DNA of 64,000 nucleotides from Streptomyces sp. DH-12 (GTDB lineage Bacteria > Actinomycetota > Actinomycetes > Streptomycetales > Streptomycetaceae): assembly GCF_002899455.1 (NCBI RefSeq), contig NZ_PPFB01000001.1, forward strand, positions 1,860,001 through 1,924,000. Reading direction: 5' to 3'. Made by a program: the position numbers and the translations under genes. This document shows, one piece after another, positions 1-64,000 of this stretch. The notes below the pieces were generated by a model, which saw nothing but the letters and a program-made list of their open reading frames with translations, was not told the origin of the DNA and did no database searches. The stretch's first letter is position 1, and the number at the start of each line of letters is the position of its first letter.

Positions 1-661
1 GGAGGTCCGGGACGAGTTCGCGGCCGGCGTTGTCGGCGACCAGGCAGAGGGTGCCGGGCGGGGAACCGTCGAGCAGGGACCACAGGCGCTCGCTGTCGTC
101 GGCCACGAGGGCGGGGACGGCGGCGGTCTCCTCGGCGCCCTCGGCGGACATGCGGAAGCCCAGGTCGGCGCGGTTGCCCCAGAGGGAGCCGTGCAGCAGG
201 GCGCGGGCCCGTTCGTCCTCGGGGCGGTCCTCGAGGCCGTCGAGCGCGGCGAGTTCCTCGTCCGTGGCGGGCGCGTCGAGTTCGGCGAGCTTGGCGGGGC
301 GGAAGGGGTCGATGCCCTGCCAGGGGCCGGGCGTGAAGTAGTCGACCGCGTCCAGGAGCCGGCGGTAGAACCAGCTCTCCGCCCACAGCCAGGGCACGTC
401 GTGCCAGGAGCGGCCGGCGTGGGCGTCCATGCCCCAGGCGGCCCAGCGGTCGTGGTCGTGGGCCTCGCCGGGCAGCGGGGTGATCACGCCCTCGGTGCAC
501 TCGGTGCGCAGGGCGTCGAGCGCGCGGCGCTGCCGCGGGCCGTAGGGGGTGTCCTCCGCGACCTGGCGGACGATCGCGGGGTGCCGCTCGGCCAGCACGC
601 CGTACGGGAAGGTGCCGGGCTCGTCGGCGACGATCACGGGGGCGGCGTGGGTGTCGGGCAT
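1..661 (-). CDS. DUF89/ARMT1-like protein, 3' end cut by window
   Basis: The first 220 residues are present; the C-terminus lies outside the window. The sequence (starting MPDTHAAPVIV, later a conserved DNAG-E motif near residue 212) resembles the damage-control phosphatase ARMT1/DUF89 family, metal-dependent enzymes thought to hydrolyse damaged phosphometabolites or act on protein carboxylates. I chose the ATG at 661 because a TACGGT hexamer ends 7 bases upstream, which fits a leaderless transcript. An in-frame GTG at 670 overlaps that hexamer and is unlikely. It lies 40 bases downstream of the TetR gene on the same strand but probably has its own promoter. The family call is moderate because the metal-binding C-terminal half is not visible. 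Confidence 0.7.
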   Translation of the reverse strand, partial: MPDTHAAPVIVADEPGTFPYGVLAERHPAIVRQVAEDTPYGPRQRRALDALRTECTEGVITPLPGEAHDHDRWAAWGMDAHAGRSWHDVPWLWAESWFYRRLLDAVDYFTPGPWQGIDPFRPAKLAELDAPATDEELAALDGLEDRPEDERARALLHGSLWGNRADLGFRMSAEGAEETAAVPALVADDSERLWSLLDGSPPGTLCLVADNAGRELVPDL

Positions 662-668
662 GGGGCTC

Positions 669-674
669 ACCGTA
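669..674 (-). promoter_or_regulatory. -10 hexamer for leaderless DUF89-like gene
   Basis: TACGGT on the minus strand lies 7 bases before the ATG at 661. That spacing would put the transcription start at or next to the start codon. No clear -35 is visible. Confidence 0.4.
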
Positions 675-701
675 ACCCGCCACGCCGCCGCGCGCCGTGC
701 G

Positions 702-1349
702 TCACAGCGGCGCGGTCTCCCGTTCCAGCCGTGCGGCCAGGGAGAGGTAGCGGGCGCGGCGGGTCACGGGGACCAGGCCGCGGATGAGGAGCTGCCACAT
801 CTCGGCCGTGCGGCGGGGCTGCCGGGTGACGGGTTCGCGGGCGCGGCCGACGACCCGGGTGCCGACGAAGAAGCAGACCAGGGAGTGGGCGACGACGTCG
901 ATGTCGGCGTCCGGGTGGACGTCGGACTCCTCGACGGCGCCCGCCAGCCGGGCCGTGACGATGTCGAGCCACTCGGTGAAGGGGTGGCTGAGCGGCGGGC
1001 GCGGCCGGGTGGTGCCGGTGGCCAGGCGCAGACCGGCCCGCAGCACCGGGTCCTCGGCGGACGTCCGGGCCATGCAGAAGGTGAGGCGCATCAGCGCCTC
1101 CAGGGAGGTGCGGCCGCGCACTCCGGTGTCGCGGGCCAGCCGGCGGCAGGTCGCGGACTGCAGTTCCAGGATGGCGTGGGCGAGGTCCTCCTTGGCGGCG
1201 AAGTGGAAGTAGAGGGCCCCTTTGGTGACGCGGGCGTGCGCGACGATGTCGCTGAGACTGGTCGCCTCGTAGCCCTGCCGGTCGAACAGGTCGGCGGCGG
1301 CCGTGATGATCGTCGCGCGGGTCTTCTCGGCGCGTACCTGCCTTGCCAT
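702..1349 (-). CDS. TetR-family, gamma-butyrolactone-receptor-like regulator
   Basis: 215 residues. The N-terminal helix-turn-helix (residues 5-55) carries VTKGALYFHFAAKEDLA, typical of the ArpA/ScbR branch of TetR proteins. Further matches are DPVLRAGLRLA in the ligand domain, a Trp in HPFTEWLD where receptors have their conserved Trp, and a C-terminal FFVGTR segment. Such proteins repress antibiotic or differentiation genes until a gamma-butyrolactone binds. The start at 1349 follows CAGGAG with 8 bases spacing and gives the family's usual length; an open extension to 1421 lacks a ribosome site. No butyrolactone synthase (AfsA type) gene is visible nearby, so it may be a pseudo-receptor or act on distant genes. 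Confidence 0.8.
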   Translation of the reverse strand: MARQVRAEKTRATIITAAADLFDRQGYEATSLSDIVAHARVTKGALYFHFAAKEDLAHAILELQSATCRRLARDTGVRGRTSLEALMRLTFCMARTSAEDPVLRAGLRLATGTTRPRPPLSHPFTEWLDIVTARLAGAVEESDVHPDADIDVVAHSLVCFFVGTRVVGRAREPVTRQPRRTAEMWQLLIRGLVPVTRRARYLSLAARLERETAPL

Positions 1350-1758
1350 CGACTGCACTCCTGTGGCCGGAAAACAACGCTCCATGCCGCTTGTCGTAAC
1401 GCCCCGTACACGATAACTCACTGTGCGCGGGCGTTCATCACCCCTGCGGGCGGGGCCGGTTGAACAGACGAGACATAAGGGGCGCGCGCCGTGCGGCGGA
1501 ACAGCGCGCCCGGCGTCCGTACGCGCGCCCCCGCGTGCCGCACGGAGCGTGCGCGTCCGTCCCTTTCGTCCTCACGGTTCATCACAATGCGGCAGCGGCG
1601 CCTCACTTCACGTGGCTGTTCACTTGACGACCGGTGGTTCCACGCGGTTGGCTCCGGCCAGCGAGAGTCACCCGGACGGCCGTACGCCGTCGTGGCCCGG
1701 ATCCGTCGGTGTCTCTCCTCCGCACCTGCTCTGCCGCACAGCGAGGTCCGCGCTCCTC
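1350..1758. other. Intergenic region between tetR and binding lipoprotein
   Basis: 409 bases with no convincing gene. It must hold the divergent promoters for the TetR gene and the lipoprotein. A TTGACG at 1624-1629 looks like a -35 on the plus strand but I see no matching -10. A weak ACAA...TTGT inverted pair around 1374-1394 could be a receptor site; the arms match poorly. Confidence 0.4.
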
Positions 1759-2763
1759 ATGAACACTCGTTCCCCGTCCCGCCGTATCCCGAGACGCCGC
1801 ACGGCGGTCCTGGCAGCCGCGATCGGTCTGCTCGTGGCGGGCTGTTCCGCCTCCGGCGGGGACGAGGGGGACGGGGACACGAACGCGGCGCGCGGCTCCG
1901 GGGGGATGCGGGTCGCCCTCGTCACGCACGGCAGCGAGGGCGACGTGTTCTGGGACCGGGTGCGCAAGGGCGCCGAGGCGGCCGCCGCCCGGGACGGCGT
2001 CGAACTGACCTACCTCAGCGACCCGGACGGGGCCGGACAGGCCGACCTGGTGCGCGAGGCGGTCCGGGACGGAGTCGACGGCATCGCGCTCACCCTGGCC
2101 AAGCCGCAGGCCATGAAGGGCCCGGTCAACGAGGCGCGGGCCGCCGGCATCCCCGTGGTCGGCCTCAACTCGGGCCTCGACGCGTGGCAGAAGGCCGGGC
2201 TGCTGACGTTCTTCGGCCAGGACGAGAGCCTGGCCGGCCGGGCCGTCGGCGAGAAGCTGAACGAGCTGAAGGCCCGGCACGCGCTGTGCGTCGTGCACGA
2301 GCGGGGCAACGTCGGCCTGGAGGCCCGCTGCGCCGGCGTGAAGAAGACGTTCCGCGGCACCACCGAGAACCTGTACGTGGACGGCACCGACGAGCGGGCC
2401 GTCTCCGGGATCCTCGCCGCCCGGCTGCGCCAGGACTCCACCATCGACCAGGTCGTCACCAACGGGGCCGACGTCGCGCTCACCGCGGTCGACGCGGCGG
2501 CGGAGGCGGACAGTGACGCGGACGTCGCCACCTTCGACCTGAACAAGGAACTGGTGGAGGCCGTGCGCGGCGGCAACGTGCGGTTCGCCGTCGACCAGCA
2601 GCCCTACCTCCAGGGTTACCTCGCCGTGGACGCGCTGTGGCTGTACCGGACCAACGGCAACGTCAGCGGCGGCGGGGTCGCGCCCGTCCTCACCGGGCCG
2701 GCGTTCGTCACGAAGGCGGAGGCGGACTCGGTCGCCGGGTTCGCCGCCGCCGGAACCCGCTGA
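1759..2763 (+). CDS. Sugar-type substrate-binding lipoprotein (Peripla_BP_4 like)
   Basis: 334 residues. Residues 1-30 are a lipoprotein signal: Arg-rich start, hydrophobic core and lipobox LVAGC. The mature part reads as a periplasmic binding protein of the ribose/sugar type (MRVALVTHGSEGDVFW near the start, then an IALTLAKPQA segment and a G-IPVVGLN segment). It would bind a small ligand outside the membrane. No permease or ATPase gene of a sugar importer lies nearby. The conservon sensor gene starts 48 bases downstream on the same strand, so the lipoprotein may deliver a signal to that sensor instead of feeding transport. The ATG at 1759 is chosen because the signal peptide starts there; the upstream open frame is non-coding in character. 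Confidence 0.85.
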   Translation: MNTRSPSRRIPRRRTAVLAAAIGLLVAGCSASGGDEGDGDTNAARGSGGMRVALVTHGSEGDVFWDRVRKGAEAAAARDGVELTYLSDPDGAGQADLVREAVRDGVDGIALTLAKPQAMKGPVNEARAAGIPVVGLNSGLDAWQKAGLLTFFGQDESLAGRAVGEKLNELKARHALCVVHERGNVGLEARCAGVKKTFRGTTENLYVDGTDERAVSGILAARLRQDSTIDQVVTNGADVALTAVDAAAEADSDADVATFDLNKELVEAVRGGNVRFAVDQQPYLQGYLAVDALWLYRTNGNVSGGGVAPVLTGPAFVTKAEADSVAGFAAAGTR

Positions 2764-2811
2764 CGGCCGCCGTGCGTACCGTCCCCACCACCCGACCGCT
2801 CTAGGACCACG

Positions 2812-5361
2812 ATGCCTCCACGGACAGGTGCCCGGCGCCGTCTCGGCTCCATACGCCTCTCGCTGATCCTGCTCGCCCTGGTGCCCTGTGTCACGCTCGC
2901 CGGGCTGTGGGGCCTGACGACGATCCGCATGTTCTCCGAGGGGCTGGAGCTGCGGTCCCAGACCCAGCTGAGCCGGTCCACCGGCGCGATGGGCACGCAC
3001 GCCGCGCTCGACCTCCAGCGGGAGCGGGCGCTGACCGCCGACTGGCTCGCCGGGCCGGACGGTTCACGGTCCGCCCTGGTCGCCCAGCGGCGCGCCACCG
3101 ACCGTTCCGTGGCACGGCTCATGGGACAGGCCGACGCGATCGCCGAGGCGCCGGCGCGCATCTCGGACCGGCTGTACTCGGTGCTCGGCTCGGTGGGCAG
3201 CCTGGAGTACTACCGCGACCAGATCGACAACCCCCGCGACATCACCGCCGAGGAGGCGCTGGAGCAGTACACGTCGGTCATCGACGACCAGATCCACGCC
3301 TTCCAGGAACTGTCCCAGGTCGACGACGGCGACCTCACCTCCCAGGCGCAGCCGCTGGTGGCGCTGGAGCACGCGGTGGAACTGGTCTCCCGGGAGGACG
3401 CGCTGCTCACCCTCGCCTGGCCGTCCGGCCGCCTGGACTCCGAGCGCCGGCAGGAGTTCGCCGCGCTGGTGCACACCCGGCGCTGGCTGGTCGGCGACCA
3501 GATCGTGCCGTTGCTGAGCGGTGACATCAAGACGCAGACCGAGCGGATCCTGCAGAGCCCCGAGTGGCGCGCGCTGGAGGCGGTCGAGGACCAGGTGCTG
3601 GCCACCCCGGCCGAGGGGGAGGCGCGCGAGGTGGAACTGCCGGACCTGCGGGACCGGTGGGACGCGGCCATGGCCAAGGTCGCCCCGCAGTACAGCGAGA
3701 TGATCCGGCAGCAGACCGACGCGCTGCTCACCCGCAGCGCCGACGAGGCGCGCGGCCTGCTGGTGACGGCCGCCTCGCTGAGCGCGGCGGGACTGCTCGC
3801 GCTGCTGCTGTGCGTGGGCCTGTCCTGGCGGATCACCCGCTCGCTGTCGCGCAGGCTGCGCGGGCTGCGGCTGGCCACCCTCAGCCTGGCGCAGGAGCGG
3901 CTGCCGGACGTGGTGGCCCGGCTGGAGCGGGGCGAGAAGGTCGACCCGGAGTCGGCGACCACGCCCCTCGACTACGGGCACGACGAACTCGGTCAGGTGG
4001 CGCAGGCGTTCAACACCGCGCAGCGCACGGCGGTCCTCACCACCGTCGAACTCGCCGACACCCGGCGCGGCTTCCAGAAGATCATCCTGGGCATCGCGCG
4101 GCAGAGCCAGAACCTGGTCAACCTCCAGCTCAGCAAGCTGGACACGCTGGAGCGCCGGCACACCGACCCCGAGGTCCTCAAGGGTCTGTACGAACTCGAC
4201 TCCGTCGCCAGCCAGTTGCGCCGGTACGAGGAGAACCTGGTCATCGTCAGCGGGGAGCGCCCCGGCCGCAGCTGGAGCGAGCCGGTCGCGCTGATCGACA
4301 TCCTGCGCAGTGCGGTGGGCGAGGTCGCCGAGTACCAGCGGGTGGAGGTGTTCGTCGACGAGGAGGTGTCCCTCGCGCCGCCCGCGGTGGCCGACGTGAT
4401 CCATCTGCTCGCCGAGCTGATCGACAACGCCACGGTGTACTCGCCGGCGCCGAGCCCCGTCACGGTGCGGGCGGCCATAGTCGCGAAGGGCCTCGCCGTG
4501 GAGGTCGAGGACCGGGGGCTCGGCATGCCGGAGGAGGACTACGCCTCCCTCAACGCCCAGTTGGCCGAGCCGCCGCAGTTCGACGTGGTGGCGCTCGCCG
4601 ACGACCTGCGCCTCGGCATGTTCGTGATCTCCCAGCTCGCGCACCGGCACGGCATCGCGGTCACCCTGCGCCCGTCGCCGTACGGCGGGACGACGGCGAT
4701 CGTGCTGCTCCCGCACGAGGTCGTCGTCTCCGACGGACAGCCGGACGCGGCGCGGGGGGCGTCCTCCTCCCCCACCGCCACGGAGGCGGACACCCCGAGC
4801 GCCGCCCCGCTCCGTCCCCTTCCGACGCGGGACCGCCAGGGCGCCGCGCGCAGGGCTCCGGCGAGCGCGGGGGCGCAGGACGCCCCGGCCGCGGGGGAGG
4901 ACGCCGGGGGCGCTCAGGACGGCCGCGGGGCCACGGAGGACCTCCCTGACGCGACCCGGGCCGGCTCCGGTCCCGGAGATCCGCGTCGCGAACCCGCCGC
5001 GTCCGCACGGAACCGCTCCGAGGCCGCCGCCGTCGCACCGGGCCCTCACGGCCCCGCGCCCCGCAAGGGCGGCCTCGCGCCCCTCCCCCGGCGTGTGCCG
5101 CAGACCAGCCTCGCCGCCGAGCTGCTCGAGGATCCCGCCACCGCGGACTCGTGCGACGACGACTTCACCGCCGAGCGGGCCGCCTCCTCCCTGTCCTGTT
5201 TCCAGCAGGGCACGTTCCGGGCCCGGGACACCGTCGGGGACGTGCCGGAGAGGGACGTGCCCGAGGACGACGACGCCGGCCCCACCGTCCCGGACGGGCC
5301 ACCGCGCGTCCCCACGCCCCCCTCCGGGCACCCGACACCGACCGCTGACGCCGACCGCTGA
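2812..5361 (+). CDS. cvnA: Conservon sensor CvnA, nitrate/nitrite-sensing-like histidine kinase
   Basis: 849 residues. TM1 lies near residues 17-38, followed by an extracytoplasmic all-helical region of the nitrate/nitrite-sensing type (about 45-300). TM2 is near 320-342, then a HAMP-like linker, an ATPase domain with ELIDNA (about 535) and EDRGLGMP (about 566), and a 200-residue low-complexity Pro/Ala-rich tail. It is the sensor-like member of a conservon, a four-gene set of actinomycetes that works with a Ras-like GTPase. A normal phospho-acceptor H-box is not obvious, as in other CvnA proteins. The gene follows the lipoprotein by 48 bases and precedes cvnB by 22. Confidence 0.9.
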   Translation: MPPRTGARRRLGSIRLSLILLALVPCVTLAGLWGLTTIRMFSEGLELRSQTQLSRSTGAMGTHAALDLQRERALTADWLAGPDGSRSALVAQRRATDRSVARLMGQADAIAEAPARISDRLYSVLGSVGSLEYYRDQIDNPRDITAEEALEQYTSVIDDQIHAFQELSQVDDGDLTSQAQPLVALEHAVELVSREDALLTLAWPSGRLDSERRQEFAALVHTRRWLVGDQIVPLLSGDIKTQTERILQSPEWRALEAVEDQVLATPAEGEAREVELPDLRDRWDAAMAKVAPQYSEMIRQQTDALLTRSADEARGLLVTAASLSAAGLLALLLCVGLSWRITRSLSRRLRGLRLATLSLAQERLPDVVARLERGEKVDPESATTPLDYGHDELGQVAQAFNTAQRTAVLTTVELADTRRGFQKIILGIARQSQNLVNLQLSKLDTLERRHTDPEVLKGLYELDSVASQLRRYEENLVIVSGERPGRSWSEPVALIDILRSAVGEVAEYQRVEVFVDEEVSLAPPAVADVIHLLAELIDNATVYSPAPSPVTVRAAIVAKGLAVEVEDRGLGMPEEDYASLNAQLAEPPQFDVVALADDLRLGMFVISQLAHRHGIAVTLRPSPYGGTTAIVLLPHEVVVSDGQPDAARGASSSPTATEADTPSAAPLRPLPTRDRQGAARRAPASAGAQDAPAAGEDAGGAQDGRGATEDLPDATRAGSGPGDPRREPAASARNRSEAAAVAPGPHGPAPRKGGLAPLPRRVPQTSLAAELLEDPATADSCDDDFTAERAASSLSCFQQGTFRARDTVGDVPERDVPEDDDAGPTVPDGPPRVPTPPSGHPTPTADADR

Positions 5362-5383
5362 ACGCCGACGAAGGAACACCGCC

Positions 5384-5815
5384 ATGACACGCCCCCTGCC
5401 CGCCACCCACACCCAGCTGGACCAGTTGCTGACCGGACTCGTGGAACGGGTCGCCGACGTGAACCAGGCCGTGGTGCTCTCCGAGGACGGCCTGGTGGTC
5501 AGCAAGTCCACCGGCTTCCTGCGCGACGACGCCGAGCGCCTGGCAGCGACCGCTTCCGGTCTGATGAGCCTGAGCAAGGGCGTCAGCATGGACTTCCGCG
5601 GCGGCCCGGTGCGCCAGGCGCTCATCGAGATGGCGCACAGCTACCTGATCCTCACCTCGGCGGGACCCGGCGCCCACCTGGTGGTGCTGACCGGCCCGAA
5701 GGCGGACGTCGGCGTGGTCGCGTACCAGATGAACATGCTGGTGAAGAAGATCGGCGAGCATCTCAGCGCGGCCCCGCGGGACACCAGCGGTGCCGCCGAC
5801 GACCCAGGCGTGTGA
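5384..5815 (+). CDS. cvnB: Roadblock/LC7-domain protein CvnB
   Basis: 143 residues, the whole chain being a roadblock/LC7 fold (LDQLLTGLVERVADVNQAVV at the start, VVLTGPKADVG in the middle). In conservons this protein is thought to bind the GTPase CvnD and modulate its nucleotide state at the membrane. The ATG at 5384 is preceded by AAGGAA at 5371-5376. The end overlaps cvnC by 26 bases, which supports a single transcript and coupled translation. Confidence 0.92.
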   Translation: MTRPLPATHTQLDQLLTGLVERVADVNQAVVLSEDGLVVSKSTGFLRDDAERLAATASGLMSLSKGVSMDFRGGPVRQALIEMAHSYLILTSAGPGAHLVVLTGPKADVGVVAYQMNMLVKKIGEHLSAAPRDTSGAADDPGV

Positions 5816-6170
5816 GGTGGGCGGCAGCGACTCGGCGGGCCGGCTGGTACGGCCGTTCACCCTGACCGGGGGCCGCACCCGGCCGAGCCGCGCCGACTTC
5901 ACGCTCATCACGACGGTGACGGCGGCGGACCCGCAGCCCGAGACGGCCGCCCGGCCGCAGCCCGAGCACACGCGGATCCTGCGGCTGTGCGCCCGGCCGA
6001 TGGCGGTCGCCGAGCTCGCCGCGCGGCTCGACCTGCCGGTGAGCGTGGTCGTCATCATGCTCTGCGACCTGCTGGAGGCGGGCCGGATCACCGTCCGTGC
6101 GCCGCGTCCCGTCACCACTCCGGATCCGGACCTGCTGCAGAAAGTGAGGGAAGGCCTTGGCCGGCTCTGA
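5790..6170 (+). CDS. cvnC: DUF742 protein CvnC
   Basis: 126 residues from a GTG inside cvnB, or 117 from the GTG at 5817; the second start lies 1 base after the cvnB stop. The conserved DUF742 core begins at GRLVRPFTLTGGRT, and the C-terminal half resembles a winged helix (MAVAELAARLDLPVSVVVI). It is the third conservon component and probably bridges sensor and GTPase. Its last 14 bases overlap cvnD. Confidence 0.9.
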   Translation: MPPTTQACEVGGSDSAGRLVRPFTLTGGRTRPSRADFTLITTVTAADPQPETAARPQPEHTRILRLCARPMAVAELAARLDLPVSVVVIMLCDLLEAGRITVRAPRPVTTPDPDLLQKVREGLGRL

Positions 6171-6756
6171 CACCGGTGCCCGGGCATCCGCCGACCGCGG
6201 GGCGCCCGACACGGTCAAGATCCTGATCGCCGGCGGTTTCGGCGTGGGCAAGACGACCATGGTCGGCTCGGTCAGCGAGATCAGGCCGCTGCGCACCGAG
6301 GAGCCGCTGACCGTGGCGGGCCTGGACGTCGACGACCTGGACGGCGTCGAGGAGAAACGTGTCACCACGGTGGCCATGGACTTCGGCCGGATCACCGTCT
6401 CGGACGACCTGGTGCTGTACCTGTTCGGCACGCCGGGGCAGCAGCGGTTCTGGTTCATGTGGAACGACCTGGCCGTCGGCGCGCTGGGCGCGGTGGTCCT
6501 GGTGGACGTGCGCAGGCCGAAGTCGAGTTTCGCCGCGATCGACTTCTTCGAGCGGCGGGGCATCCCGTTCGTGGTGGCCGTCAACGGCTTCCACGGTGAG
6601 CACCCGTACCCGGTGGAGGACATCCGGGAGGCGCTGACGCTGCCGGCAGGGGTGCCGGTGCTGCTGTGCGACGCGCGGGAGCGGGAGTCCTCGCGGGACG
6701 TGCTGATCGCGCTGATCGACCTGCTGATCGCGCAGGCGACCGCCGTCGCGGGATGA
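6157..6756 (+). CDS. cvnD: Ras-like GTPase CvnD
   Basis: 199 residues with a P-loop GGFGVGKTT near residue 26, a G3-type FGTPGQQRF near 89, and a VAVNGF segment where classical GTPases have NKxD. This matches the ATP/GTP-binding conservon protein that acts as a bacterial heterotrimeric-G-protein analogue. The TTG at 6157 is used because it overlaps the end of cvnC and sits right before the conserved start. A perfect hairpin just after the stop ends the operon. Confidence 0.92.
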   Translation: MAGSDTGARASADRGAPDTVKILIAGGFGVGKTTMVGSVSEIRPLRTEEPLTVAGLDVDDLDGVEEKRVTTVAMDFGRITVSDDLVLYLFGTPGQQRFWFMWNDLAVGALGAVVLVDVRRPKSSFAAIDFFERRGIPFVVAVNGFHGEHPYPVEDIREALTLPAGVPVLLCDARERESSRDVLIALIDLLIAQATAVAG

Positions 6757-6762
6757 GCCCGC

Positions 6763-6792
6763 GGGGTGCGGCGGGCCGGGCCGCCGCACCCC
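6763..6792. terminator. Bidirectional terminator between cvnD and osmoprotectant operon
   Basis: A perfect 12-bp GC stem (6763-6774 with 6781-6792) and a 6-base loop, between two convergent genes. No U-tract, as usual in this group. Confidence 0.7.
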
Positions 6793-6805
6793 GTGCGGCG
6801 GCCTC

Positions 6806-7762
6806 TCAGTCCAGACCGGCGGACGCCAGCCAGGCCTTGGCCACGTCGAGCGGGTCCTTCTTCTCCAACTGCACCTGGGCGTCCAGGTCGAGCAGCGTCT
6901 TCGTGTCCAGCTTCGCGGAGACCGCGTTCAGCGCCTCGACGCCCTCCTCGGGCAGCCCGTCCTTGCGGACCAGCGGGGTGACGTTGGCGAACCCGAAGAG
7001 GTTCTCCGGGTCCTTCAGGACGACGAACTTCTCCTTCACTATGGCCGGGTCCGTGGTGAACACGTCCGCCGCCTGCACCTCGTTCTGCGTGAGGGCCGCC
7101 TGGGTCAGCGGGCCGCCCGCGTCCAACGCCTTGAAGGCCTTGAACTTCAGCCCGTAGACGGTCTCGAGGCCCTTGAGGCCCTGCTGCCGGGTCTGGAACT
7201 CGGGCGAGCCGCCGATCACCAGCTCGGGCGCGATGTCCTTGAGGTCGGCGAGCGTGGACTCGGCGGTGAGGCCGTGCTTCCTCGCCGTCGCGGCGTTGAC
7301 GCCGACCGAGTCCTTGTTCTCGGCCGGCGACGACTCCAGCAGGGTGAGTTGCTGGTCCAGCTCGGCCCTGACCGCCTCGTTGACCGCCTCGGCGGAGGTC
7401 TGCTCCGCCTCCGGGTCGAGGTGGGCGAGGAGGGAGCCGTTGTACTCCGGCAGGACGGTCACCGAGCCGTTCCTCATCAGGCCGTAGGTCGTCTCACGGC
7501 TGCCGATGTTGTGCTTGTAGGTGACCTTCAGGCCCTTGGCGCGCAGCGCCTCGCCGTAGATGTCGGCGAGCAGGGTGCTCTCGGCGAAGTTGTTCGAGCC
7601 GACGACGACGGTGCCCGCCTCGGCCTTCCCGCCGTCGAGCGGGTTGTCGGAGGTGTCGCCGGAGGAACAGCCCGTGAGCAGCGCCGCCGCGGCGGTGAGC
7701 GCGACCGCCGCCGCCCCGGTGTGCCTCGTCCTCGATCTGCTGCTCTGCGCCGTGGAAGTCAT
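6806..7762 (-). CDS. opuCC: Osmoprotectant ABC transporter substrate-binding lipoprotein
   Basis: 318 residues: signal peptide with lipobox LLTGC, then an OpuAC/ProX-type fold (VVVGSNNFAES at the start of the mature protein, VLPEYNGSLL, ADVFTTDPAI near residue 230). It should bind glycine betaine, choline or a similar compatible solute outside the membrane and pass it to the two permeases upstream. The ATG at 7762 starts the signal sequence; an open extension to 7813 is not needed. It is the last gene of the operon, 75 bases after the second permease gene, and ends at the shared terminator. Confidence 0.9.
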   Translation of the reverse strand: MTSTAQSSRSRTRHTGAAAVALTAAAALLTGCSSGDTSDNPLDGGKAEAGTVVVGSNNFAESTLLADIYGEALRAKGLKVTYKHNIGSRETTYGLMRNGSVTVLPEYNGSLLAHLDPEAEQTSAEAVNEAVRAELDQQLTLLESSPAENKDSVGVNAATARKHGLTAESTLADLKDIAPELVIGGSPEFQTRQQGLKGLETVYGLKFKAFKALDAGGPLTQAALTQNEVQAADVFTTDPAIVKEKFVVLKDPENLFGFANVTPLVRKDGLPEEGVEALNAVSAKLDTKTLLDLDAQVQLEKKDPLDVAKAWLASAGLD

Positions 7763-7837
7763 CCACCGATCCAATCCAGCCGTCTCGGGCCCGGTCAAGA
7801 ACGTCAGGGTCACATTTGTCGCACAACTGATCGAATG

Positions 7838-8503
7838 TCAGCGGCGGCGCACTCCGGGCGACACCGCGAGCCGCTCCACGGCCCAGAACAGCGCGAGGGT
7901 GACGAGGGCGAGGACCGCCACCAGCGTCGCGCCGCCGGTCACCTTCTCGTAGTCGCGCTGGTAGAGCCCGTCGACGATGTACCGGCCCAGCCCGCCGAGG
8001 CTGACGTAGGCGGCGATGGTGGCCGTGGACACGATCTGGACGGCGGCGGACCGCAGGCCGCTGAGGATCAGCGGGAGCGCCACCGGCACCTCCACCCGGA
8101 ACAGGATCCGCGACTCGCGCATGCCCATCCCGCGGGCCGCGTCCACCGGGGCCGGGTCGACGGTGCGGACCGCCTCGTACGTGGTCACCAGGATCGGCGG
8201 CACGGCGAGCACGACCAGCGGGATCATCACGGGCAGCAGGCCGAAGCCGATGAGCAGCACGGCCAGCACCAGCAGGCCGAAACTGGGCAGTGCGCGGGCG
8301 GCGTTGGCGACGAGGGCGATCACGTTGCCGCCGCGTCCGGTGTGTCCGGTCAGCAGTCCGGCGGGCAGTCCGACCGCCGCGGCGACGGCGAGGGCCAGCA
8401 GCGTGTACCGGACGTGCTCCAGGAAGCGCGTGGGGATGCCGTCGTAGCCGTGCCAGTGGGCGCTGTCGCCGAAGAACGCCTGGACGAAGTGGAGGACGTT
8501 CAC
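7838..8503 (-). CDS. Osmoprotectant ABC transporter permease 2
   Basis: 221 residues with about six hydrophobic segments and a binding-protein-dependent permease loop (EAVRTVDPAPVDAARGMGM near residue 115). It is of the OpuCB/OpuCD type. The GTG at 8503 overlaps the stop of the preceding permease by 4 bases (GTGA), indicating translational coupling. It would form the membrane channel with its partner. Confidence 0.88.
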   Translation of the reverse strand: MNVLHFVQAFFGDSAHWHGYDGIPTRFLEHVRYTLLALAVAAAVGLPAGLLTGHTGRGGNVIALVANAARALPSFGLLVLAVLLIGFGLLPVMIPLVVLAVPPILVTTYEAVRTVDPAPVDAARGMGMRESRILFRVEVPVALPLILSGLRSAAVQIVSTATIAAYVSLGGLGRYIVDGLYQRDYEKVTGGATLVAVLALVTLALFWAVERLAVSPGVRRR

Positions 8504-9198
8504 CGGGCGCCGCCTTTCGTGAGGAGTTCCTCGCGCGGGGCGGCGGTCCGCCGCCGTCCGGAGGGAGGCGTCCAGGGCGTCAGCACCCGGCGCAGGGCGA
8601 CCAGCGCGACGTCGCACAGCAGCGCCAGGGCCGCCGTCGTCAGCACGGCCGTCACCGCGAGTTCGGGCCGGTCGTACTTCTGCGCGGCGGCCATCAGGTT
8701 GCCGAGGGCGCCCTGGTTGCCGATCAGGGCTCCGACGCTCACCAGGGAGATGCTGGACGCGGTGGCGACCCGCAGCCCCGCGATGATCGCGGGCGCGGCG
8801 ATCGGCAACTGCACCTGCAGATAGCGCCGTACGGAGCCGAAGCCCATGGCGGTGGCCGCGGCGAGGGTCTCGTCCGGCACCGCGCGCACGCCGTCGACGA
8901 TCGCCGGGACCAGCACCACCAGGCTGTAGAGGGCCAGCGGGATCATCACAGTCAGCTCGGTCTGGCCGGTGTAGTCGATGAGGACGACGAAGAACGCCAG
9001 GGACGGCACCGCGTACAGCACGGTCGTCACGCCGAGCACCGGCGGGTACAGCCGGCGGAACCGGCCGCACAGCAGGGCCAGCGGCAGGGCGAGCAGCAGC
9101 CCGGCGGCCACCGGCAGCAGGGCCTCCCGCAGGTGCAGCCCGACCAGGCCGGCCCAGCTGTGCTGGAGGTCGCTGGGGACGTCGAAGAAGCCGCTCAT
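8500..9198 (-). CDS. Osmoprotectant ABC transporter permease 1
   Basis: 232 residues, membrane-spanning, with a permease EAA-type loop (AVPDETLAAATAMGFGS, about residue 117). Its sequence is related to the neighbouring permease, so the two likely form a heterodimer. The ATG at 9198 overlaps the ATPase stop by 4 bases (ATGA). Confidence 0.88.
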   Translation of the reverse strand: MSGFFDVPSDLQHSWAGLVGLHLREALLPVAAGLLLALPLALLCGRFRRLYPPVLGVTTVLYAVPSLAFFVVLIDYTGQTELTVMIPLALYSLVVLVPAIVDGVRAVPDETLAAATAMGFGSVRRYLQVQLPIAAPAIIAGLRVATASSISLVSVGALIGNQGALGNLMAAAQKYDRPELAVTAVLTTAALALLCDVALVALRRVLTPWTPPSGRRRTAAPREELLTKGGAR

Positions 9199-10328
9199 CC
9201 GGCGGCCTTCCCGTCCCCGCCGCGCGCCGGGGCGGGTTCCGGGCCGGCCGCCGTGTGGGCGGCGCGGATCGCCTCGCCGATGGTCTGCTGGGAGACCACG
9301 CCGGTCACCCGGCCGTCCGCGTCCACGGCGACCGCCCAGCCGGTGGGCGAGAGGACCGCGCAGTCGAGCGCGGCCCGCAGCGAGTCCGTACCGGGCACGA
9401 ACGGCCGTCCGTACGGCAGGAGTCGCCCCGGGTCGCCGGTGCTCCCCCGCTCCCGCCAGCCGAGCGGGCGGCCGCCGGCGTCGGTCAGCAGCAGGTACGG
9501 CGCCTCGGTGGCGGTGAGGCGCTCGGCGGGCGCGTCGGCCGGGACCACCGCGTCGGTGGTCAGCTCCAGCGCGTCCGACGTGAAGAAGGACAGCCGGCGG
9601 ATGCCCCGGTCGGCGCCGAGGAAGTCCTCGACGAAGGCGTCCGCGGGGTGCGACAGCAGCTCGGCGGGCGGGGCGTACTGGGCGAGCCGGCCGCCCTCGC
9701 GCAGTACGGCGACCATGGTGCCCAGCTTGATCGCCTCGTCGATGTCGTGGGTGACGAAGACGATGGTCTTGCCCAGCTCGTCCTGGATGCGCAGCAGTTC
9801 GTCCTGGAGTCCCTTGCGCACCACCGGGTCGACGGCCGAGAACGGCTCGTCCATCAGCAGCACCGGGGGATCCGCGGCGAGCGCCCGCGCCACGCCGACG
9901 CGCTGCTGCTGGCCGCCGGAGAGCTGGTACGGGTACCGCTGGGCGAGGGAGGCGTCCAGGCCCACCCGTTCCATGAGCTCCGCCGCCCTCTCCCGGGCGC
10001 GCCGCTTGCCCCAGCCGAGCAGGCGGGGGACGGTCGCGATGTTGTCGGCGACGGTGCGGTGCTGGAAGAGGCCCGCGTTCTGGATGACGTAGCCCATGGA
10101 GCGGCGCAGGGTGGTCACCGGCTGCCGCCGGACGTCCTCGCCGTCGAGGAGGATCGTGCCCTCGGTGGGCTCGACCATCCGGTTGATCATGCGCAGGGTG
10201 GTCGTCTTGCCGCAGCCCGAGGGGCCGACGAGGACGGTGATCGAACGGTCGGGGATCTCCAGCGACAACCGGTCGACCGCCACCGTGCCGTCCGGGTACC
10301 GCTTCGTGACTGAGTCGATCCGTATCAA
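9195..10328 (-). CDS. opuCA: Osmoprotectant ABC transporter ATPase with CBS region
   Basis: 377 residues. Walker A GPSGCGKTT at 35-43, signature LSGGQQQR near 141, Walker B VLLMDEPFSAVD near 160, switch His in VTHDIDEA. The last 140 residues look like a degenerate CBS pair ending in GWAVAVDADGRVTGVVS, a region that senses ionic strength in OpuA/OpuC-type importers. I place the start at the TTG 10328 (MIRIDSVTKRYPDG) with GAAGGG 11 bases upstream; no ATG or GTG lies closer in frame. It is the first gene of a four-gene operon for compatible solute uptake. Confidence 0.88.
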   Translation of the reverse strand: MIRIDSVTKRYPDGTVAVDRLSLEIPDRSITVLVGPSGCGKTTTLRMINRMVEPTEGTILLDGEDVRRQPVTTLRRSMGYVIQNAGLFQHRTVADNIATVPRLLGWGKRRARERAAELMERVGLDASLAQRYPYQLSGGQQQRVGVARALAADPPVLLMDEPFSAVDPVVRKGLQDELLRIQDELGKTIVFVTHDIDEAIKLGTMVAVLREGGRLAQYAPPAELLSHPADAFVEDFLGADRGIRRLSFFTSDALELTTDAVVPADAPAERLTATEAPYLLLTDAGGRPLGWRERGSTGDPGRLLPYGRPFVPGTDSLRAALDCAVLSPTGWAVAVDADGRVTGVVSQQTIGEAIRAAHTAAGPEPAPARGGDGKAAG

Positions 10329-10600
10329 GACGTCGCTTGCCCTTCGGGTGGCAGAGGATGGCCGGCCGGGATCGCCCGCGCCGGGTGCCGGTCGAGTGTA
10401 GACGCCGGAGCCGGCGGGGCCCGGACGTCGCGGGACCCCGGAGGCGGGGCGACCGGGGTCCATGCCGCCACCTGCCCAGGCCCCCGGCGCGGCAAACCGT
10501 CCGCCGCGACCGGACCGTCCGGCGGCCGCCTGTCGGTTCCCTGTCGGTTCGCTGTCGATCGGGTTCCGGTCGTGCACCGCCCTCGGGCGGGAGGGACGCG

Positions 10601-11308
10601 GTGGAGCAGTATGGGCGGGTGGACAGAGTGCGACTGCTCGTGGTGGACGACGACCCTCCGATAGCCGACCTGGTGGCGACGGTCGCCCGGTACGAGGGCT
10701 GGGAGGCGGTCACCGCCCACTCCGGTGCGGAGGCGCTGCGCCGGGCCGACGCGTTCCGCCCGGACATCGTGGTGCTGGACCTGATGCTGCCGGACGTCGA
10801 CGGGTTCGGGGTGCTGGACGGGCTGCGCCGCTCCGGGCGGATGGTGCCGGTGGTGTTCCTCACCGCGCGGGACGGGGTCGCCGACCGGGTGGCGGGGCTG
10901 ACCCGGGGCGGGGACGACTACCTGGTCAAGCCGTTCGCCGTCGAGGAGTTGATGGCGCGGTTGCGGACGGTGCTGCGGCGCAGCGCGGGCCCGGACTTCC
11001 AGCGGTCGGTGCTGCGGGTGGGCGACCTGACGCTGGACGAGGACACCCGGGAGGTGCGGCGCGGGGAGCACCTGCTGGCGCTCACCCCGACCGAGTACGA
11101 GGTGCTGCGCTATCTGATGCGCCGCTCGCCGACCGTGCTGACGAAGGCACAGATCCTGGACCACGTCTGGGAGTACGGCTTCGGCGGCCGGTCCAACGTG
11201 GTGGAGCTGGTGGTCAGCCGGCTGCGGCGCAAGCTGGACGCCACCGGCGCGCCGCTGATCCGGACCGTGCGGGGCTTCGGGTACGTGATCCGGCAGGCGG
11301 CGGAGTGA
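10601..11308 (+). CDS. OmpR/PhoB-family response regulator
   Basis: 235 residues. The receiver has the acidic pocket VVDDDPP, phospho-acceptor Asp in VVLDLMLPDVDG and Lys in DYLVKPF. The C-terminal winged helix (about 140-230) has LTPTEYEVLRYLM and TVRGFGYVI. The GTG at 10601 has GGGAGGG 5-6 bases ahead; a second GTG at 10619 is possible. The sensor kinase overlaps its stop codon. Confidence 0.93.
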   Translation: MEQYGRVDRVRLLVVDDDPPIADLVATVARYEGWEAVTAHSGAEALRRADAFRPDIVVLDLMLPDVDGFGVLDGLRRSGRMVPVVFLTARDGVADRVAGLTRGGDDYLVKPFAVEELMARLRTVLRRSAGPDFQRSVLRVGDLTLDEDTREVRRGEHLLALTPTEYEVLRYLMRRSPTVLTKAQILDHVWEYGFGGRSNVVELVVSRLRRKLDATGAPLIRTVRGFGYVIRQAAE

Positions 11309-12753
11309 GGGCAGCGGCCCGGCGGCTGCGGGACACCTACCGGCGGATGCGGCTGGGCACCCGGCTGGCGCTGGGCCTCGGGGTGCTGTCGCTGGCGGTG
11401 TTCGCGGTCGTCGGCACGGCGCTCACCGCGTACATGCGGGACTACCTCGAACAGCAGCTGGGCGAGCAGCTGAAGCTCATCCAGACCGTGCAGGCCAAGG
11501 ACGCGGCGGCCCACGGCACGGTACGGCGCAAGCCGTACTACGGCTGGTACACGGCGGTGTACGACGTCAGCGGCGGCGGGGTCACGCTGCGCAGGCCCGC
11601 CGACGTGCCCGGCGACACCCGCCCGCTGGCCGACCTGGCACGGGCGATGGCGCGCTCCGACACCGAGCTGATGCGCACCGCGCGGATCGACGGGGAGGGC
11701 ACGTACCGGCTGCGCGGCTGCGAGGTGGAGCCGGGGGTGGTGCTGGTGAGCGCCGCTCCGGTGGAGGACGTGGAGAAGACCGTCGAACGGCTGGTCACCG
11801 TGCAGGTGGTGGTGTTCGCGCTGGCGCTGACGGCGCTGGTGGTGCTCGGGCGGCGGATGCTGCGGCGCGGGCTGAAACCGCTGAGCGACATGGCGCACAC
11901 CGCTCACGGCATCACCTCGCACGACCTGACCGAGTCGGCGGCCCGGCTGCCGCTGCGCGCGGACGGACGCGACGGCGGACGCGAAGTGGTCGAGCTGCGC
12001 ACGGCGTTCAACAGGATGCTGGAGCACATCGACGACTCCCTCGCGGTCCGCGCGGAGGCGGAGCTGCGGCTGCGCCGGTTCGTCGCGGACGCCTCGCACG
12101 AACTGCGCACCCCGCTGATGTCGGTGCGCGGCTACGCGGACCTGTTCCAGTACGCCGCCGCGAACGAACCCGCCGAGCGGGAGAAGCACTTGGGACGGCT
12201 GCGGGCCGAGGCGGCACGGATGGGCGTCCTGCTCGACGACCTGCTGCTGCTCGCCCGGCTGGACGCGGCCGAGGTCGAGGCGCCGCTGCGGACGGCCGAC
12301 ACGGATCTGACGGAGCTAGTGCAGCAGGCGGCGGACGCGTTCCGGGCGGGCCGCCCGGCGCACCCGCTCACCGTGACGGTGAACGCCTCCGCCCCCCTGT
12401 TCCTCCGCCTCGATCCGCAGCGGATACGGCAGGTGCTGGACAACCTGCTCGCCAACGCCGCCGTGCACACCCCGCCCGGCACCCAGGTGTCCGTCGAGGT
12501 CGCGGCCGTCGGCGGCACGGCCCTGGTGCGCGTCGCCGACGCGGGTCCGGGCATCCCGGCGGACCACCGGGAGCGGGTCTTCGACCGCTTCTACCGCGTC
12601 GACAAGGCCCGCACCCGCGACCGCGGCGGCAGCGGGCTGGGCCTGGCGGTCGCCCGCTCCCTGGCCCGCGCCCACGGCGGCGACATCGACCTGACGAGCC
12701 GGCCGGGCGCGACGGTGTTCACGGTGCGGCTGCCGTCGCGGGGGGCGCGGTGA
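11305..12753 (+). CDS. Sensor histidine kinase, HAMP type
   Basis: 482 residues. TM1 is near 22-42, a short external domain near 45-155, TM2 near 160-180, then HAMP, H-box ASHELRTPL, N-box NLLANAAVH, G1 DAGPGIP and G2 GGSGLGLAV. The GTG start overlaps the regulator's stop as GTGA. The pair forms a canonical two-component system; the stimulus cannot be read from sequence. A large hairpin follows. Confidence 0.93.
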   Translation: MRAAARRLRDTYRRMRLGTRLALGLGVLSLAVFAVVGTALTAYMRDYLEQQLGEQLKLIQTVQAKDAAAHGTVRRKPYYGWYTAVYDVSGGGVTLRRPADVPGDTRPLADLARAMARSDTELMRTARIDGEGTYRLRGCEVEPGVVLVSAAPVEDVEKTVERLVTVQVVVFALALTALVVLGRRMLRRGLKPLSDMAHTAHGITSHDLTESAARLPLRADGRDGGREVVELRTAFNRMLEHIDDSLAVRAEAELRLRRFVADASHELRTPLMSVRGYADLFQYAAANEPAEREKHLGRLRAEAARMGVLLDDLLLLARLDAAEVEAPLRTADTDLTELVQQAADAFRAGRPAHPLTVTVNASAPLFLRLDPQRIRQVLDNLLANAAVHTPPGTQVSVEVAAVGGTALVRVADAGPGIPADHRERVFDRFYRVDKARTRDRGGSGLGLAVARSLARAHGGDIDLTSRPGATVFTVRLPSRGAR

Positions 12754-12805
12754 GGACGCGCGTGCCGCCCGGTCCGCGCGGCCGGCTCGCCGGGCGGGCC
12801 GCGGC

Positions 12806-12855
12806 GGCCCGGCTCCTCGGCCGCCTGGCGCCGGCCGGGTGGCGAGGAGCGGGCC
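12806..12855. terminator. Terminator between histidine kinase and msrB
   Basis: Arms 12806-12819 and 12843-12855 pair with one bulged base, with further GC pairing in the loop. It separates two convergent genes. Confidence 0.55.
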
Positions 12856-12861
12856 GGCGGA

Positions 12862-13269
12862 TCAGGACTCGGCGGGCCGCAGGCGCAGCGAGATGCTGTT
12901 GATGCAGTACCGCTGGTCCGTGGGCGTCGGATAGCCCTCGCCCTCGAAGACGTGCCCGAGGTGCGAGCCGCAGCGGGCGCAGCGCACCTCGGTGCGCACC
13001 ATGCCGTGCGAGCGGTCCTCGACCAGCTCGACGGCGTCGGTGTCCTTCGGGTCGTAGAAGGACGGCCAGCCGCAGTGCGACGCGAACTTCGTGTCCGAGG
13101 TGAACAGCTCCGCGCCGCAGGCACGGCAGGAGTAGACGCCCTCGGTCCTGGTGTCGGTGTACTCACCGGTGAAGGCCGGTTCCGTCGCCGCCTGGCGCAG
13201 AACCGCGTACTCGGACGGCGACAGCTCCGCGCGCCACTGCTCGTCCGGCTTCTCCACGTCGTACGGCAT
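12862..13269 (-). CDS. msrB: Peptide-methionine (R)-S-oxide reductase MsrB
   Basis: 135 residues, the normal single-domain length. Zinc-binding CRAC and CARC pairs, GWPSFYDP, and the catalytic Cys in RYCINSISL are all present. It repairs methionine-R-sulfoxide in proteins. The stop codon of murC lies 15 bases upstream, so the two are likely co-transcribed. Confidence 0.96.
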   Translation of the reverse strand: MPYDVEKPDEQWRAELSPSEYAVLRQAATEPAFTGEYTDTRTEGVYSCRACGAELFTSDTKFASHCGWPSFYDPKDTDAVELVEDRSHGMVRTEVRCARCGSHLGHVFEGEGYPTPTDQRYCINSISLRLRPAES

Positions 13270-13283
13270 GAGGTTCCAGCCCC

Positions 13284-14672
13284 TTAGTTCGACAGACGGT
13301 CCAGGATGCGCGGGCCGAGGTCGGTGACGTCGCCCGCTCCCATGGTGAGAACCAGATCGCCGGGCCCGGCCATTCCCGCGACCGCCGCGGGGACCTCCGC
13401 CGCGTCGTGGACGGCCGTCACGTCCGCGCCGGCCGCGCGGGCCGCCTCGATGACCAGCTCGCTGGTGACGCCGGGGACCGGGTCCTCACGGGCCGGGTAG
13501 ATGTCGAGGACCAGCGAGGCGTCGGCGAGGGCGAGGGCGTGGCCCATCTCCTTGCCCAGCTCGCGGGTGCGGGAGAACAGGTGGGGCTGGAAGACGACCA
13601 GGATGCGGGCGTCCCCGGCGGCGGAACGCATCGCCTCCAGGTCCGCGGTCATCTCGGTGGGGTGGTGCGCGTAGGAGTCGACGACCTGGACGCCGGCCGC
13701 CTCGCCCTTCAGCTGGAGGCGGCGCTTGACGCCGGTGTACGCGGCCAGCGCGGGGGCCAGCTCGGCAGCCGGGACGCCCAGCGCGACGCCCGCGGCGAGG
13801 GCGGCGACCGCGTTGTGCGCGTAGTGCTTGCCGGGCACCGACACGGTGAAGGTGAGCGGGGCGCCGTCCAGCTCGACGGTCACCTCGCTCCTCAGCCCCT
13901 GCGGGACGACCGACAGCACCCGCACGTCGGCGTCCGCGGACTCGCCGTACGTGACGGTCCGCACCGAGCCGTCCAGGCGGCGGGTCAGCTCGCGGGCGCC
14001 CTCGTGGTCGGCGGAGATCACCAGGGTGCCGCCGGGGACGATCCGGCCGACGAACGTCTCGAAGGACGCGTGGATCTCCTCCATCGACGCGTAGTTCGCG
14101 TGATGGTCCAGCTCCACGTTGAGGATGATCGCGACCTCGGGCGCGTACTTGTGGAAGCTGCGGTCGGACTCGTCGGCCTCGGCGACGAAGATCTCGCCCG
14201 TGCCGTGCAGCGCGTTGGAGCCGGGGGCGTCGAGGTCGCCGCCGATGGCGTACGACGGCTCGCGGCCCAGCTCGGTGAGGGCGACCGCCAGCATGGAGGT
14301 GGTGGTGGTCTTGCCGTGGGTGCCGGCCACCGCGATCGGGCGCAGGCCGTCCATCAGGGCCGCGAGGGCGTCGGAGCGGTGCACCACGGGGATGCCCAGC
14401 TCGGCGGCGCGCCGCAGCTCGGGGTTGTCCTCGCGGATCGCGGAGGAGACCACGACGCAGCTGGCGTCGTCGGCGAGGTGCCCGGCGGCGTGCCCGATGT
14501 GCACGGTGACGCCGAGGCCGCGCAGGGCGTCGGCGGTCGCCGAGTCCTTGGCGTCGCTGCCGGCCACGCTCGCGCCGCGCTGCGCGAGGATCTTGGCGAT
14601 GCCCGACATCCCGGCGCCGCCGATGCCGATGAAGTGCGGTCGGTCCATGGCGGTGGGAAGGCCGGGTGCCAT
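13284..14672 (-). CDS. murC: UDP-N-acetylmuramate--L-alanine ligase MurC
   Basis: 462 residues. Nucleotide-binding FIGIGGAGMSGIA near the start, Mur ligase P-loop GTHGKTTTT near 118, EADESDRSF near 165 and a C-terminal ligase domain with DSYAHHPTE. It adds the first amino acid to the peptidoglycan precursor in the cytoplasm. The ATG at 14672 has GGGAG at 7 bases. As in other streptomycetes it is not inside the division and cell wall cluster but next to msrB. Confidence 0.96.
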   Translation of the reverse strand: MAPGLPTAMDRPHFIGIGGAGMSGIAKILAQRGASVAGSDAKDSATADALRGLGVTVHIGHAAGHLADDASCVVVSSAIREDNPELRRAAELGIPVVHRSDALAALMDGLRPIAVAGTHGKTTTTSMLAVALTELGREPSYAIGGDLDAPGSNALHGTGEIFVAEADESDRSFHKYAPEVAIILNVELDHHANYASMEEIHASFETFVGRIVPGGTLVISADHEGARELTRRLDGSVRTVTYGESADADVRVLSVVPQGLRSEVTVELDGAPLTFTVSVPGKHYAHNAVAALAAGVALGVPAAELAPALAAYTGVKRRLQLKGEAAGVQVVDSYAHHPTEMTADLEAMRSAAGDARILVVFQPHLFSRTRELGKEMGHALALADASLVLDIYPAREDPVPGVTSELVIEAARAAGADVTAVHDAAEVPAAVAGMAGPGDLVLTMGAGDVTDLGPRILDRLSN

Positions 14673-14754
14673 GCGTGTTCTCCCAGTGGTGCGACGAGCG
14701 GGACGACGGTCTTCGCGCCCTCGCGTGCCGAGCTCGGGAGAGCGCGGCCCCAGC

Positions 14755-15228
14755 CTATGCCTTGCTGTGGGAGAAGAGTTTCAGCACCGGCACGCCGACC
14801 TTGTGGCGGGCCCGGGAGGCCCAGTCGCGGTGGAAGAACTCCTCCACGTAGTGCGGGTCGGTCAGGACGATCACCTCGTCCGCGCCGACCTCCTCCACCA
14901 GCTTCTTCAGCGCGTCCAGCGGGTGGTCCGTGACAAGGCGGCCCTCGGCGGTGTCGCCGGTCGCGCGCAGCGCCTGGAGGGAGACCGCGAGCGCCCGCTC
15001 GCCCATGGAGCGGGCCTCCTCGCCCTCGGGGGTCTCGCCCTCGCGCACGGCCTCGTCGAGCTCGCCGAGCGCGACGTCGTCGATGGCTCTCAGCAGCCGG
15101 TCGGCCTGTTCGCCGCGCGGCTGGAGCAGGACGTGGAAGGCGACCGGCTCGTCGCCGTGCAGGGTGGTGACGAACTCCACGTCGGCGGACGTCAGGGCCT
15201 TCTCGATCATCAGTACGCTGGTGAACAC
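14755..15228 (-). CDS. Conserved actinobacterial protein of unknown function
   Basis: 157 residues from the GTG at 15228, or 151 from the ATG at 15210. It begins FTSVLMIEKALTSADVEFV and ends with an Asp-Pro-His motif (VLTDPHYVEEFFHRDW) and VGVPVLKLF. Orthologues are sometimes labelled indole-3-glycerol phosphate synthase, which I consider unfounded because no TIM-barrel or catalytic motif is present. The late part resembles a universal-stress-like nucleotide-binding fold. It lies between the reductase gene and murC on one strand. Confidence 0.7.
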   Translation of the reverse strand: MFTSVLMIEKALTSADVEFVTTLHGDEPVAFHVLLQPRGEQADRLLRAIDDVALGELDEAVREGETPEGEEARSMGERALAVSLQALRATGDTAEGRLVTDHPLDALKKLVEEVGADEVIVLTDPHYVEEFFHRDWASRARHKVGVPVLKLFSHSKA

Positions 15229-15444
15229 CAGGCGCCCCTTACTCCTCGGAGGACCCGCGGGCCCTCTGCTCGTGGGCCGAGCCGGGCCCCCGGGGATCAT
15301 CCTTCCCCGTGCGGGCGCGAGTACGGCCGGGATCCAGTCTCGCCCGTCACCGTGCGGGACGGGCGCGTCGTTCCGCCGATCGCCGGACCGGCGGTGTCGT
15401 ACCGCTTGTCCTCCCTCCGGACTTCCACACCCGGCCGGGCCCGG

Positions 15445-16248
15445 TCAGGCCCGCCGGTAACGCGTGAACAGGAATCCGTCCTCCTCCAACACCGACGACA
15501 GCGCGTAACGCCGCGGAAGTGTCACTGGGGGTCCACCGGCGATGCGCTGAGCGTCACCGGCCGTGAGCATCGGCGAGACGGTGAGGCACAGTTCGTCCAG
15601 CACCCCGGCGGCGATCAGCCGGCCCAGCAGCCGGGGACCGCCCTCGGTCAGCAGCCGGGTGTGCCCCAGCCCGGCGAGGGCCCGTACGGCCCGCTCCGGG
15701 TCCACCCCGGTCCCCTCGCCGGCGAGGACCACGCGGGCGCCCGCCTCCTCGGCGGCGGCCGTGCGCTCCGGGTCGGCCCCGGCGCCGGTGAGGACCAGGG
15801 TGGGCACGACCGGGGAGGTGAACAGGGGCAGCGAGAAGTCGAGGTCCAGGCTCGCCGTGACCACCGCGATCGCGGGCGCCGGGGCCTGCCCGGCGGCCTC
15901 GCGGGCCGTCGCGAACTCGGCGCGGGCGCGGGCCGGGCGGTAGCCCTCCTGCCGAACCGTTTCCGCGCCGACCACGACGACGTCCGCCAGGGCCCGCAGC
16001 ACGCCGAAGATCCGCATGTCGGCCGGGCAGGAGAGGGGCTGCGAGCGGCCCTCGTGCTGGGCGGCGCCGTCGAGGGTGGAGACCATGTTGCCGCGCAGCC
16101 ACGGCTCACGGCCCTCCGGGCCGGGCCCGGGGTAGGCGTAGGCGGCGGCCAGCTCGGCCAGGCTCCACTCACGGCCGTCCGCCCCGCCGGCGGCTGCGGT
16201 CGCGTCGGTCACGTCGGTCACGTCGGTCACGGGGAACAGGCGTCGCAT
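15445..16248 (-). CDS. RibD C-terminal-type pyrimidine reductase family protein
   Basis: 267 residues. The reductase fold is marked by NMVSTLDGAA near 55, DVVVVGAETVRQEGYRP near 90 and LLTEGGPRLLG near 205. Members reduce a 5-amino-uracil ribosyl intermediate in flavin synthesis or act as generic NADPH reductases. No deaminase domain or other rib gene is present, so a riboflavin role is uncertain. The N-terminus carries a short VTD repeat encoded by a 9-base tandem. The gene is divergent from zapE with only 37 bases between start codons. Confidence 0.82.
   Translation of the reverse strand: MRRLFPVTDVTDVTDATAAAGGADGREWSLAELAAAYAYPGPGPEGREPWLRGNMVSTLDGAAQHEGRSQPLSCPADMRIFGVLRALADVVVVGAETVRQEGYRPARARAEFATAREAAGQAPAPAIAVVTASLDLDFSLPLFTSPVVPTLVLTGAGADPERTAAAEEAGARVVLAGEGTGVDPERAVRALAGLGHTRLLTEGGPRLLGRLIAAGVLDELCLTVSPMLTAGDAQRIAGGPPVTLPRRYALSSVLEEDGFLFTRYRRA
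16203..16229 (-). repeat. 9-bp tandem repeat, three copies
   Basis: The unit CGTCGGTCA is repeated three times within the start of the reductase gene and encodes Val-Thr-Asp triplets. It could vary in copy number without breaking the frame. Confidence 0.8.
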
Positions 16249-16271
16249 GTCAGGCAGTCTTCCACGCCCCG

Positions 16272-16277
16272 TACGAT
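16272..16277 (+). promoter_or_regulatory. -10 hexamer for zapE, probable leaderless transcript
   Basis: TACGAT lies 8 bases before the GTG at 16286, within a 37-base divergent gap. This supports that GTG as the real start. Confidence 0.4.
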
Positions 16278-16285
16278 GGGGGATC

Positions 16286-17395
16286 GTGTCGTCCTCCGCA
16301 GCCTCCCGTCCCGGTCCGGCAGCCTCCGTGGCTCCGCTCTCCCTGTGCGCCCGCGAGCCGCACGTCCCCGCGGACCGGCTCGTCGCCGAGATGGTGCCGC
16401 CGCCGCGGTTCGACGCCGTCCGCTTCGACACGTACATCCCCGACCCGGACCAGCCGAGCCAGACCGAGGCCGTGCGCGTCCTCGAGGGCTTCGCGGCGGG
16501 CCTCGGCGGGAAGCCGGCCGGCGACTCGGGCCGGCGCCGGCTGTTCGGCTTCGGCAAGGCGCCGAAGAAGGCCCCGTCCGGGCCGCGCGGCGTCTACCTC
16601 GACGGCGGTTACGGCGTCGGCAAGACGCATCTGCTGGCCTCGCTGTGGCACGCCACCCCGGCCGAGCCGGCGCTCAAGGCGTTCGGCACGTTCGTGGAGC
16701 TGACCAACCTGGTGGGCGCGCTGGGCTTCCAGCAGACCGTCACGACCCTCTCCGGGCACCGGCTGCTGTGCATCGACGAGTTCGAGCTGGACGACCCGGG
16801 CGACACCGTGCTGGTCTCCACCCTGCTCGGCAAGCTGGTCGAGGCGGGCGTCGCACTCGCCGCCACTTCCAACACCCTGCCGGGCAGGCTCGGCGAGGGC
16901 CGGTTCGCCGCGGCGGACTTCCTGCGCGAGATCCAGGGTCTGTCGGCGCACTTCCGCGCCCTGCGGATCGACGGCGAGGACTACCGGCACCGGGGGCTGC
17001 CCGAGGCGCCGCCGCCGTACTCCGACGACCTGGTGACCCGGGTGGCGCACGCCACCGAGGGGGCGTCGCTGGACGCCTTCCCCGACCTGCTGGACCACCT
17101 CGCGCGGGTCCACCCCAGCCGCTACGGCGCCCTCACCGACGGCATCGGCGCGGTGTGCCTCACCGGCGTGCGTCCGGTGCCGGACCAGTCGACCGCCCTG
17201 CGGCTCGTGGTCCTCGCGGACCGGCTGTACGACCGTGAGGTGCCGGTGCTCGCGTCGGGGCTGCCGTTCGACCAGCTGTTCAGCGAGGAGATGCTGAAGG
17301 GCGGCTACCGCAAGAAGTACTTCCGCGCGATCTCACGCCTCACCGCACTGGCCAGGGACGCCAAGCCGCTCGCGGACACCGTGGACACCGTCTGA
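16286..17395 (+). CDS. zapE: ZapE-type AAA ATPase (AFG1-like)
   Basis: 369 residues. Walker A GGYGVGKTH near residue 117, Walker B LLCIDEFELDD near 162, and the ATSNTLP motif near 197 mark the AFG1/ZapE family. In E. coli this ATPase affects FtsZ rings; the mitochondrial relative helps clear proteins. The GTG at 16286 gives an N-terminus matching my memory of orthologues and fits the -10 hexamer. It stands alone between divergent and downstream promoters. Confidence 0.88.
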   Translation: MSSSAASRPGPAASVAPLSLCAREPHVPADRLVAEMVPPPRFDAVRFDTYIPDPDQPSQTEAVRVLEGFAAGLGGKPAGDSGRRRLFGFGKAPKKAPSGPRGVYLDGGYGVGKTHLLASLWHATPAEPALKAFGTFVELTNLVGALGFQQTVTTLSGHRLLCIDEFELDDPGDTVLVSTLLGKLVEAGVALAATSNTLPGRLGEGRFAAADFLREIQGLSAHFRALRIDGEDYRHRGLPEAPPPYSDDLVTRVAHATEGASLDAFPDLLDHLARVHPSRYGALTDGIGAVCLTGVRPVPDQSTALRLVVLADRLYDREVPVLASGLPFDQLFSEEMLKGGYRKKYFRAISRLTALARDAKPLADTVDTV

Positions 17396-17809
17396 CCCGG
17401 GCGGCACCGGATCGCCGCACGCATGCCCGACACCCGAACGGATCATCGGCGGTCACGGAAGTGATCGCGCCAACCCACGTGTTCTTTTCGGGCTGACTGC
17501 GGCACAGCCCTTCGATGAGGCGGTGCAAACGGCCACGCGGGGGTTAACGTGTCTCTTGACCAACCGTTGACCATCCGCTTACCTGTGATGCCGAGTGCGA
17601 ACCGCCTTGTCAGGTACGGGTGTTACGAGGTCGGGCGACCGATGGCCGCACTCCCGGGCCTTGCCGTCGCTTTACCTCGGCCACCCCGTACCGCGGCTCC
17701 GCGGCCTTCGCATCCGCGCACACGGTCCGGCACACAGCGGGCCAGTGATCAGCGGGCCGGTCCTCGTCGTGCAGTCCGACGCGTCCCCACACGCGCCAGG
17801 AGGAGACAG
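17396..17809. other. Long leader/intergenic region ahead of sulP
   Basis: 414 bases. It holds a good promoter near 17556-17584 and then about 220 bases of untranslated leader up to the ribosome site at 17798. I see no further coding potential in the leader and no riboswitch fold that I recognise. Confidence 0.5.
17556..17584 (+). promoter_or_regulatory. Housekeeping-type promoter for leader ORF-sulP
   Basis: TTGACC (17556-17561), 17-base spacer, TTACCT (17579-17584). A second TTGACC at 17567 forms an 11-base direct repeat with the first and could bind a regulator. Confidence 0.6.
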
Positions 17810-17974
17810 ATGCACCGCCCTTTCGCCGACCGCCCCCGCTCGCCCGGCCGGCGCCCTGAACCGTCCGCCCGCCGCGCCGGCGCCCTCTCCCGTCTCTCCG
17901 TACCGTCCCCCATCGCCGTGCCGTCCTCCGCCGTCACCGCGCGCGCCGCCGTCCGCGCGTGCCGGACCCGGTGA
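17810..17974 (+). CDS. Arg/Pro/Ser-rich 54-aa leader peptide coupled to sulP
   Basis: 54 residues starting MHRPFADRPR and ending RACRTR, with at least 12 Arg and one Cys. Evidence that it is translated: a near-perfect AGGAGGAG at 17798-17805 with 6-base spacing to the ATG, about 91% G/C at third positions, and a stop codon that overlaps the transporter's GTG as GTGA. The transporter itself has no ribosome site of its own, so ribosomes finishing this ORF probably start it. I recognise no domain. It could be a regulatory leader peptide or simply a coupling ORF. It differs from the short Cys-attenuation leaders known upstream of actinobacterial sulfur genes. Confidence 0.6.
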   Translation: MHRPFADRPRSPGRRPEPSARRAGALSRLSVPSPIAVPSSAVTARAAVRACRTR

Positions 17975-19437
17975 GGGCACGCGTGCTCCGCTTCCCCCAT
18001 CTGCGGCAGGACGTCGCCGCCTCGCTCGTCGTGTTCCTCGTCGCCCTCCCGCTGTGCGTGGGCGTCGCCGTCGCCTCCGGGGCCCCCGCCGAACTCGGTC
18101 TCGTCACCGGCATCGTGGGGGGTCTGGTGACCGGCCTGCTGCCGGGCAGCAGCCTGCAGGTGTCCGGCCCGGCCGCCGGGCTCACCGTGCTGGTCTACCA
18201 GGCGGTCGACTCCTACGGGCTGCCCGCGCTCGGCGTCATCGTGCTCGCCGCCGGGCTGCTCCAGCTCGCCATGGGGGCGCTGCGGCTCGGCCGCTGGTTC
18301 CGGGCGATGTCGTTGTCCGTGATCGAGGGCATGCTGGCCGGCATCGGCCTGGTCCTCATCGCCGGCCAGCTCTACGCCGCCGCCGGCCTCGAGGCGCCCG
18401 CCGGCGGCATCGACAAGCTCCTCGGACTGCCCGGGGCCGCCGCGGACGCGCTCGCCGGCCGGGAGGCGCTCGCCTCGCTGGCGGTGAGCGCGGGCACGGT
18501 CGTGGTGATGGTGCTGTGGCGGAGGCTTCCGGCGCCGGCCGGGGCCGTGCCGGGTGCGCTCGCCGCGGTGCTCCTGGCGACGGCGGTCACGGCGGCGTTC
18601 GCCGTGCCGGTCGCCACGGTCGAGGTACGGGGGCTGTTCGAGTCGGTCCAGCCACCCGGCGTGGGCACCTTCGGCGTCCTCGCGGACGTGGGCGTGCTGG
18701 GCACGATCGTCGCCTTCGCCCTCATCGCCTCCGCGGAGAGCCTGTTCAGCGCGGCCGCGGTGGACCGGCTGCACACCGGGCCGCGCACCCGCTACAACAA
18801 GGAGCTGGTGGCGCAGGGCGCGGGCAACACGGTCTGCGGGCTGCTCGGCGCGCTGCCGATGACCGCGGTCATCGTGCGCAGCTCGGCCAACGTCCAGGCG
18901 GGTGCGAGGACCAAGGCGTCCCGGGTGCTGCACGGCGTGTGGCTGCTGCTGTTCGCCGCGCTGCTGCCGTCCGCGCTCGCCCTGATCCCGCTGCCCGCGC
19001 TGGCGGGCATCCTGATCCACGCGGGCTGGAAGCTGATCCCCTTCCGGGGACTGGCCGCCCTGTGGCGCGGCCAGCGGGGCGAGGCGCTGGTCCTGGTCGT
19101 CACGGCCGTGTCGATCGTCGCGGTCAACATGTTCGAGGGCGTGCTGATCGGGCTGGCCCTGTCGGTGGTGAAGACGGCCTGGGAGTCCTCGAAGGTCAAG
19201 CTGGAGGTCATGGACAAGGGCGCGGGCCCCGTCCAGGTCCACCTCTCGGGCAACGCGACGTTCCTGCGCCTCCCCAAGATCCTCGACACCCTGGAGTCCC
19301 TCCCCCAGGACCGCCCGGTCGAACTCGACCTCACGGCCCTCCATCACCTGGACCACGCGTGCAGCACGGCGCTGAACCACTGGGCGGAACGGCACAGCGC
19401 GTCGGACACGCCGCCGGTGCGGCTGACGACGCGGTGA
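17971..19437 (+). CDS. SulP-family anion transporter with STAS domain
   Basis: 488 residues. Ten or more hydrophobic segments between residues 20 and 400, with the SulP signature LPLCVGVAVASGAPAELGL near 25 and SGPAAGLTVLV near 70; a degenerate STAS domain follows (about 410-480). The family moves sulfate, bicarbonate or other anions; substrate cannot be decided. The start is the GTG at 17971, overlapping the leader ORF stop; a GTG at 17959 in the same frame is less likely. Translation would depend on the leader ORF. Confidence 0.85.
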   Translation: MRARVLRFPHLRQDVAASLVVFLVALPLCVGVAVASGAPAELGLVTGIVGGLVTGLLPGSSLQVSGPAAGLTVLVYQAVDSYGLPALGVIVLAAGLLQLAMGALRLGRWFRAMSLSVIEGMLAGIGLVLIAGQLYAAAGLEAPAGGIDKLLGLPGAAADALAGREALASLAVSAGTVVVMVLWRRLPAPAGAVPGALAAVLLATAVTAAFAVPVATVEVRGLFESVQPPGVGTFGVLADVGVLGTIVAFALIASAESLFSAAAVDRLHTGPRTRYNKELVAQGAGNTVCGLLGALPMTAVIVRSSANVQAGARTKASRVLHGVWLLLFAALLPSALALIPLPALAGILIHAGWKLIPFRGLAALWRGQRGEALVLVVTAVSIVAVNMFEGVLIGLALSVVKTAWESSKVKLEVMDKGAGPVQVHLSGNATFLRLPKILDTLESLPQDRPVELDLTALHHLDHACSTALNHWAERHSASDTPPVRLTTR

Positions 19438-19853
19438 CGTGCCCGCCGGGCGACGGGGGCACGCCCGGTGGGCGGTGTGCCCAGCACCCGCCCACCCGGC
19501 GGCTCGGGCGGCCGGTCCGGCGGCCCGGGCCCCGGTTCCGCAGCCGTCCCGGCGGCCCGGTGGTCCGGGGAAGCCGAGCGGCCGGTCGGCCCGGCGACCC
19601 GGCGCCCCGGCGACCGGGCGACCGGGAGGCCGGGCGCCCCGGCCGTTCCGGCGGTTCCGGCGGTTCCGGACACCGGAGCGTCCCTCAACGGGCCTGGGGT
19701 GTCCCCAGCGGGCCGGGGCCCGGGACGGACTGCGGGTCCGCATGGACAGGCCGCCCCGCGGGACACGGGCGGCTCGCGTGGTTCACGGGATCGGCGGCAG
19801 GTGATAGACACGGCGGGGTCACAGTTCCTGTCCGCCAGCAGGAAGGTTTCCCC
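19438..19853. other. GC-rich intergenic region ahead of phosphatase gene
   Basis: 416 bases made largely of short direct repeats of GGCGGTTCC and GACCGGGC type. No credible gene. A GTTCACGGGAT at 19781-19791 resembles one half of a PhoP direct-repeat unit, but the adjacent unit matches poorly. Confidence 0.4.
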
Positions 19854-21251
19854 ATGCCAGAAAACGGGTCCCCCCACGGCTCCACGGCAACAACCCGACG
19901 CCAGCTGCTCGCCCGTTCCGGCGCCGTGGGTGTCGGCATCGCCTTCACCGGCGCCCTGTCCGAGCTGTTCACCGGCACCTCCGCCGCTCAGCACCTCGGC
20001 CACACCGGCTACGGCGACCTGGTCCCCGACCCCGACGGACTGCTCGACCTGCCCGAGGGCTTCCGCTACACGGTGCTCTCCCGGGAGGGTGACCCGCTGA
20101 GCTCCGGCGAGGGTCCCGTCCCCTCCAACCACGACGGCATGGCCGCCTTCGCCGGCCGGCAGGGCCGTACCCACCTGGTCCGCAACCACGAGAACCGCGT
20201 CACCGGCAGGGTCCCGGTCCCGGTGGTCGAGGGGCTGACGTACGACCCGGAGGGCAAGGGCGGCTGCACCGCCCTGACCCTCGACCGGAGCGGCCGGGTG
20301 GTCTCCGAGCGGGTGGCGATCGCCGGTACGGCCGTCAACTGCGCGGGCGGGCCCACCCCGTGGAACACCTGGCTGACCTGCGAGGAGACCGAGGACAAGG
20401 CCGGCACCAACGGCTACGCCAAGGACCACGGCTTCATCTTCGAGGTCGACGGCGCCGATCCCCGCCGCACCGGCGCCGTACCGCTGACCGCGATGGGCCG
20501 CTTCCAGCACGAGGCGGTCGCGGTGGACCCGCGGCGGGGCGTGGTCTACGAGACGGAGGACGCCTTCCAGCGCCCCTTCGGCCTGTTCTACCGCTTCCTG
20601 CCGAGGAAGCCGCTGGGCGGCACGGGCTCGCTGCGCGCGGGCGGCAAGCTCCAGGCGATGCGGGTGCCGGGGGTCCCGGACCTGTCCTCGGTCCAGGAGA
20701 TCGGCGCCCGTTTCGACGACATCGAGTGGGTCGACGTACCGGACCCGCTGGCCGTCGAGACCCCCATCCGGTTCCAGGACTTCGGTCCGAAGGGCATCAC
20801 CCACGCGCAGAAGCTGGAAGGCTGCTACTGGGGCGGCCGCTCCGTCTACTTCGTGTCGTCCTTCGCCCGCGCCGCCGACGGCTCGGCCGCCGACCACTAC
20901 GGGCAGATCTGGCGCTACGACCCGGACCGGCGCCGCCTCACCCTGGTGATCGTCTTCGGCCCGGACACCGACGTCCAGCTGCCCGGCGAGTCCCCGGACA
21001 ACATCTGCCTCGCGCCCAGCGGCGGCCTGATGGTGTGCGAGGACGGCGGCGGCGCCCAGCACGTCTACGGCGTCACCCGGCGCGGCGAGGTCTACCCGAT
21101 GGCCCGCAACCGCCAGAACACGGGCACGGCCGAGGACCCGGAGTGGGGCGAGTTCGCCGGCGTCACGTTCTCCCCGGACGGCCGGACGATGTACGTCAAC
21201 GTCTACGACCCGGGCACGACGTTCGCCGTGACGGGGCCCTGGCGCCGCTGA
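19854..21251 (+). CDS. PhoX-type (DUF839) secreted phosphatase
   Basis: 465 residues. A twin-arginine signal (TTRRQLLARSG at 15-25, then a hydrophobic stretch) predicts folded export. The body matches DUF839/PhoX: SNHDGMAAF, LVRNHENR, GGCTAL, TWLTCEETED, FQHEAVAVDP and VYETED, residues that hold the Ca/Fe cofactor. It would release phosphate from esters outside the cell. AGGAAGG lies 9 bases before the ATG. PhoP control is expected for the family but the upstream evidence here is weak. Confidence 0.88.
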   Translation: MPENGSPHGSTATTRRQLLARSGAVGVGIAFTGALSELFTGTSAAQHLGHTGYGDLVPDPDGLLDLPEGFRYTVLSREGDPLSSGEGPVPSNHDGMAAFAGRQGRTHLVRNHENRVTGRVPVPVVEGLTYDPEGKGGCTALTLDRSGRVVSERVAIAGTAVNCAGGPTPWNTWLTCEETEDKAGTNGYAKDHGFIFEVDGADPRRTGAVPLTAMGRFQHEAVAVDPRRGVVYETEDAFQRPFGLFYRFLPRKPLGGTGSLRAGGKLQAMRVPGVPDLSSVQEIGARFDDIEWVDVPDPLAVETPIRFQDFGPKGITHAQKLEGCYWGGRSVYFVSSFARAADGSAADHYGQIWRYDPDRRRLTLVIVFGPDTDVQLPGESPDNICLAPSGGLMVCEDGGGAQHVYGVTRRGEVYPMARNRQNTGTAEDPEWGEFAGVTFSPDGRTMYVNVYDPGTTFAVTGPWRR

Positions 21252-21255
21252 CACG

Positions 21256-21300
21256 GGGGGCGCGGAGGGCGGCGCGGCACCGCCCGCCCTGCGCGCCCCC
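21256..21300. terminator. Terminator between phosphatase and SRPBCC genes
   Basis: 9-bp outer stem (21256-21264 with 21292-21300) and 6-bp inner stem (21267-21272 with 21280-21285), between convergent genes. Confidence 0.65.
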
Positions 21301-21310
21301 GTTCCGCCGT

Positions 21311-21796
21311 TCAGCCCTCCAGCAGCGCGTCCATCTGGCCGACGGCCTGGCTCATGCCCTCCACCATGCCCATCTCGGCCAGCTGCTCCATCTGCTCCCG
21401 GCTGTCGAACACGGACCGCAGTTCCATCCGCGTCCCGCCCTCGCGCCCGGTGAGCGTCATCCGGACCGTGGTGACCGGCATCTCCGGGTCCGGCCGCCCG
21501 TCCTGGCCGGCGAAGCCGTCGGTGAACTCCAGGGCCGTCGGCGGCGTGACCGAGGAGACCCGCCACCAGCCGCCGAACTTGTCGCCCTCCGGTCCGGTCA
21601 TGTAGTACGTCACGCCGCCGCCCGGGGTGAGGTCGTGCTCCTCGACGGTCGCCGGGTATCCGGGCGGGCCCCACCAGCGCTCCAGCAGCCGCGGGTCGGC
21701 CCACAGCTGCCAGACCCGCTCCACCGGTGCGGCGAAGTCCGCGACGAGGGTGAGCGTGAGGGTGTCGACGTCCTTGTCGACACGGGTGACAGTCAT
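21311..21796 (-). CDS. SRPBCC (AHSA1-like) domain protein
   Basis: 161 residues with VWQLWADPRLLERWWGPPG near 28 and a WW-containing sheet, typical of AHSA1/START-like helix-grip proteins. The ligand or target is unknown. The ATG overlaps the ArsR stop as ATGA, so the two are translated together, a common arrangement in which the pair regulates itself. Confidence 0.88.
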   Translation of the reverse strand: MTVTRVDKDVDTLTLTLVADFAAPVERVWQLWADPRLLERWWGPPGYPATVEEHDLTPGGGVTYYMTGPEGDKFGGWWRVSSVTPPTALEFTDGFAGQDGRPDPEMPVTTVRMTLTGREGGTRMELRSVFDSREQMEQLAEMGMVEGMSQAVGQMDALLEG

Positions 21797-22188
21797 CCGT
21801 CCGTTCCTTTCCTGTCGCTTGGTGCGGGCTGCCGGCCGGTGTCCCGGCCGTCCTCCTCGGAGAGCAGGCCGGACATCCGGTCCACCCGGTCCCGCCAGGC
21901 CGACTCCAGCGCGTCGAGCGCCTGCCGCGCGCGGGCCACCGCCTCGAAGTCGGTGCGCACGAGCTGCTCCCGTCCGCGCCGCTCCTTGGTGACCAGCCCG
22001 GCCCGCTCCAGCACCGTGACGTGTTTCTGCACCGCCGCGAAGCTCATCGGGTACGCGGCGGCCAGCCGTGACACGGACAGCTCACCGCGGACACAGCGGC
22101 GGAGCATGTCGCGACGCGTCGCGTCGGCCAGCGCGTGGAACAGCCGGTCCACGGCCCGGTCGGCCTCATCGATCCCATCTACAACCAT
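21793..22188 (-). CDS. ArsR-family repressor
   Basis: 131 residues. Winged helix with HALADATRRDMLRRC near 17 and SFAAVQKHVTVLERAGLV near 50. No metal-binding Cys pair, so it belongs to the SRPBCC-linked subgroup. The ATG at 22188 lies inside a perfect palindrome, which argues for autorepression. Confidence 0.9.
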   Translation of the reverse strand: MVVDGIDEADRAVDRLFHALADATRRDMLRRCVRGELSVSRLAAAYPMSFAAVQKHVTVLERAGLVTKERRGREQLVRTDFEAVARARQALDALESAWRDRVDRMSGLLSEEDGRDTGRQPAPSDRKGTDG

Positions 22189-22196
22189 CTGGTTGT
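22181..22196. promoter_or_regulatory. Palindromic operator at arsR start
   Basis: ACAACCA-TC-TGGTTGT is a perfect 7+7 inverted repeat that covers the arsR start codon. A TAACGT -10-like hexamer lies just upstream on the minus strand. Binding here would block both promoter and start. Confidence 0.65.
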
Positions 22197-22312
22197 ACGT
22201 TACGCCCTCACCCGCACGCCCACAACCGCACCCGCACCGCCCGCACCGTCCGGACGGGTCACCCTGGAACCCGCTCGCCGTGAAGCCCCGACACCGGGGT
22301 ACCCGCCCCCGC

Positions 22313-23839
22313 ATGACGGAGAAGCAGCACTCGGGTGACTCGTACTGGCTGAACACCGCGCCCGGCGGGGAGCCCCGCCCCGCACTGGACGACGACCTCG
22401 ACGTGGACGTGGCGGTGATCGGCGGCGGCATCGCCGGTCTGTGCACGGCCTGGGAGCTGGCCCGGGCCGGGCGCAGCGTCGCCGTGCTGGAGGCCGACCG
22501 GATCGCGGCGGGCGTCACCGGGCACACCACGGCGAAGATCACCGCGCTGCACTCGCTGGTCTACGACAAGCTGCGCCGCACCCGCGGCAGCGAGGGCGCG
22601 CGGCTGTACGCCAGGTCGCAGGCGGAGGCCATCGAGCGGACCGCCGGGGTGGTGGCGGAGCTCGGCGTCGACTGCGCGTGGGAGCGCCGCAGCGCGTACA
22701 CCTACGTCACGGACGCCGCGCGGGTGGACGAGGTGCGCGCGGAGGCGCGGGCCGCGCGGGAGGCGGGCCTGCCCGCGTCCTTCGTGACGGAGACCGGGCT
22801 GCCGTTCCCGGTGGCGGGGGCGGTGGAGGTGACGGACCAGGCGCAGTTCCATCCGCGCGAGTACCTGCTGGCGCTCGCCGACGACATCGAGACGCACGGC
22901 GGCCGTCTGTACGAGGACACCACGGTGCTGGGCCTGGAGGAGGGCGAGCCGTGCCGGCTGTCGACGGCGACCGGGGCCTCCGTCACGGCCCGGGACGTCG
23001 TGGTCGCCACCCACTACCCGCTCTTCGACCGGTCGATGCTGTTCACCCGCCTCTCCCCGCGCCGCGAGCTGGTCGTCGCCGGCCCGGTCCCGGCCGGGCT
23101 GGACCCGGACGGCATGTACATCACCCCCGAGGAGGGCACCCGCTCGGTGCGCACCGCGCCCTACGGCGACGACGCCTCGCGCCGGCTGCTGGTGGTCACC
23201 GGCGAGCACTTCACGCCCGGCACCGGCGACACCCGCGCCCGCTTCGACCGGCTGGCGCAGTGGGCCCGCCGGCACTTCCCCGGCGTGGAGCTGACCCACT
23301 TCTGGGCCACCCAGGACAACGACCCCACCGACACGGTGCCGCTGGTCGGGCCGCTGCACCCGGGCGCCCGGCACGCGTACGTCGCCACCGGATTCGGCGG
23401 CTGGGGCATGAGCGGCGGCATGATGGCGGGCCGGCTGCTCGCCGCGCAGATCACCGGCGGGGAGTGCGCCTGGGCCGGGCTGTACGACCCGCGGCGCCTG
23501 GCCTCCACCGTGCGTGAGGCGCCGGCCTTCCTCAAGCACCAGGCGCAGGTCGCCAAGCACTTCGTCGGCGGCCGGCTGCGCCCGTCGCCGCCGGTGGAGG
23601 CGCTGCCGCCGGGCGAGGGCGCGGTGGTGCGCACGGAGGGCGGCCGGCTGGCGGTCTACCGGGACGACGACGGCGCCCTGCACGCGGTCTCCGCCCGCTG
23701 CACCCACATGGGCTGCCTGGTCGACTTCAACGCGGCCGAGCGCGCGTGGGAGTGCCCGTGCCACGGGTCCCGCTTCGACACGGACGGCAAGGTCGTCCAG
23801 GGTCCGGCGACCAAACCGCTGGAGCGGCGGGACATCTGA
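22313..23839 (+). CDS. FAD-dependent oxidoreductase with C-terminal Rieske domain
   Basis: 508 residues. The FAD-binding site VAVIGGGIAGLCTAWEL is near residue 33 in a DAO-type fold extending to about 385. A Rieske 2Fe-2S domain follows (about 420-505), with ligands in CTHMGC and CPCHGSRF. The fusion is common in actinobacteria and likely oxidises an amine-containing substrate with electrons passing to the cluster; the substrate is unknown. The gene is divergent from arsR with 124 bases between, so ArsR could influence it. Confidence 0.9.
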   Translation: MTEKQHSGDSYWLNTAPGGEPRPALDDDLDVDVAVIGGGIAGLCTAWELARAGRSVAVLEADRIAAGVTGHTTAKITALHSLVYDKLRRTRGSEGARLYARSQAEAIERTAGVVAELGVDCAWERRSAYTYVTDAARVDEVRAEARAAREAGLPASFVTETGLPFPVAGAVEVTDQAQFHPREYLLALADDIETHGGRLYEDTTVLGLEEGEPCRLSTATGASVTARDVVVATHYPLFDRSMLFTRLSPRRELVVAGPVPAGLDPDGMYITPEEGTRSVRTAPYGDDASRRLLVVTGEHFTPGTGDTRARFDRLAQWARRHFPGVELTHFWATQDNDPTDTVPLVGPLHPGARHAYVATGFGGWGMSGGMMAGRLLAAQITGGECAWAGLYDPRRLASTVREAPAFLKHQAQVAKHFVGGRLRPSPPVEALPPGEGAVVRTEGGRLAVYRDDDGALHAVSARCTHMGCLVDFNAAERAWECPCHGSRFDTDGKVVQGPATKPLERRDI

Positions 23840-23870
23840 GCCTGCTTTCCGGAGGGGGCGGCCCCCCGCC

Positions 23871-23909
23871 GACCGGGCCGCCACCGCCCCGGCTCCCATC
23901 GGCCCGGTC
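23871..23909 (+). terminator. Terminator after FAD-Rieske gene
   Basis: Perfect 10-bp stem 23871-23880 with 23900-23909 and a 19-base loop. Confidence 0.5.
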
Positions 23910-23976
23910 CCCGCCGACCGGGTGAGCGCGCCGTCCCCTCCGCCCGAGCCGCGACGGCCCCCGCCGCGGACCGCCC

Positions 23977-23982
23977 TATTGT
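23977..23982 (+). promoter_or_regulatory. -10 hexamer for leaderless deacetylase gene
   Basis: TATTGT, 6 bases before the GTG at 23989, which has no ribosome site. Confidence 0.45.
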
Positions 23983-23988
23983 CATACG

Positions 23989-24831
23989 GTGATCACACTT
24001 TCACGTCGTGTCATCGCCGTCTGTGCCCTCGCCGCCGCCCTCACCGCCTGCGGCGCCACCACCGGCCCCGCCGTGCGGCCGCCCGCCCCCGCGCCCTCCC
24101 CCGCCGCCCCGTCGGCTCCCCCCACGCTCGCCGCGGGACCCGCGGGCCTCACCCCGGTCTTCGAGCACGGCCCCCGGGACGCCGGGAAGACCGTCGCCCT
24201 CACCTTCGACGCCGACATGACCGCCGACCAGGGCCCGCGGGCCGCGGCGGGCGAGCGCTTCGACCATCCGCGGCTGATCGAGACGCTGCGCGCGCTGGAG
24301 GTGCCGGCGACGGTGTTCATGACGGGCCGGTGGGCCGAGGAGTACCCGGACCAGGCCCGTGCCATCGGCCGGGACCCGCTCTTCGAGGTCGCCAACCACT
24401 CGTACAGCCACCACGCCTTCACCGGCGACTGCTACGGCCTGCCCACGGTGCCGGAGGAGCGGATGCGGGCCGACGTGGAGCGGGCGTACCAGGTGTTCCG
24501 GGCGGTGGGCGTGCCCGATCCGATGCCGTACTTCCGCTTCCCGGGCGGCTGTCACGACCGGCGGGCGCTGAAGGCGCTCATCCCGGCCGGCGTCACGGCC
24601 GTGCAGTGGGACGTCGTCGGCGGCGACGCCTTCGCCACCGACGCGGACGCCGTGGCCCGGCAGGTGCTGGACGGGGTGCGGCCCGGTTCGGTGGTCGTCC
24701 TGCACTGCACCCGCAGCGCCGCCCCGACGACGGAGGAGGCGGTGCGGACGGTCGTCCCGGAACTGCGCCGCCAGGGGTACCGCTTCGTCAAGGTCTCCGA
24801 GCTGATCGGCGCCGCGAACGGCCGCGGCTGA
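23989..24831 (+). CDS. Polysaccharide deacetylase-family lipoprotein
   Basis: 280 residues. Signal with lipobox ALTAC at about 17-21, Pro/Ala-rich linker, then a NodB-type domain: TFDADM (metal Asp) near 76, HSYSHHAF (metal His pair) near 135, RFPGGCHD near 182 and VVLHC near 236. It would remove acetyl groups from a cell-wall or extracellular glycan. The final domain motif has HC in place of the usual histidine context but the metal triad is intact. Confidence 0.88.
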   Translation: MITLSRRVIAVCALAAALTACGATTGPAVRPPAPAPSPAAPSAPPTLAAGPAGLTPVFEHGPRDAGKTVALTFDADMTADQGPRAAAGERFDHPRLIETLRALEVPATVFMTGRWAEEYPDQARAIGRDPLFEVANHSYSHHAFTGDCYGLPTVPEERMRADVERAYQVFRAVGVPDPMPYFRFPGGCHDRRALKALIPAGVTAVQWDVVGGDAFATDADAVARQVLDGVRPGSVVVLHCTRSAAPTTEEAVRTVVPELRRQGYRFVKVSELIGAANGRG

Positions 24832-24836
24832 CGTCC

Positions 24837-24842
24837 TACGCT
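24837..24842 (+). promoter_or_regulatory. -10 hexamer for small zinc-ribbon gene
   Basis: TACGCT, 6 bases before the ATG at 24849. GGAGG lies only one base from the ATG, too close to serve as ribosome site. Confidence 0.45.
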
Positions 24843-24848
24843 GGAGGC

Positions 24849-25040
24849 ATGAGCGACGACGCGACCGACCGCGACCACTGCCTCGTCGGCACGGACCGCC
24901 CGCCGAAGGCGGACGGCCCGCCGTACGCGGCGTGCGTCCAGTGCCAGGAGCCGACGGAGTACCCGGAGACGTACAAGGGCGTCACGCTGTGCCCGGTCTG
25001 CGAGTGGCGGGAGGCGGAACGCACCTCCTGCTCCGGCTGA
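24849..25040 (+). CDS. Small zinc-ribbon-like protein
   Basis: 63 residues with two Cys pairs, CVQC and CPVC, spaced about 20 apart, as in a zinc ribbon. High GC at third positions and a leaderless-type start support a real gene. Function unknown; it follows the deacetylase by 17 bases. Confidence 0.7.
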   Translation: MSDDATDRDHCLVGTDRPPKADGPPYAACVQCQEPTEYPETYKGVTLCPVCEWREAERTSCSG

Positions 25041-25100
25041 CCGGCCCCGCGGTCGCTCCGGCAGGCAGGTGCGCAGGTGTCTCACGGGTGAGGCCGCCCG

Positions 25101-25168
25101 AGCGAGGGCCGGGAGCGGCCCCCATGGACGGCCGGGACCTTCTGCCGGTAGGGGGCACGGCCCTCGCT
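25101..25168. terminator. Terminator overlapping gvpA stop
   Basis: Perfect 11-bp outer arms (25101-25111 with 25158-25168) and an inner GGCCCCC/GGGGGC pairing, between convergent genes; it covers the gvpA stop codon. Confidence 0.55.
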
Positions 25169-25532
25169 ACTTCCGCCTCGGCTCCTCGCGCGCCTGCTGG
25201 AAGGCCTCGGAGACGGTCTCCAAGGCACCGGACAGCAGCCCCTTGGCCGCTCCCCGGGAGCCTGATTCACGCATCTTGTCCGGGAGTTCGGTCAGCCCGG
25301 CGGGCTTGCGCGGCCCGGACTCCAGATCGAGCCGGTTGCACGCCTCGGCGAAGCGCAAGTAGGTGTCCACGCTGGCCACCACGATGCGGATGTCGATCTT
25401 GAGTATCTCGATACCGACCAAGGACACCCGCACGAACGCGTCGATCACCAGTCCTCGGTCGAGGATCAGCTCCAGTACGTCGTAGAGACCGCTGGAGCCT
25501 CCCCCGCCACGCTGCGGCACCACCTGAGTCAT
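25167..25532 (-). CDS. gvpA: Orphan gas vesicle structural protein GvpA homologue
   Basis: 121 residues. Residues 15-66 are a clear GvpA/GvpJ core: [20 protein letters not shown], then [19 protein letters not shown] and DTYLRFAEA. The remaining 55 residues form a charged, partly helical tail of the kind seen in streptomycete GvpA. GvpA builds the ribs of gas vesicle walls. None of the usual partners (gvpF, G, J, L, S, K, O) is within the window, so this copy is isolated. It is divergent from the PTH2 gene. Confidence 0.88.
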
Positions 25533-25651
25533 CGCCCATCAGCCCCTTCCCCCCATCCTGGTGCCCGCTCGGCGCCCCTTGATGTCCCTCCGTGCCGGGC
25601 CCGGCCGGATCCGCCCGGCAGCGCCCCCGTCCCGCTTGGCACACTGGCCGG

Positions 25652-26371
25652 GTGAACGACGACCGGACGACACCCGCCCCCGACAGCCCCTTCCGACCCG
25701 ACCCGGGCGACCGTGACGCGGCGCCGCAGTTCGTGCTGCCCCTGGTGGTCCGTATCGAGCGGGCCGCGCCGCCCGCCCGTACCGACGCCCTGGAGACGGC
25801 GGCCCGCGCGGTCCTGGCGATGCTGACCGACGAGCGGTCGGTGGGCGAGGGCGAATGGGCGCAGGCCGTGCGCGACTGGCAGGACGCCCGTATCCGCAAG
25901 GTGGTGCGGCGGGCGCGCGGCGCGGAGTGGCGGCGTGCGGAGGCGCTCCCCGGGATCACCGTGACCGGGAAGTCGGCCGAGGTGCGGGTCTTCCCGCCGG
26001 TGCCGCTGGACGGCTGGCCCAAGGACCTGGCCCGGCTCCAGGTGTCCGGCACCGACCTCGACGACCCCGGTCCGGTGCCCCCGGCGGACCCCGGCGTGCC
26101 GACGCTCTGGATGAACCCGGACCTGGAGATGTCGGCCGGCAAGGCGATGGCCCAGGCCGGTCACGGCGCCCAACTCGCCTGGTGGGAGCTGTCGGACGCG
26201 GCCCGTGAGGCCTGGCGGGCGGTCGGCTTCCCGCTCGCCGTGCGCACCGCCGACCCCGCCGACTGGCCCGCGCTGACCGGCGGCGGCCTGCCCACGGTGC
26301 GCGACGCCGGCTTCACGGAGATCGCCCCCGGCTCGTGCACCGTCGTGGCGGACCACCCGGCCCTGCGCTGA
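25652..26371 (+). CDS. PTH2-domain peptidyl-tRNA hydrolase
   Basis: 239 residues. The C-terminal 100 residues match peptidyl-tRNA hydrolase 2: MSAGKAMAQAGHGAQLAWW near 155 and FPLAVRTAD. The first 140 residues are an actinobacterial extension that I do not recognise. The GTG at 25652 is 6 bases after CACACT and has no ribosome site, so it may be leaderless. The enzyme would recycle stalled peptidyl-tRNA; classical Pth presumably exists elsewhere in the genome. Confidence 0.82.
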   Translation: MNDDRTTPAPDSPFRPDPGDRDAAPQFVLPLVVRIERAAPPARTDALETAARAVLAMLTDERSVGEGEWAQAVRDWQDARIRKVVRRARGAEWRRAEALPGITVTGKSAEVRVFPPVPLDGWPKDLARLQVSGTDLDDPGPVPPADPGVPTLWMNPDLEMSAGKAMAQAGHGAQLAWWELSDAAREAWRAVGFPLAVRTADPADWPALTGGGLPTVRDAGFTEIAPGSCTVVADHPALR

Positions 26372-26378
26372 CCCCCGG

Positions 26379-26401
26379 GCGCGTCCCCCGGATGGACGCG
26401 C
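26379..26401 (+). terminator. Terminator after PTH2 gene
   Basis: Perfect 8-bp stem GCGCGTCC with GGACGCGC and a 7-base loop. Confidence 0.5.
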
Positions 26402-26440
26402 GGCCGTGCGGCGGCCGTCGGGCGGCCGGAGGCTGGGCGC

Positions 26441-28036
26441 ATGCCGATACGACGTACGACAGCCGCTGCCCTGCTGTCCGGCGCCGTCCTGCTCTCCGCC
26501 TCCCTGGCCGCCTGCGGCCCGGCCGGCGACGGCGGGGCCGCGGGCGGAGGCGGCGAGGAGGACGACCGCGGACGGATATGGGCGCAGTCCCTCGACTGGA
26601 AGGACTGCCCCGTACCGTCCCCCCTGCAGGGCGGAGGAGAGGCGCCCGAGCCGTTGCCGGACGGCACCCGCTGGCAGTGCGCCGGCATGCGGGCGCCGCT
26701 GGACTGGGACAGACCGGGCGGCGAGACCATCGACATCGCCCTGATCCGGGCGGCGTCCCGCGCGGACGCCGCCGACCGCATCGGTTCGCTGCTGTTCAAC
26801 TTCGGCGGGCCCGGCGAGTCCGGTGTGACCGCCCTGCCCGCCCTCGCCCCCGACTACGAGCAACTCCGTTCCCGTTACGACCTGGTGAGCTTCGACCCGC
26901 GCGGGGTCGGCGCGAGCGCCGGGGTCGCCTGCCTGGACGCCGAGGCGGCACAGGCGAGGACCGAGCAGGACGACACCCCCGACGACGGGGACGACGAGGT
27001 GACCGCCCTGCTCCAGGCGCGGCAGCGGCACGCGGACGCCTGCGCACGGGAGTCGGGACGCGTGCTGCCGCACGTGGGCACCGAGGACGCCGCCCGCGAC
27101 ATGGACCTGCTGCGTCATCTGCTCGGTGACGAGAAGCTGCACTACTTCGGGATCTCCTACGGCACCGAACTGGGCGGCGTCTACGCCCACTTGTTCCCCG
27201 GGCACGTGGGCCGTGCCGTCCTGGACGGCGTCGTGGACCCGACGCTGGACCAGATGGAGGGCGCGCTCGCGCAGGCGGGCGGGTTCCAGCTCGCGTTCGA
27301 CCACTTCGCCCAGTGGTGCGTGGACACCGGCTGCGCGCTCGGCGACAGCCCGGAGGAGGTCATGGAGCTCGTCATGGGACTGGAGGAGACCCTGGACGAC
27401 GAGCCGCTGACCGTCGGCGGGGACAGGGTGCTCACCGGTTCCCAGCTGATCGACGCCGTCGTCCGGGCGCTCCACCTGGAGACCGCGTGGCCCGCCCTGG
27501 AGGTGGGGCTGCAACTGCTCGCCGCCGACGAGGGCGAGACCCTGCTCGGCCTCGCGGACGCGCTCAACGGCCGTCACGCCGACGGCTACAGCGGCCGGCA
27601 GGACGCCCGGACCGCCATCACCTGCGCCGACCGCAGCGACCGTTACACCGTGGACGACGTGCGGGAACAGGCCGCCGCGTTCGAGGAGGCCTCCCCCCTC
27701 TTCGGCGACGCCCTGGCGTGGGGCGCGCTGCAGTGCGCCGACTGGCCGGTGCCGGGCAGGGCCGAGCACCCGGACGTGAGCGCGCCGGGCGCGCCGCCGG
27801 TCCTGCTCGTCGGCACCACCGGTGACCCGGCGACGCCCTACGAGGGCGCCGCGCGGATGGCGGAGCGCCTCGGCGAGGGCGTGGGCGTGGAACTCACCTA
27901 CGAGGGCGAGGGCCACGGCGCGTACGGCTCCGGCAACACCTGTGTGCGCGAGGCCGTGAACGCGTACCTGCTGGACGGCACGGTGCCGGCCGCGGGGACC
28001 GTGTGCGAGCGGGAGCCGCTCCAGGGCAAGGGGTGA
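26441..28036 (+). CDS. Secreted tripeptidyl-aminopeptidase-like alpha/beta hydrolase (lipoprotein)
   Basis: 531 residues. Lipoprotein signal with SLAAC near 21-25, Gly-rich linker, then an alpha/beta hydrolase: oxyanion region FNFGGPGESG near 120, nucleophile GISYGT near 235, acid in GTTGDPATP near 460 and His in GEGHGAYG near 490. The C-terminal TAP-like cap fits Streptomyces Slp/Tap proteases, which release tripeptides from protein N-termini outside the cell. GGAGG lies 8 bases ahead of the ATG. A related gene sits at 32894. Confidence 0.88.
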   Translation: MPIRRTTAAALLSGAVLLSASLAACGPAGDGGAAGGGGEEDDRGRIWAQSLDWKDCPVPSPLQGGGEAPEPLPDGTRWQCAGMRAPLDWDRPGGETIDIALIRAASRADAADRIGSLLFNFGGPGESGVTALPALAPDYEQLRSRYDLVSFDPRGVGASAGVACLDAEAAQARTEQDDTPDDGDDEVTALLQARQRHADACARESGRVLPHVGTEDAARDMDLLRHLLGDEKLHYFGISYGTELGGVYAHLFPGHVGRAVLDGVVDPTLDQMEGALAQAGGFQLAFDHFAQWCVDTGCALGDSPEEVMELVMGLEETLDDEPLTVGGDRVLTGSQLIDAVVRALHLETAWPALEVGLQLLAADEGETLLGLADALNGRHADGYSGRQDARTAITCADRSDRYTVDDVREQAAAFEEASPLFGDALAWGALQCADWPVPGRAEHPDVSAPGAPPVLLVGTTGDPATPYEGAARMAERLGEGVGVELTYEGEGHGAYGSGNTCVREAVNAYLLDGTVPAAGTVCEREPLQGKG

Positions 28037-28055
28037 CGCCGCCCCCGGAACGGCG

Positions 28056-28104
28056 GGAGCCGGCCCGGCGGGTCCGTGATCGGCGGACCGGCCGGGCCGG
28101 CTCC
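28056..28104 (+). terminator. Strong terminator after peptidase gene
   Basis: Nearly perfect GC stem of about 20 bp with a 7-base loop, 20 bases after the stop. Confidence 0.75.
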
Positions 28105-28191
28105 GTCGTGTCAGCGGTGCGCGCGTCACCGTGCCGCTCCCGTCGCGGCGTCGGCCGCCGTGCAGGCCCTGCTCCGGCCGCGCACATCCTC

Positions 28192-28221
28192 TTGCCGTGT
28201 CCATGGCAGGCGGTGTACCAA
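28192..28221 (+). promoter_or_regulatory. Candidate promoter of ceramidase gene
   Basis: TTGCCG (28192-28197), 18-base spacer, TACCAA (28216-28221). The predicted start, near 28229, falls at the left edge of the palindrome. Confidence 0.4.
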
Positions 28222-28229
28222 TGAAGCGC

Positions 28230-28258
28230 GCGGAACATGAATGTTGTTCATGTTCCGC
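28230..28258. promoter_or_regulatory. 12-bp perfect inverted repeat, operator of ceramidase gene
   Basis: GCGGAACATGAA, 5-base spacer, TTCATGTTCCGC. The arms are AT-richer than the surroundings and lie right after the candidate promoter, 35 bases before the ATG. It has the size of a TetR- or GntR-type operator. No regulator gene lies next to it. Confidence 0.7.
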
Positions 28259-28293
28259 CCGCCCGGGGGCCGACCGAGCCTGAGGAGCAGCGT

Positions 28294-30357
28294 ATGACCG
28301 CGGAACGTCCTCCCTTGCGCGACCGCCGGACCGTCCTGAAGGCGGGGGCCGCCACCGGCCTCGGGCTGGCGGGCGCGCACCTGGTCTCCCCGGGCGCCGC
28401 GGCCGCCGCCGCGGGAGGCGGCGGCGGTTATCTCGTCGGCCGGGGGATCTCCGACGCCACCGGCGAGGTCGCCGAGGTCGGCATGATGGGGTACGGCCGA
28501 TTCGACCAGCAGGCGGCGGGGCTGCACACCCGCCTGCGGGCGCGGGCGTTCGTCGTGGTCGAGGAGGCGAGCGGACGCCGCGTGCTGCTGATCGTCGCCG
28601 ACTCCCCGATGATCTTCGAGAGCGTGCACCGGGCGGTGCTGCGACGGCTGAAGCAGGCGTACGGCGGTCTGTACACCGAGCGGAACGTGCTCATCACCGC
28701 CACCCACACCCACGCGGGACCCGGCGGCCACTCGCACCATCTCCTCTACAACACCACGACGTTCGGCTTCCACCGGGCGACCTTCGAGGCGGTGGCGGAC
28801 GGCCTGTTCGAGGCGGCGCGCAATGCGCACGACGACCTGGCCCCGTCCGAACTGCTCCTCAGCCACGGCACGTTGACCGGTGCGAGCGTCAACCGCTCGC
28901 GGGCCGCCTTCGACCGCAACCCGAAGGCCGACCGGGACCACTTCCCGGACGGCGTCGACACCCTCACCACCCTGCTGCGGGTGGAGCGCGGGGGCCGCAC
29001 GGTCGGGGCGGTCAACTGGTTCCCGGTGCACGGCACCAGCATGTCCGGCGACAACCGCCTGATCAGCGCCGACAACAAGGGCTACGCGGCCTACCACTGG
29101 GAGCGCGAGGTCCACGGCGTCGACTATCTGGCCGACGGCTCCCCGGCGTTCGTCTCCGCGTTCGCCCAGACCAACAGCGGCGACATGTCGCCCAACCTGG
29201 ACCTGGTGCCGCCCACGACGCCCGCCGACTTCGAGGCCACCCGCGCCAACGGGCTCCGCCAGTACGAGGCGGCCGCGGCCCAGGCGGGGAAGCCCGGCAC
29301 GCGGCTGTCCGGGCCGGTCGACTCGCGGATGGTGTACGTGGACCTCTCCGACGTCACCGTGCGCCCGGAGTTCACCGGCGACGGGCGGACGCACCGCACG
29401 TCCACCCCGTGCGTCGGCGCGGCGATGGCGGCGGGCAGCCTGGAGGACGGCCCGGCCTTCCCCGGCTTCGACGAGGGCGAGAACCCGTTCTGGGACGCCG
29501 TCTCCGACTCGATCGTCTACACGGTCTCCCCCGAGCTGAAGCAGGCCCAGGCGCCGAAGGACGTCTTCGTGCCGATCGGGGAGATGAACCGCGTCTACCC
29601 GTGGGTGCAGGAGCGGGTGCCGGTGATGCTGGTGCGCATCGGCGGCCTCTACCTGATCGGCATCCCCGGCGAGGTCACCGTCTGCGCGGGCCTGCGGCTG
29701 CGGCGCACGGTCGCCGGGATCGTCGGCGCGGCCCTCGACGACGTCCTCGTCGCCGGTTACAGCAACGCGTACGTCCACTACGTGACCACGCCGGAGGAGT
29801 ACGACGCCCAGCACTACGAGGGCGGCAGCACCCTCTTCGGGCGCTGGCAGCTCCCGGCGCTCCAGCAGACCGCGGCCGAGCTGGCGGTGTCCCTGCGCGA
29901 CGGCACGGACCTGCCGCTCGGCCCCGAGCCGCCGGACCTGTCCGGCACGGTGCTCTCGCTCCAGCCCGGCGTGGTGCTGGACGCGCCGCCCCTGTTCCGG
30001 ACGTTCGGCGACGTGCTGGTGCGGCCGCGGGAGAACTACCGGACGGGGGAACGCGTCGAGGTCGTCTTCGCGGGCGCCCACCCGGGCAACGACCTGCACC
30101 GCGGTGACACGTACCTGCGGATCGAGCGGCGGGACTCCGGCGGGGCCTGGCGCACCGTCGCCGACGACGGCGACTGGGCGACCCGCTTCCACTGGGCCCG
30201 CGACGGGATCGCCGCGTCCAAGGTCACGATCACCTGGGACATCCCCCGGGGCACTCCCCCGGGCGCCTACCGCGTCGTCTACCACGGCGACGCGAAGAGC
30301 CTGGACGGGAAGGTCTCGTCGATCACGGGTGTGTCGACGGCCTTCCAGGTGCGCTGA
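28294..30357 (+). CDS. Secreted neutral/alkaline ceramidase
   Basis: 687 residues. A twin-arginine signal (DRRTVLKAGA near 10, AGA-rich core) predicts export. Zinc and catalytic motifs of neutral ceramidase are visible: ATHTHAGPGG near 145, NWFPVHGTSM near 243 and QTNSGDMSPN near 290, with the nucleophilic Ser. A C-terminal Ig-like domain follows (about 545-687). It would hydrolyse N-acyl sphingoid bases, so the likely substrate comes from outside the bacterium. The upstream palindrome suggests tight control. Confidence 0.9.
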   Translation: MTAERPPLRDRRTVLKAGAATGLGLAGAHLVSPGAAAAAAGGGGGYLVGRGISDATGEVAEVGMMGYGRFDQQAAGLHTRLRARAFVVVEEASGRRVLLIVADSPMIFESVHRAVLRRLKQAYGGLYTERNVLITATHTHAGPGGHSHHLLYNTTTFGFHRATFEAVADGLFEAARNAHDDLAPSELLLSHGTLTGASVNRSRAAFDRNPKADRDHFPDGVDTLTTLLRVERGGRTVGAVNWFPVHGTSMSGDNRLISADNKGYAAYHWEREVHGVDYLADGSPAFVSAFAQTNSGDMSPNLDLVPPTTPADFEATRANGLRQYEAAAAQAGKPGTRLSGPVDSRMVYVDLSDVTVRPEFTGDGRTHRTSTPCVGAAMAAGSLEDGPAFPGFDEGENPFWDAVSDSIVYTVSPELKQAQAPKDVFVPIGEMNRVYPWVQERVPVMLVRIGGLYLIGIPGEVTVCAGLRLRRTVAGIVGAALDDVLVAGYSNAYVHYVTTPEEYDAQHYEGGSTLFGRWQLPALQQTAAELAVSLRDGTDLPLGPEPPDLSGTVLSLQPGVVLDAPPLFRTFGDVLVRPRENYRTGERVEVVFAGAHPGNDLHRGDTYLRIERRDSGGAWRTVADDGDWATRFHWARDGIAASKVTITWDIPRGTPPGAYRVVYHGDAKSLDGKVSSITGVSTAFQVR

Positions 30358-30410
30358 GAGACGCACAGACGCACCCCTCCGGCGACGGGTCAACGGGCCG
30401 GGCGGCCGCC

Positions 30411-30560
30411 GTGACGGCCTGCCCCAACCTCAAATGTTCCTCTGAAGGCGGCCGCGGGACGGTTCGCGCGCCGAGCGCCGGGTCATATCCCCGGCACGCC
30501 CGGTGCGGGCGTGCCGGGGGCCGGGCGGGAACGCCGGGGTGCGGGAGGGGACGGGGATGA
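30411..30560 (+). CDS. Speculative 49-aa Cys-containing ORF overlapping MNIO gene start
   Basis: A GTG-started frame beginning [14 protein letters not shown] and ending in a Gly/Arg tail, with four Cys. Its stop overlaps the ATG of the DUF692 gene as ATGA. MNIO enzymes often act on Cys-containing precursor peptides encoded beside them, which is why it is listed. Against it: no good ribosome site, only about 78% G/C at third positions (near background), and a hairpin inside it. Most likely non-coding. Confidence 0.2.
30489..30519 (+). terminator. Hairpin between ceramidase and MNIO genes
   Basis: Perfect 13-bp stem (30489-30501 with 30507-30519) and a 5-base loop. It may end the ceramidase transcript or sit in the leader of the next gene. 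Confidence 0.55.
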
Positions 30561-31870
30561 CGACGGTGCGGCTGGGGACCGGGATCGGGTGGCGCCCGGA
30601 GATCGCGGACGCGGTGGAGGCCATGCCGGGCATCGACTGGGTCGAGGTGGTGGCCGAGAACGTCTGCCCCGGACACCTGCCCGACTCGCTGCTGCGGCTG
30701 CGCGAACGCGGCGTGACCGTCGTGCCGCACGGCGTCTCCCTGGGGCTCGGCGGCGCCGAACGGCCCGACGAGGGGCGCCTGACCGCGCTCGCCGAGCGGG
30801 CCACGGCGCTCGGCTCGCCCCTCGTCACCGAGCACATCGCGTTCGTGCGCGCGGGCGGGCCGCTGACCGCCTCCCCCGGCGTCGAGGCCGGACACCTGCT
30901 GCCGGTGCCGCGCACCCGCGACGCCCTCGCGGTGCTGTGCGAGAACGTCCGCATCGCCCAGGACGCGCTCCCGGTGCCGCTCGCCGTGGAGAACATCGCC
31001 GCGCTGTTCTCCTGGCCCGGCGAGGAGATGACCGAGGGGCAGTTCCTGTACGAACTGGCCGACCGCACCGGCGTACGGCTGCTCATCGACGTCGCCAATC
31101 TGCACACCAACCACGTCAACCGCGGCGAGGACCCGGCCGAGGCGCTCGCCGGCCTGCCCCTGGAGGCCCTCGCCTACGTGCACGTCGCGGGCGGGTTCGA
31201 GCGGGACGGCGTGTGGCACGACAGCCACGCCCACCCCGTGCCGCGTCCGGTGCTCGACATCCTCACCGGCCTCGCCTCCCGCGTCTCGCCCCCGGGCGTG
31301 CTGCTGGAGCGGGACGAGAACTTCCCGCCCCCGGCGGAGCTGGAGCGCGAACTGGACGCGATCCGCGGGGCGGTGGAGGCGGGCGCCCGCAGCCGGTCCG
31401 AGGCCCCGGCCGCGGGGGGCGTGCGGGAGCCCGCCCCCGTGGAGGCCGCGGACGGGTCCGCGCGGGAGCGGCTGGCGCTCGCGCAGACGGCGGTGCTGTC
31501 CGCGCTGGTCGCGGGGACGCCGGTGCCGGAGGGGTTCGACCGGACACGGATGCGGGTGCAGGCGCGGGCGCTCGCCGCCAAGCGCGCGGACGTCGTCGCG
31601 AGGGTGGCCCCGGAACTGCCGGTGATCCTCGGCGACGGCTACCGGCCGGCCTTCCTCGCGTACGCGCAGACCCGGCCGATGACGGGCGGCTACCGGCACG
31701 ACGCGATGGCCTTCGTGGAGCGGCTGCTGTCGGCCGGACGCCCCGAGGACACGCGGGCGCGGCGCGAGCTGCGCGCGTGGTGGCTCGACCGGTCGGGTCC
31801 GCGCCCCCGGTCGCACCGGCCCGTGGTCCGCCTGGCCCGGGCCACCCGCCGCGCGCTGCTGCGCCGCTGA
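30557..31870 (+). CDS. DUF692 / MNIO-family iron enzyme with extra C-terminal domain
   Basis: 437 residues. The TIM-barrel part (1-275) keeps the metal-ligand positions known from MbnB and TglH: His in VVPHGVSLG, His in VTEHIAF, Glu in AVENIA, Asp/Asn/His in [10 protein letters not shown], His in YVHVAGG, Asp/His in DSHAHPVP and Glu in LLERDENFP. Such multinuclear iron enzymes oxidise Cys, often in peptides. Residues 305-437 form a second helical, Arg-rich domain of unknown role. GGAGGGG lies just ahead of the ATG at 30557. The TIGR04222-like gene follows, a pairing I recall as frequent in actinobacteria. Confidence 0.87.
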
Positions 31871-31997
31871 GGCCCCTCCGGGACGCCCGCCGGGGACGCC
31901 CGCGCGCGTCAGGCGGAGCGTCGCCCGCCCGCGACACCGCGTCCGGATGGTGAACAAGGCATGGTGCTTTCGCGACCGTGTCCCTTACAAACGGTCC

Positions 31998-32774
31998 ATG
32001 TTCTGGGTTCCTCTCCTGCTTCTGGCCTGGGCGATCGCCGGTGTCGCGGGGCTGCGGCTGTGTCGTGCGGCGGTGCGTGAGGCGGCCGCGGGCGGTGAGG
32101 ACGAGGGGCGGGGTCTGACGCTGTACGAGGCGGCGTTCCTGTCCGGCGGCCCCGTCCGGGTCGCCGACGTCACGCTCGTCGCGATGGCCCGTCAGCGGCG
32201 GCTGCTGCTGGCCCACACCGGCTGGGCCACCGTCGTCGACCCGTGCGGGCGGGACGACATCGAGCGCACGGTGATAGGGGCGATCGGACCGGACGGGCAG
32301 TCGCCCATAGCGCCGGTGCGGAAGGCGGCGGCGGCCGCGGAGACGGTGCGCGCGCTGGCGGACCGCCTGGTGCGCGCCGGGCTCGCGGTGCCGGAGGGCG
32401 ACGGGCGGACCGTCGCGGAGGCGCTGCGCCGGACGCGGCTCGCGGCGGCGGCCGTGGCCGGGCTGGCCGCCGCCGCGCTGCTCGTGCCCACGCCGTCGCA
32501 GATGCCGCGCTCGTTGGTCGCCCTGTGGTTCGCGTTGCCGCTGGTGTTCACGCTGGGGTGTCTGGCCATTGCACGGTTCGAGCTGAGCCCCGCCTCGCGC
32601 TGGGCATCCCCCGCGGGTCAGCGGCTGCTGGCCTCCGTGCGGCGGGCGGCGGCCGGCGACCCCGACGACGACCGCGCGTATCTCACCTCCGTCGCGGTGC
32701 GCGGGGTGCGGGCGGCGGGCGGACCGCAGGTGCGCGCGGCCTTCGCGCACCGGGAGCCGCACCCGGAGGGCTGA
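31998..32774 (+). CDS. TIGR04222-like membrane protein, partner of MNIO gene
   Basis: 258 residues: an N-terminal TM segment (FWVPLLLLAWAIAGVAGL), a cytoplasmic part with LTLYEAAFLSGGPVRVADV near 36, and two more TM segments near 140-200. From memory, many members end in a Gly/Cys-rich low-complexity tail; this one ends in RAAFAHREPHPEG with no such tail. A TTACAA hexamer lies 7 bases before the ATG and there is no ribosome site, so 31998 may be a leaderless start; an in-frame ATG at 31947 would add 17 residues. Confidence 0.75.
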   Translation: MFWVPLLLLAWAIAGVAGLRLCRAAVREAAAGGEDEGRGLTLYEAAFLSGGPVRVADVTLVAMARQRRLLLAHTGWATVVDPCGRDDIERTVIGAIGPDGQSPIAPVRKAAAAAETVRALADRLVRAGLAVPEGDGRTVAEALRRTRLAAAAVAGLAAAALLVPTPSQMPRSLVALWFALPLVFTLGCLAIARFELSPASRWASPAGQRLLASVRRAAAGDPDDDRAYLTSVAVRGVRAAGGPQVRAAFAHREPHPEG

Positions 32775-32799
32775 CCGGGCGGTGGCTCCGGGGCGGTGA

Positions 32800-32826
32800 A
32801 CCGGCCGCCGACACCAGGCGGCCGGT
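32800..32826 (+). terminator. Terminator after TIGR04222-like gene
   Basis: Perfect 10-bp stem 32800-32809 with 32817-32826 and a 7-base loop. Confidence 0.6.
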
Positions 32827-32855
32827 CCTTGCCCGGCCCCACGCGGGCCGAAACC

Positions 32856-32888
32856 ATCCCTTCTGTCGCTGCAGCGCTCCGAAGGGAT
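32856..32888 (+). promoter_or_regulatory. Stem-loop that would hide the ribosome site of the 32894 gene
   Basis: ATCCCTTC (32856-32863) is the exact complement of GAAGGGAT (32881-32888); the latter contains the ribosome site GAAGGGA, 6 bases from the ATG. The loop holds another self-complementary stretch around CTGCAG. Confidence 0.5.
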
Positions 32889-32893
32889 CACCG

Positions 32894-34471
32894 ATGAGAA
32901 CCGCCGCCGTCCTGGTGACAGCCGGGTCCTTGCTCCTCACCGCCCCGGCGGCCGCCGCCCGGACCCCGGCGTCCGCGTCCGCGTCCGAGGCGCGCGGCAC
33001 CGCGGTGGCCGCCGCGCGCGCCGCTTCCGCGGGCATCGACTTCGGCCCGTGCGCGAAGGAGCAGGAGCTGCCGCCCACCGTGGAGTGCGGCACGCTGCGC
33101 GTCCCGCTCGACTACGCCCGCCCGGACGGCGAGCGGATCCGGCTGACCGTCAGCCGCTCCCGGGCCACCGGGAAGGACCCGGCGACCGGGCGCGCGGTGC
33201 CCCGGCAGGGCTCCCTGGTGCACAACCCGGGCGGGCCGGGCGCGAGCGGGATGCACTTCCCCATGACGGGCGTGGTCCCGGGCTGGAAGCGGCTCGCGGC
33301 GGCCTACGACCTGGTCGGCTACGCGCCGCGCGGGGTGGGCCGTTCCGCCCCGCTGTCGTGCGTCGACCCGAAGACGTTCCACCAGGGTCCCGCGCCGGCG
33401 CCCCGGCACCCCTCGGCGGAGGTCAAGCGGGAGCGCGCGGCCCGCGCGGCGGCGTACGCGCGGGGGTGCGCCGAGCGGTCCGGCGACGCGCTGCGGCACT
33501 ACACCTCGCTGAACAACGCCCGTGACCTGGACGTGCTGCGCGCCGCGCTGGGCGAGACCCGGCTGACGTTCCTCGGCTCGTCGTACGGCACGTACATCGG
33601 GGCGCTGTACGCGACGCTGTTCCCCTCGCACGTGCGGCGGATGGTGTTCGACTCGGCGGTGAACCCGGCGCCGGAGCGGATCTGGTACCGCAACAACCTC
33701 GCCCGGTCGGCCGCGTTCGAGGGCCGCTGGGCGGACTTCCGGGCCTGGGCGGCCCGCCACCACGACGTGTACGGGCTGGGCGACACCGCGCGGAAGGTGC
33801 GGGACAGCTACGACCGGGTGCGCGAACGGCTGGCGCGGGAACCGGCGGGCGGGAAGGTCGGACCGGCGCAGCTGCACACGGCGATGCTCGGGGCGGCGTA
33901 CTACGACGACCACTGGCCGCAGCGCGCGCACGCCCTGTCGGCGTACCTGAGGGGCGACCCCGGGCCACTGGTCGAGCAGGCCGAGGAGCACCCGGAGGCG
34001 GCGGCGGAGGCGGAGAACACGCGCGCGGTGTACCTGGCCGTGGAGTGCAACGACGCCCCCTGGCCGACGGACTTCGCCGTGTGGGACCGGGACAACACCC
34101 GGCTCGCGCGCCGGGCGCCGTTCGAGACCTGGCACAACGTGTGGACCAACCTCCCCTGCGCCTACTGGCCCGCGCCCCGGCAGCGGCCGCTGGACGTGCG
34201 CGCCGGGAAGGGCGCGCTGCCGCCGACGCTGATCCTGGCGGCCGAACGGGACGCGGCCACCCCGTACGACGGGGCCCTCGAACTGCACCGGCGGCTGGCC
34301 GGGTCCGCCCTGGTGACGGAGCGGGACGCCGGCAGTCACGGACTGGCGGGCGGCGCCGGCGCGTGCGTGAACGAGCACCTGACGGCGTATCTGCTGGAGG
34401 GCCGGGTGCCGGGGCGGCGCGCGTCCTGCGCACCGCCCCCGGCGCCCGAGCCGGCGCCGCCCGCGGCCTGA
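32894..34471 (+). CDS. Secreted tripeptidyl-aminopeptidase-like alpha/beta hydrolase
   Basis: 525 residues. A Sec-type signal (first 25 residues, ending in AAAA) is followed by an alpha/beta hydrolase with HNPGGPGASG near 112, nucleophile GSSYGT near 230, acid in AERDAATPY near 453 and His in GSHGLAGG near 478. It is the same family as the 26441 product but lacks a lipobox. It likely cleaves peptides outside the cell. Its ribosome site can be hidden by the upstream stem-loop. Only 13 bases separate its end from the convergent hemQ. Confidence 0.87.
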   Translation: MRTAAVLVTAGSLLLTAPAAAARTPASASASEARGTAVAAARAASAGIDFGPCAKEQELPPTVECGTLRVPLDYARPDGERIRLTVSRSRATGKDPATGRAVPRQGSLVHNPGGPGASGMHFPMTGVVPGWKRLAAAYDLVGYAPRGVGRSAPLSCVDPKTFHQGPAPAPRHPSAEVKRERAARAAAYARGCAERSGDALRHYTSLNNARDLDVLRAALGETRLTFLGSSYGTYIGALYATLFPSHVRRMVFDSAVNPAPERIWYRNNLARSAAFEGRWADFRAWAARHHDVYGLGDTARKVRDSYDRVRERLAREPAGGKVGPAQLHTAMLGAAYYDDHWPQRAHALSAYLRGDPGPLVEQAEEHPEAAAEAENTRAVYLAVECNDAPWPTDFAVWDRDNTRLARRAPFETWHNVWTNLPCAYWPAPRQRPLDVRAGKGALPPTLILAAERDAATPYDGALELHRRLAGSALVTERDAGSHGLAGGAGACVNEHLTAYLLEGRVPGRRASCAPPPAPEPAPPAA

Positions 34472-34484
34472 GACCGGGCGGGCG

Positions 34485-35216
34485 TCAGGCCAGGCCGGCG
34501 ACCAGGTCGGCGACGTCCTTGCGGCGGCCGGTGAAGAACGGGATCTCCTCACGGACGTGCATGCGGGCCTCGGAGCCGCGCAGGTGACGCATCAGGTCGA
34601 CGATGCGGTGCAGTTCGTCGGCCTCGAAGGCGAGGATCCACTCGTAGTCGCCGAGGGAGAACGAGGCGACCGTGTTGGCGCGCACGTCCGGGTAGCCGCG
34701 GGCCATCTTGCCGTGGTCCGCGAGCATCCGGCGGCGGTCCTCGTCCGGCAGCAGGTACCAGTCGTAGGAGCGCACGAACGGGTAGACGCTCACGTAGTCG
34801 CGGGGGGTCTCGTCGGCGAGGAACGCCGGGATGTGCGAGCGGTTGAACTCGGCGGGGCGGTGCAGCGCCATGTTCGACCAGACCGGCTCGAGCGCGCGGC
34901 CGAGGCGGGTGCGGCGGAAGAGGTTGTAGGCCTCCTGGAGCTGGTCGGCGGTCTCCGCGTGCCACCAGATCATGAGGTCGGCGTCCGCGCGCAGGCCCGA
35001 CAGGTCGTAGGTGCCGCGGATCGTGACGTCCTTGGCGGCGAGCTGGTCGAACAGCTCCTGGACCTCCTCGGCGTAGCCGGCGCGGTCCTCCGGCAGGACG
35101 TCCTTCAGCTTGAACACGGACCACAGGGTGTAGCGGATGACCTCGTTGAGGTCCTTGGCCAGCTTGCCCTTGTTGGGGATCCGTTCGGGCGCGGGGGTGG
35201 TGGCGTCGTCACTCAT
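34485..35216 (-). CDS. hemQ: Coproheme decarboxylase HemQ (chlorite dismutase-like)
   Basis: 243 residues of the chlorite dismutase-like fold: YTLWSVFKL near 29, [18 protein letters not shown] near 68, [12 protein letters not shown] near 145, [10 protein letters not shown] near 168. It performs the last step of the coproporphyrin-dependent heme route, turning Fe-coproporphyrin into heme b. It starts 5 bases after the hemG stop, so the two form an operon. Confidence 0.95.
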
Positions 35217-35221
35217 GTCCC

Positions 35222-36679
35222 TTATTCTCCTGCTCCTCGGTGAAGGCTTTGCACCGGGTGCGCGGTGAGCTCTTCCGCACCGCGCAGGTCACCCCGGATC
35301 CGGTCGGCGGCGGCGTACGCGCTCGCGATGCACGCGGGGACGCCGACGCCGTCGTACGCGGCGCCGCACACGGCCAGCCCGGACAGGCCCGCGAGGTGCG
35401 CGCGGACGCGGTCCACTCGGGCGTGGTGGCCGACCGGGTACTGGGGCAGGCCGTCGTCCCAGCGGGTGACGCGGGCGGCGACCGGGGCGGCGTCCAGGCC
35501 GGTGGCCGCCTTCAGGTCGTGCCGGGAGAGCTCCACCAGCTCGTCGTCGTCGCGGTGCAGGATCTCCGTCTCGCCGTGGCGGCCCACGGAGGTGCGTACG
35601 ACGGTCAGGTCCGGGTTCTCCTCGGCGATCCAGCCCCACTTGCGGGAGGCGAAGGTGGCCGCCTTGATGGAGCGGCCCTCCACGGGCGGCACCAGGAACC
35701 CGCTGCCCTCGGGCAGCCGTGCCTCGTCGCGCCGGTAGGCGAGGGTGACGAGCGCCATCGAGGCGTACTCGACGGCGGACAGCTCGGCGGCGGCGCCCGG
35801 CGCCTCGGCGCGCAGCAGTCCGGCGGCGGCCGGGGCGGGCACGGCGACGACGACCGCGTCGGCGTGCAGCACCTCGCCGCCGGCGACGAGCCGCCAGCCG
35901 TCGTCCGGTTCGCGGCGCAGTGCGGTGACCGGGGTGCCGGTGAGGATGCGGGCGCCGCGGGAGCGCAGGGAGTCGGCGACCGCGAGCGGCAGGGTGCCCA
36001 CGCCGCCCGCGACGCCCGTGAAGACGGGCCCGCTCCGCCGGTCGGCGGCCGTCCTCGCCTGCACGGCGCGGACCGCTTCGGTCAGGGTGGTGTGCGCGCG
36101 GGCTTCCTCGAAGAGCTGCGGGACGGCCGAGCGCATCGAGATGCGGTAGGCGTCCCCCGCGTACACCCCGCCGAGCAGCGGCTCCACGAGCCGGTCGACG
36201 ACCTCCCGGCCGAACCGCTCGGCGACGTACTCACCGATGGCGACGTCGTCGCCGATCCCGGTGGGCGGCAGCTCGGCGTCCCGCCCGATCCGGGCGAGGC
36301 CCTCGTCGGACAGCACCCCGGTGAGGGCGGCGGCGGTGCCGGGGACGCCCATGACGTGTCCCTTCGGCATGGGGCGCAGGGCGCCGCGGGTCCACAGGGC
36401 CGCGGTGGCGGTGGCGGGCGGCTGGAGCCGGTCGGACAGCCCCACGGCGCGGGCGAGTCCCACCGCCTCGGGCCGGCGGGCCAGCAGCGACTCCGCCCCG
36501 AGGTCGACGCGGGCGCCCGCGATCTCGCCGGGCAGCAGCTTGCCGCCGACCCGTTCCGAGGCCTCCAGGACGGTGACCCGCGCCCCGTGCTCCAGCAGCC
36601 GGTGCGCGGCGGCCAGTCCGGCGATGCCCGCTCCGACGACGACGGCGTGCCGGCCGCCGCCCCTGTGTGATCCGCTCAT
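35222..36679 (-). CDS. hemG: Coproporphyrinogen III oxidase / protoporphyrinogen oxidase HemG(Y) type
   Basis: 485 residues. FAD site [16 protein letters not shown] near 13, then ERVGGKL, and a C-terminal [13 protein letters not shown] flavin-contact segment. In actinobacteria this HemY/CgoX-type enzyme oxidises coproporphyrinogen to coproporphyrin, feeding HemQ. I use the ATG at 36679 with GAGAAGG 8 bases ahead; the GTG at 36688 would add three residues. Confidence 0.92.
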
Positions 36680-36836
36680 GCCTCCCACCTTCTCAGATGC
36701 CGCACGCCGGTCCGCCAGGGCCGTGTGGCCCCCTCGAGTCCCTACCGTGACCCCCTTGCGACCGTCCGGCCCGAACGCCCGCCCCCCTTACGGCGTCTCA
36801 GGGATGTCAGCCGTCAGGACACGAGGGGGAGCCCGC

Positions 36837-37847
36837 ATGCGCACACGACGATCCGCACGATCCGTACGATCCGCCCACGCCCTCGCCGGGGCCCTGCTGG
36901 CGGCGGCCCTCGCGGTCACCGGGTGCGGCGCGTCCGGCGACAGCGCCGACAGCGGGGCCGGGGCGGGGAAGGGGGCGGCGGCGGACGAGAGGGCGGCCGT
37001 GGACGCCGCGCCCGAATCCGGGAAGCAGGGCGCGCCGGGCGGCGCGGCGGACCGGTCCGCGGCCTCCGCGTCCCGGGTGGCGGCGGAGCACATCATCCGC
37101 ACCGCCTCCCTGACGGTGCGCGTCGAGGACGTGCCGACGGCGCTCGGGGAGGCCCGTGCCGCGACCGCGAACGCGGGCGGCTACGTCGGCGACGAGACCA
37201 CCCGCCGGGACGGGCGGGGCCATGAGCGCACGCGCGTGGTGCTGCGCGTGCCCGTCGACGCGTACGAGGGGGTGCTGGCCGAGCTGGAGGGCACGGGCAC
37301 CCTCGTCGAGCGCAGCGCGCAGGCGGAGGACGTCACCGGCCAGGTCGTCGACGTGGAGAGCCGGATCCGGTCGCAGCGGGCCAGCGTGGCGCGGATCCGC
37401 GAGCTGATGGACCGGGCGGCCGAGCTCAGCGACGTGGTGACGCTGGAGGGCGAGCTGAGCAGCCGCCAGGCGGACCTGGAGTCGCTGCTCGCCCAGCAGG
37501 CGTCCCTGAAGGACCGCACGAGCCTCGCCACCATCACCCTCACGCTGTCCGAGACACCCGTGAAGGAGGCGGAGAAGGACGACGACCCCGGCTTCCTGGA
37601 CGCGCTCGCGGGCGGCTGGGACGTCTTCCTGACGATGCTGCGCTGGCTGACGGTGGCGCTGGGCGCGGTCCTGCCGTTCGCGGCGGTGGCGGCGGTGGTC
37701 GTCCTGGTGTGGAGCAAGCTGATCGCCCCCCGGCTGCGGCGCCGCCCGCGGCCCGGACCCACGACCGGCGGTCCGGGCCCGGACTCGCCGCCCGTCGCCC
37801 CGCCGGTTCCCGGGCGCGCCCCGGACGCCGGGAACGGCGACGCCTGA
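36837..37847 (+). CDS. DUF4349 lipoprotein
   Basis: 336 residues. Lipobox AVTGC near 26-30, disordered Ala/Gly region, then a DUF4349 domain (about 85-235) with HIIRTASLTVRVEDV, a coiled-coil section around RSQRASVARIRELMDRA, and one C-terminal TM segment (near 270-295) followed by a Pro-rich tail. The role is unknown; such proteins sit at the envelope. GAGGGGGAG precedes the ATG. It is divergent from hemG. Confidence 0.88.
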   Translation: MRTRRSARSVRSAHALAGALLAAALAVTGCGASGDSADSGAGAGKGAAADERAAVDAAPESGKQGAPGGAADRSAASASRVAAEHIIRTASLTVRVEDVPTALGEARAATANAGGYVGDETTRRDGRGHERTRVVLRVPVDAYEGVLAELEGTGTLVERSAQAEDVTGQVVDVESRIRSQRASVARIRELMDRAAELSDVVTLEGELSSRQADLESLLAQQASLKDRTSLATITLTLSETPVKEAEKDDDPGFLDALAGGWDVFLTMLRWLTVALGAVLPFAAVAAVVVLVWSKLIAPRLRRRPRPGPTTGGPGPDSPPVAPPVPGRAPDAGNGDA

Positions 37848-37872
37848 GGGACGGTCCCGGACCCTCCCCCCG

Positions 37873-37878
37873 TAGCGT
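37873..37878 (+). promoter_or_regulatory. -10 hexamer for leaderless flavoprotein gene
   Basis: TAGCGT, 7 bases before the ATG at 37886. Confidence 0.45.
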
Positions 37879-37885
37879 GGGCGGC

Positions 37886-39268
37886 ATGGACAAGAGCGCT
37901 GTGAGGGAACGGCTGGTCGTGATCGGCGGCGACGCCGCGGGCATGTCCGCGGCGTCGCAGGCCCGGCGGATGAAGGGTCCGGACGAGCTGGAGATCGTGG
38001 CGTTCGAACGCGGCCACTTCACCTCCTACTCCGCCTGCGGCATCCCCTACTGGGTGGGCGGCGACGTCGAGGACCGGGACCTGCTGATCGCGCGCACCCC
38101 CGAGGAGCACCGCGCCCGGGGCATCGACGTGCGGCTGCGCACCGAGGTCACGGAGATCGACCTGGACCGGGGGCGGGTGCGCGCCCGCGACCTGGAGTCC
38201 GGCGCCGAGTCGTGGACGCCGTACGACAAGCTGGTCATCGCGACCGGTGCGCGGCCGGTCCGCCCGGAGCTGCCCGGCATCGACGCGCCCGGGGTGCACG
38301 GGGTGCAGACGCTGGACGACGGGCAGGCGCTGCTGGACACGCTGGCCGGCGCCGGCGGGCGCCGCGCGGTGGTCGTGGGGGCGGGCTACATCGGCGTGGA
38401 GACGGCCGAAGCGATGATCAGGCGCGGCTACGAGGTGACGGTCGTCAACCGGGGCCGGGAGCCGATGGCGACGCTCGACCCCGACATGGGCAGGCTGGTG
38501 CACGAGGCCATGACCGGCCTGGGCATCACGATGGTGAACGACGCCACGGTGACCGCGCTGCCCACCGACGACGACGGCCGGGTACGGGCGGTGGCCACCG
38601 CGGACGCCGAGTACCCCGCCGACGTCGTCGTCCTGGGCATCGGCGTACGCCCCGAGACCACGCTCGCGCGGGACGCCGGACTGCCCCTCGGCGCGCACGG
38701 CGGGCTGCTCACCGACCGGTCGATGCGGGTGCGCGGGCAGGAGAACGTGTGGGCGGGCGGCGACTGCGTGGAGGTGCTCGACCTGGTCTCCGGGCAGTTG
38801 CGGCACATCCCGCTGGGCACCCACGCCAACAAGCACGGCCAGATCATCGGCACGAACGCCGGCGGCGGCTACGCCACCTTCCCGGGGGTGGTCGGCACGG
38901 CGGTCAGCAAGGTGTGCGACCTGGAGATCGCGCGCACCGGACTGCGGGAGAAGGACGCCCACCGCGTGGGCCTGCGCTTCGAGACGGTGACGATCGAGTC
39001 GACCAGCCGAGCGGGCTACTACCCGAACGCCTCCCCCATGACGGTGAAGATGCTGGCGGAGCTGGGCACGGGCCGGCTGCTCGGCGTCCAGATCGTCGGC
39101 CGCGAGGGCGCGGGCAAACGCGTGGACATCGCGGCGGTGGCCCTCACGGCGGGCATGACGGTCCACCAGGTCGCCGCACTGGACCTGGGCTATGCCCCGC
39201 CGTTCTCCCCGGTGTGGGACCCGGTCCAGGTGGCGGCGCGGAAGGCGGCGGCGAAGGTGGGGCGGTAA
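37886..39268 (+). CDS. CoA-disulfide-reductase / NADH-oxidase-like flavoprotein
   Basis: 460 residues. FAD site VVIGGDAAGMSAASQ near 11, redox Cys in YSACGIPYWVGG near 50, NAD(P)H site VVVGAGYIGVETAEAM near 160, and a dimerisation domain from about 330. The single redox Cys places it with CoA-disulfide reductases and NADH oxidases, which keep low-molecular thiols reduced or consume oxygen or peroxide. No rhodanese domain is attached, so it is not a CoADR-rhodanese fusion. Electron acceptor not determinable. Confidence 0.87.
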   Translation: MDKSAVRERLVVIGGDAAGMSAASQARRMKGPDELEIVAFERGHFTSYSACGIPYWVGGDVEDRDLLIARTPEEHRARGIDVRLRTEVTEIDLDRGRVRARDLESGAESWTPYDKLVIATGARPVRPELPGIDAPGVHGVQTLDDGQALLDTLAGAGGRRAVVVGAGYIGVETAEAMIRRGYEVTVVNRGREPMATLDPDMGRLVHEAMTGLGITMVNDATVTALPTDDDGRVRAVATADAEYPADVVVLGIGVRPETTLARDAGLPLGAHGGLLTDRSMRVRGQENVWAGGDCVEVLDLVSGQLRHIPLGTHANKHGQIIGTNAGGGYATFPGVVGTAVSKVCDLEIARTGLREKDAHRVGLRFETVTIESTSRAGYYPNASPMTVKMLAELGTGRLLGVQIVGREGAGKRVDIAAVALTAGMTVHQVAALDLGYAPPFSPVWDPVQVAARKAAAKVGR

Positions 39269-39471
39269 GGACAGGGGGCGGGGCGGGGGGGAGCGCGCGC
39301 TGCGGGCGACGGGCGTGCGCTCCCCTGCCGTCGCCGGTCACGCCGTCCCGTTGCGCCGGGCCCGCGGCGCCTTCCCCGCGCCGCGGACGGTCGAGGAGAC
39401 ATACGCACGGCGGGCGGGCGGCGTTCAGGGGGCCGTTGATTCACCGGCGGCCGTCCGGGCACTAGGGGGGT

Positions 39472-40296
39472 GTGGTCATCCCCGTCCATGACGTGAACCC
39501 CGCGCGGCGCACTCCCTGGGTGACGTACGCGCTGATCATCGCCAATGTCGTCGTCTTCGTCGCGTTCACGCCCGGTGTCGCGGGCTCCCTGACCGGGGGC
39601 GGCGGCAGCCTGGCCGACCTGTGTCACCTCCAGGCGTTCCTGGAGCGGTGGGCGGTGGTGCCCAGGGAGCTGATCCACCACCGGCTGCCGGATCTCGTGC
39701 CGACGGGCGGGACCGGCGTGGGCCCGCAGGGTCCGGGGTGCGTGATCGGGCCGCCCGGCTACGAGAAGTCGCCGGAGCTGAGCGTGCTGACGGCGATGTT
39801 CCTGCACGGCGGCTGGCTGCACCTGCTGGGCAACATGCTGTTCCTGTGGATCTTCGGCAACAACATCGAGGACCGCATGGGGCACCTCCGCTTCCTGCTG
39901 TTCTACCTGCTGTGCGGCTACGCGGCCGCGTACGGCTTCGCCCTCCTGAACAACGGCTCGGGCGAGCCGCTGATCGGCGCGTCCGGCGCGGTCGCCGGGG
40001 TCCTGGGCGCCTACCTGGTCCTCTATCCGCGGGCGCGGGTGTGGGTGCTGGTGCCGTTCCTGATCTTCCTGCCGCTGCGGCTGCCCGCGTGGATCGTGCT
40101 GGGCCTGTGGTTCGTGCTCCAGGCGCTGTACTCGGCCGGGCAGGGCGTCACGGACGCGGGCACGGTGGCGTACGCGGCGCACGTCGTCGGCTTCGTCGTC
40201 GGCATGCTGCTGGCCTGGCCGCTGAAGCCGGGCACTCCCCCGCCGCCCGAGCCGCGCGGCATGCTCTTCGGCCGGCGGGCGCGGGCGGGCTGGTAG
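39472..40296 (+). CDS. Rhomboid-family intramembrane serine protease
   Basis: 274 residues with about six or seven TM helices. Rhomboid motifs are clear: HGGWLHLLGNMLFLWIFG near 110, catalytic GASGAV near 168, and the catalytic His in AAHVVG near 237. It cleaves TM helices of unknown substrates. The GTG at 39472 follows GGGGGG closely. An approximately 35-residue insertion (near 60-95) lies between the first helix and the core, as in other actinobacterial rhomboids. Confidence 0.9.
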   Translation: MVIPVHDVNPARRTPWVTYALIIANVVVFVAFTPGVAGSLTGGGGSLADLCHLQAFLERWAVVPRELIHHRLPDLVPTGGTGVGPQGPGCVIGPPGYEKSPELSVLTAMFLHGGWLHLLGNMLFLWIFGNNIEDRMGHLRFLLFYLLCGYAAAYGFALLNNGSGEPLIGASGAVAGVLGAYLVLYPRARVWVLVPFLIFLPLRLPAWIVLGLWFVLQALYSAGQGVTDAGTVAYAAHVVGFVVGMLLAWPLKPGTPPPPEPRGMLFGRRARAGW

Positions 40297-40383
40297 GCGA
40301 TCCCCGCTTGACCGCCCGCGCGTCCGGACTCGGCCGGAGGCCCGGGCCCTCCCCCGTGGGGCGACGGCGCTCGGGAACGCGGA

Positions 40384-40421
40384 AAGCCGGTGCGGCGCGC
40401 GGGGGCGCGCCGCACCGGCTT
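40384..40421. terminator. Strong bidirectional terminator, rhomboid/hemE
   Basis: Perfect 17-bp stem with GGGG loop (40384-40400 with 40405-40421), between convergent genes; AA before and TT after the stem. Confidence 0.85.
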
Positions 40422-40466
40422 CACCGACGGCCCGCGGGCCGTCTGCGGACGATCGGCTGTGTACCG

Positions 40467-41534
40467 TCAGCGGGCGGTCGTCGTGTGGACGTACTCCACC
40501 AGCCGCGTCAGGGCGTCCGCGTCGGTGGACGGCATGACGCCGTGGCCGAGGTTGAAGATGTGGCCCTCCAGACCGGCCGCCGCGTCCAGCACCTCCTGCG
40601 CCTTGGTCTCGACGGCCTCGCGGCCGGCGAACAGCACGGTCGGGTCCAGGTTGCCCTGGAGCGCCTTGCCGGGGCCGACGCGGCGGACGGCCTCGTCCAG
40701 CGGGACGCGCCAGTCGACGCCGACGACGTCCGCGCCGGCCTCGCCCATCAGCCCGAGCAGCTCGCCCGTGCCGACGCCGAAGTGGATGCGCGGGACCTCG
40801 TAGGGGGCCACCGCGTCGAACACCTTCGCCGACGCGGGCAGCACCGAGCGGCGGTAGTCGGCGGGGGCGAGGGCGCCGGCCCAGGAGTCGAAGAGCTGGA
40901 CGGCCGAGGCGCCGGCCTCGATCTGCACCTTCAGGAAGGCGGCCGTGATCTCCGCGAGCCGGTCGAGCAGGTCCGCCCACAGCTCCGGGTCGCCGTACAT
41001 CATCGCCTTGGCGTTCTCGTACGTGCGGGACGGGCCGCCCTCGACGAGGTAGCTGGCGAGGGTGAAGGGGGCGCCCGCGAAGCCGATCAGCGGGGTCGCG
41101 CCCAGCTCCCGGGTCAGCGTCCCGATCGCCTCGGTGACGTACGGGACGTCCTCGGGGGTCAGGTCGCGCAGCCGGTCCAGGTCGGCGCGGGTGCGCACCG
41201 GCTGCTCGACGACCGGGCCGACGCCCGGCTTGATGTCGAGGTCGATGCCGATGGCCTTGAGGGGCACGACGATGTCGCTGAAGTAGATGGCCGCGTCGAC
41301 CTGGTGGCGGCGCACCGGCTGGAGCGTGATCTCGGTGACCAGGTCGGGGCGCATGCAGGAGTCGAGCATGCCGATGCCCTCGCGCACCTTGCGGTACTCC
41401 GGCAGGGAGCGCCCGGCCTGCCGCATGAACCACACCGGGGTGTGCGGCACCGGCTCACGCCGGCACGCCTTGAGGAAGGCACTGTCGTACGTCGAAGTCG
41501 GCTGGCTGCCCGTCGGGCTCACGTTGGCGCTCAC
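40467..41534 (-). CDS. hemE: Uroporphyrinogen decarboxylase HemE
   Basis: 355 residues. Signature [16 protein letters not shown] near 33, [17 protein letters not shown] near 150, and FNLGHGVMP near 325. It converts uroporphyrinogen III to coproporphyrinogen III, upstream of HemG and HemQ, whose genes lie 4 kb away. The start is the GTG at 41534; a GAGACT hexamer 7 bases upstream hints at a leaderless message. Confidence 0.96.
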
Positions 41535-41725
41535 ACCGGCCAGTCTCGCATGTCGCCGGAACGGTCCCGGCCGCCGGGGATCCCGGGTGGCGGGGGTCAC
41601 CCTCGCCGCCCGCCCGGCCGCCGGGCCGCTCACCGGGAGCGGGGGCGCGCGGCGGGGATGCGGTGTGATCCGGACACCCCCGGACGGCACGGGTGTCCCT
41701 CCCTGCGCCGACGGCCCGTTCCGCT

Positions 41726-41731
41726 TAACCT
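41726..41731 (+). promoter_or_regulatory. -10 hexamer for leaderless DUF3000 gene
   Basis: TAACCT, 7 bases before the ATG at 41739. Confidence 0.45.
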
Positions 41732-41738
41732 TCCCCGC

Positions 41739-42410
41739 ATGGGTGCGGCTCAGGGACGACTGTCGGACGGCGCTGGCGGAATGGACGAACCGAAGGAGGG
41801 GGGCGACACCGGACCCGGGGGTGCGTCCCCGCTGCCCTTCCGGGCCGCTGTCGACGCGTTGCGCGGCGCGCGGCTGCGGCCGCAGATCGAGGTCGAGCCC
41901 ACCCCCGCGCCGAAACGGCTCGCGCCGTACGCGCACGCGCTGGAGGCGGCGGTCGTGGACGGCGAGGAGGACCTCGCCGACGGCCGGCTGGTGCTGCTGT
42001 ACGACCCGGCCGGGCACGAGGCATGGCGGGGCACGTTCCGGCTGGTGACCCTGGTCCGTGCGGAGCTGGAGCCGGAGATGGCGGCGGACCCGCTGCTGCC
42101 GGAGGTGTGCTGGTCCTGGCTGACGGGTGCGCTCACCGCGCGCGGGCTGGCGTTCGGCGAGCCCAGCGGGACGGTGACGCGGGCGAGCTCCCACTACTTC
42201 GGCGGGCTGTCCGAGCGCCCGGCCGCCTCGCAGATCGAGATCCGCGCCTCCTGGACGCCGCGCGAGGGGCTGGGCGGGGTGCCGGACACGGCGGCCCATC
42301 TGGTCGCGTGGTGCGACCTGCTCGCGCAGGTGGCGGGGCTGCCGCCGGCCACCCCCGGTGACGCGTCGGTGGTGACGCTTCCGCAGCGGCGGGGGCCGCA
42401 GTCGCGCTGA
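41739..42410 (+). CDS. DUF3000 protein
   Basis: 223 residues. The conserved part starts at [28 protein letters not shown]-type sequence (about 31-58), followed by [10 protein letters not shown] and a WSWLTGAL segment near 127. It is an actinobacterial family of unknown function that often neighbours hemE and RNase D. A shorter start at 41781 is possible but the leaderless-type promoter favours 41739. Confidence 0.87.
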
Positions 42411-42426
42411 GCGCTCCGCCGGCCGG

Positions 42427-42492
42427 TCGAGGTCCGCTCGAGGACCGGTCAAGGACCGGTCAAGGACCGGTCGCACGCCGGCCGGGCACCGG
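42427..42492. repeat. 11-bp tandem repeat, about six decaying copies
   Basis: Units of TCAAGGACCGG type follow each other at 42427, 42438, 42449, 42460, 42471 and 42482. The central copies are identical and the outer ones diverge. The period equals one helical turn. It starts 17 bases after the DUF3000 stop. Confidence 0.75.
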
Positions 42493-42782
42493 TCGGTTTC
42501 GGCCACTCGTCGTGGGACGTCTCCCGGATGCCCGCCGGACGCCTCACCGGCCGTCTCTTTGTCGATACGGCCACATTCGGAAGCGTTGCGACGCAGACCG
42601 AAACCGTTCGATCTTCGAATGATCGATCGCGCGTCCGAATTGCCCGGATTGTTACTCACCGGATCGTGATCATTTCCTAAAGGACATCAGGTTTGCTGCC
42701 GAAGACGACTGTGACCTTGAAAACACGGTTCGTCCCGGCTTCACTCCCACGAGCCGCCCCCGTCCCGCACCCAGGAGGCCTG
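42493..42782 (+). other. AT-richer leader region of the LuxR-type regulator
   Basis: About 290 bases, less GC-rich than the rest, with overlapping GATC/TTCGAA palindromes near 42607-42630 and a TTGCCC at 42640. No gene. It probably carries the regulator's promoter and control sites; no clean -35/-10 pair could be fixed. Confidence 0.45.
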
Positions 42783-43445
42783 GTGTCCGTTCTCCTCGAG
42801 CAGCCCTCAAGCCTGGTCGCCTACCGCCCGAACAAGCCGACCGCCATGGTGGTCGTGGCCGACCCGCGCGTCCGTAACACCGTCACCCGCCATCTGTGGG
42901 CGCTCGGTGTGCGCGATGTGATCGAGGCCTCGTCCGTCGCGGAGGCTCGTCCCCGCATCGGCAACCCCCGCGACATCTGCGTCGCCGAAGTCCATCTGCC
43001 GGACGGTTCCGGCCTCACCCTCCTCTCCGAGACCCGCGCCGCGGGCTGGCCCAACGGCCTCGCCCTCTCGGCCGCCGACGACATCGGCGCCGTGCGCAAC
43101 GCGCTGGCGGGCGGGGTGAAGGGCTACGTCGTCACCGGCACGCGCACCAACCTCGGGCTCCCCACCCGACCGGGTGCCGCTCCCATCGGCGCGGCCGCCG
43201 CCCGCCTCCACCGCCGTCCCCCGGGTGCCCCGAGCCACCCGGGTGGCTACCGCGAGCTGTCCGGCCGTGAGGTCGAGGTGCTGCGGCTGGTCGCGGAGGG
43301 CCAGTCGAACAAGGCGATCGGCGTCTCCATGGGCCTGTCCGCCCTCACCGTGAAGAGCCACCTCGCCCGCATCGCCCGCAAGCTCGGCACGGGCGACCGC
43401 GCCGGGATGGTGGCGGTGGCCCTGCGCACCGGCATCATCCACTGA
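42783..43445 (+). CDS. LuxR/FixJ-type response regulator with atypical receiver
   Basis: 220 residues. The receiver-like domain (about 17-125) keeps the fold but the phospho-acceptor site reads CVAEVHLPDGSG, with Glu where Asp is expected, and the acidic pocket has a single Asp (VVVADPRV). The C-terminal LuxR helix-turn-helix (about 155-220) is complete: LSGREVEVLRLVAEGQSNK and LSALTVKSHLARIARKLG. It should bind DNA, probably without phosphorylation. AGGAGG lies 4 bases before the GTG at 42783; an upstream in-frame TTG at 42693 lacks support. No kinase gene is adjacent. Confidence 0.87.
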   Translation: MSVLLEQPSSLVAYRPNKPTAMVVVADPRVRNTVTRHLWALGVRDVIEASSVAEARPRIGNPRDICVAEVHLPDGSGLTLLSETRAAGWPNGLALSAADDIGAVRNALAGGVKGYVVTGTRTNLGLPTRPGAAPIGAAAARLHRRPPGAPSHPGGYRELSGREVEVLRLVAEGQSNKAIGVSMGLSALTVKSHLARIARKLGTGDRAGMVAVALRTGIIH

Positions 43446-43500
43446 CCCCGCCCTCCGGACGGTCCGCGCCTTCCGGCATCCCGCCCCGACGCCCCTTCCC

Positions 43501-43532
43501 GCGCCCGCCGACGCCCCCGCGTCGGCGGGCGC
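43501..43532 (+). terminator. Terminator after LuxR-type regulator
   Basis: Perfect 14-bp stem (43501-43514 with 43519-43532) and CCCC loop. Confidence 0.8.
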
Positions 43533-43630
43533 CGCCGCGCGTGGCACCGCCGGGGTCGCGCGGCGGCCTGTTCTCGCTGGTCGGCGGGGTCACCGGGCGG
43601 AGGGACGGACCGGGGACCGGCCCGTACGGA

Positions 43631-43636
43631 TACTCT
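43631..43636 (+). promoter_or_regulatory. -10 hexamer for leaderless rnd
   Basis: TACTCT, 6 bases before the GTG at 43643. Confidence 0.45.
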
Positions 43637-43642
43637 TGACAG

Positions 43643-44923
43643 GTGACCGACGCCCACGACACCGCAGCAGACAGTTCACTGCGCACCACCGGAGGCGCCC
43701 CTCCGGACGACGGCGGATCCTCTGCTGCACAGGCGCCGATCCCCCTGCTGGAGCCCCGCGAGGGCGTCCCGGCCGTGGTCGCCGACGAGGCCGCCCTCGC
43801 CGAGGTCGTCGCCGCGTTCGCCGCGGGCCGCGGGCCCGTCGCCGTGGACGCCGAGCGCGCCTCGGGCTACCGGTACGGACAGCGGGCCTACCTCGTCCAG
43901 CTCCGGCGCGAAGGCGCCGGCACCGCGCTGATCGACCCGGTCGCCTGCCCCGACCTGTCCGCCCTCGGCGAGACGCTGTCCGGCGTGGAGTGGGTGCTGC
44001 ACGCCGCCACCCAGGACCTGCCCTGCCTGCGCGAGATAGGCATGGTGCCGACGCGGCTCTTCGACACCGAGCTGGCCGGCCGGCTGGCCGGGTTCCCGCG
44101 GGTCGGGCTCGGCGCGATGGTCGAGAACGTGCTCGGCTTCCAACTGGAGAAGGGCCACTCCGCCGTCGACTGGTCCACCCGCCCGCTGCCCGAGCCCTGG
44201 CTGCGCTACGCCGCGCTCGACGTCGAGCTGCTGGTCGACCTGCGGGACGCGCTGGAGAAGGAGCTGGACCGGCAGGGCAAACTGGACTGGGCCCGGCAGG
44301 AGTTCGACGCGATCGCCTCGGCGCCGCCGCCCGAGCCGCGCAAGGACCCGTGGCGGCGCACCTCCGGCATGCACAAGGTCCGCCGCCGGCGGCAGATGGC
44401 CGTCGTACGGGAGCTGTGGCAGACCCGGGACCGGATCGCCCGCCGCCGTGACGTGTCCCCCGGCAAGGTGCTGTCCGACGCGGCGATCGTCGAGGCCGCC
44501 CTCGCCATGCCGTCCGACCCGCACGCGCTGGCCGCGCTGAACGGCTTCGGGCAGCGGGTGGGCCGCCGCCAGCTCGAACAGTGGCAGGCGGCGGTCGACC
44601 GGGCGAAGGCGCTGAGCGAGGACCGGCTGCCCCAGCCCGGCCAGCCGGTGACCGGTCCCCCGCCGCCGCGCGCCTGGGCCGACAAGGACCCGGCGGCCGC
44701 GGCCCGGCTGTCCGCCGCGCGAGCGGGCGTGACCGCCCTGGCGGAGCGGCTGAACATGCCCGCGGAGAACCTGATCACGCCGGACACGGTCCGCAGGGTC
44801 TGCTGGGAGCCGCCGTCCCCGGCCACGGCCGAGACGGTCGCCGCGACCCTGACCGCCCACGGCGCCCGCGCCTGGCAGGTGGAGCAGGTGACGCCGGTGC
44901 TGGTGGCGGCGTTCACGGCCTGA
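43643..44923 (+). CDS. rnd: Ribonuclease D-type 3'-5' exonuclease with HRDC domain
   Basis: 426 residues. DEDD exonuclease motifs: AVDAERASGYRY near 68, HAATQDLPCL near 118, and RYAALDVELLVDL near 192. An HRDC domain follows (about 245-330), then an actinobacterial C-terminal region ending in QVEQVTPVLVAAF. It trims RNA 3' ends. The second motif position has E in DAE as in RNase D. It stands alone with its own promoter. Confidence 0.92.
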   Translation: MTDAHDTAADSSLRTTGGAPPDDGGSSAAQAPIPLLEPREGVPAVVADEAALAEVVAAFAAGRGPVAVDAERASGYRYGQRAYLVQLRREGAGTALIDPVACPDLSALGETLSGVEWVLHAATQDLPCLREIGMVPTRLFDTELAGRLAGFPRVGLGAMVENVLGFQLEKGHSAVDWSTRPLPEPWLRYAALDVELLVDLRDALEKELDRQGKLDWARQEFDAIASAPPPEPRKDPWRRTSGMHKVRRRRQMAVVRELWQTRDRIARRRDVSPGKVLSDAAIVEAALAMPSDPHALAALNGFGQRVGRRQLEQWQAAVDRAKALSEDRLPQPGQPVTGPPPPRAWADKDPAAAARLSAARAGVTALAERLNMPAENLITPDTVRRVCWEPPSPATAETVAATLTAHGARAWQVEQVTPVLVAAFTA

Positions 44924-45359
44924 CCACCGCCCCGGAGGGACGCGGCCGGGCCGCGGGCCCGTCGACAGGGTCTCCCGTCGGCGGGCCGTGTCGCCCGTCG
45001 GCGGGGGCGCATCACCCGACGCCCCGTCGGCCCGCCCCCTGACGCCTCCGGCCGGGAGACGCCCGCCCCTCGCACACACCACCCCGCCTCCCGCCACCGG
45101 GACGGCCCCCGCACGGGCGGGGGGCCGTCCCGCAGTCGGGCGAGGACGCCGGGAGCCCCTCCCGGCAGACCTCGTCGGCCTCCGGCCGGACCGCCCGCCA
45201 GGGCCGGCGGGCGCACGCGAGCGGCCCCGCGGACCGGCGTCGCGGACCCGGCCGCGGGCCGGGCACACGCCCCCGCCGCCGTCCGCGAGGCCGCTCGCGT
45301 GCCCGTGTCGCCCGGCGTCGGTGCCGGGCGGTGTCCCGTCCCCGTGCCACGATGCCCGC
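44924..45359. other. Intergenic region between rnd and trkA
   Basis: 436 bases with repeated CCCGTCGGCGGG-like words near 44985-45004 and a strong hairpin at 45099-45131. No gene on either strand that I can support. Confidence 0.5.
45099..45131. terminator. Terminator-like hairpin between rnd and trkA
   Basis: Perfect 12-bp stem 45099-45110 with 45120-45131, 9-base loop. Confidence 0.65.
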
Positions 45360-46673
45360 ATGCGGGTTGTCGTGGTGGGGGCCGGGCAGGTGGGCGGGAC
45401 CGTGGTCAAGTCGCTCGCCGAGGCGCACGAGTGCACGGTGATCGACGTCGACCGGGCGCGGCTGGAGGCCGTGTCGCACGCCTACGACGTACGGACCGTG
45501 CACGGCAGCGGCACCCGGCGCGAGACGCTGCTGGAGGGCGGCGTCGCCGACGCCGACCTGGTGATGGCGTGCACCTCGCGGGACGAGGTCAACCTGGTCA
45601 CCGCCATGCTCGCCCGCCGGCTGTCGTCGGCGCGGACGGTCGTACGGGCCACCGGGACGGACTACCTCGAGGCGTGGCGGGCGGGTGACCTGGACGTGGA
45701 CCTCCTCGTCTCGACGGCGTTCGAGACGGCGAACGCCGTCGAACGCGTCCTGCACGTGCCGGGCGCCCGGCACGTGGACTTCTTCGCCCACGGCGAGGTG
45801 GTCGTCATCGGCGTCGACGCCCGCGGGACGGCGGCCCCGCGGCTCGTCGGACGTCCGCTGCGGGACGCGGGACTGCCCGCCGCGTCCCGGGTGGTCGCCC
45901 TCGTACGCGACGGGGACTGGACCGTGCCGGGCGCGGACGAGGTCGTACGGGAGGACGACTGGATCATCGCGATGGCGTCCCCCATGGCGGCCCGTGCCTG
46001 GAGCCGGGTGGTCACCGGCGCCGACCCCGTCGACGACGTGGTGATCTACGGCGCGGGGCGCATGGGCACCGCTGTGGCGCGGGTGCTGCTCGACCGGGGC
46101 GTCACGGTGCGGATCGTCGAACCGGACGCGGCCCGCGCCCGCGAGGCCGCCGCCACGCTGGACCGGGCGCGGGTGTTCCGCACGAGGGGCCTGGACCCGG
46201 CGTTCCTGCACCGCGAGCGCATCGGCACGGCGGGGGCGGCGGTGCTGGCGGCGAAGGACGACTCGCGCAATCTGCACGCGGCGGTGCTGGTGAAACTGCA
46301 CGGGGTGCGGCTGGCCCTGACGGTTCTCGACGACCCCGCCGCCGCCGAGGTCTTCAAGGCGGCCGGCGTCGACGTGACGATCGACCCGGGCGACGAGACC
46401 GCCGAGAAGATGGCCCGCTTCACGTTCGGGGAGCGCACCCGCCAGATGGCGATGCTGGGCGACGACCGTTTCGAGGTGCTGGACGTCACCGTCCGGCCCG
46501 GCAGCCGGTTCGCGCACCGTCCGGTCGGCGCCGTGCCCGGCGCGGCCGTGGGCGCGATCGTGCGGGACGGCACGGTGTCCTTCCCCGGCGACGGGGACGA
46601 ACTGCGGCCCGGGGACCGGGTCGTCGTCCTCACCGAGCCCGACCGCGTCCCCGCGATCGAGCACGACCTGTGA
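45360..46673 (+). CDS. trkA: Trk potassium uptake regulator TrkA
   Basis: 437 residues with two tandem RCK-type NAD-binding domains: VVVGAGQVGGTVVKSL near 3 and VVIYGAGRMGTAVARVLL near 227, each followed by a TrkA-C domain. It gates the TrkH channel from the cytoplasm in response to nucleotides. The ATG at 45360 is 6 bases after CACGAT and lacks a ribosome site, so it may be leaderless. It overlaps trkH by 4 bases. Confidence 0.92.
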   Translation: MRVVVVGAGQVGGTVVKSLAEAHECTVIDVDRARLEAVSHAYDVRTVHGSGTRRETLLEGGVADADLVMACTSRDEVNLVTAMLARRLSSARTVVRATGTDYLEAWRAGDLDVDLLVSTAFETANAVERVLHVPGARHVDFFAHGEVVVIGVDARGTAAPRLVGRPLRDAGLPAASRVVALVRDGDWTVPGADEVVREDDWIIAMASPMAARAWSRVVTGADPVDDVVIYGAGRMGTAVARVLLDRGVTVRIVEPDAARAREAAATLDRARVFRTRGLDPAFLHRERIGTAGAAVLAAKDDSRNLHAAVLVKLHGVRLALTVLDDPAAAEVFKAAGVDVTIDPGDETAEKMARFTFGERTRQMAMLGDDRFEVLDVTVRPGSRFAHRPVGAVPGAAVGAIVRDGTVSFPGDGDELRPGDRVVVLTEPDRVPAIEHDL

Positions 46674-48217
46674 GGCCGCCGCGTCCGCTGCCGCACCGTC
46701 GCCGGTGGTCCGCGCGCGGGCGGACCGGCGTCGACGTGCGGACGGCGCTGGGCGTCGTCGGCGCCCTCCTCGCCTGGTTCGCGCTCGCGTTCGTGCCGCC
46801 GGCGGCCGTGGCGCTCGCGGCCGGCGAACCCCCGTGGCCGTTCCTGGTCCCCGGGTTCGCCGTGGCGCTGACCGGCCTGGCGCTGAAGCGGCTGACGGGG
46901 CCGCGGCCCCCGCTGGGCGTGCGGGAGGGGTTCCTCGTCGTCGTCGCCGTGTGGCTGCTCGCGCCCGCGTTCGGCGCGGTGCCGTTCCTGCTCGGCCGTG
47001 TCCCCCAGCTCGACCGCCCGGTCGACGCCTGGTTCGAGGCGATGTCGGGGTTCACCGCGACGGGGGCGACCGTCGTCGGCGACCTGGACGCGCTCGGGCC
47101 GGACATGCTGTTCTGGCGCCAGTTCACCCACTGGCTGGGCGGCGCGGGCATCATCGTGCTGGCGCTCGCGGTGCTGCCGCGGCTGCGCATCGGCGGCCGT
47201 GAGCTGCTGCGGTCCGAGCTGCCGGGGCCCGTGGAGATGGAGACGCTCGGCGCGACAGTGCGGGGCACGGCCCGGCGGCTGTGGAAGGTGTACCTGGCGG
47301 TGACGGCGGCCGGCGTGCTGGTGCTGGCCGCCCTGGGGTGGTCCGGGCTCGACCGGCGGATGGGCCTCTTCGACGCGTTCTCCTACGCGACGTCCGCCGT
47401 GTCCCTCGGCGGGTTCGCCCCGCACGACGACTCGGCGCGCGGTCTCGCGCCGGTGACGCAGTGGGTGCTGTGCGGGCTGATGGCGGTGGCGGGGGTGAAC
47501 CTGCTGCGGCTGTACCGTCTCGCCGCGCTGCGCCAGGTGCGGGCCGCCGCGCGTGACGAGGAACTGCGGCTGTACGCCGTCCTGCTCGTCGTCAGTTCCT
47601 GCGTCGTGGCGGCCGAGCTGTGGGCCTCCGGTGCGGCGGGCGGACCCGACGGCCTCCGGCACGGGGCGTTCCAGGCGGTGTCGGTGATGACCACCACCGG
47701 CTTCGCCACGGCCGACTGGGCGGAGTGGGGCACGGTCGCCACGCTCACCCTGCTGGGGCTGATGTTCGTCGGGGCGTGTGCCGGGTCGGCGAGCGGTTCG
47801 GTCAAGGTCGTCCGCCATCTCGTGCTCTTCCGCTTCACCCGGCGCGAGCTGGAGCAGGCCGTGCACCCGGACGCGGTCCTGCCGGTGCGGGTGAGCGGCC
47901 GGGTGGTCGGCGCGCAGGCGCTCCGCTCGGTGCTGCTGTTCGCGCTCCTCTACGTCCTCACCCTGGCGCTGGGGACGTTCGGCCTGGCCCTGGACGCCGG
48001 GGCGGAGACGGGCGGCGGCGGTGTGTTCACCGCGCTGGGAGCCGCCGCGGCCTGCCTCGGCAACGTCGGCCCGGCCTTCGGGGAGCTGGGCCCGTCCGGC
48101 TCGTACGCGCCGCTGGGGCAGGCGTCGAAGGCGATCCTGGGCGCGCTGATGCTGCTCGGCCGTATCGAGATCGTGCCGCTGGCGGTGCTGCTCGGCCGCG
48201 GCTACTGGCGCGCGTGA
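46670..48217 (+). CDS. trkH: Trk potassium uptake channel TrkH
   Basis: 515 residues, membrane protein. Pore-loop filter motifs are visible: SGFTATGATVV near 125, SAVSLGGFAPHDD near 245, MTTTGFATADW near 343 and a fourth near LGNVGPAFG (about 463). It imports K+ through the membrane under TrkA control. The GTG start overlaps the trkA stop as GTGA. Confidence 0.93.
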   Translation: MRPPRPLPHRRRWSARGRTGVDVRTALGVVGALLAWFALAFVPPAAVALAAGEPPWPFLVPGFAVALTGLALKRLTGPRPPLGVREGFLVVVAVWLLAPAFGAVPFLLGRVPQLDRPVDAWFEAMSGFTATGATVVGDLDALGPDMLFWRQFTHWLGGAGIIVLALAVLPRLRIGGRELLRSELPGPVEMETLGATVRGTARRLWKVYLAVTAAGVLVLAALGWSGLDRRMGLFDAFSYATSAVSLGGFAPHDDSARGLAPVTQWVLCGLMAVAGVNLLRLYRLAALRQVRAAARDEELRLYAVLLVVSSCVVAAELWASGAAGGPDGLRHGAFQAVSVMTTTGFATADWAEWGTVATLTLLGLMFVGACAGSASGSVKVVRHLVLFRFTRRELEQAVHPDAVLPVRVSGRVVGAQALRSVLLFALLYVLTLALGTFGLALDAGAETGGGGVFTALGAAAACLGNVGPAFGELGPSGSYAPLGQASKAILGALMLLGRIEIVPLAVLLGRGYWRA

Positions 48218-48515
48218 GCACGCACGGCGCCCCCGCGACCCGGCCGGCGGGCGGTGCCGGACAGGCGGGGAAGTCCCCTGTGGCGCGGGGCACTTGACCC
48301 GGGTTCCGGCGTGCCGTCCGCATGCGTCGCGGGTGCCCGGGAATACGCGGGACGAGGCACAGGGCCGCCTCTCGCTCCGCGGCGGGGGGATGGGTTAGCC
48401 TCGTCCCGGCTGCTCTTCCTGCGAAAACGCCCGTAGACCACGTCGGAGGAGTTTCCTGCGGAGCGGCCCGAACTCCGAACGGAAAATCTCTGACAGGAAC
48501 AAGGGGCACCATTTC

Positions 48516-50339
48516 ATGGAACCCACCCAGGTCCGCCCGGTCAACCCGCAGCATTCGGACACACTCCCCCACACGTCCGAAAACTACAGGACAGCGACGA
48601 TCCGCACGCCCGAGATACGTGTGGAGAAATACGGCAACTGGGAGATCGAGTACGAATTCACGCCCGCTGCGGGCGACCACGGCAACCTGCTCGTGGTGTT
48701 TTCCTCCGTGGGCTCGAAGTACGGATTCGGCGCCGCCCTTTCGGGCGTCCAGTGCAACGTGCTGAGAATTCGCGACCGGTTCGACGGAGGCCCGTCGTAC
48801 TACGTGGCACGGGCGATGGACTTCTCCGTTTCGGAGGCCGTCGAGGAACTGATCACCCATTACCGGGAAAAGCTGGGGCTCTCCCGCGAGACGGTGGTGC
48901 TGGCCGGTTCCTCGAAGGGCGGAAGCGCCGCCATCTACTACGCCCTGAAGTACGGCTACCGGAACATCGTCGCCTCCACGCCGCAGTACTTCATCGGCAG
49001 CTACTCCCAGGGGCACGGCGTGCTCGGCGAGTGGGTCCTCGGCGAGGGCCAGCCGCAGGAGAACGTGGACCGGCTCGACTCGGTGCTCCCGGAACTGCTG
49101 GCCGAGACCACCGACCTGGACCGCAACATCTACCTGTTCTCCTCGACGAAGGACTACCAGTACGAGGAACACGTCGTCCATTTCCTCCCGGCCCTGCGGA
49201 AGTACTCCAACTTCAACTTCTTCATGGTGGAATCCCCCGCCCTGGTGAAGCACGCGGAGGTGACGCGGCAGGGCCTCTCGGTGATCCTCAGCGTCATCTA
49301 CGCGCTGACCGAGGGGACGGTGCCGCGGTTCGGGGAGGTGCAGGTCGGCTCCAACGAGGTGGACGAGCCCACCGCGACCGAGCACCTGGCGGACCTGCGG
49401 GCACGGGACACCGCGGCGGGCGTGCTGACCGCCGCGCAGCTCACTCCCGAGCGGGCCACGCTGTCCGGGCACGCCTTCCTGCCCGGTGTCTCCGCGGAGC
49501 AGGGCGAGGAGGCCGGGGCGCGGGAGACCAAGCAGCTCGTGCTGGTGCGGGACGACCAGGCGTGGGTGGCGGACGCGAAGACCGTGCCGGTGGACCAGCT
49601 GTACCTGAAGTACTTCGACACGCACTTCGCGTCCTACAAGGACGGCGGCTTCACCTGCGAGGCGCGTGAGCTGTTCGACGCGCTGCCCGACGGTGTGTAC
49701 GACGTGTTCGCGCGGGTGACCAGCGAGAGCGAGGACATCGACCGCAGGGTGCCGCTGGTCGCGTACCGGGCGATCGACCGCCGCGCCGCCTCCCGGGGGC
49801 ACGAGGTGGTCCTGCGGGGTGACGCGAAGAGCGTCCGGGTGATCAAGCGCGACCTCACCGCGGCCGGCCCCGGCGGGTCCGTGTTCGTGCTCAAGCGGTT
49901 CGCGATGGAGGGCCCGAGGCTCCGGGTGTACGGCGTCTTCTTCCTCCCCGGGCGCAACGCCGACCGCGCGACCCACTCGACGTACTACCTCACGCTGCGC
50001 GGCGCGGACTCCACGCACACCGTCGCCCTGAAGGCGGTCAGGCGGGAGGAGCAGGTGCGCCCGCACCTGGCGCCGGGCGACTTCGGCTCGTACGCGTTCG
50101 GGTTCTTCACCTCGCTGGACAAGGAGGGCGTCGACCTCTCCGACGTCCCGCCCGGGACGTACACGGCGGAGGTCGCCATGAGCACCGGCGGCGGGCTGTT
50201 CGCGCACCAGGCCGGTGAGCTGGAGGTGCGTGAGGACCGGGCCGCCTCGGTGGCCCGCCGGGCCTCCGGCCGCAACGAGCGGGTCAGCACCGGGACGCGG
50301 CTGCGCCGGGGCCTGCGCACGCGGCTCCGGCGGTCGTAG
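48516..50339 (+). CDS. Asp2-like alpha/beta-hydrolase-fold protein, unknown substrate
   Basis: 607 residues, no signal peptide. The N-terminal 290 residues show an alpha/beta hydrolase fold with nucleophile elbow LAGSSKGGSAAIYYAL near 130, an acidic FSSTKDYQYEEH near 205, and a His in PALVKHAEV near 247. This resembles Asp2 of accessory Sec systems and related polymer-modifying enzymes (acyl transfer or deacylation). The C-terminal half is beta-rich and unknown. The first 200 bases have more A/T at third positions than neighbours, and the 298-base upstream gap is also AT-richer, suggesting transfer or special control. AAGGGG sits 9 bases ahead of the ATG. Not in an operon. Confidence 0.65.
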   Translation: MEPTQVRPVNPQHSDTLPHTSENYRTATIRTPEIRVEKYGNWEIEYEFTPAAGDHGNLLVVFSSVGSKYGFGAALSGVQCNVLRIRDRFDGGPSYYVARAMDFSVSEAVEELITHYREKLGLSRETVVLAGSSKGGSAAIYYALKYGYRNIVASTPQYFIGSYSQGHGVLGEWVLGEGQPQENVDRLDSVLPELLAETTDLDRNIYLFSSTKDYQYEEHVVHFLPALRKYSNFNFFMVESPALVKHAEVTRQGLSVILSVIYALTEGTVPRFGEVQVGSNEVDEPTATEHLADLRARDTAAGVLTAAQLTPERATLSGHAFLPGVSAEQGEEAGARETKQLVLVRDDQAWVADAKTVPVDQLYLKYFDTHFASYKDGGFTCEARELFDALPDGVYDVFARVTSESEDIDRRVPLVAYRAIDRRAASRGHEVVLRGDAKSVRVIKRDLTAAGPGGSVFVLKRFAMEGPRLRVYGVFFLPGRNADRATHSTYYLTLRGADSTHTVALKAVRREEQVRPHLAPGDFGSYAFGFFTSLDKEGVDLSDVPPGTYTAEVAMSTGGGLFAHQAGELEVREDRAASVARRASGRNERVSTGTRLRRGLRTRLRRS

Positions 50340-50357
50340 GGCCGGCGCGGGACGCTG

Positions 50358-50384
50358 GACCGGCCCCCTCCGCGGGGGCCGGTC
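50358..50384 (+). terminator. Terminator after Asp2-like gene
   Basis: Perfect 11-bp stem 50358-50368 with 50374-50384, 5-base loop, 18 bases after the stop. Confidence 0.75.
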
Positions 50385-50415
50385 GTGTGATGTTCGCCGC
50401 TCCGGCCCGCGGGGG

Positions 50416-50444
50416 TGGGCAGTTACGTTACCCGCAAGTAGCAT
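50416..50444 (+). promoter_or_regulatory. Promoter with overlapping inverted repeat ahead of fadAB
   Basis: TGGGCA (50416-50421), 17-base spacer, TAGCAT (50439-50444). GTTAC-CCGCAA-GTAGC (50427-50442) is an imperfect inverted repeat that reaches into the -10, the expected place for a fatty-acid-responsive repressor. Confidence 0.4.
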
Positions 50445-50491
50445 GGGGCGTAAGCAAGCGCTCAGCATCCCGTACCTGGAGGAGAGCCATC

Positions 50492-51709
50492 GTGCCTCGT
50501 ACCGTCAGGGACGTCGTCTTCGTCGACGGCGTCCGTACCCCGTTCGGCAAGGCGGGCCCGAAGGGCATCTACCACGAGACCCGCGCCGACGACCTGGTCG
50601 TCAAGGCGATCCGGGAGCTGCTGCGCCGCAACCCGGGCCTCGACCCGAAGAAGATCGACGAGGTCGCCATCGCCGCGACCACGCAGATCGGCGACCAGGG
50701 CCTGACCATCGGCCGCACGGCGGGCATCCTCGCCGGCCTGCCGCAGTCGGTGCCGGGCTACTCCATCGACCGCATGTGCGCCGGCGCGCTGACCGCCGTC
50801 ACCACGGTGGCCGGCTCCGTCGCCTTCGGCGCGTACGACGTCGCCATCGCGGGCGGTGTCGAGCACATGGGCCGCCACCCGATGGGCGAGGGCGTGGACC
50901 CCAACCCGCGGTTCGTCTCCGAGAAGCTGGTCGACGAGTCCGCCCTGTTCATGGGCATGACCGCGGAGAACCTGCACGACCGGTACCCGCAGATCACCAA
51001 GCTGCGCGCCGACGAGTACGCGGTCCGCTCCCAGGAGAAGGCCGCCAAGGCGTACGCCAACGGCAAGATCCAGGCCGACCTGGTGCCGGTCTCGGTGCGC
51101 CGCACCAACCCCGAGGGCGGCGAGACCGGCTGGGGCCTGGTCACCGCCGACGAGCCGATGCGTCCGGGCACCACGCTGGAGAACCTGGCGACCCTCAAGA
51201 CGCCGTTCCGCGTCCACGGCCGGGTCACCGCCGGCAACGCGGCCGGTCTGAACGACGGCGCCACCGCCTCCGTCATCGCCTCCGAGGACTTCGCCCGCGA
51301 GAACGGCCTGCCGGTCAAGATGCGCCTGGTCGCCTACGCCTTCGCCGGCGTGGAGCCCGAGGTCATGGGCTACGGCCCGATCCCGGCCACGGAGAAGGCG
51401 CTCGCCCAGGCGGGCCTGTCCATCTCCGACATCGGCCTGTTCGAGATCAACGAGGCCTTCGCCGTCCAGGTCCTCGCGTTCCTGGACCACTACGGCATCG
51501 CCGACGACGACGAGCGCGTCAACCAGTACGGCGGCGCCATCGCGTTCGGCCACCCGCTGGCCTCCTCCGGCGTCCGCCTGATGACGCAGCTGGCCCGCCA
51601 GTTCGAGGAGCAGCCGCACGTCCGCTACGGCCTGACCACCATGTGCGTCGGCTTCGGCATGGGCGCGACGGTCATCTGGGAGAACCCGCACTTCGAGGGG
51701 GACAAGTGA
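50492..51709 (+). CDS. fadA: Acetyl-CoA acyltransferase (3-ketoacyl-CoA thiolase) FadA
   Basis: 405 residues. Thiolase active sites: Cys in DRMCAGALTAV near 94, His in AFGHPLASSG near 354, and Cys in TTMCVGFGMG near 385. It releases acetyl-CoA in the last step of fatty acid beta-oxidation. GGAGGAGAG lies 7 bases before the GTG. It overlaps fadB by 4 bases, so the two subunits are made together. Confidence 0.95.
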   Translation: MPRTVRDVVFVDGVRTPFGKAGPKGIYHETRADDLVVKAIRELLRRNPGLDPKKIDEVAIAATTQIGDQGLTIGRTAGILAGLPQSVPGYSIDRMCAGALTAVTTVAGSVAFGAYDVAIAGGVEHMGRHPMGEGVDPNPRFVSEKLVDESALFMGMTAENLHDRYPQITKLRADEYAVRSQEKAAKAYANGKIQADLVPVSVRRTNPEGGETGWGLVTADEPMRPGTTLENLATLKTPFRVHGRVTAGNAAGLNDGATASVIASEDFARENGLPVKMRLVAYAFAGVEPEVMGYGPIPATEKALAQAGLSISDIGLFEINEAFAVQVLAFLDHYGIADDDERVNQYGGAIAFGHPLASSGVRLMTQLARQFEEQPHVRYGLTTMCVGFGMGATVIWENPHFEGDK

Positions 51710-53835
51710 GCACCACCGCAGAGCTTCTGAAGGGTGCGGCCGAGCTGTTCCCCGGCGAGGTCGTCACCAGCGCGCACGTACGCCACTTCGACCTGCCGCT
51801 GGGCGCGGGCCGGTTCGCGCTGATCACGCTGGACAACGGTCACGACCACACCAAGCCGACCACGCTCGGCCCGCAGTCGCTGGCGAACCTGGACGCCGCG
51901 ATCGACCAGGTCGAGAAGGAGGCCGCGGACGGCGAGATCGTCGGCGTCGGCGTCACCGGCAAGCCGTTCGTCTTCGCGGTCGGCGCCGACCTCAAGGGCG
52001 TCGAGCTGCTGAAGCGCCACGAGGACGCGCTGGCCATCGGCAAGGGCGGCCACGACGTCTTCAAGCGGCTGTCGAAGCTGGCCGTGCCGACCTTCGCGTA
52101 CTACAACGGCGCCGCCATGGGCGGTGGCGTGGAGATCGGTCTGCACTGCACCTACCGCACGGTGTCCGCGGCGCTGCCCGCGTTCTCCCTGCCCGAGGTC
52201 TTCCTCGGCCTGGTGCCCGGCTGGGGCGGCTGCACCCTGCTGCCGAACCTGATCGGCGCGGAGAGGGCCGTCTCGGTCATCATCGAGAACAGCCTCAACC
52301 AGAACAAGCAGCTCAAGGGCAAGCAGGTCTACGAACTCGGCATCGCGGACGCGCTGTTCGAGGGCGCGGACTTCCTGGAGCAGTCGCTGATCTGGACCGC
52401 GTCCGTCCTCAAGGGCGAGATCGCGGTCGAGCGCCCGGCGATCGACCGCGGCGAGGCCTGGGACCAGGCCGTCGCCAAGGGCCGCTTCGTCGCGGACTCC
52501 AAGGTGCACGGCGCGGCCCCGGCCGCCTACCGGGCCCTGGACATCATCGCCGCCGCCAAGGACGGCGACCTGCAGAAGGGCTACGACGCCGAGGACCAGG
52601 CGCTCGCCGACCTGATCATGGGCGGTGAACTGCGCGCCGGCATCTACGCGTTCAACCTGGTGCAGAAGCGCGGCAAGCGTCCCGCGGGCGCCCCGGACAA
52701 GAACCTGGCGCGCCCGGTCACCAAGGTCGGCGTCGTCGGCGCCGGTCTGATGGCCTCCCAGCTCGCGCTGCTGTTCCTGCGCCGCCTCGAGGTGCCGGTC
52801 GTGCTGACCGACATCGACCAGGAGCGCATCGACAAGGGTGTCGGCTACGTGCACGCCGAGATCGACAAGCTGCTCGGCAAGGGCCGGATCAACCAGGACA
52901 AGGCCAACCGCCTCAAGGCGCTGGTCACCGGTGTGCTGGACAAGGCCGAGGGCTTCGCGGACGCCGACTTCGTCATCGAGGCGGTCTTCGAGGAGATGGG
53001 CGTCAAGCAGCAGGTGTTCGCGGAGGTCGAGGCGGTCGCCCCGGCGCACGCGATCCTCGCGACCAACACCTCCTCCCTCTCGGTGACCGAGATGGCGTCG
53101 AAGCTGCGGCACCCCGAGCGGGTCGTCGGCTTCCACTTCTTCAACCCGGTCGCGGTCCTGCCGCTGCTGGAGATCGTCCGCGGGGAGAAGACCGACGACG
53201 CGGCGCTGGCCACGGCGTTCGGCGTCGCCAAGAAGCTGCGGAAGACCGCGGTGCTGGTGAAGGACGCCCCGGCGTTCGTCGTGAACCGCATCCTGACCCG
53301 CTTCATGGGCGAGATCCAGAACGTCATCGACGAGGGCACGCCCGTCGAGGTCGCGGAGAAGGCGGTGGAGCCGCTCGGCCTGCCGATGTCCCCGCTGGTC
53401 CTGCTGGAGCTGGTCGGCCCGGCCATCGGCCTGCACGTCTCCGAGACGCTGCACCAGGCGTTCCCGGACCGCTTCACGGTCTCCCCGAACCTGAAGGCGG
53501 TCGTCGAGGCCGGCAAGCGCGGCTTCTACGTCTACGACTCCGGCAAGCCGGAGCTGGACCCGGAGGTCGCCGCGCTGCTGCAGCAGGGCGACACCGTCCT
53601 CACCGAGGAGCAGGTCCGCGAGCGGGTGCTGGACGCGGTGGCCCAGGAGATCGGCCTGATGCTCGACGAGGGCGTCGTCGCCGAGGCCCAGGACATCGAC
53701 CTGTGCCTGATCACCGGCGCCGGCTGGCCCTTCCACCTGGGCGGCGTCACGCCGTACCTGGACCGCGAGGGCGTCTCCGAGCGGGTGAACGGCAAGCGGT
53801 TCCTGGAGCCGGGGGTGGCGTCGGTTCCGGCGTGA
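51706..53835 (+). CDS. fadB: Beta-oxidation multifunctional protein FadB (hydratase + 3-hydroxyacyl-CoA dehydrogenase)
   Basis: 709 residues. The enoyl-CoA hydratase part (about 30-290) has GAAMGGGVEIGLHC near 140 and the second Glu in LPEVFLGLVPGWGG near 165. The dehydrogenase part has Rossmann VGVVGAGLMASQLALL near 341, GFHFFNPV near 482 and two helical C-terminal domains. Together they hydrate enoyl-CoA and oxidise the hydroxyacyl product before FadA cleaves it. GTGA overlap with fadA. A strong terminator follows. Confidence 0.95.
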   Translation: MSTTAELLKGAAELFPGEVVTSAHVRHFDLPLGAGRFALITLDNGHDHTKPTTLGPQSLANLDAAIDQVEKEAADGEIVGVGVTGKPFVFAVGADLKGVELLKRHEDALAIGKGGHDVFKRLSKLAVPTFAYYNGAAMGGGVEIGLHCTYRTVSAALPAFSLPEVFLGLVPGWGGCTLLPNLIGAERAVSVIIENSLNQNKQLKGKQVYELGIADALFEGADFLEQSLIWTASVLKGEIAVERPAIDRGEAWDQAVAKGRFVADSKVHGAAPAAYRALDIIAAAKDGDLQKGYDAEDQALADLIMGGELRAGIYAFNLVQKRGKRPAGAPDKNLARPVTKVGVVGAGLMASQLALLFLRRLEVPVVLTDIDQERIDKGVGYVHAEIDKLLGKGRINQDKANRLKALVTGVLDKAEGFADADFVIEAVFEEMGVKQQVFAEVEAVAPAHAILATNTSSLSVTEMASKLRHPERVVGFHFFNPVAVLPLLEIVRGEKTDDAALATAFGVAKKLRKTAVLVKDAPAFVVNRILTRFMGEIQNVIDEGTPVEVAEKAVEPLGLPMSPLVLLELVGPAIGLHVSETLHQAFPDRFTVSPNLKAVVEAGKRGFYVYDSGKPELDPEVAALLQQGDTVLTEEQVRERVLDAVAQEIGLMLDEGVVAEAQDIDLCLITGAGWPFHLGGVTPYLDREGVSERVNGKRFLEPGVASVPA

Positions 53836-53855
53836 CGGCCGTACCGGTCATCGGC

Positions 53856-53892
53856 GGAAGGCCCCGACACCCGCGAGGTGTCGGGGCCTTCC
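53856..53892. terminator. Strong terminator after fadB
   Basis: Perfect 15-bp stem 53856-53870 with 53878-53892, 7-base loop. Confidence 0.85.
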
Positions 53893-53942
53893 CCGTCACG
53901 GCGCCCCGCGCACCCGGCGCGCGGTGCCGGACGTCCGGCCGT

Positions 53943-54257
53943 TCACCACGTCCCGGCGAACGGCAGGTGCTCGCGCTTCTCGCCGCACGGTTCGCGCGAG
54001 GTGACGGAGGTCCTGATCCAGCTGCCGTCCGGAAGGCGTGGATCCGCAGGGCCGGCCGGGAGCGGAGGGCGCTGAACACCGGGACGAACTCCGCCTCGTA
54101 CCGGCCGGGCTTCCGGTCGTGCGGGTGGCGCACGCTCCACGTGCCGCCGGCCCGCACCGGCGCCTCGGCGATCGGGCCGCCGCCCTCCAGCACCATGACC
54201 TCGGAGACGCCGGGGCCGGCGGTCCCGGAGACGGGAAGTGCCCGCCGCCCGGCCCGC
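53943..54257 (-). pseudogene. Frameshifted remnant downstream of 54258 gene
   Basis: Reading the minus strand after the stop at 54258, one frame gives protein-like sequence (MVLEGGGPIAEAPV, TWSVRHPHDRKPG, YEAEFVPVF, ending near ALRIHAF). A one-base shift then gives another natural-looking stretch (DGSWIRTSVTSREP, HLPFAGTW) ending at a stop at 53945-53943. Together they look like a beta-sandwich domain of about 95 residues broken by a frameshift. It may be a decayed gene, the lost tail of the upstream gene, or a sequencing error. No ribosome site is visible. Family unknown. Confidence 0.35.
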
Positions 54258-55277
54258 TCAGACCTCCCGCCACCCCTCCAGCGCCAGCCCGGTCTCCTCC
54301 TTGCGCCGGGTGACGCGGAGGGTGGCGGTGGCGGGGTCGAGGGTGGCGGCGACGAGGGCGCCGAGGGCGTCGACGGCCAGGCCGACCAGCGCGCCGGACG
54401 GGAGGGGCGGGCCGGACTCGGTCCACCAGGCGCCCGCCTGCTCCTGCTCCGTGGGGTACGCGGCGAACGCCACCCGGCCGCTCGCCGAGCGCTGGGCGAG
54501 CACCGTGCAGTCGTGCCCGTCGATCTCGCAGCGCACGGCCGCGGCCGGGCCGGGGCCCGCCGCCCGGAGCAGCGGCACCGGCTTGCCGCCGGGGCGCCAG
54601 GCGCACAGCTCGCCGTCCTGGTCGGTGAAGAAGAGGGTGGTCCGCTCGGCGGACGTGCGCAGCGCGCGCAGGGTGCCGGGGCGGGCGGCCGCCTCGGCCG
54701 TCTCGTCCCGCGTGGGCGTCCTGCCGGGCTCCTCCTGACGCCAGTGCAGGATCCGGTCGGGCGTGGCCGCGTACACCTCGACCATTCCGGACTCCCGGCT
54801 GGCGGCGGCGAGTTGCTCCTGGACGCCGGATCCCCTGAGGTCCCGCCACGGGTACCAGCCGCCCCGCTCCTTCTGCACCAGGAGGCTGACTCCGCCGCCC
54901 GCGTTGCGCACGAAGACGTACGCGCGCCTGCGGTCGTCGACGGCCACGGCGGGCGTGCCCGTGCGGTCGCCCCTGCCGTTGGGGTGGCCGACCGGGGACC
55001 AGTCGAGCGGGGCGAGCAGCGGGCGGAAGTGGGTGGAGTGCACCAGGCGGGACTCCCCCGGCCCGGCCGGCCGCCAGGCGGCCAGGTGGGCGTACCCGTC
55101 GGCGCCCTGTCCCACGGCCGCGGGTCCCTGCCGGAGCCCCAGGTCGCCGCCGGCCCGGCGGAAGGGCTCCCAGGGGCCGCCGGGGGCGAGTTCCGCGCGG
55201 CACAGGACGGCGTCGTCCGATTGCAGATAGACGGTGAGGCGGCCGTCGCGGCCGCGGAGAAGCCAGTCGCCGTTCAC
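54258..55277 (-). CDS. Conserved protein, beta-propeller-like repeats, unknown function
   Basis: 339 residues with regularly spaced Trp-containing beta segments (GDWLLRGRDGRLTVYLQ, YAHLAAWRP, YVFVRNAGGGVSLLVQ, ILHWRQEEPG, TLFFTDQDGELCAWRPGG), as in a beta-propeller. No signal peptide or catalytic motif is visible. The GTG at 55277 lies 6 bases after TAAGGT and is probably leaderless. It is divergent from the NYN gene. Confidence 0.7.
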   Translation of the reverse strand: MNGDWLLRGRDGRLTVYLQSDDAVLCRAELAPGGPWEPFRRAGGDLGLRQGPAAVGQGADGYAHLAAWRPAGPGESRLVHSTHFRPLLAPLDWSPVGHPNGRGDRTGTPAVAVDDRRRAYVFVRNAGGGVSLLVQKERGGWYPWRDLRGSGVQEQLAAASRESGMVEVYAATPDRILHWRQEEPGRTPTRDETAEAAARPGTLRALRTSAERTTLFFTDQDGELCAWRPGGKPVPLLRAAGPGPAAAVRCEIDGHDCTVLAQRSASGRVAFAAYPTEQEQAGAWWTESGPPLPSGALVGLAVDALGALVAATLDPATATLRVTRRKEETGLALEGWREV

Positions 55278-55283
55278 CTGTTC

Positions 55284-55289
55284 ACCTTA
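55284..55289 (-). promoter_or_regulatory. -10 hexamer for leaderless propeller-like gene
   Basis: TAAGGT on the minus strand, 6 bases before the GTG at 55277. Confidence 0.45.
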
Positions 55290-55380
55290 CGCACCGCGGT
55301 CCGCGCCGCGGACGCGGGGATCCCGCCGTACGGCCTCCCCCGCGGGAGGATTGCCCGGGCTTGCGTGGGACCCTGACCGT

Positions 55381-55752
55381 ATGGAAGAGGCCGGTTCCCT
55401 GCTCGTGATCGTCGACGCCGCGAACGTCGTCGGGTCGGTGCCCGACGGGTGGTGGCGGGACCGCCGGGGGGCGGCGGAGCGGCTGCGGGACCGGCTGGCG
55501 GCCGACGGGCTGCCCGGCCTCCCGGGCCCGGTGGAGATCGTCCTCGTGGTGGAGGGCGCCGCCCGGGGCGTGGAGTCCGTGCCCGGCGTGCGGGTCGACC
55601 AGGCTCCCGGCAGCGGGGACGACCGGATGGTGGACCTCGTGGCGGCGGCGGGCGGGCGTCCGGTCCTCGTCGTCACCGCCGACCGTGAGCTGCGCCGCCG
55701 GGTGACGGCGCTGGGCGCCGACGTCACCGGGCCGCGCTCGGCGCCCCGCTGA
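55381..55752 (+). CDS. Small NYN/PIN-like nuclease domain protein
   Basis: 123 residues. NYN-type acidic motifs: VIVDAANVVGS near 10, DDRMVDLVAAAGG near 80 and VVTADRELRRRV near 98, which would hold a metal for RNA cleavage. Substrate unknown. The ATG at 55381 has GACCCT 6 bases upstream and no ribosome site. It ends at the long hairpin that separates it from the PKS. Confidence 0.75.
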   Translation: MEEAGSLLVIVDAANVVGSVPDGWWRDRRGAAERLRDRLAADGLPGLPGPVEIVLVVEGAARGVESVPGVRVDQAPGSGDDRMVDLVAAAGGRPVLVVTADRELRRRVTALGADVTGPRSAPR

Positions 55753-55755
55753 GAC

Positions 55756-55800
55756 GCGCGGCCGTCCTCGGCGCCTGCCCGGCGCCGAGGACGGCCGCGC
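55756..55800. terminator. Strong bidirectional terminator at the PKS boundary
   Basis: Perfect 20-bp stem 55756-55775 with 55781-55800, 5-base loop, between the NYN gene and the convergent PKS gene. Confidence 0.88.
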
Positions 55801-55806
55801 TCCCGG

Positions 55807-58800
55807 CTACTCCCCCGGCCGCTCCTCGCCGGCCCCGAGGCCGAGGCGCTGGTGCACCAGGCGGGCGAAGTGCCCGAGGGTGCGGCCGGTGGCCAGATCG
55901 GCCGGAGCGAGGCGGACGTCGAACAGGTCCCTCGCCTGGACCAGGAACTGCATGCCGAGCAGTGAGTCCAGGCCGTAGTCGGTGACGTTGTGCGCCGCGT
56001 CCAGGCCCGACGGGTCGGTCTGGAGGACCGTCGCGAGGAGCTGGGTGAGCGTCTCGGTGATCTTCTCCACGGCCTCCTCGGCGGACAGCCCGGCCAGGGT
56101 GCGCAGCAGCTCGTCGCGGGCGTCCGGGGAGGCCACGCCGGTGGCCGGGGCCAGCCGGGCGAACCGGGGGGTGGCCAGCGCGGGCAGCAGGTGGCGTGCG
56201 GCTCCCCAGCGGTAGCGGCCCACCCCCGCGACGTCGGTCCCGGCGGCCAGCAGGCGTCCGGCCGCGTCCAGGGCCTCGCCGGGGTCGAGGAGTTCGAGGC
56301 CGCGTCCGGTCATCGCGGACTCCATCCCGGTGCGCGCGACGTACCCGGTGCCGCCGATCGGCCCCCAGGCCAGGGCCGTGCCCGGCCGGCCGGCGGCGCG
56401 GCGGGCCCGGGCGAGCGCCTCCAGGTACGCGTTGGCCGCCGCGTAGGCGGCCTGCCCCGGATTGCCGATGGCGGCGGACACGGACGAGTGGGCGAGGAAC
56501 AGGTCCAGGTCGCGGCCCGCGGTGAGGCGGTCGAGGAGGGCCGCGCCACCCGCCTTGGGCGCCATCACGGCGGCGAACCGCTCGTCGGTGAGGTCGGCGA
56601 GCGCCGCGTCGTCCATGTGCATGGCCGCGTGCACGACACCGCGCAGGGGGTGCCCGCCGGCGTCCACGGCGTCGACGATCCGGCGCAGCGCGGCCTCGTC
56701 GGTGACGTCGGCGGCGTGGACGGTGGTCCGTACGCCCCGTTCGGTGAGGTCCCGGAGCAGGGCGGGCGCCTCGGGCGCTTCGGGGCCCCGGCGGGAGACG
56801 AGGGCCAGGTGCCGGGCGCCCAGGTCGGCGAGCCGGCGGGCGGTGGCGGCGCCGAAGCCGCTCGTGCCGCCGGTGACCAGGTAGGTGCCGTCGCCGTCGA
56901 GGCGGAGGGCGCCGGGCGCGGGCTCCACCGGGACGGGTTCGTCGAGCGGGTCGAAGGTGACCACGACCTTCCCGGTGTGCCGGGAGTGCTGGAGGAGGTG
57001 GAACGCCTCGTCGACCCGGGCGGCGGGGTGGGCCGTGTGGGGCAGCGGGCGGTAGGCGCCGGCGTCGACCAGGGCGCCGAAGTCCTCCAGGAGCCGGGAG
57101 CGCAGGGCCGGGGAGTCGATGACGGCGTCGAGGTTGAAGCCGATGAAGGTGAGGCTGCGGTCGAACGGGCGCAGTGTGAGCGGGTTGTTGCGGAAGATGT
57201 CCCGCTTGCCGAGCTCGATGAAGCGGCCGTTGGGGCGGAGCAGGTCGAGGCCGCGGGCGATGGCCTCGCCGCTGAGGGAGTTCACCACGACGTCCACGCC
57301 CCGCCCGCCGGTGAGTTCGCGCACCCGCGGGACGAAGTCCAGGCTGCGGGAGTCGAGGACGTGGTCGGCGCCGAGCGTGCGCAGCAGGTCCCGCTTGGTC
57401 TCCGTGCCCGCGGTGGCGATGACACGGGCGCCCTGCCGGCGGGCGCACTGGAGGACGGCGAGGCCGACCGCCCCGGCGCCGCCGTGCACGAGGACGGTCT
57501 CGCCCTCCGTGAGGCGGGCCTGGTGGACCAGGGTGTGGTGGACGGTCAGGAAGGCGACGGGGAAGGTGGCCGCCTCCGCGAAGCTCATCGCGTCGGGGAT
57601 GCGGACGACGGCGGCCGCGGGGGTCGTCGTGTGGGAGGCGAGGGCGGCCGGCATGAGGCCGGTGACCCGGTCGCCGGGCCGCAGTCCGCGCACGCCGGGT
57701 CCGACGGCGTGCACGATGCCCGCACCGTCGGTGCCGAGCCCCCTCGCGAGGGGGCTGCCCTCCACCGCCTCGGGCGGCAGCAGGCCGTTGGCGCGCATGG
57801 GGTCGCGGTAGTTCAGGGCCACGGCCCGCAGCTCGACGGTCACCTCACCCGGTCCCGGTACCGGCAGCTCCGTCTCGCGCCAGACCAGCCGCCGGTGCAG
57901 GCCGGGGTCGCGGACCTCCAGGACGTACGGCGTGCCGGCCGGGACGGCCGGGGCCTCGCCCGCCGGGTGCTGCGCCTGCCGGGGGACGAACCGTCCTCCC
58001 CCGGTCAGCACGACCTCGTCCTCGCGGGCGCCCGGGTCGTCGTCGCCGGCGGCGAGGAGTTCCCCGGCGAGGCGCCGGGCGTCGGCGGCGGGGTCGCCGG
58101 TGCGGTGGCAGGACAGGCGCCGCAGGCTCAGGTCGGGCCGCTCGTTGGCGAGGGTGCGGCAGGCCGCCCAGACGGCCGCGTCGCCCGGGTGGGCCGGCTG
58201 CTCGGGGGCCGGGAACAGACCGGTGGGCCGCGTGACCAGCCACACCTGGGGCTGCGTGCGGCCCTCGGCGGACGCGCAGGCGGCGGCCAGGGAGCGCAGC
58301 AGGGCGGCGCGGCGGACGGTCCGCGGGACGGTGTCGTCCGGGCCGGGCTCCGCGAGCAGCAGGACGACGCGCGGGCCGGTGCCGGCGGGGAGCGTTCCGC
58401 GCCAGGCGGCGGGGTCGTCGGGCGCGGTGACGACGGCGGCCCCGCCGAGCAGGGCGGCCAGTTCCCGCGCGGTCGCCGTCTCAGTGCCGTCCTCGACGGC
58501 GATCACCCAGGGAGCGGCGTCCGCGGGCGTACGGGGCGGCTCGGTGGCGGCCTGCGCCGCGTCCCTCACCGTCCGGGACGCCTCGACGGCGGCCTCGGAC
58601 GCGCCGTCACCGCCCGGTGCGGCGGCCTCCCGCTCCCGAGGCGCGGCGGCGAGGAGCAGGCTGCGGTCCTCCGGGCCGTGCTGGACGACGCCGGTGAAGC
58701 CGCACTCCTCCAGCAGCGGCGCCCACCGGTCGCGGGGCAGGACGCGGCAGGCGGGGCGCAGCGCGCGGTCGTCGCGCTCCCAGAAGTCGTTCAGCATGCC

Positions 58801-61800
58801 GGACCGCAGCGCCTGCAGCACGGCATCGTGGGGTTCGGCTGCCAGCAGGTGGCCGCCGGGGGCGAGCACGGTGCGCAGCCGGCGCAGGGTCGCGGCGACG
58901 TCGGTGGTGGCGTGCAGGGCGTCGCCCGCGAGGACGAGGTGGAAGCCGCCGCGCGGCAGACCCTGGGCGAGAAGGTCGCTGTCCGGGTCCAGGGTGCGGT
59001 ACCGGGTGAAGTCGTAGCGGGCGAAACGGTGTTCGGCGCGGGCGAAGCCGCTGCCGGCGGGAGCCGTGCAGACGTACCGCGTGCGGTCGGCGGGGAGCAC
59101 GGGCAGGGCCGCGGCGGTCAGGGCGCCGGTGGTGGCTCCGATCTCCAGGACGCGCAACGGCCGGTCCGCGGGCCAGCGTTCGACGAGGGCGCCGAGCACC
59201 GCCTGTACGGCCCGGTGGGTGTAGCGGTGGGCGGGGCCGGTCTCGTGGAGCTGGTCGAGGGTGCTGTCGCCGGGCGGCAGGAGGTCGGCCGCGTCGGTGA
59301 CGCCCCGCACCACCTCGGGCAGGCGGCACAGCTGCCGGTTGAGCAGGAGGGTCTCGGCGCCGTGGCCGGGGTGGTCCTCCACCAGCGCCCGCAGCACGGT
59401 CCCGGGCGTCTCGCCGGCGCCGGTCAGCCGCCAGTGGTCGCCGTCCTGCCGGGCGAGGCCGTGCGCGGCCAGCAGCGGCAGCATGAGGCGGGCCGCCCGC
59501 CGGTGCCGGGGCTGCATGCCGCCCGCCACCAGGTCGGCGACGGTGAAGGGGGCGCCGGGGTCGGTGAGCAGGCCGCGCAGGGCGGCGGCCCAGCAGTGGG
59601 CGCCGGCGCGTCCGGCGGCGGCGACGAAGCGGTGGTGGCCGGTGTCGTCCAGGGCGGCCCGTGCGGCGGTGAGGCGGGGGGCGGCGGCGCGGGCCAGTTC
59701 GGCGGGGGCGGGCAGCGGGCCGGGGTCCGCCGGGGCGCCCGGGTGCGGGGCGGCGCGGAGCACGGTGCGCTGGACGGTGAGCGGGGTGTCGCCGGTCAGG
59801 TGGCCGCGGCGGGTGCGGCAGCCGTCGATCTCGGCGGTGACCGTGCCGTCGGGGTCGGCGTAGGTGATGTCCCAGCACATCTCGTTGGCGCTGCGGGAGC
59901 GCCGGCGCAGGTGCACGATCCCGGTGGGCGAGGGGGTGCGCCAGACGCGGACGGCGCCGAACACGGTGGGCAGGAACCCGGCGGACTCCGCGGTCGGTCC
60001 GGCGAGGGCGACGGTGGCCTGGAGCGGGGCGTCGAGCAGGACCGGGTGGGCGGTGTGGGCGGCGGCGTCGTGCCGCAGCCGGTAGGAGACGAGGACCTCG
60101 CCGTCGCCGGCGTCGATGCGCTCGATGAGCTGGAAGGCGGGGCCGCAGTTCAGGCCGACGGCGTGGCAGGCGCGGTAGAACTCGGGGCCGTCCACGGTGC
60201 GTTCGCAACGGGCGCGCACCGCGTCGGCGTCGAGCGGGCCGGGTGCGGCGCCGAGCAGGGTGCGGACCTGGGCGCGGACGACGGGCCGGCACTCCCCGTG
60301 GTGTTCCTCGCGGACGCTGACGGTGAGCGTGCCGTCGTCGGGGGTGACGGCGGTCTGGAGGGCGACCGGGGTCGGGTCGGGCCACGGCACGGACAGCGGC
60401 CGGCCGATCTCCAGGTGCCGCACCTCGACGGGCCGGTCCAGGGCCAGCCGGCCCGCGCTGAGCGCCATGTCGACGTAGGCGGCGGCCGGCATGAGGACGT
60501 CGTCGCCGATCCTGTGGTCGCCGAGCCAGGGCACCAGCTGCGGTTCGACGGTGCCGTGCCACACCGGGTGCGGGGCGGGCATCCGTTCGCCGACGAGGGG
60601 GTGGTCGAGCAGGCCGTTGCCGCTGGTGCCGCTGATCAGGCCCTGCGGGGTGCCGTGCCAGTACCGCTGCCGCTGCCAGGGGTAGGCGGGCAGGTCGGCG
60701 ACGCGGCCCTGGCGGGGGAAGTGCGCGCGCAGGTCCGCGCCGGGCACGGCGGCGAGGACGGCACAGACCGCGGCGGCCGTCTCGCGCCGGCCGTCGCCGT
60801 CGCGGTGCAGGGTGGGCACGCAGGTGGCGCCGGTGCGGCGCAGGTAGGGGCGGAGCACCGGGTGCGGGCCGATCTCCACGAGGGTGCCGGCGTGGCCGTC
60901 GGTGAGGCGGGCGGCGGCCTCGGCGAACCTGACCGGTTCGCGCACGTTGCGCCACCAGTAGCCGGCGTCCAGTTCGGGCCCGTCCAGGAGGGCGCCGGTG
61001 ACGGTGGAGACGAACGGGATGCGGGCGGGGGCGGGGGCGAGTCCGTCCAGCGCGGTGAGCAGCGGCTCGCGGATGGGGTCCATGGCCCGGCTGTGGAAGG
61101 CGTAGTCGAGGCCGAGGTCGCGGAAGAACACGCCGCGGGCGGTGAGGTCCGCGCCCCAGGCGGCGAGCGCGTCGGCGTCCCCGGCGACGGTCACGTCCCG
61201 GTCGCTGTTGACGCCCGCGATCTCCAAGGAGCCGTCGTGGCGGGCCAGTTCCTCGCGGGCCCGCTCCTCGGGCAGGCCGACGGCGGCCATGCGGCCCCGG
61301 CCGGCGGTGGTGCCCTGGGTGCGGCTGCGTTCGGCGATCACCAGGGCGGCCTGGTCCAGGGTGAGGATGCCGGCGGCGTGGGCGGCGGCGACCTCGCCGA
61401 CGCTGTGCCCGGCCACGGCGCCGGGCCGCACCCCGTGCGAGGCGAGCAGCGCGGTGAGCCCCACCTGCAGGGCGAACAGGGCGGGCTGGGCGATCTCCGT
61501 GCGCTGCCAGGCACGGGGTGAGGGGTGGGCCAGTTCCTTGGCGACGGAGCGGCCCAGGTGCCGGGCGAGGGCCGCGTCGGCCTCCTCGACGGCCCGGCGG
61601 AAGACCGGTTCGGCGTCGAGCAGGTCGGCGCCCATGCCGGGCCACTGGGAGGCGTTGCCGGAGTAGACGAACGCGGTGCCTTCCCGCTCGCTCACGCGGA
61701 CGACGGCGCCGCGGGCGGGTTCCGCGGCCGCCAGGAGGTCGAGCTGCCGGGCGGCGTCCGCCGGGTCGGCGGCCAGGACGGCGGCGCGGTGCGGGTGGGC

Positions 61801-63261
61801 GGTGCGCCGTACGGTGCTGGTGCGGGCCAGGTCGTGGAACTCCCCCGGGTCCGCGGCCCGCAGCCGCTCGGCCATGCGGCCGGCCAGTTCCTTGAGCGCC
61901 GCGCCGGAGCGCGCAGACACCATCAGCGGCAGGGGGCGTCCGGGCCCGTCGGGCTCCGGTTCCGGCGCGGCGGGCGGCGGGACGACGACGGCGTGGGCGT
62001 TGGCCCCGCCGAAGCCGAAGGCGCTCACGCCGACGGCGGCCCGCTCGTCGTCCGGTACGGGGACGGGCTCGACGGCGGGGGCGAGGTTCAGGCCGTCGAA
62101 GTCGATGCGGGGGTTGAGCGGGAGGGCGTGCAGGGACTTCGGGACGAGCCGGTGGCGCAGCACCAGGATCGCCTTGAGCAGGCCCGCCATGCCGGAGGCG
62201 GGTTCCAGGTGGCCGAGGTTGGACTTCACCGAGCCGATCGGCAGCGGGCCGCGGCCGCGCCGCCGGCCGAGGGCACGGCCGATGGCCTCGGCCTCCGCGG
62301 GGTCGCCGGCCTGGGTGCCGGTGCCGTGCGCCTCGACGTACAGCAGGTCGTCGGGGCCGACGCCGGCCCGCGCGTACACCGCGTGCAGCAGCGCCTCCTG
62401 CGTCTCGGCGCTGGGCACGATCATGCCGGTGCTGCGGCCGTCGGTGTTGTTGCCGGTGGCGGCGAGCACGGCGTGGATCCGGTCGCCGTCCGCGACCGCG
62501 TCGGCGAGGCGTTTGAGGACGAGGACGGCGCCGCCCTCGGCGCGGACGAAGCCGTCGGCGTCGGCGGAGAAGGCCGCGCACCGCCCGCGCCGGGACAGCA
62601 TGCCGGCGTACGAGAATCCGGCGAACGAGTAGGGACTGACCAGGACGTTGACGCCGGCGGCGAGGGCGACGCGTCCTGTGCCCTCGTGCAGGGTGCGGCA
62701 GGCGCGGTCCAGGGCGACCAGGGCGGAGGAGCAGGCGGTGTCGACGGCCATGCTGGGGCCGCGCAGGTCGAAGGCGTACGACAGGCGGTTGGCGGTGATG
62801 GACAGGGTGGCGCCGGGCATGGTGTGCGGGCTGGTGTGGTCCTGCGTCATCGACAGGCCGACGCCGTACGCCGGGTCGGAGACGCCGACGTACACGCTGG
62901 TGTCCGACCCGGCCAGCGACTCGGCGGGGACGCCGGCGTCGTCGAGGGCCTCGGCGGCCATCTCCAGCAGGAGCCGCTGCTGCGGGTCCACGTGCCGGGC
63001 CTCGGCGGGCGACATGCCGAAGTAGGCGGCGTCGAAGGAGGCCACGTCCGGCAGGAAGCCGCCGGCGGCGGTGTAGCTGCGGCCCGGACGGACCGCTCCC
63101 GGGTCGACCGTCCGGTCCCTGGGGAAGCGGTCGGCGGGCATCTCGGTGACCATGTCCCGCCCCTCGCGCAACACGGACCACAGCCCGTCCAGATCGGTGA
63201 TGCCTCCCGGAAGCCGGCAGCCGATCCCCACCACCGCCACGGCTCGTTCGCACTGCTGCAT
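55807..63261 (-). CDS. Iterative-type highly reducing type I PKS (KS-AT-DH-MT-ER-KR-ACP)
   Basis: 2484 residues, one full module. KS 9-425 with DTACSSALVALD (Cys about 175), HGTGT and NLGHLEPASG. AT about 530-830 with GHSVGEVAAAH near 620 and malonyl-type QPALFALQV; the specificity site reads YAFH near 720. DH about 890-1150 with His in GDHRIGDDVLMP near 917 and LLDAPLQ near 1077. C-methyltransferase-like domain about 1340-1540 with VLEIGATTG near 1374. ER about 1780-2085 with ALNYRD and HGGAGAVGLA. KR about 2110-2310 with GGTSGFG and GQAAYAAANAYLEA. ACP about 2395-2470 with GLDSL near 2432. No thioesterase. The order equals fungal highly reducing PKSs, suggesting iterative chain building. 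ATG 63261 preferred; in-frame TTG at 63267 possible. Confidence 0.92.
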   Translation of the reverse strand: MQQCERAVAVVGIGCRLPGGITDLDGLWSVLREGRDMVTEMPADRFPRDRTVDPGAVRPGRSYTAAGGFLPDVASFDAAYFGMSPAEARHVDPQQRLLLEMAAEALDDAGVPAESLAGSDTSVYVGVSDPAYGVGLSMTQDHTSPHTMPGATLSITANRLSYAFDLRGPSMAVDTACSSALVALDRACRTLHEGTGRVALAAGVNVLVSPYSFAGFSYAGMLSRRGRCAAFSADADGFVRAEGGAVLVLKRLADAVADGDRIHAVLAATGNNTDGRSTGMIVPSAETQEALLHAVYARAGVGPDDLLYVEAHGTGTQAGDPAEAEAIGRALGRRRGRGPLPIGSVKSNLGHLEPASGMAGLLKAILVLRHRLVPKSLHALPLNPRIDFDGLNLAPAVEPVPVPDDERAAVGVSAFGFGGANAHAVVVPPPAAPEPEPDGPGRPLPLMVSARSGAALKELAGRMAERLRAADPGEFHDLARTSTVRRTAHPHRAAVLAADPADAARQLDLLAAAEPARGAVVRVSEREGTAFVYSGNASQWPGMGADLLDAEPVFRRAVEEADAALARHLGRSVAKELAHPSPRAWQRTEIAQPALFALQVGLTALLASHGVRPGAVAGHSVGEVAAAHAAGILTLDQAALVIAERSRTQGTTAGRGRMAAVGLPEERAREELARHDGSLEIAGVNSDRDVTVAGDADALAAWGADLTARGVFFRDLGLDYAFHSRAMDPIREPLLTALDGLAPAPARIPFVSTVTGALLDGPELDAGYWWRNVREPVRFAEAAARLTDGHAGTLVEIGPHPVLRPYLRRTGATCVPTLHRDGDGRRETAAAVCAVLAAVPGADLRAHFPRQGRVADLPAYPWQRQRYWHGTPQGLISGTSGNGLLDHPLVGERMPAPHPVWHGTVEPQLVPWLGDHRIGDDVLMPAAAYVDMALSAGRLALDRPVEVRHLEIGRPLSVPWPDPTPVALQTAVTPDDGTLTVSVREEHHGECRPVVRAQVRTLLGAAPGPLDADAVRARCERTVDGPEFYRACHAVGLNCGPAFQLIERIDAGDGEVLVSYRLRHDAAAHTAHPVLLDAPLQATVALAGPTAESAGFLPTVFGAVRVWRTPSPTGIVHLRRRSRSANEMCWDITYADPDGTVTAEIDGCRTRRGHLTGDTPLTVQRTVLRAAPHPGAPADPGPLPAPAELARAAAPRLTAARAALDDTGHHRFVAAAGRAGAHCWAAALRGLLTDPGAPFTVADLVAGGMQPRHRRAARLMLPLLAAHGLARQDGDHWRLTGAGETPGTVLRALVEDHPGHGAETLLLNRQLCRLPEVVRGVTDAADLLPPGDSTLDQLHETGPAHRYTHRAVQAVLGALVERWPADRPLRVLEIGATTGALTAAALPVLPADRTRYVCTAPAGSGFARAEHRFARYDFTRYRTLDPDSDLLAQGLPRGGFHLVLAGDALHATTDVAATLRRLRTVLAPGGHLLAAEPHDAVLQALRSGMLNDFWERDDRALRPACRVLPRDRWAPLLEECGFTGVVQHGPEDRSLLLAAAPREREAAAPGGDGASEAAVEASRTVRDAAQAATEPPRTPADAAPWVIAVEDGTETATARELAALLGGAAVVTAPDDPAAWRGTLPAGTGPRVVLLLAEPGPDDTVPRTVRRAALLRSLAAACASAEGRTQPQVWLVTRPTGLFPAPEQPAHPGDAAVWAACRTLANERPDLSLRRLSCHRTGDPAADARRLAGELLAAGDDDPGAREDEVVLTGGGRFVPRQAQHPAGEAPAVPAGTPYVLEVRDPGLHRRLVWRETELPVPGPGEVTVELRAVALNYRDPMRANGLLPPEAVEGSPLARGLGTDGAGIVHAVGPGVRGLRPGDRVTGLMPAALASHTTTPAAAVVRIPDAMSFAEAATFPVAFLTVHHTLVHQARLTEGETVLVHGGAGAVGLAVLQCARRQGARVIATAGTETKRDLLRTLGADHVLDSRSLDFVPRVRELTGGRGVDVVVNSLSGEAIARGLDLLRPNGRFIELGKRDIFRNNPLTLRPFDRSLTFIGFNLDAVIDSPALRSRLLEDFGALVDAGAYRPLPHTAHPAARVDEAFHLLQHSRHTGKVVVTFDPLDEPVPVEPAPGALRLDGDGTYLVTGGTSGFGAATARRLADLGARHLALVSRRGPEAPEAPALLRDLTERGVRTTVHAADVTDEAALRRIVDAVDAGGHPLRGVVHAAMHMDDAALADLTDERFAAVMAPKAGGAALLDRLTAGRDLDLFLAHSSVSAAIGNPGQAAYAAANAYLEALARARRAAGRPGTALAWGPIGGTGYVARTGMESAMTGRGLELLDPGEALDAAGRLLAAGTDVAGVGRYRWGAARHLLPALATPRFARLAPATGVASPDARDELLRTLAGLSAEEAVEKITETLTQLLATVLQTDPSGLDAAHNVTDYGLDSLLGMQFLVQARDLFDVRLAPADLATGRTLGHFARLVHQRLGLGAGEERPGE

Positions 63262-63410
63262 CGCCAAGTTCCCGCCTTCTCACGCCGGTTGCCAGCTTCG
63301 TGAGCGGAGTAGAGAACATTCCGGTTCGAAAACGCCAGCGGGGCCCACTCGTTGGGGTGAAGATGACCGCCCTGGGGGCTCGCGGGCCTGGCGGGGGGTG
63401 GCGTCGCCGC

Positions 63411-63416
63411 TACGGT
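63411..63416 (+). promoter_or_regulatory. -10 hexamer for leaderless KSIII gene
   Basis: TACGGT, 6 bases before the GTG at 63423. Confidence 0.45.
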
Positions 63417-63422
63417 GACGCG

Positions 63423-64000
63423 GTGCCCGAAGCCCTGCGTGCCCGCATCGCGGCCGTCACCGCCCATCTGCCGTCCCGTTACCGGACCATGGAGGAGATC
63501 CGTGCCCGGATCGCCGCGACCGGCGGCTACGCGCCGCCCCCCGGCCTGCTGGAGGACCTCACCGGGGTGCGCGGCGTCCATGTGCACGAGGAGGGCGAGA
63601 ACGCCTCCGACCTCGCCGTGACCGCCGCCCGCCAGGCGCTCGACGAGGCGGGACTGAAGATCGGCGACGTCGACCTGCTGCTGTTCGCGTCCACCGCGCA
63701 GGACCTGATCGAGCCCGCCACCTCCCACCTCGTCGCGGCCAAACTGGGCGCCACCTGCCCGGTGTTCGACGTGAAGAACGCCTGCAACAGCGTCCTCAAC
63801 GCGATGGAGGTGGCGACGTCGTTCATCGAGGCGGGCCGCTACCGCACGGTGCTGATCGCCTGCGGCGAGCCCGCCACCCTGGCGACCCGCTGGCACGCCC
63901 CCGACCGGCAGACCCTGCTGCGGGCCCTGCCGGGCTACACCGCCTCCGACGCGGGCGCGGCGATGATCCTCACCGCGGGACCGGCGGGCGACGGCGACTC
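63423..64000 (+). CDS. FabH-like ketoacyl-ACP synthase III, cut by window end
   Basis: The first 192 residues are visible. The frame opens PEALRARIAAVTAHLPSRY, has DLLLFASTAQDLIEPATSH near 80 and the active-site Cys in VKNACNSVLNAMEV near 120, as in KSIII enzymes. The catalytic His and Asn lie beyond the window. It could load a starter unit for the PKS or transfer its product. It is divergent from the PKS with 161 bases between starts, so both probably share a control region. Confidence 0.87.
   Translation, partial: MPEALRARIAAVTAHLPSRYRTMEEIRARIAATGGYAPPPGLLEDLTGVRGVHVHEEGENASDLAVTAARQALDEAGLKIGDVDLLLFASTAQDLIEPATSHLVAAKLGATCPVFDVKNACNSVLNAMEVATSFIEAGRYRTVLIACGEPATLATRWHAPDRQTLLRALPGYTASDAGAAMILTAGPAGDGD

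Follow-up and report, generated by a model that had tools for sequence, protein, structure and literature searches.

The polyketide synthase and its neighbours

The window, the whole 64,000-nucleotide stretch of Streptomyces sp. DH-12 DNA that was analysed, carries at its right-hand end a gene for a single-module reducing type I polyketide synthase (PKS; 55807–63261, minus strand). The protein has 2484 residues from the ATG at 63261, or 2486 from an alternative TTG start (ORF 55807–63267). As a preliminary description of this DNA had stated, one protein contains KS, AT, DH, methyltransferase(MT)-like, ER, KR and ACP domains in that order; the Pfam assignments agree, and the order matches that of fungal-type highly reducing iterative PKSs. 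All the domains lie on the minus strand. The KS with its linker (61777–63246; PF00109, PF02801, PF16197) has the motifs VDTACSS, EAHGTGT and KSNLGH, the AT (60775–61671; PF00698) has GHSVGE and YAFH, and the DH (59806–60603; PF21089, PF14765) has both its His and its Asp. The ER (56959–57855; PF08240, PF00107, PF13602) contains GGAGAVG, the KR (56356–56889; PF08659) contains MDD, which we take to indicate a B-type ketoreductase, and the ACP (55855–56052; PF00550) contains LDSL. The motifs of these domains are thus intact. The AT is predicted from its motif to be malonyl-type, and AFH is retained in 34/34 of the PKSs that are paired, as this one is, with the neighbouring gene described below. 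Because there is a single module without partner modules, it is presumably used iteratively.

The MT-like domain (58690–59208; PF08242, PF13489) is different. Its SAM motif I reads LEIGATTGA, compared with LExGAGTGG, and this degeneracy sets the protein apart from a fungal-type highly reducing PKS with a working C-methyltransferase. The SAM motif is gone in 29 of the 34 paired PKSs and retained in all 20 unpaired relatives compared. The MT domain of the window's PKS is, therefore, probably inactive.

Pfam detected no thioesterase domain anywhere in the protein, again in agreement with the preliminary description. The suggestion that such a synthase is uncommon in bacteria does not hold within Streptomyces, where dozens of the 392 genomes surveyed have PKS frames of about 2,500 residues with a related MT domain; the source genome has a second one (locus L174). 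This type of synthase is common in Streptomyces. Other iterative type I PKSs that make long chains are known from the genus, those for jawsamycin and fuelimycin, but they are KS-AT-DH-ACP proteins with a separate KR and a cyclopropanase, and a separate TE is given for fuelimycin and none for jawsamycin (PMC13389473).

A ketosynthase III (KSIII) gene is transcribed divergently from the PKS gene, as had been noted. It starts at a GTG at 63423 on the plus strand, the equivalent codon being the start in close relatives, and so 161 bases (63262–63422) separate it from the PKS start at 63261. In 34 related loci the aligned KS and KSIII starts are 149–291 bp apart. The 5′ part of the gene occupies 63423–64000 and it continues to G000:C1:1924445 (L021:8423-9445, where window position is L021 position + 55000).

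The preliminary description had called the PKS with its divergent KSIII a probable orphan cluster edge. The cluster does not stop at the KSIII, however: when the sequence was extended past 64000, five further genes were found. The KSIII leads a six-gene operon: an OleA-like gene (the KSIII itself), an OleB-like hydrolase (L021:9439-10374; start uncertain, 9439, 9442 or 9448), an OleC-like ligase (L021:10371-11969), an OleD-like reductase (L021:11966-12997), a free ACP (L021:12961-13221) and a FabF-like KS (L021:13218-14432). The top match of the reductase was an OleD model at 343.8 bits, with the other OleD model at 268 bits; as the NCBIfam cut-off of 580 is not reached, the name is kept at OleD-like. 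For the ligase a general fatty acid CoA ligase model scored best, likewise under its cut-off, followed by an OleC model at 344.3 bits, the other OleC model giving 283. These scores are under the curated cut-offs (900 and 850), and it is therefore named OleC-like rather than an NCBIfam OleC equivalog. The hydrolase belongs to the haloalkane dehalogenase family, has an Asp nucleophile and adjoins OleC and OleD, as is expected of the OleB family. In 23/23 aligned rows the hydrolase retains Asn, Asp, Trp, Asp and His at its catalytic sites and the OleD-like reductase retains YxxxK.

On the other side of the PKS gene there is a perfect 20-nt hairpin (55756–55800, no strand assigned; arms 55756–55775 and 55781–55800, 100% complementary, 5-nt loop), the folding energy of 55753–55806 being −51.8 kcal/mol. 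The exact 20-bp pairing had been reported correctly, but its reading as the left boundary of the cluster was ruled out: the hairpin lies where the PKS gene and the ORF 55351–55752, transcribed towards each other, both end, and a similar perfect hairpin (16 nt) lies at 53856–53892 behind a fadB-like gene. It is an intergenic terminator-like element. The cluster limits are better defined by the flanks that differ between species.

Assignment of the KSIII

The residues E97, C121, H267 and N297 of the KSIII align with the catalytic residues of OleA, the Cys-His-Asn triad together with the glutamate (E117 in Xanthomonas campestris) by which OleA is recognised. All four are invariant in two alignments, of 18 and of 48 KSIII sequences. 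The glutamate is described as a feature of OleA and of PpyS (PMC4578411), and in the alignment the FabH structure 4ryb has Phe at this site. An AlphaFold model built from the 48 sequences (pLDDT 93) was used for structural comparison, an earlier one from 18 close sequences (pLDDT 59) having been set aside. The best 15 Foldseek chains were all X. campestris OleA, to which the KSIII is about 26% identical. The fold Z-scores were 39.9 for OleA, 38.5 for MxnB and 38.3 and below for KSIII/FabH, a margin of only about 1.5. It has been called impractical to predict what an OleA does from its sequence alone (PMC7064751); the best reading of the KSIII is as an OleA-like, head-to-head condensing enzyme. 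Of the roles proposed for it in the preliminary description, release of the PKS chain is supported, though by head-to-head condensation more probably than by plain acyl transfer, and priming is improbable.

Conservation and distribution of the pair

The 80 best OleA relatives were split at 60% identity. A PKS of this type lies divergently beside the OleA in 34 of the 35 relatives with at least 60% identity and in none of the 45 below 60% (p = 8e-22). The one exception, an OleA at 61% (L121), is near OleB, OleC and OleD homologues without such a PKS. The paired PKSs form a single clade in the tree (support 99/98). The preliminary description was to be dropped if the closest full-length relatives proved to belong to a mycocerosic-type or known-product cluster. 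This is not what was found: the closest full-length relatives found are Streptomyces PKSs paired with OleA (56–82% identity). Clustering and correlated divergence also follow from simple co-inheritance of neighbours.

Among the 392 Streptomyces genomes, 19 have the PKS–OleA pair and 18 of these have OleB, OleC and OleD homologues, in three cases away from the pair. Natural carriers include S. griseoaurantiacus and S. coeruleorubidus. Of the 373 genomes without the pair, 11 have an OleC at E ≤ 1e-60 (p = 1.3e-22 against the genomes with the pair). In the remaining genome with the pair (strain CB03234, G006), whose PKS branches first in the paired clade, OleB, OleC and OleD were not found anywhere, and in 8 of the 34 paired loci the examined DNA contains none of the three. 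The pair can, therefore, exist without an olefin route. In one genome (G213) OleB, OleC and OleD lie apart from the pair and flank another KSIII (38% identity, L085); as they enclose it, they may serve that enzyme. Sets of OleBCD, ACP and FabF-like KS also occur without such a PKS in the examined DNA (L082, L088).

Proposed pathway and alternatives

Taken together, the locus probably encodes a dedicated seven-gene pathway to a polyketide-derived hydrocarbon. From gene content, motifs, conservation, co-occurrence and the tree we infer a scheme in which every chemical step, the chain length, the unsaturation, the identity of the second chain and the final product are predictions. The reducing PKS would assemble malonyl units into an acyl chain, and its MT domain would be a relic. 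With no thioesterase to release it, the chain would be passed from the PKS ACP onto the Cys of the OleA-like KSIII, where the Glu would deprotonate the alpha carbon; non-decarboxylative attack on a second acyl thioester would then give a 2-alkyl-3-ketoacid. The OleD-like reductase would convert this to the 3-hydroxy acid, the OleC-like synthetase would close a beta-lactone ring and the OleB-like hydrolase would remove CO2 to leave an internal olefin. The free ACP and FabF-like KS, apparently gained in the window's subclade, would perhaps supply or extend the second chain.

The closest precedent is in Shewanella. The Pfa (PUFA) synthase with OleA gave a 31:8 ketone in fadD-minus E. coli, from which the authors infer an acyl-ACP substrate, and Pfa with OleABCD gives a 31:9 hydrocarbon (PMC6463001). 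There too OleA receives its chains straight from a megasynthase, probably as acyl-ACP, and OleBCD complete the olefin. The Shewanella system differs in that its synthase is the multi-protein PfaA-E, which also makes EPA, whereas in Streptomyces a single-protein PKS adjoins OleA, accompanied in one subclade by a free ACP and a FabF-like KS. On this scheme Streptomyces would follow the same logic as the PUFA synthase and OleA, but with another synthase.

An alternative that we consider unlikely is that the pathway stops at a lipstatin-like beta-lactone and that the OleB-like hydrolase does something else, for instance self-protection. The operon has an OleC-like synthetase, and other actinobacteria make beta-lactones with OleACD and no OleB (PMC7064751). 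Two of the OleA relatives nearest to the paired group but not in it (48 and 49% identical; L134, L168) are in OleA-glycosyltransferase-P450-OleC-OleD operons (genes named by eye), which resemble an Actinoplanes atraurantiacus region predicted to give a beta-lactone (PMC7064751). Unlike the window's cluster, however, these two loci have neither a PKS nor OleB. The OleB-like gene here is within the operon, keeps its catalytic residues in every aligned row and accompanies OleC and OleD in all 18 of the 19 genomes that have them, which counts against a beta-lactone end product.

It is also improbable that OleA and OleBCD make a membrane olefin out of ordinary fatty acyl thioesters and only share a locus with a PKS whose product is unrelated. 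Known OleABCD systems do take cellular fatty acids (PMC7064751; PMC6463001), and the PKS-free sets mentioned above fit this explanation. The OleABCD systems of X. campestris and the Micrococcales (PMC7064751) have homologous A–D proteins with conserved active residues, but they have no PKS and use fatty acids, and the C and D proteins of the window's cluster score under the curated cut-offs. The strict pairing of PKS and OleA, which holds even where OleBCD are elsewhere or not found, and the single clade of paired PKSs are evidence against it.

No more probable for this locus is the joining of two chains in the manner of PpyS to give an alpha-pyrone or, without OleBCD, a ketone. PpyS and MxnB/CorB are likewise free-standing enzymes with the KSIII fold, and they too link a pair of acyl or polyketide chains (PMC4578411). 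PpyS uses the same Glu, but their products are alpha-pyrones, and MxnB and CorB lack the Glu. Such a reaction would be superfluous in the 18 genomes that have OleBCD. It is compatible with the olefin pathway operating in other strains, and for the early-branching CB03234, with its PKS and OleA and no OleB, OleC or OleD found, a pyrone or ketone is the more likely product.

Less probable still is FabH-like priming, in which the KSIII would load a starter onto the PKS and the Ole-like genes would be other tailoring enzymes. The KSIII fold is common to both kinds of enzyme and FabH structures score nearly as well, but the head-to-head Glu is invariant in the KSIII sequences and missing from the aligned FabH, OleA structures top the Foldseek ranking, and 18 of the 19 genomes with the pair also have homologues of OleB, OleC and OleD.

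That the PKS makes methyl-branched fatty acids, as synthases for mycocerosic or phthioceranic acids do, was rejected as very improbable: the single-module reducing synthases MAS and Pks2 are the best-scoring characterised relatives of the PKS (MAS the best solved structure, 905 bits; NCBIfam Pks2 model 1054.2 bits), but the Pks2 cut-off of 2400 bits is not reached, the AT motif is YAFH and not YASH, a difference that bears on AT specificity, MAS and Pks2 are methylmalonyl-specific and lack the additional MT domain, and their partner genes are different.

The olefin pathway, if correct, would explain how certain bacterial single-module PKSs without a thioesterase release their chains. A more speculative extension, which we hold only tentatively, is that the products are a new class of unsymmetrical polyketide olefins, made from a PKS chain and a chain built by a dedicated type II pair (the free ACP and the FabF-like KS), which OleA joins while releasing the PKS. 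In that case the Streptomyces family of reducing PKSs would serve as a common chassis with exchangeable release partners (OleA, an SDR-type reductase, an AMP-ligase/ACP cassette). The MT domain would have decayed because C-methylation was of no further use once OleA had been gained.

The analysis thus points to a few dozen Streptomyces genomes that may make polyketide hydrocarbons by a so far uncharacterised olefin route. Such compounds would be easily overlooked because they are non-polar and missing from the usual natural-product extracts. No description of the PKS–OleA pair in Streptomyces was found in titles and abstract openings, a scope that does not establish its absence from print; oleC and oleD are also oleandomycin gene names, which confounds a literature search. 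The record of Streptomyces sp. BHT-5-2 is without annotation across the stretch. A plasmid search gave 39 matching records, and in one of these the match extended over 80% or more of the query.

Results and discussion

The PKS gene (55807-63261, minus strand) encodes 2484 residues from an ATG start or 2486 from a TTG, and Pfam analysis gave the domain order KS, AT, DH, methyltransferase (MT), ER, KR and ACP, with no thioesterase found in the protein, as in the preliminary description. That description had also taken the PKS and its divergent KSIII gene for a probable cluster edge. When the sequence past 64000 was read on L021, a stretch of the contig (C1:1915001-1934999) reaching beyond the window (C1:1860001-1924000), the KSIII gene (L021:8423-9445) was found to run off the window and to be the first of a same-strand run in which five genes follow. 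These encode an alpha/beta hydrolase, an AMP-dependent ligase, a reductase of the NAD-dependent epimerase type, a free ACP and, ending at L021:14432, a FabF-like KS. A permease gene and dxs (named by eye) lie 3' of it on the opposite strand. As neighbouring frames in the operon meet or overlap, by 4 bases (ligase on hydrolase, reductase on ligase, KS on ACP) or 37 bases (ACP on reductase), their translation is probably coupled.

No NCBIfam match of the hydrolase, ligase or reductase was above its model cut-off and they are therefore named OleB-, OleC- and OleD-like. The reductase scored highest against the model for OleD (343.8 bits; cut-off 580). The ligase scored highest against a general model for fatty acid CoA ligases (403.5 bits, cut-off 478); two models of olefin beta-lactone synthetase (OleC) came next, at 344.3 and 283 bits (cut-offs 900 and 850). 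The hydrolase matched haloalkane dehalogenases, the family to which OleB belongs.

The KSIII sequence is about as close to OleA as to FabH. It has the glutamate of OleA (E97), a position at which the aligned FabH has no Glu, and a triad of C121, H267 and N297; all four residues are unchanged in each of 18 close relatives and each of 48 wider ones. According to PMC4578411, this glutamate extends into the adjacent monomer in OleA, its loss from PpyS abolishes photopyrone production, and MxnB and CorB are without it. The 15 best PDB matches of an AlphaFold model of KSIII (pLDDT 93) were chains of X. campestris OleA, with a narrow lead by VIA-align (Z 39.9, against 38.5 for MxnB and at most 38.3 for KSIII/FabH entries).

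Conservation of the PKS-OleA pair

OleA at 62% or more was found in 19 of 392 Streptomyces genomes (this one included), the next best being at 50%. The PKS lies divergently beside it in all 18 of the 19 loci that were fetched widely; in the nineteenth (G338) OleA is on a 3,221-base contig, and on a named contig of equal length (L099) a KS adjoins OleA. A second sample, overlapping the first, took one genome per species and the best 80 of 473 confirmed OleA relatives, a pair being counted when a KS at 60% or more was on the minus strand within 400 bp of OleA. Among these 80, the PKS was present beside 34 of the 35 relatives at 60% or more (the exception is L121) and none of the 45 below 60% (Fisher p 8e-22). 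All 34 paired loci are from Streptomyces, with 149-291 bp between the KS and OleA. OleA distances correlated with those of the KS (Spearman 0.84, 528 pairs) and OleC (0.90, 325 pairs), as co-inherited neighbours would. In Streptomyces sp. ISL-11 (L125) two PKS copies flank OleA, one on each side.

In the 34 paired PKSs (own included; the rows from L117 and L123 are incomplete) the KS, AT, DH, ER, KR and ACP motifs are intact wherever the row extends. The AT motifs GHSVGE and YAFH or HAFH occur in 34 of 34; we take these to denote malonyl-CoA, pointing to this substrate by motif. SAM motif I of the MT domain, scored as LExGAGTG, is intact in five (L113, L116, L120, L122 and L140), and three further PKSs have GAGT without the next G; the window PKS has LEIGATTGA. 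The motif is intact in 20 of 20 unpaired relatives against these 5 of 34 (p 1.7e-10, which overstates independence because the rows share kinship), a comparison that holds for those 20 only, since they were picked by MT similarity. The PKS of S. triculaminicus (L123:2479-9824) reads as two frames with a 7-base overlap between MT and ER; either the gene is split or the assembly is in error.

In a KS-AT tree a single branch separates the paired rows from the others (99/98; 99% of 200 bootstrap trees), strain CB03234 being the first split among them. Of the unpaired rows, the one closest to them is a second single-module reducing PKS from the source genome (L174:6425-13951; C1:1452425-1459951), which sits on a long branch. 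Its MT motif is intact, and it adjoins an SDR-like gene (L174:5308-6369, named by eye), possibly another release partner. After other unpaired reducing PKSs (L183, L187, L188 and L193, also L184 and L191) come a conserved protein of about 1,000 residues, a free ACP (none was called in L191) and an AMP-ligase-like protein, apparently a different release or tailoring cassette. In the source genome more than 40 KS-domain matches also lie in succession at C1:52987-279464, marking very large modular PKS genes close to a contig end.

OleB, OleC and OleD homologues were found in 18 of the 19 genomes with the pair; thus the PKS and OleA are the conserved core and OleBCD a near-constant companion. G006 (probably strain CB03234) is the only one of the 19 in which none of the three was found. 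Of the 392 genomes, 29 have OleC at E<=1e-60, 18/19 with the pair and 11/373 without (p 1.3e-22). The three genes lie apart from the pair in G258, G219 and G213, and across the PKS from OleA in G241. Those of G213 enclose a second KSIII (L085, 38% identity) and may serve that enzyme and not the paired OleA. Among the 34 paired loci, 21 have all three, two end early after OleB or OleC, three have OleB and OleC across the PKS from OleA, and eight have none in the DNA covered. Two rows of OleA, glycosyltransferase-like, P450-like, OleC-like and OleD-like genes without OleB (L134:9992-15378 and L168:10004-15345, named by eye; hosts a Streptomyces and an Actinomadura) resemble the Actinoplanes region of PMC7064751.

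Proposed release and product

Shewanella offers a precedent for linking a synthase to OleA: co-expression of the Pfa synthase and OleA in fadD-minus E. coli gave a 31:8 ketone, and the authors inferred acyl-ACP as the OleA substrate (PMC6463001). By analogy, OleA would act here as both the release enzyme and the chain-joining enzyme of the thioesterase-free PKS, and OleD, OleC and OleB would then convert its product to an olefin. The roles of these enzymes, and the formation of beta-lactones where OleB is absent, are described in PMC7064751. All 23 of the aligned rows retain the catalytic residues of the OleB-like protein, which favours an olefin over a beta-lactone as the predicted end product. 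Against this reading are counted the match scores below the model cut-offs, the near-tied structure scores and the 8 of 34 loci with no OleBCD in view; adjacency of PKS and OleA is no proof of chain handover. What makes the system of interest is that known parts are combined in a new way, the enzyme folds themselves not being new.

The free ACP and FabF-like KS, which at a guess supply the second chain, are present in 11 of the 34 paired loci and in one more that a contig end cuts short; among paired loci they occur only in the subclade of the window (12 tree rows, 100/100). This portion looks like an added module, since OleBCD sets with an ACP and a FabF-like KS occur elsewhere (L082:6765-13020 and L088:15471-20000) with a KSIII at 38-42% in the locus and with the reducing PKS absent from the DNA fetched.

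Five loci (L094, L101, L103, L115 and L128) have the seven genes together with the flanks of the window, namely the left gene (55351-55752, NYN-like, named by eye), the permease and dxs, and five others (L093, L097, L100, L104 and L105) combine the seven genes with different flanks. As the genes stay while the flanks change, the unit extends from the PKS through the FabF-like gene. The hairpin at 55756-55800, previously read as the cluster boundary, does not mark one, as it sits between convergent genes. A second perfect hairpin (53856-53892; 16-nt arms, 5-nt loop), directly behind a fadB-like gene (by eye), is the same kind of element.
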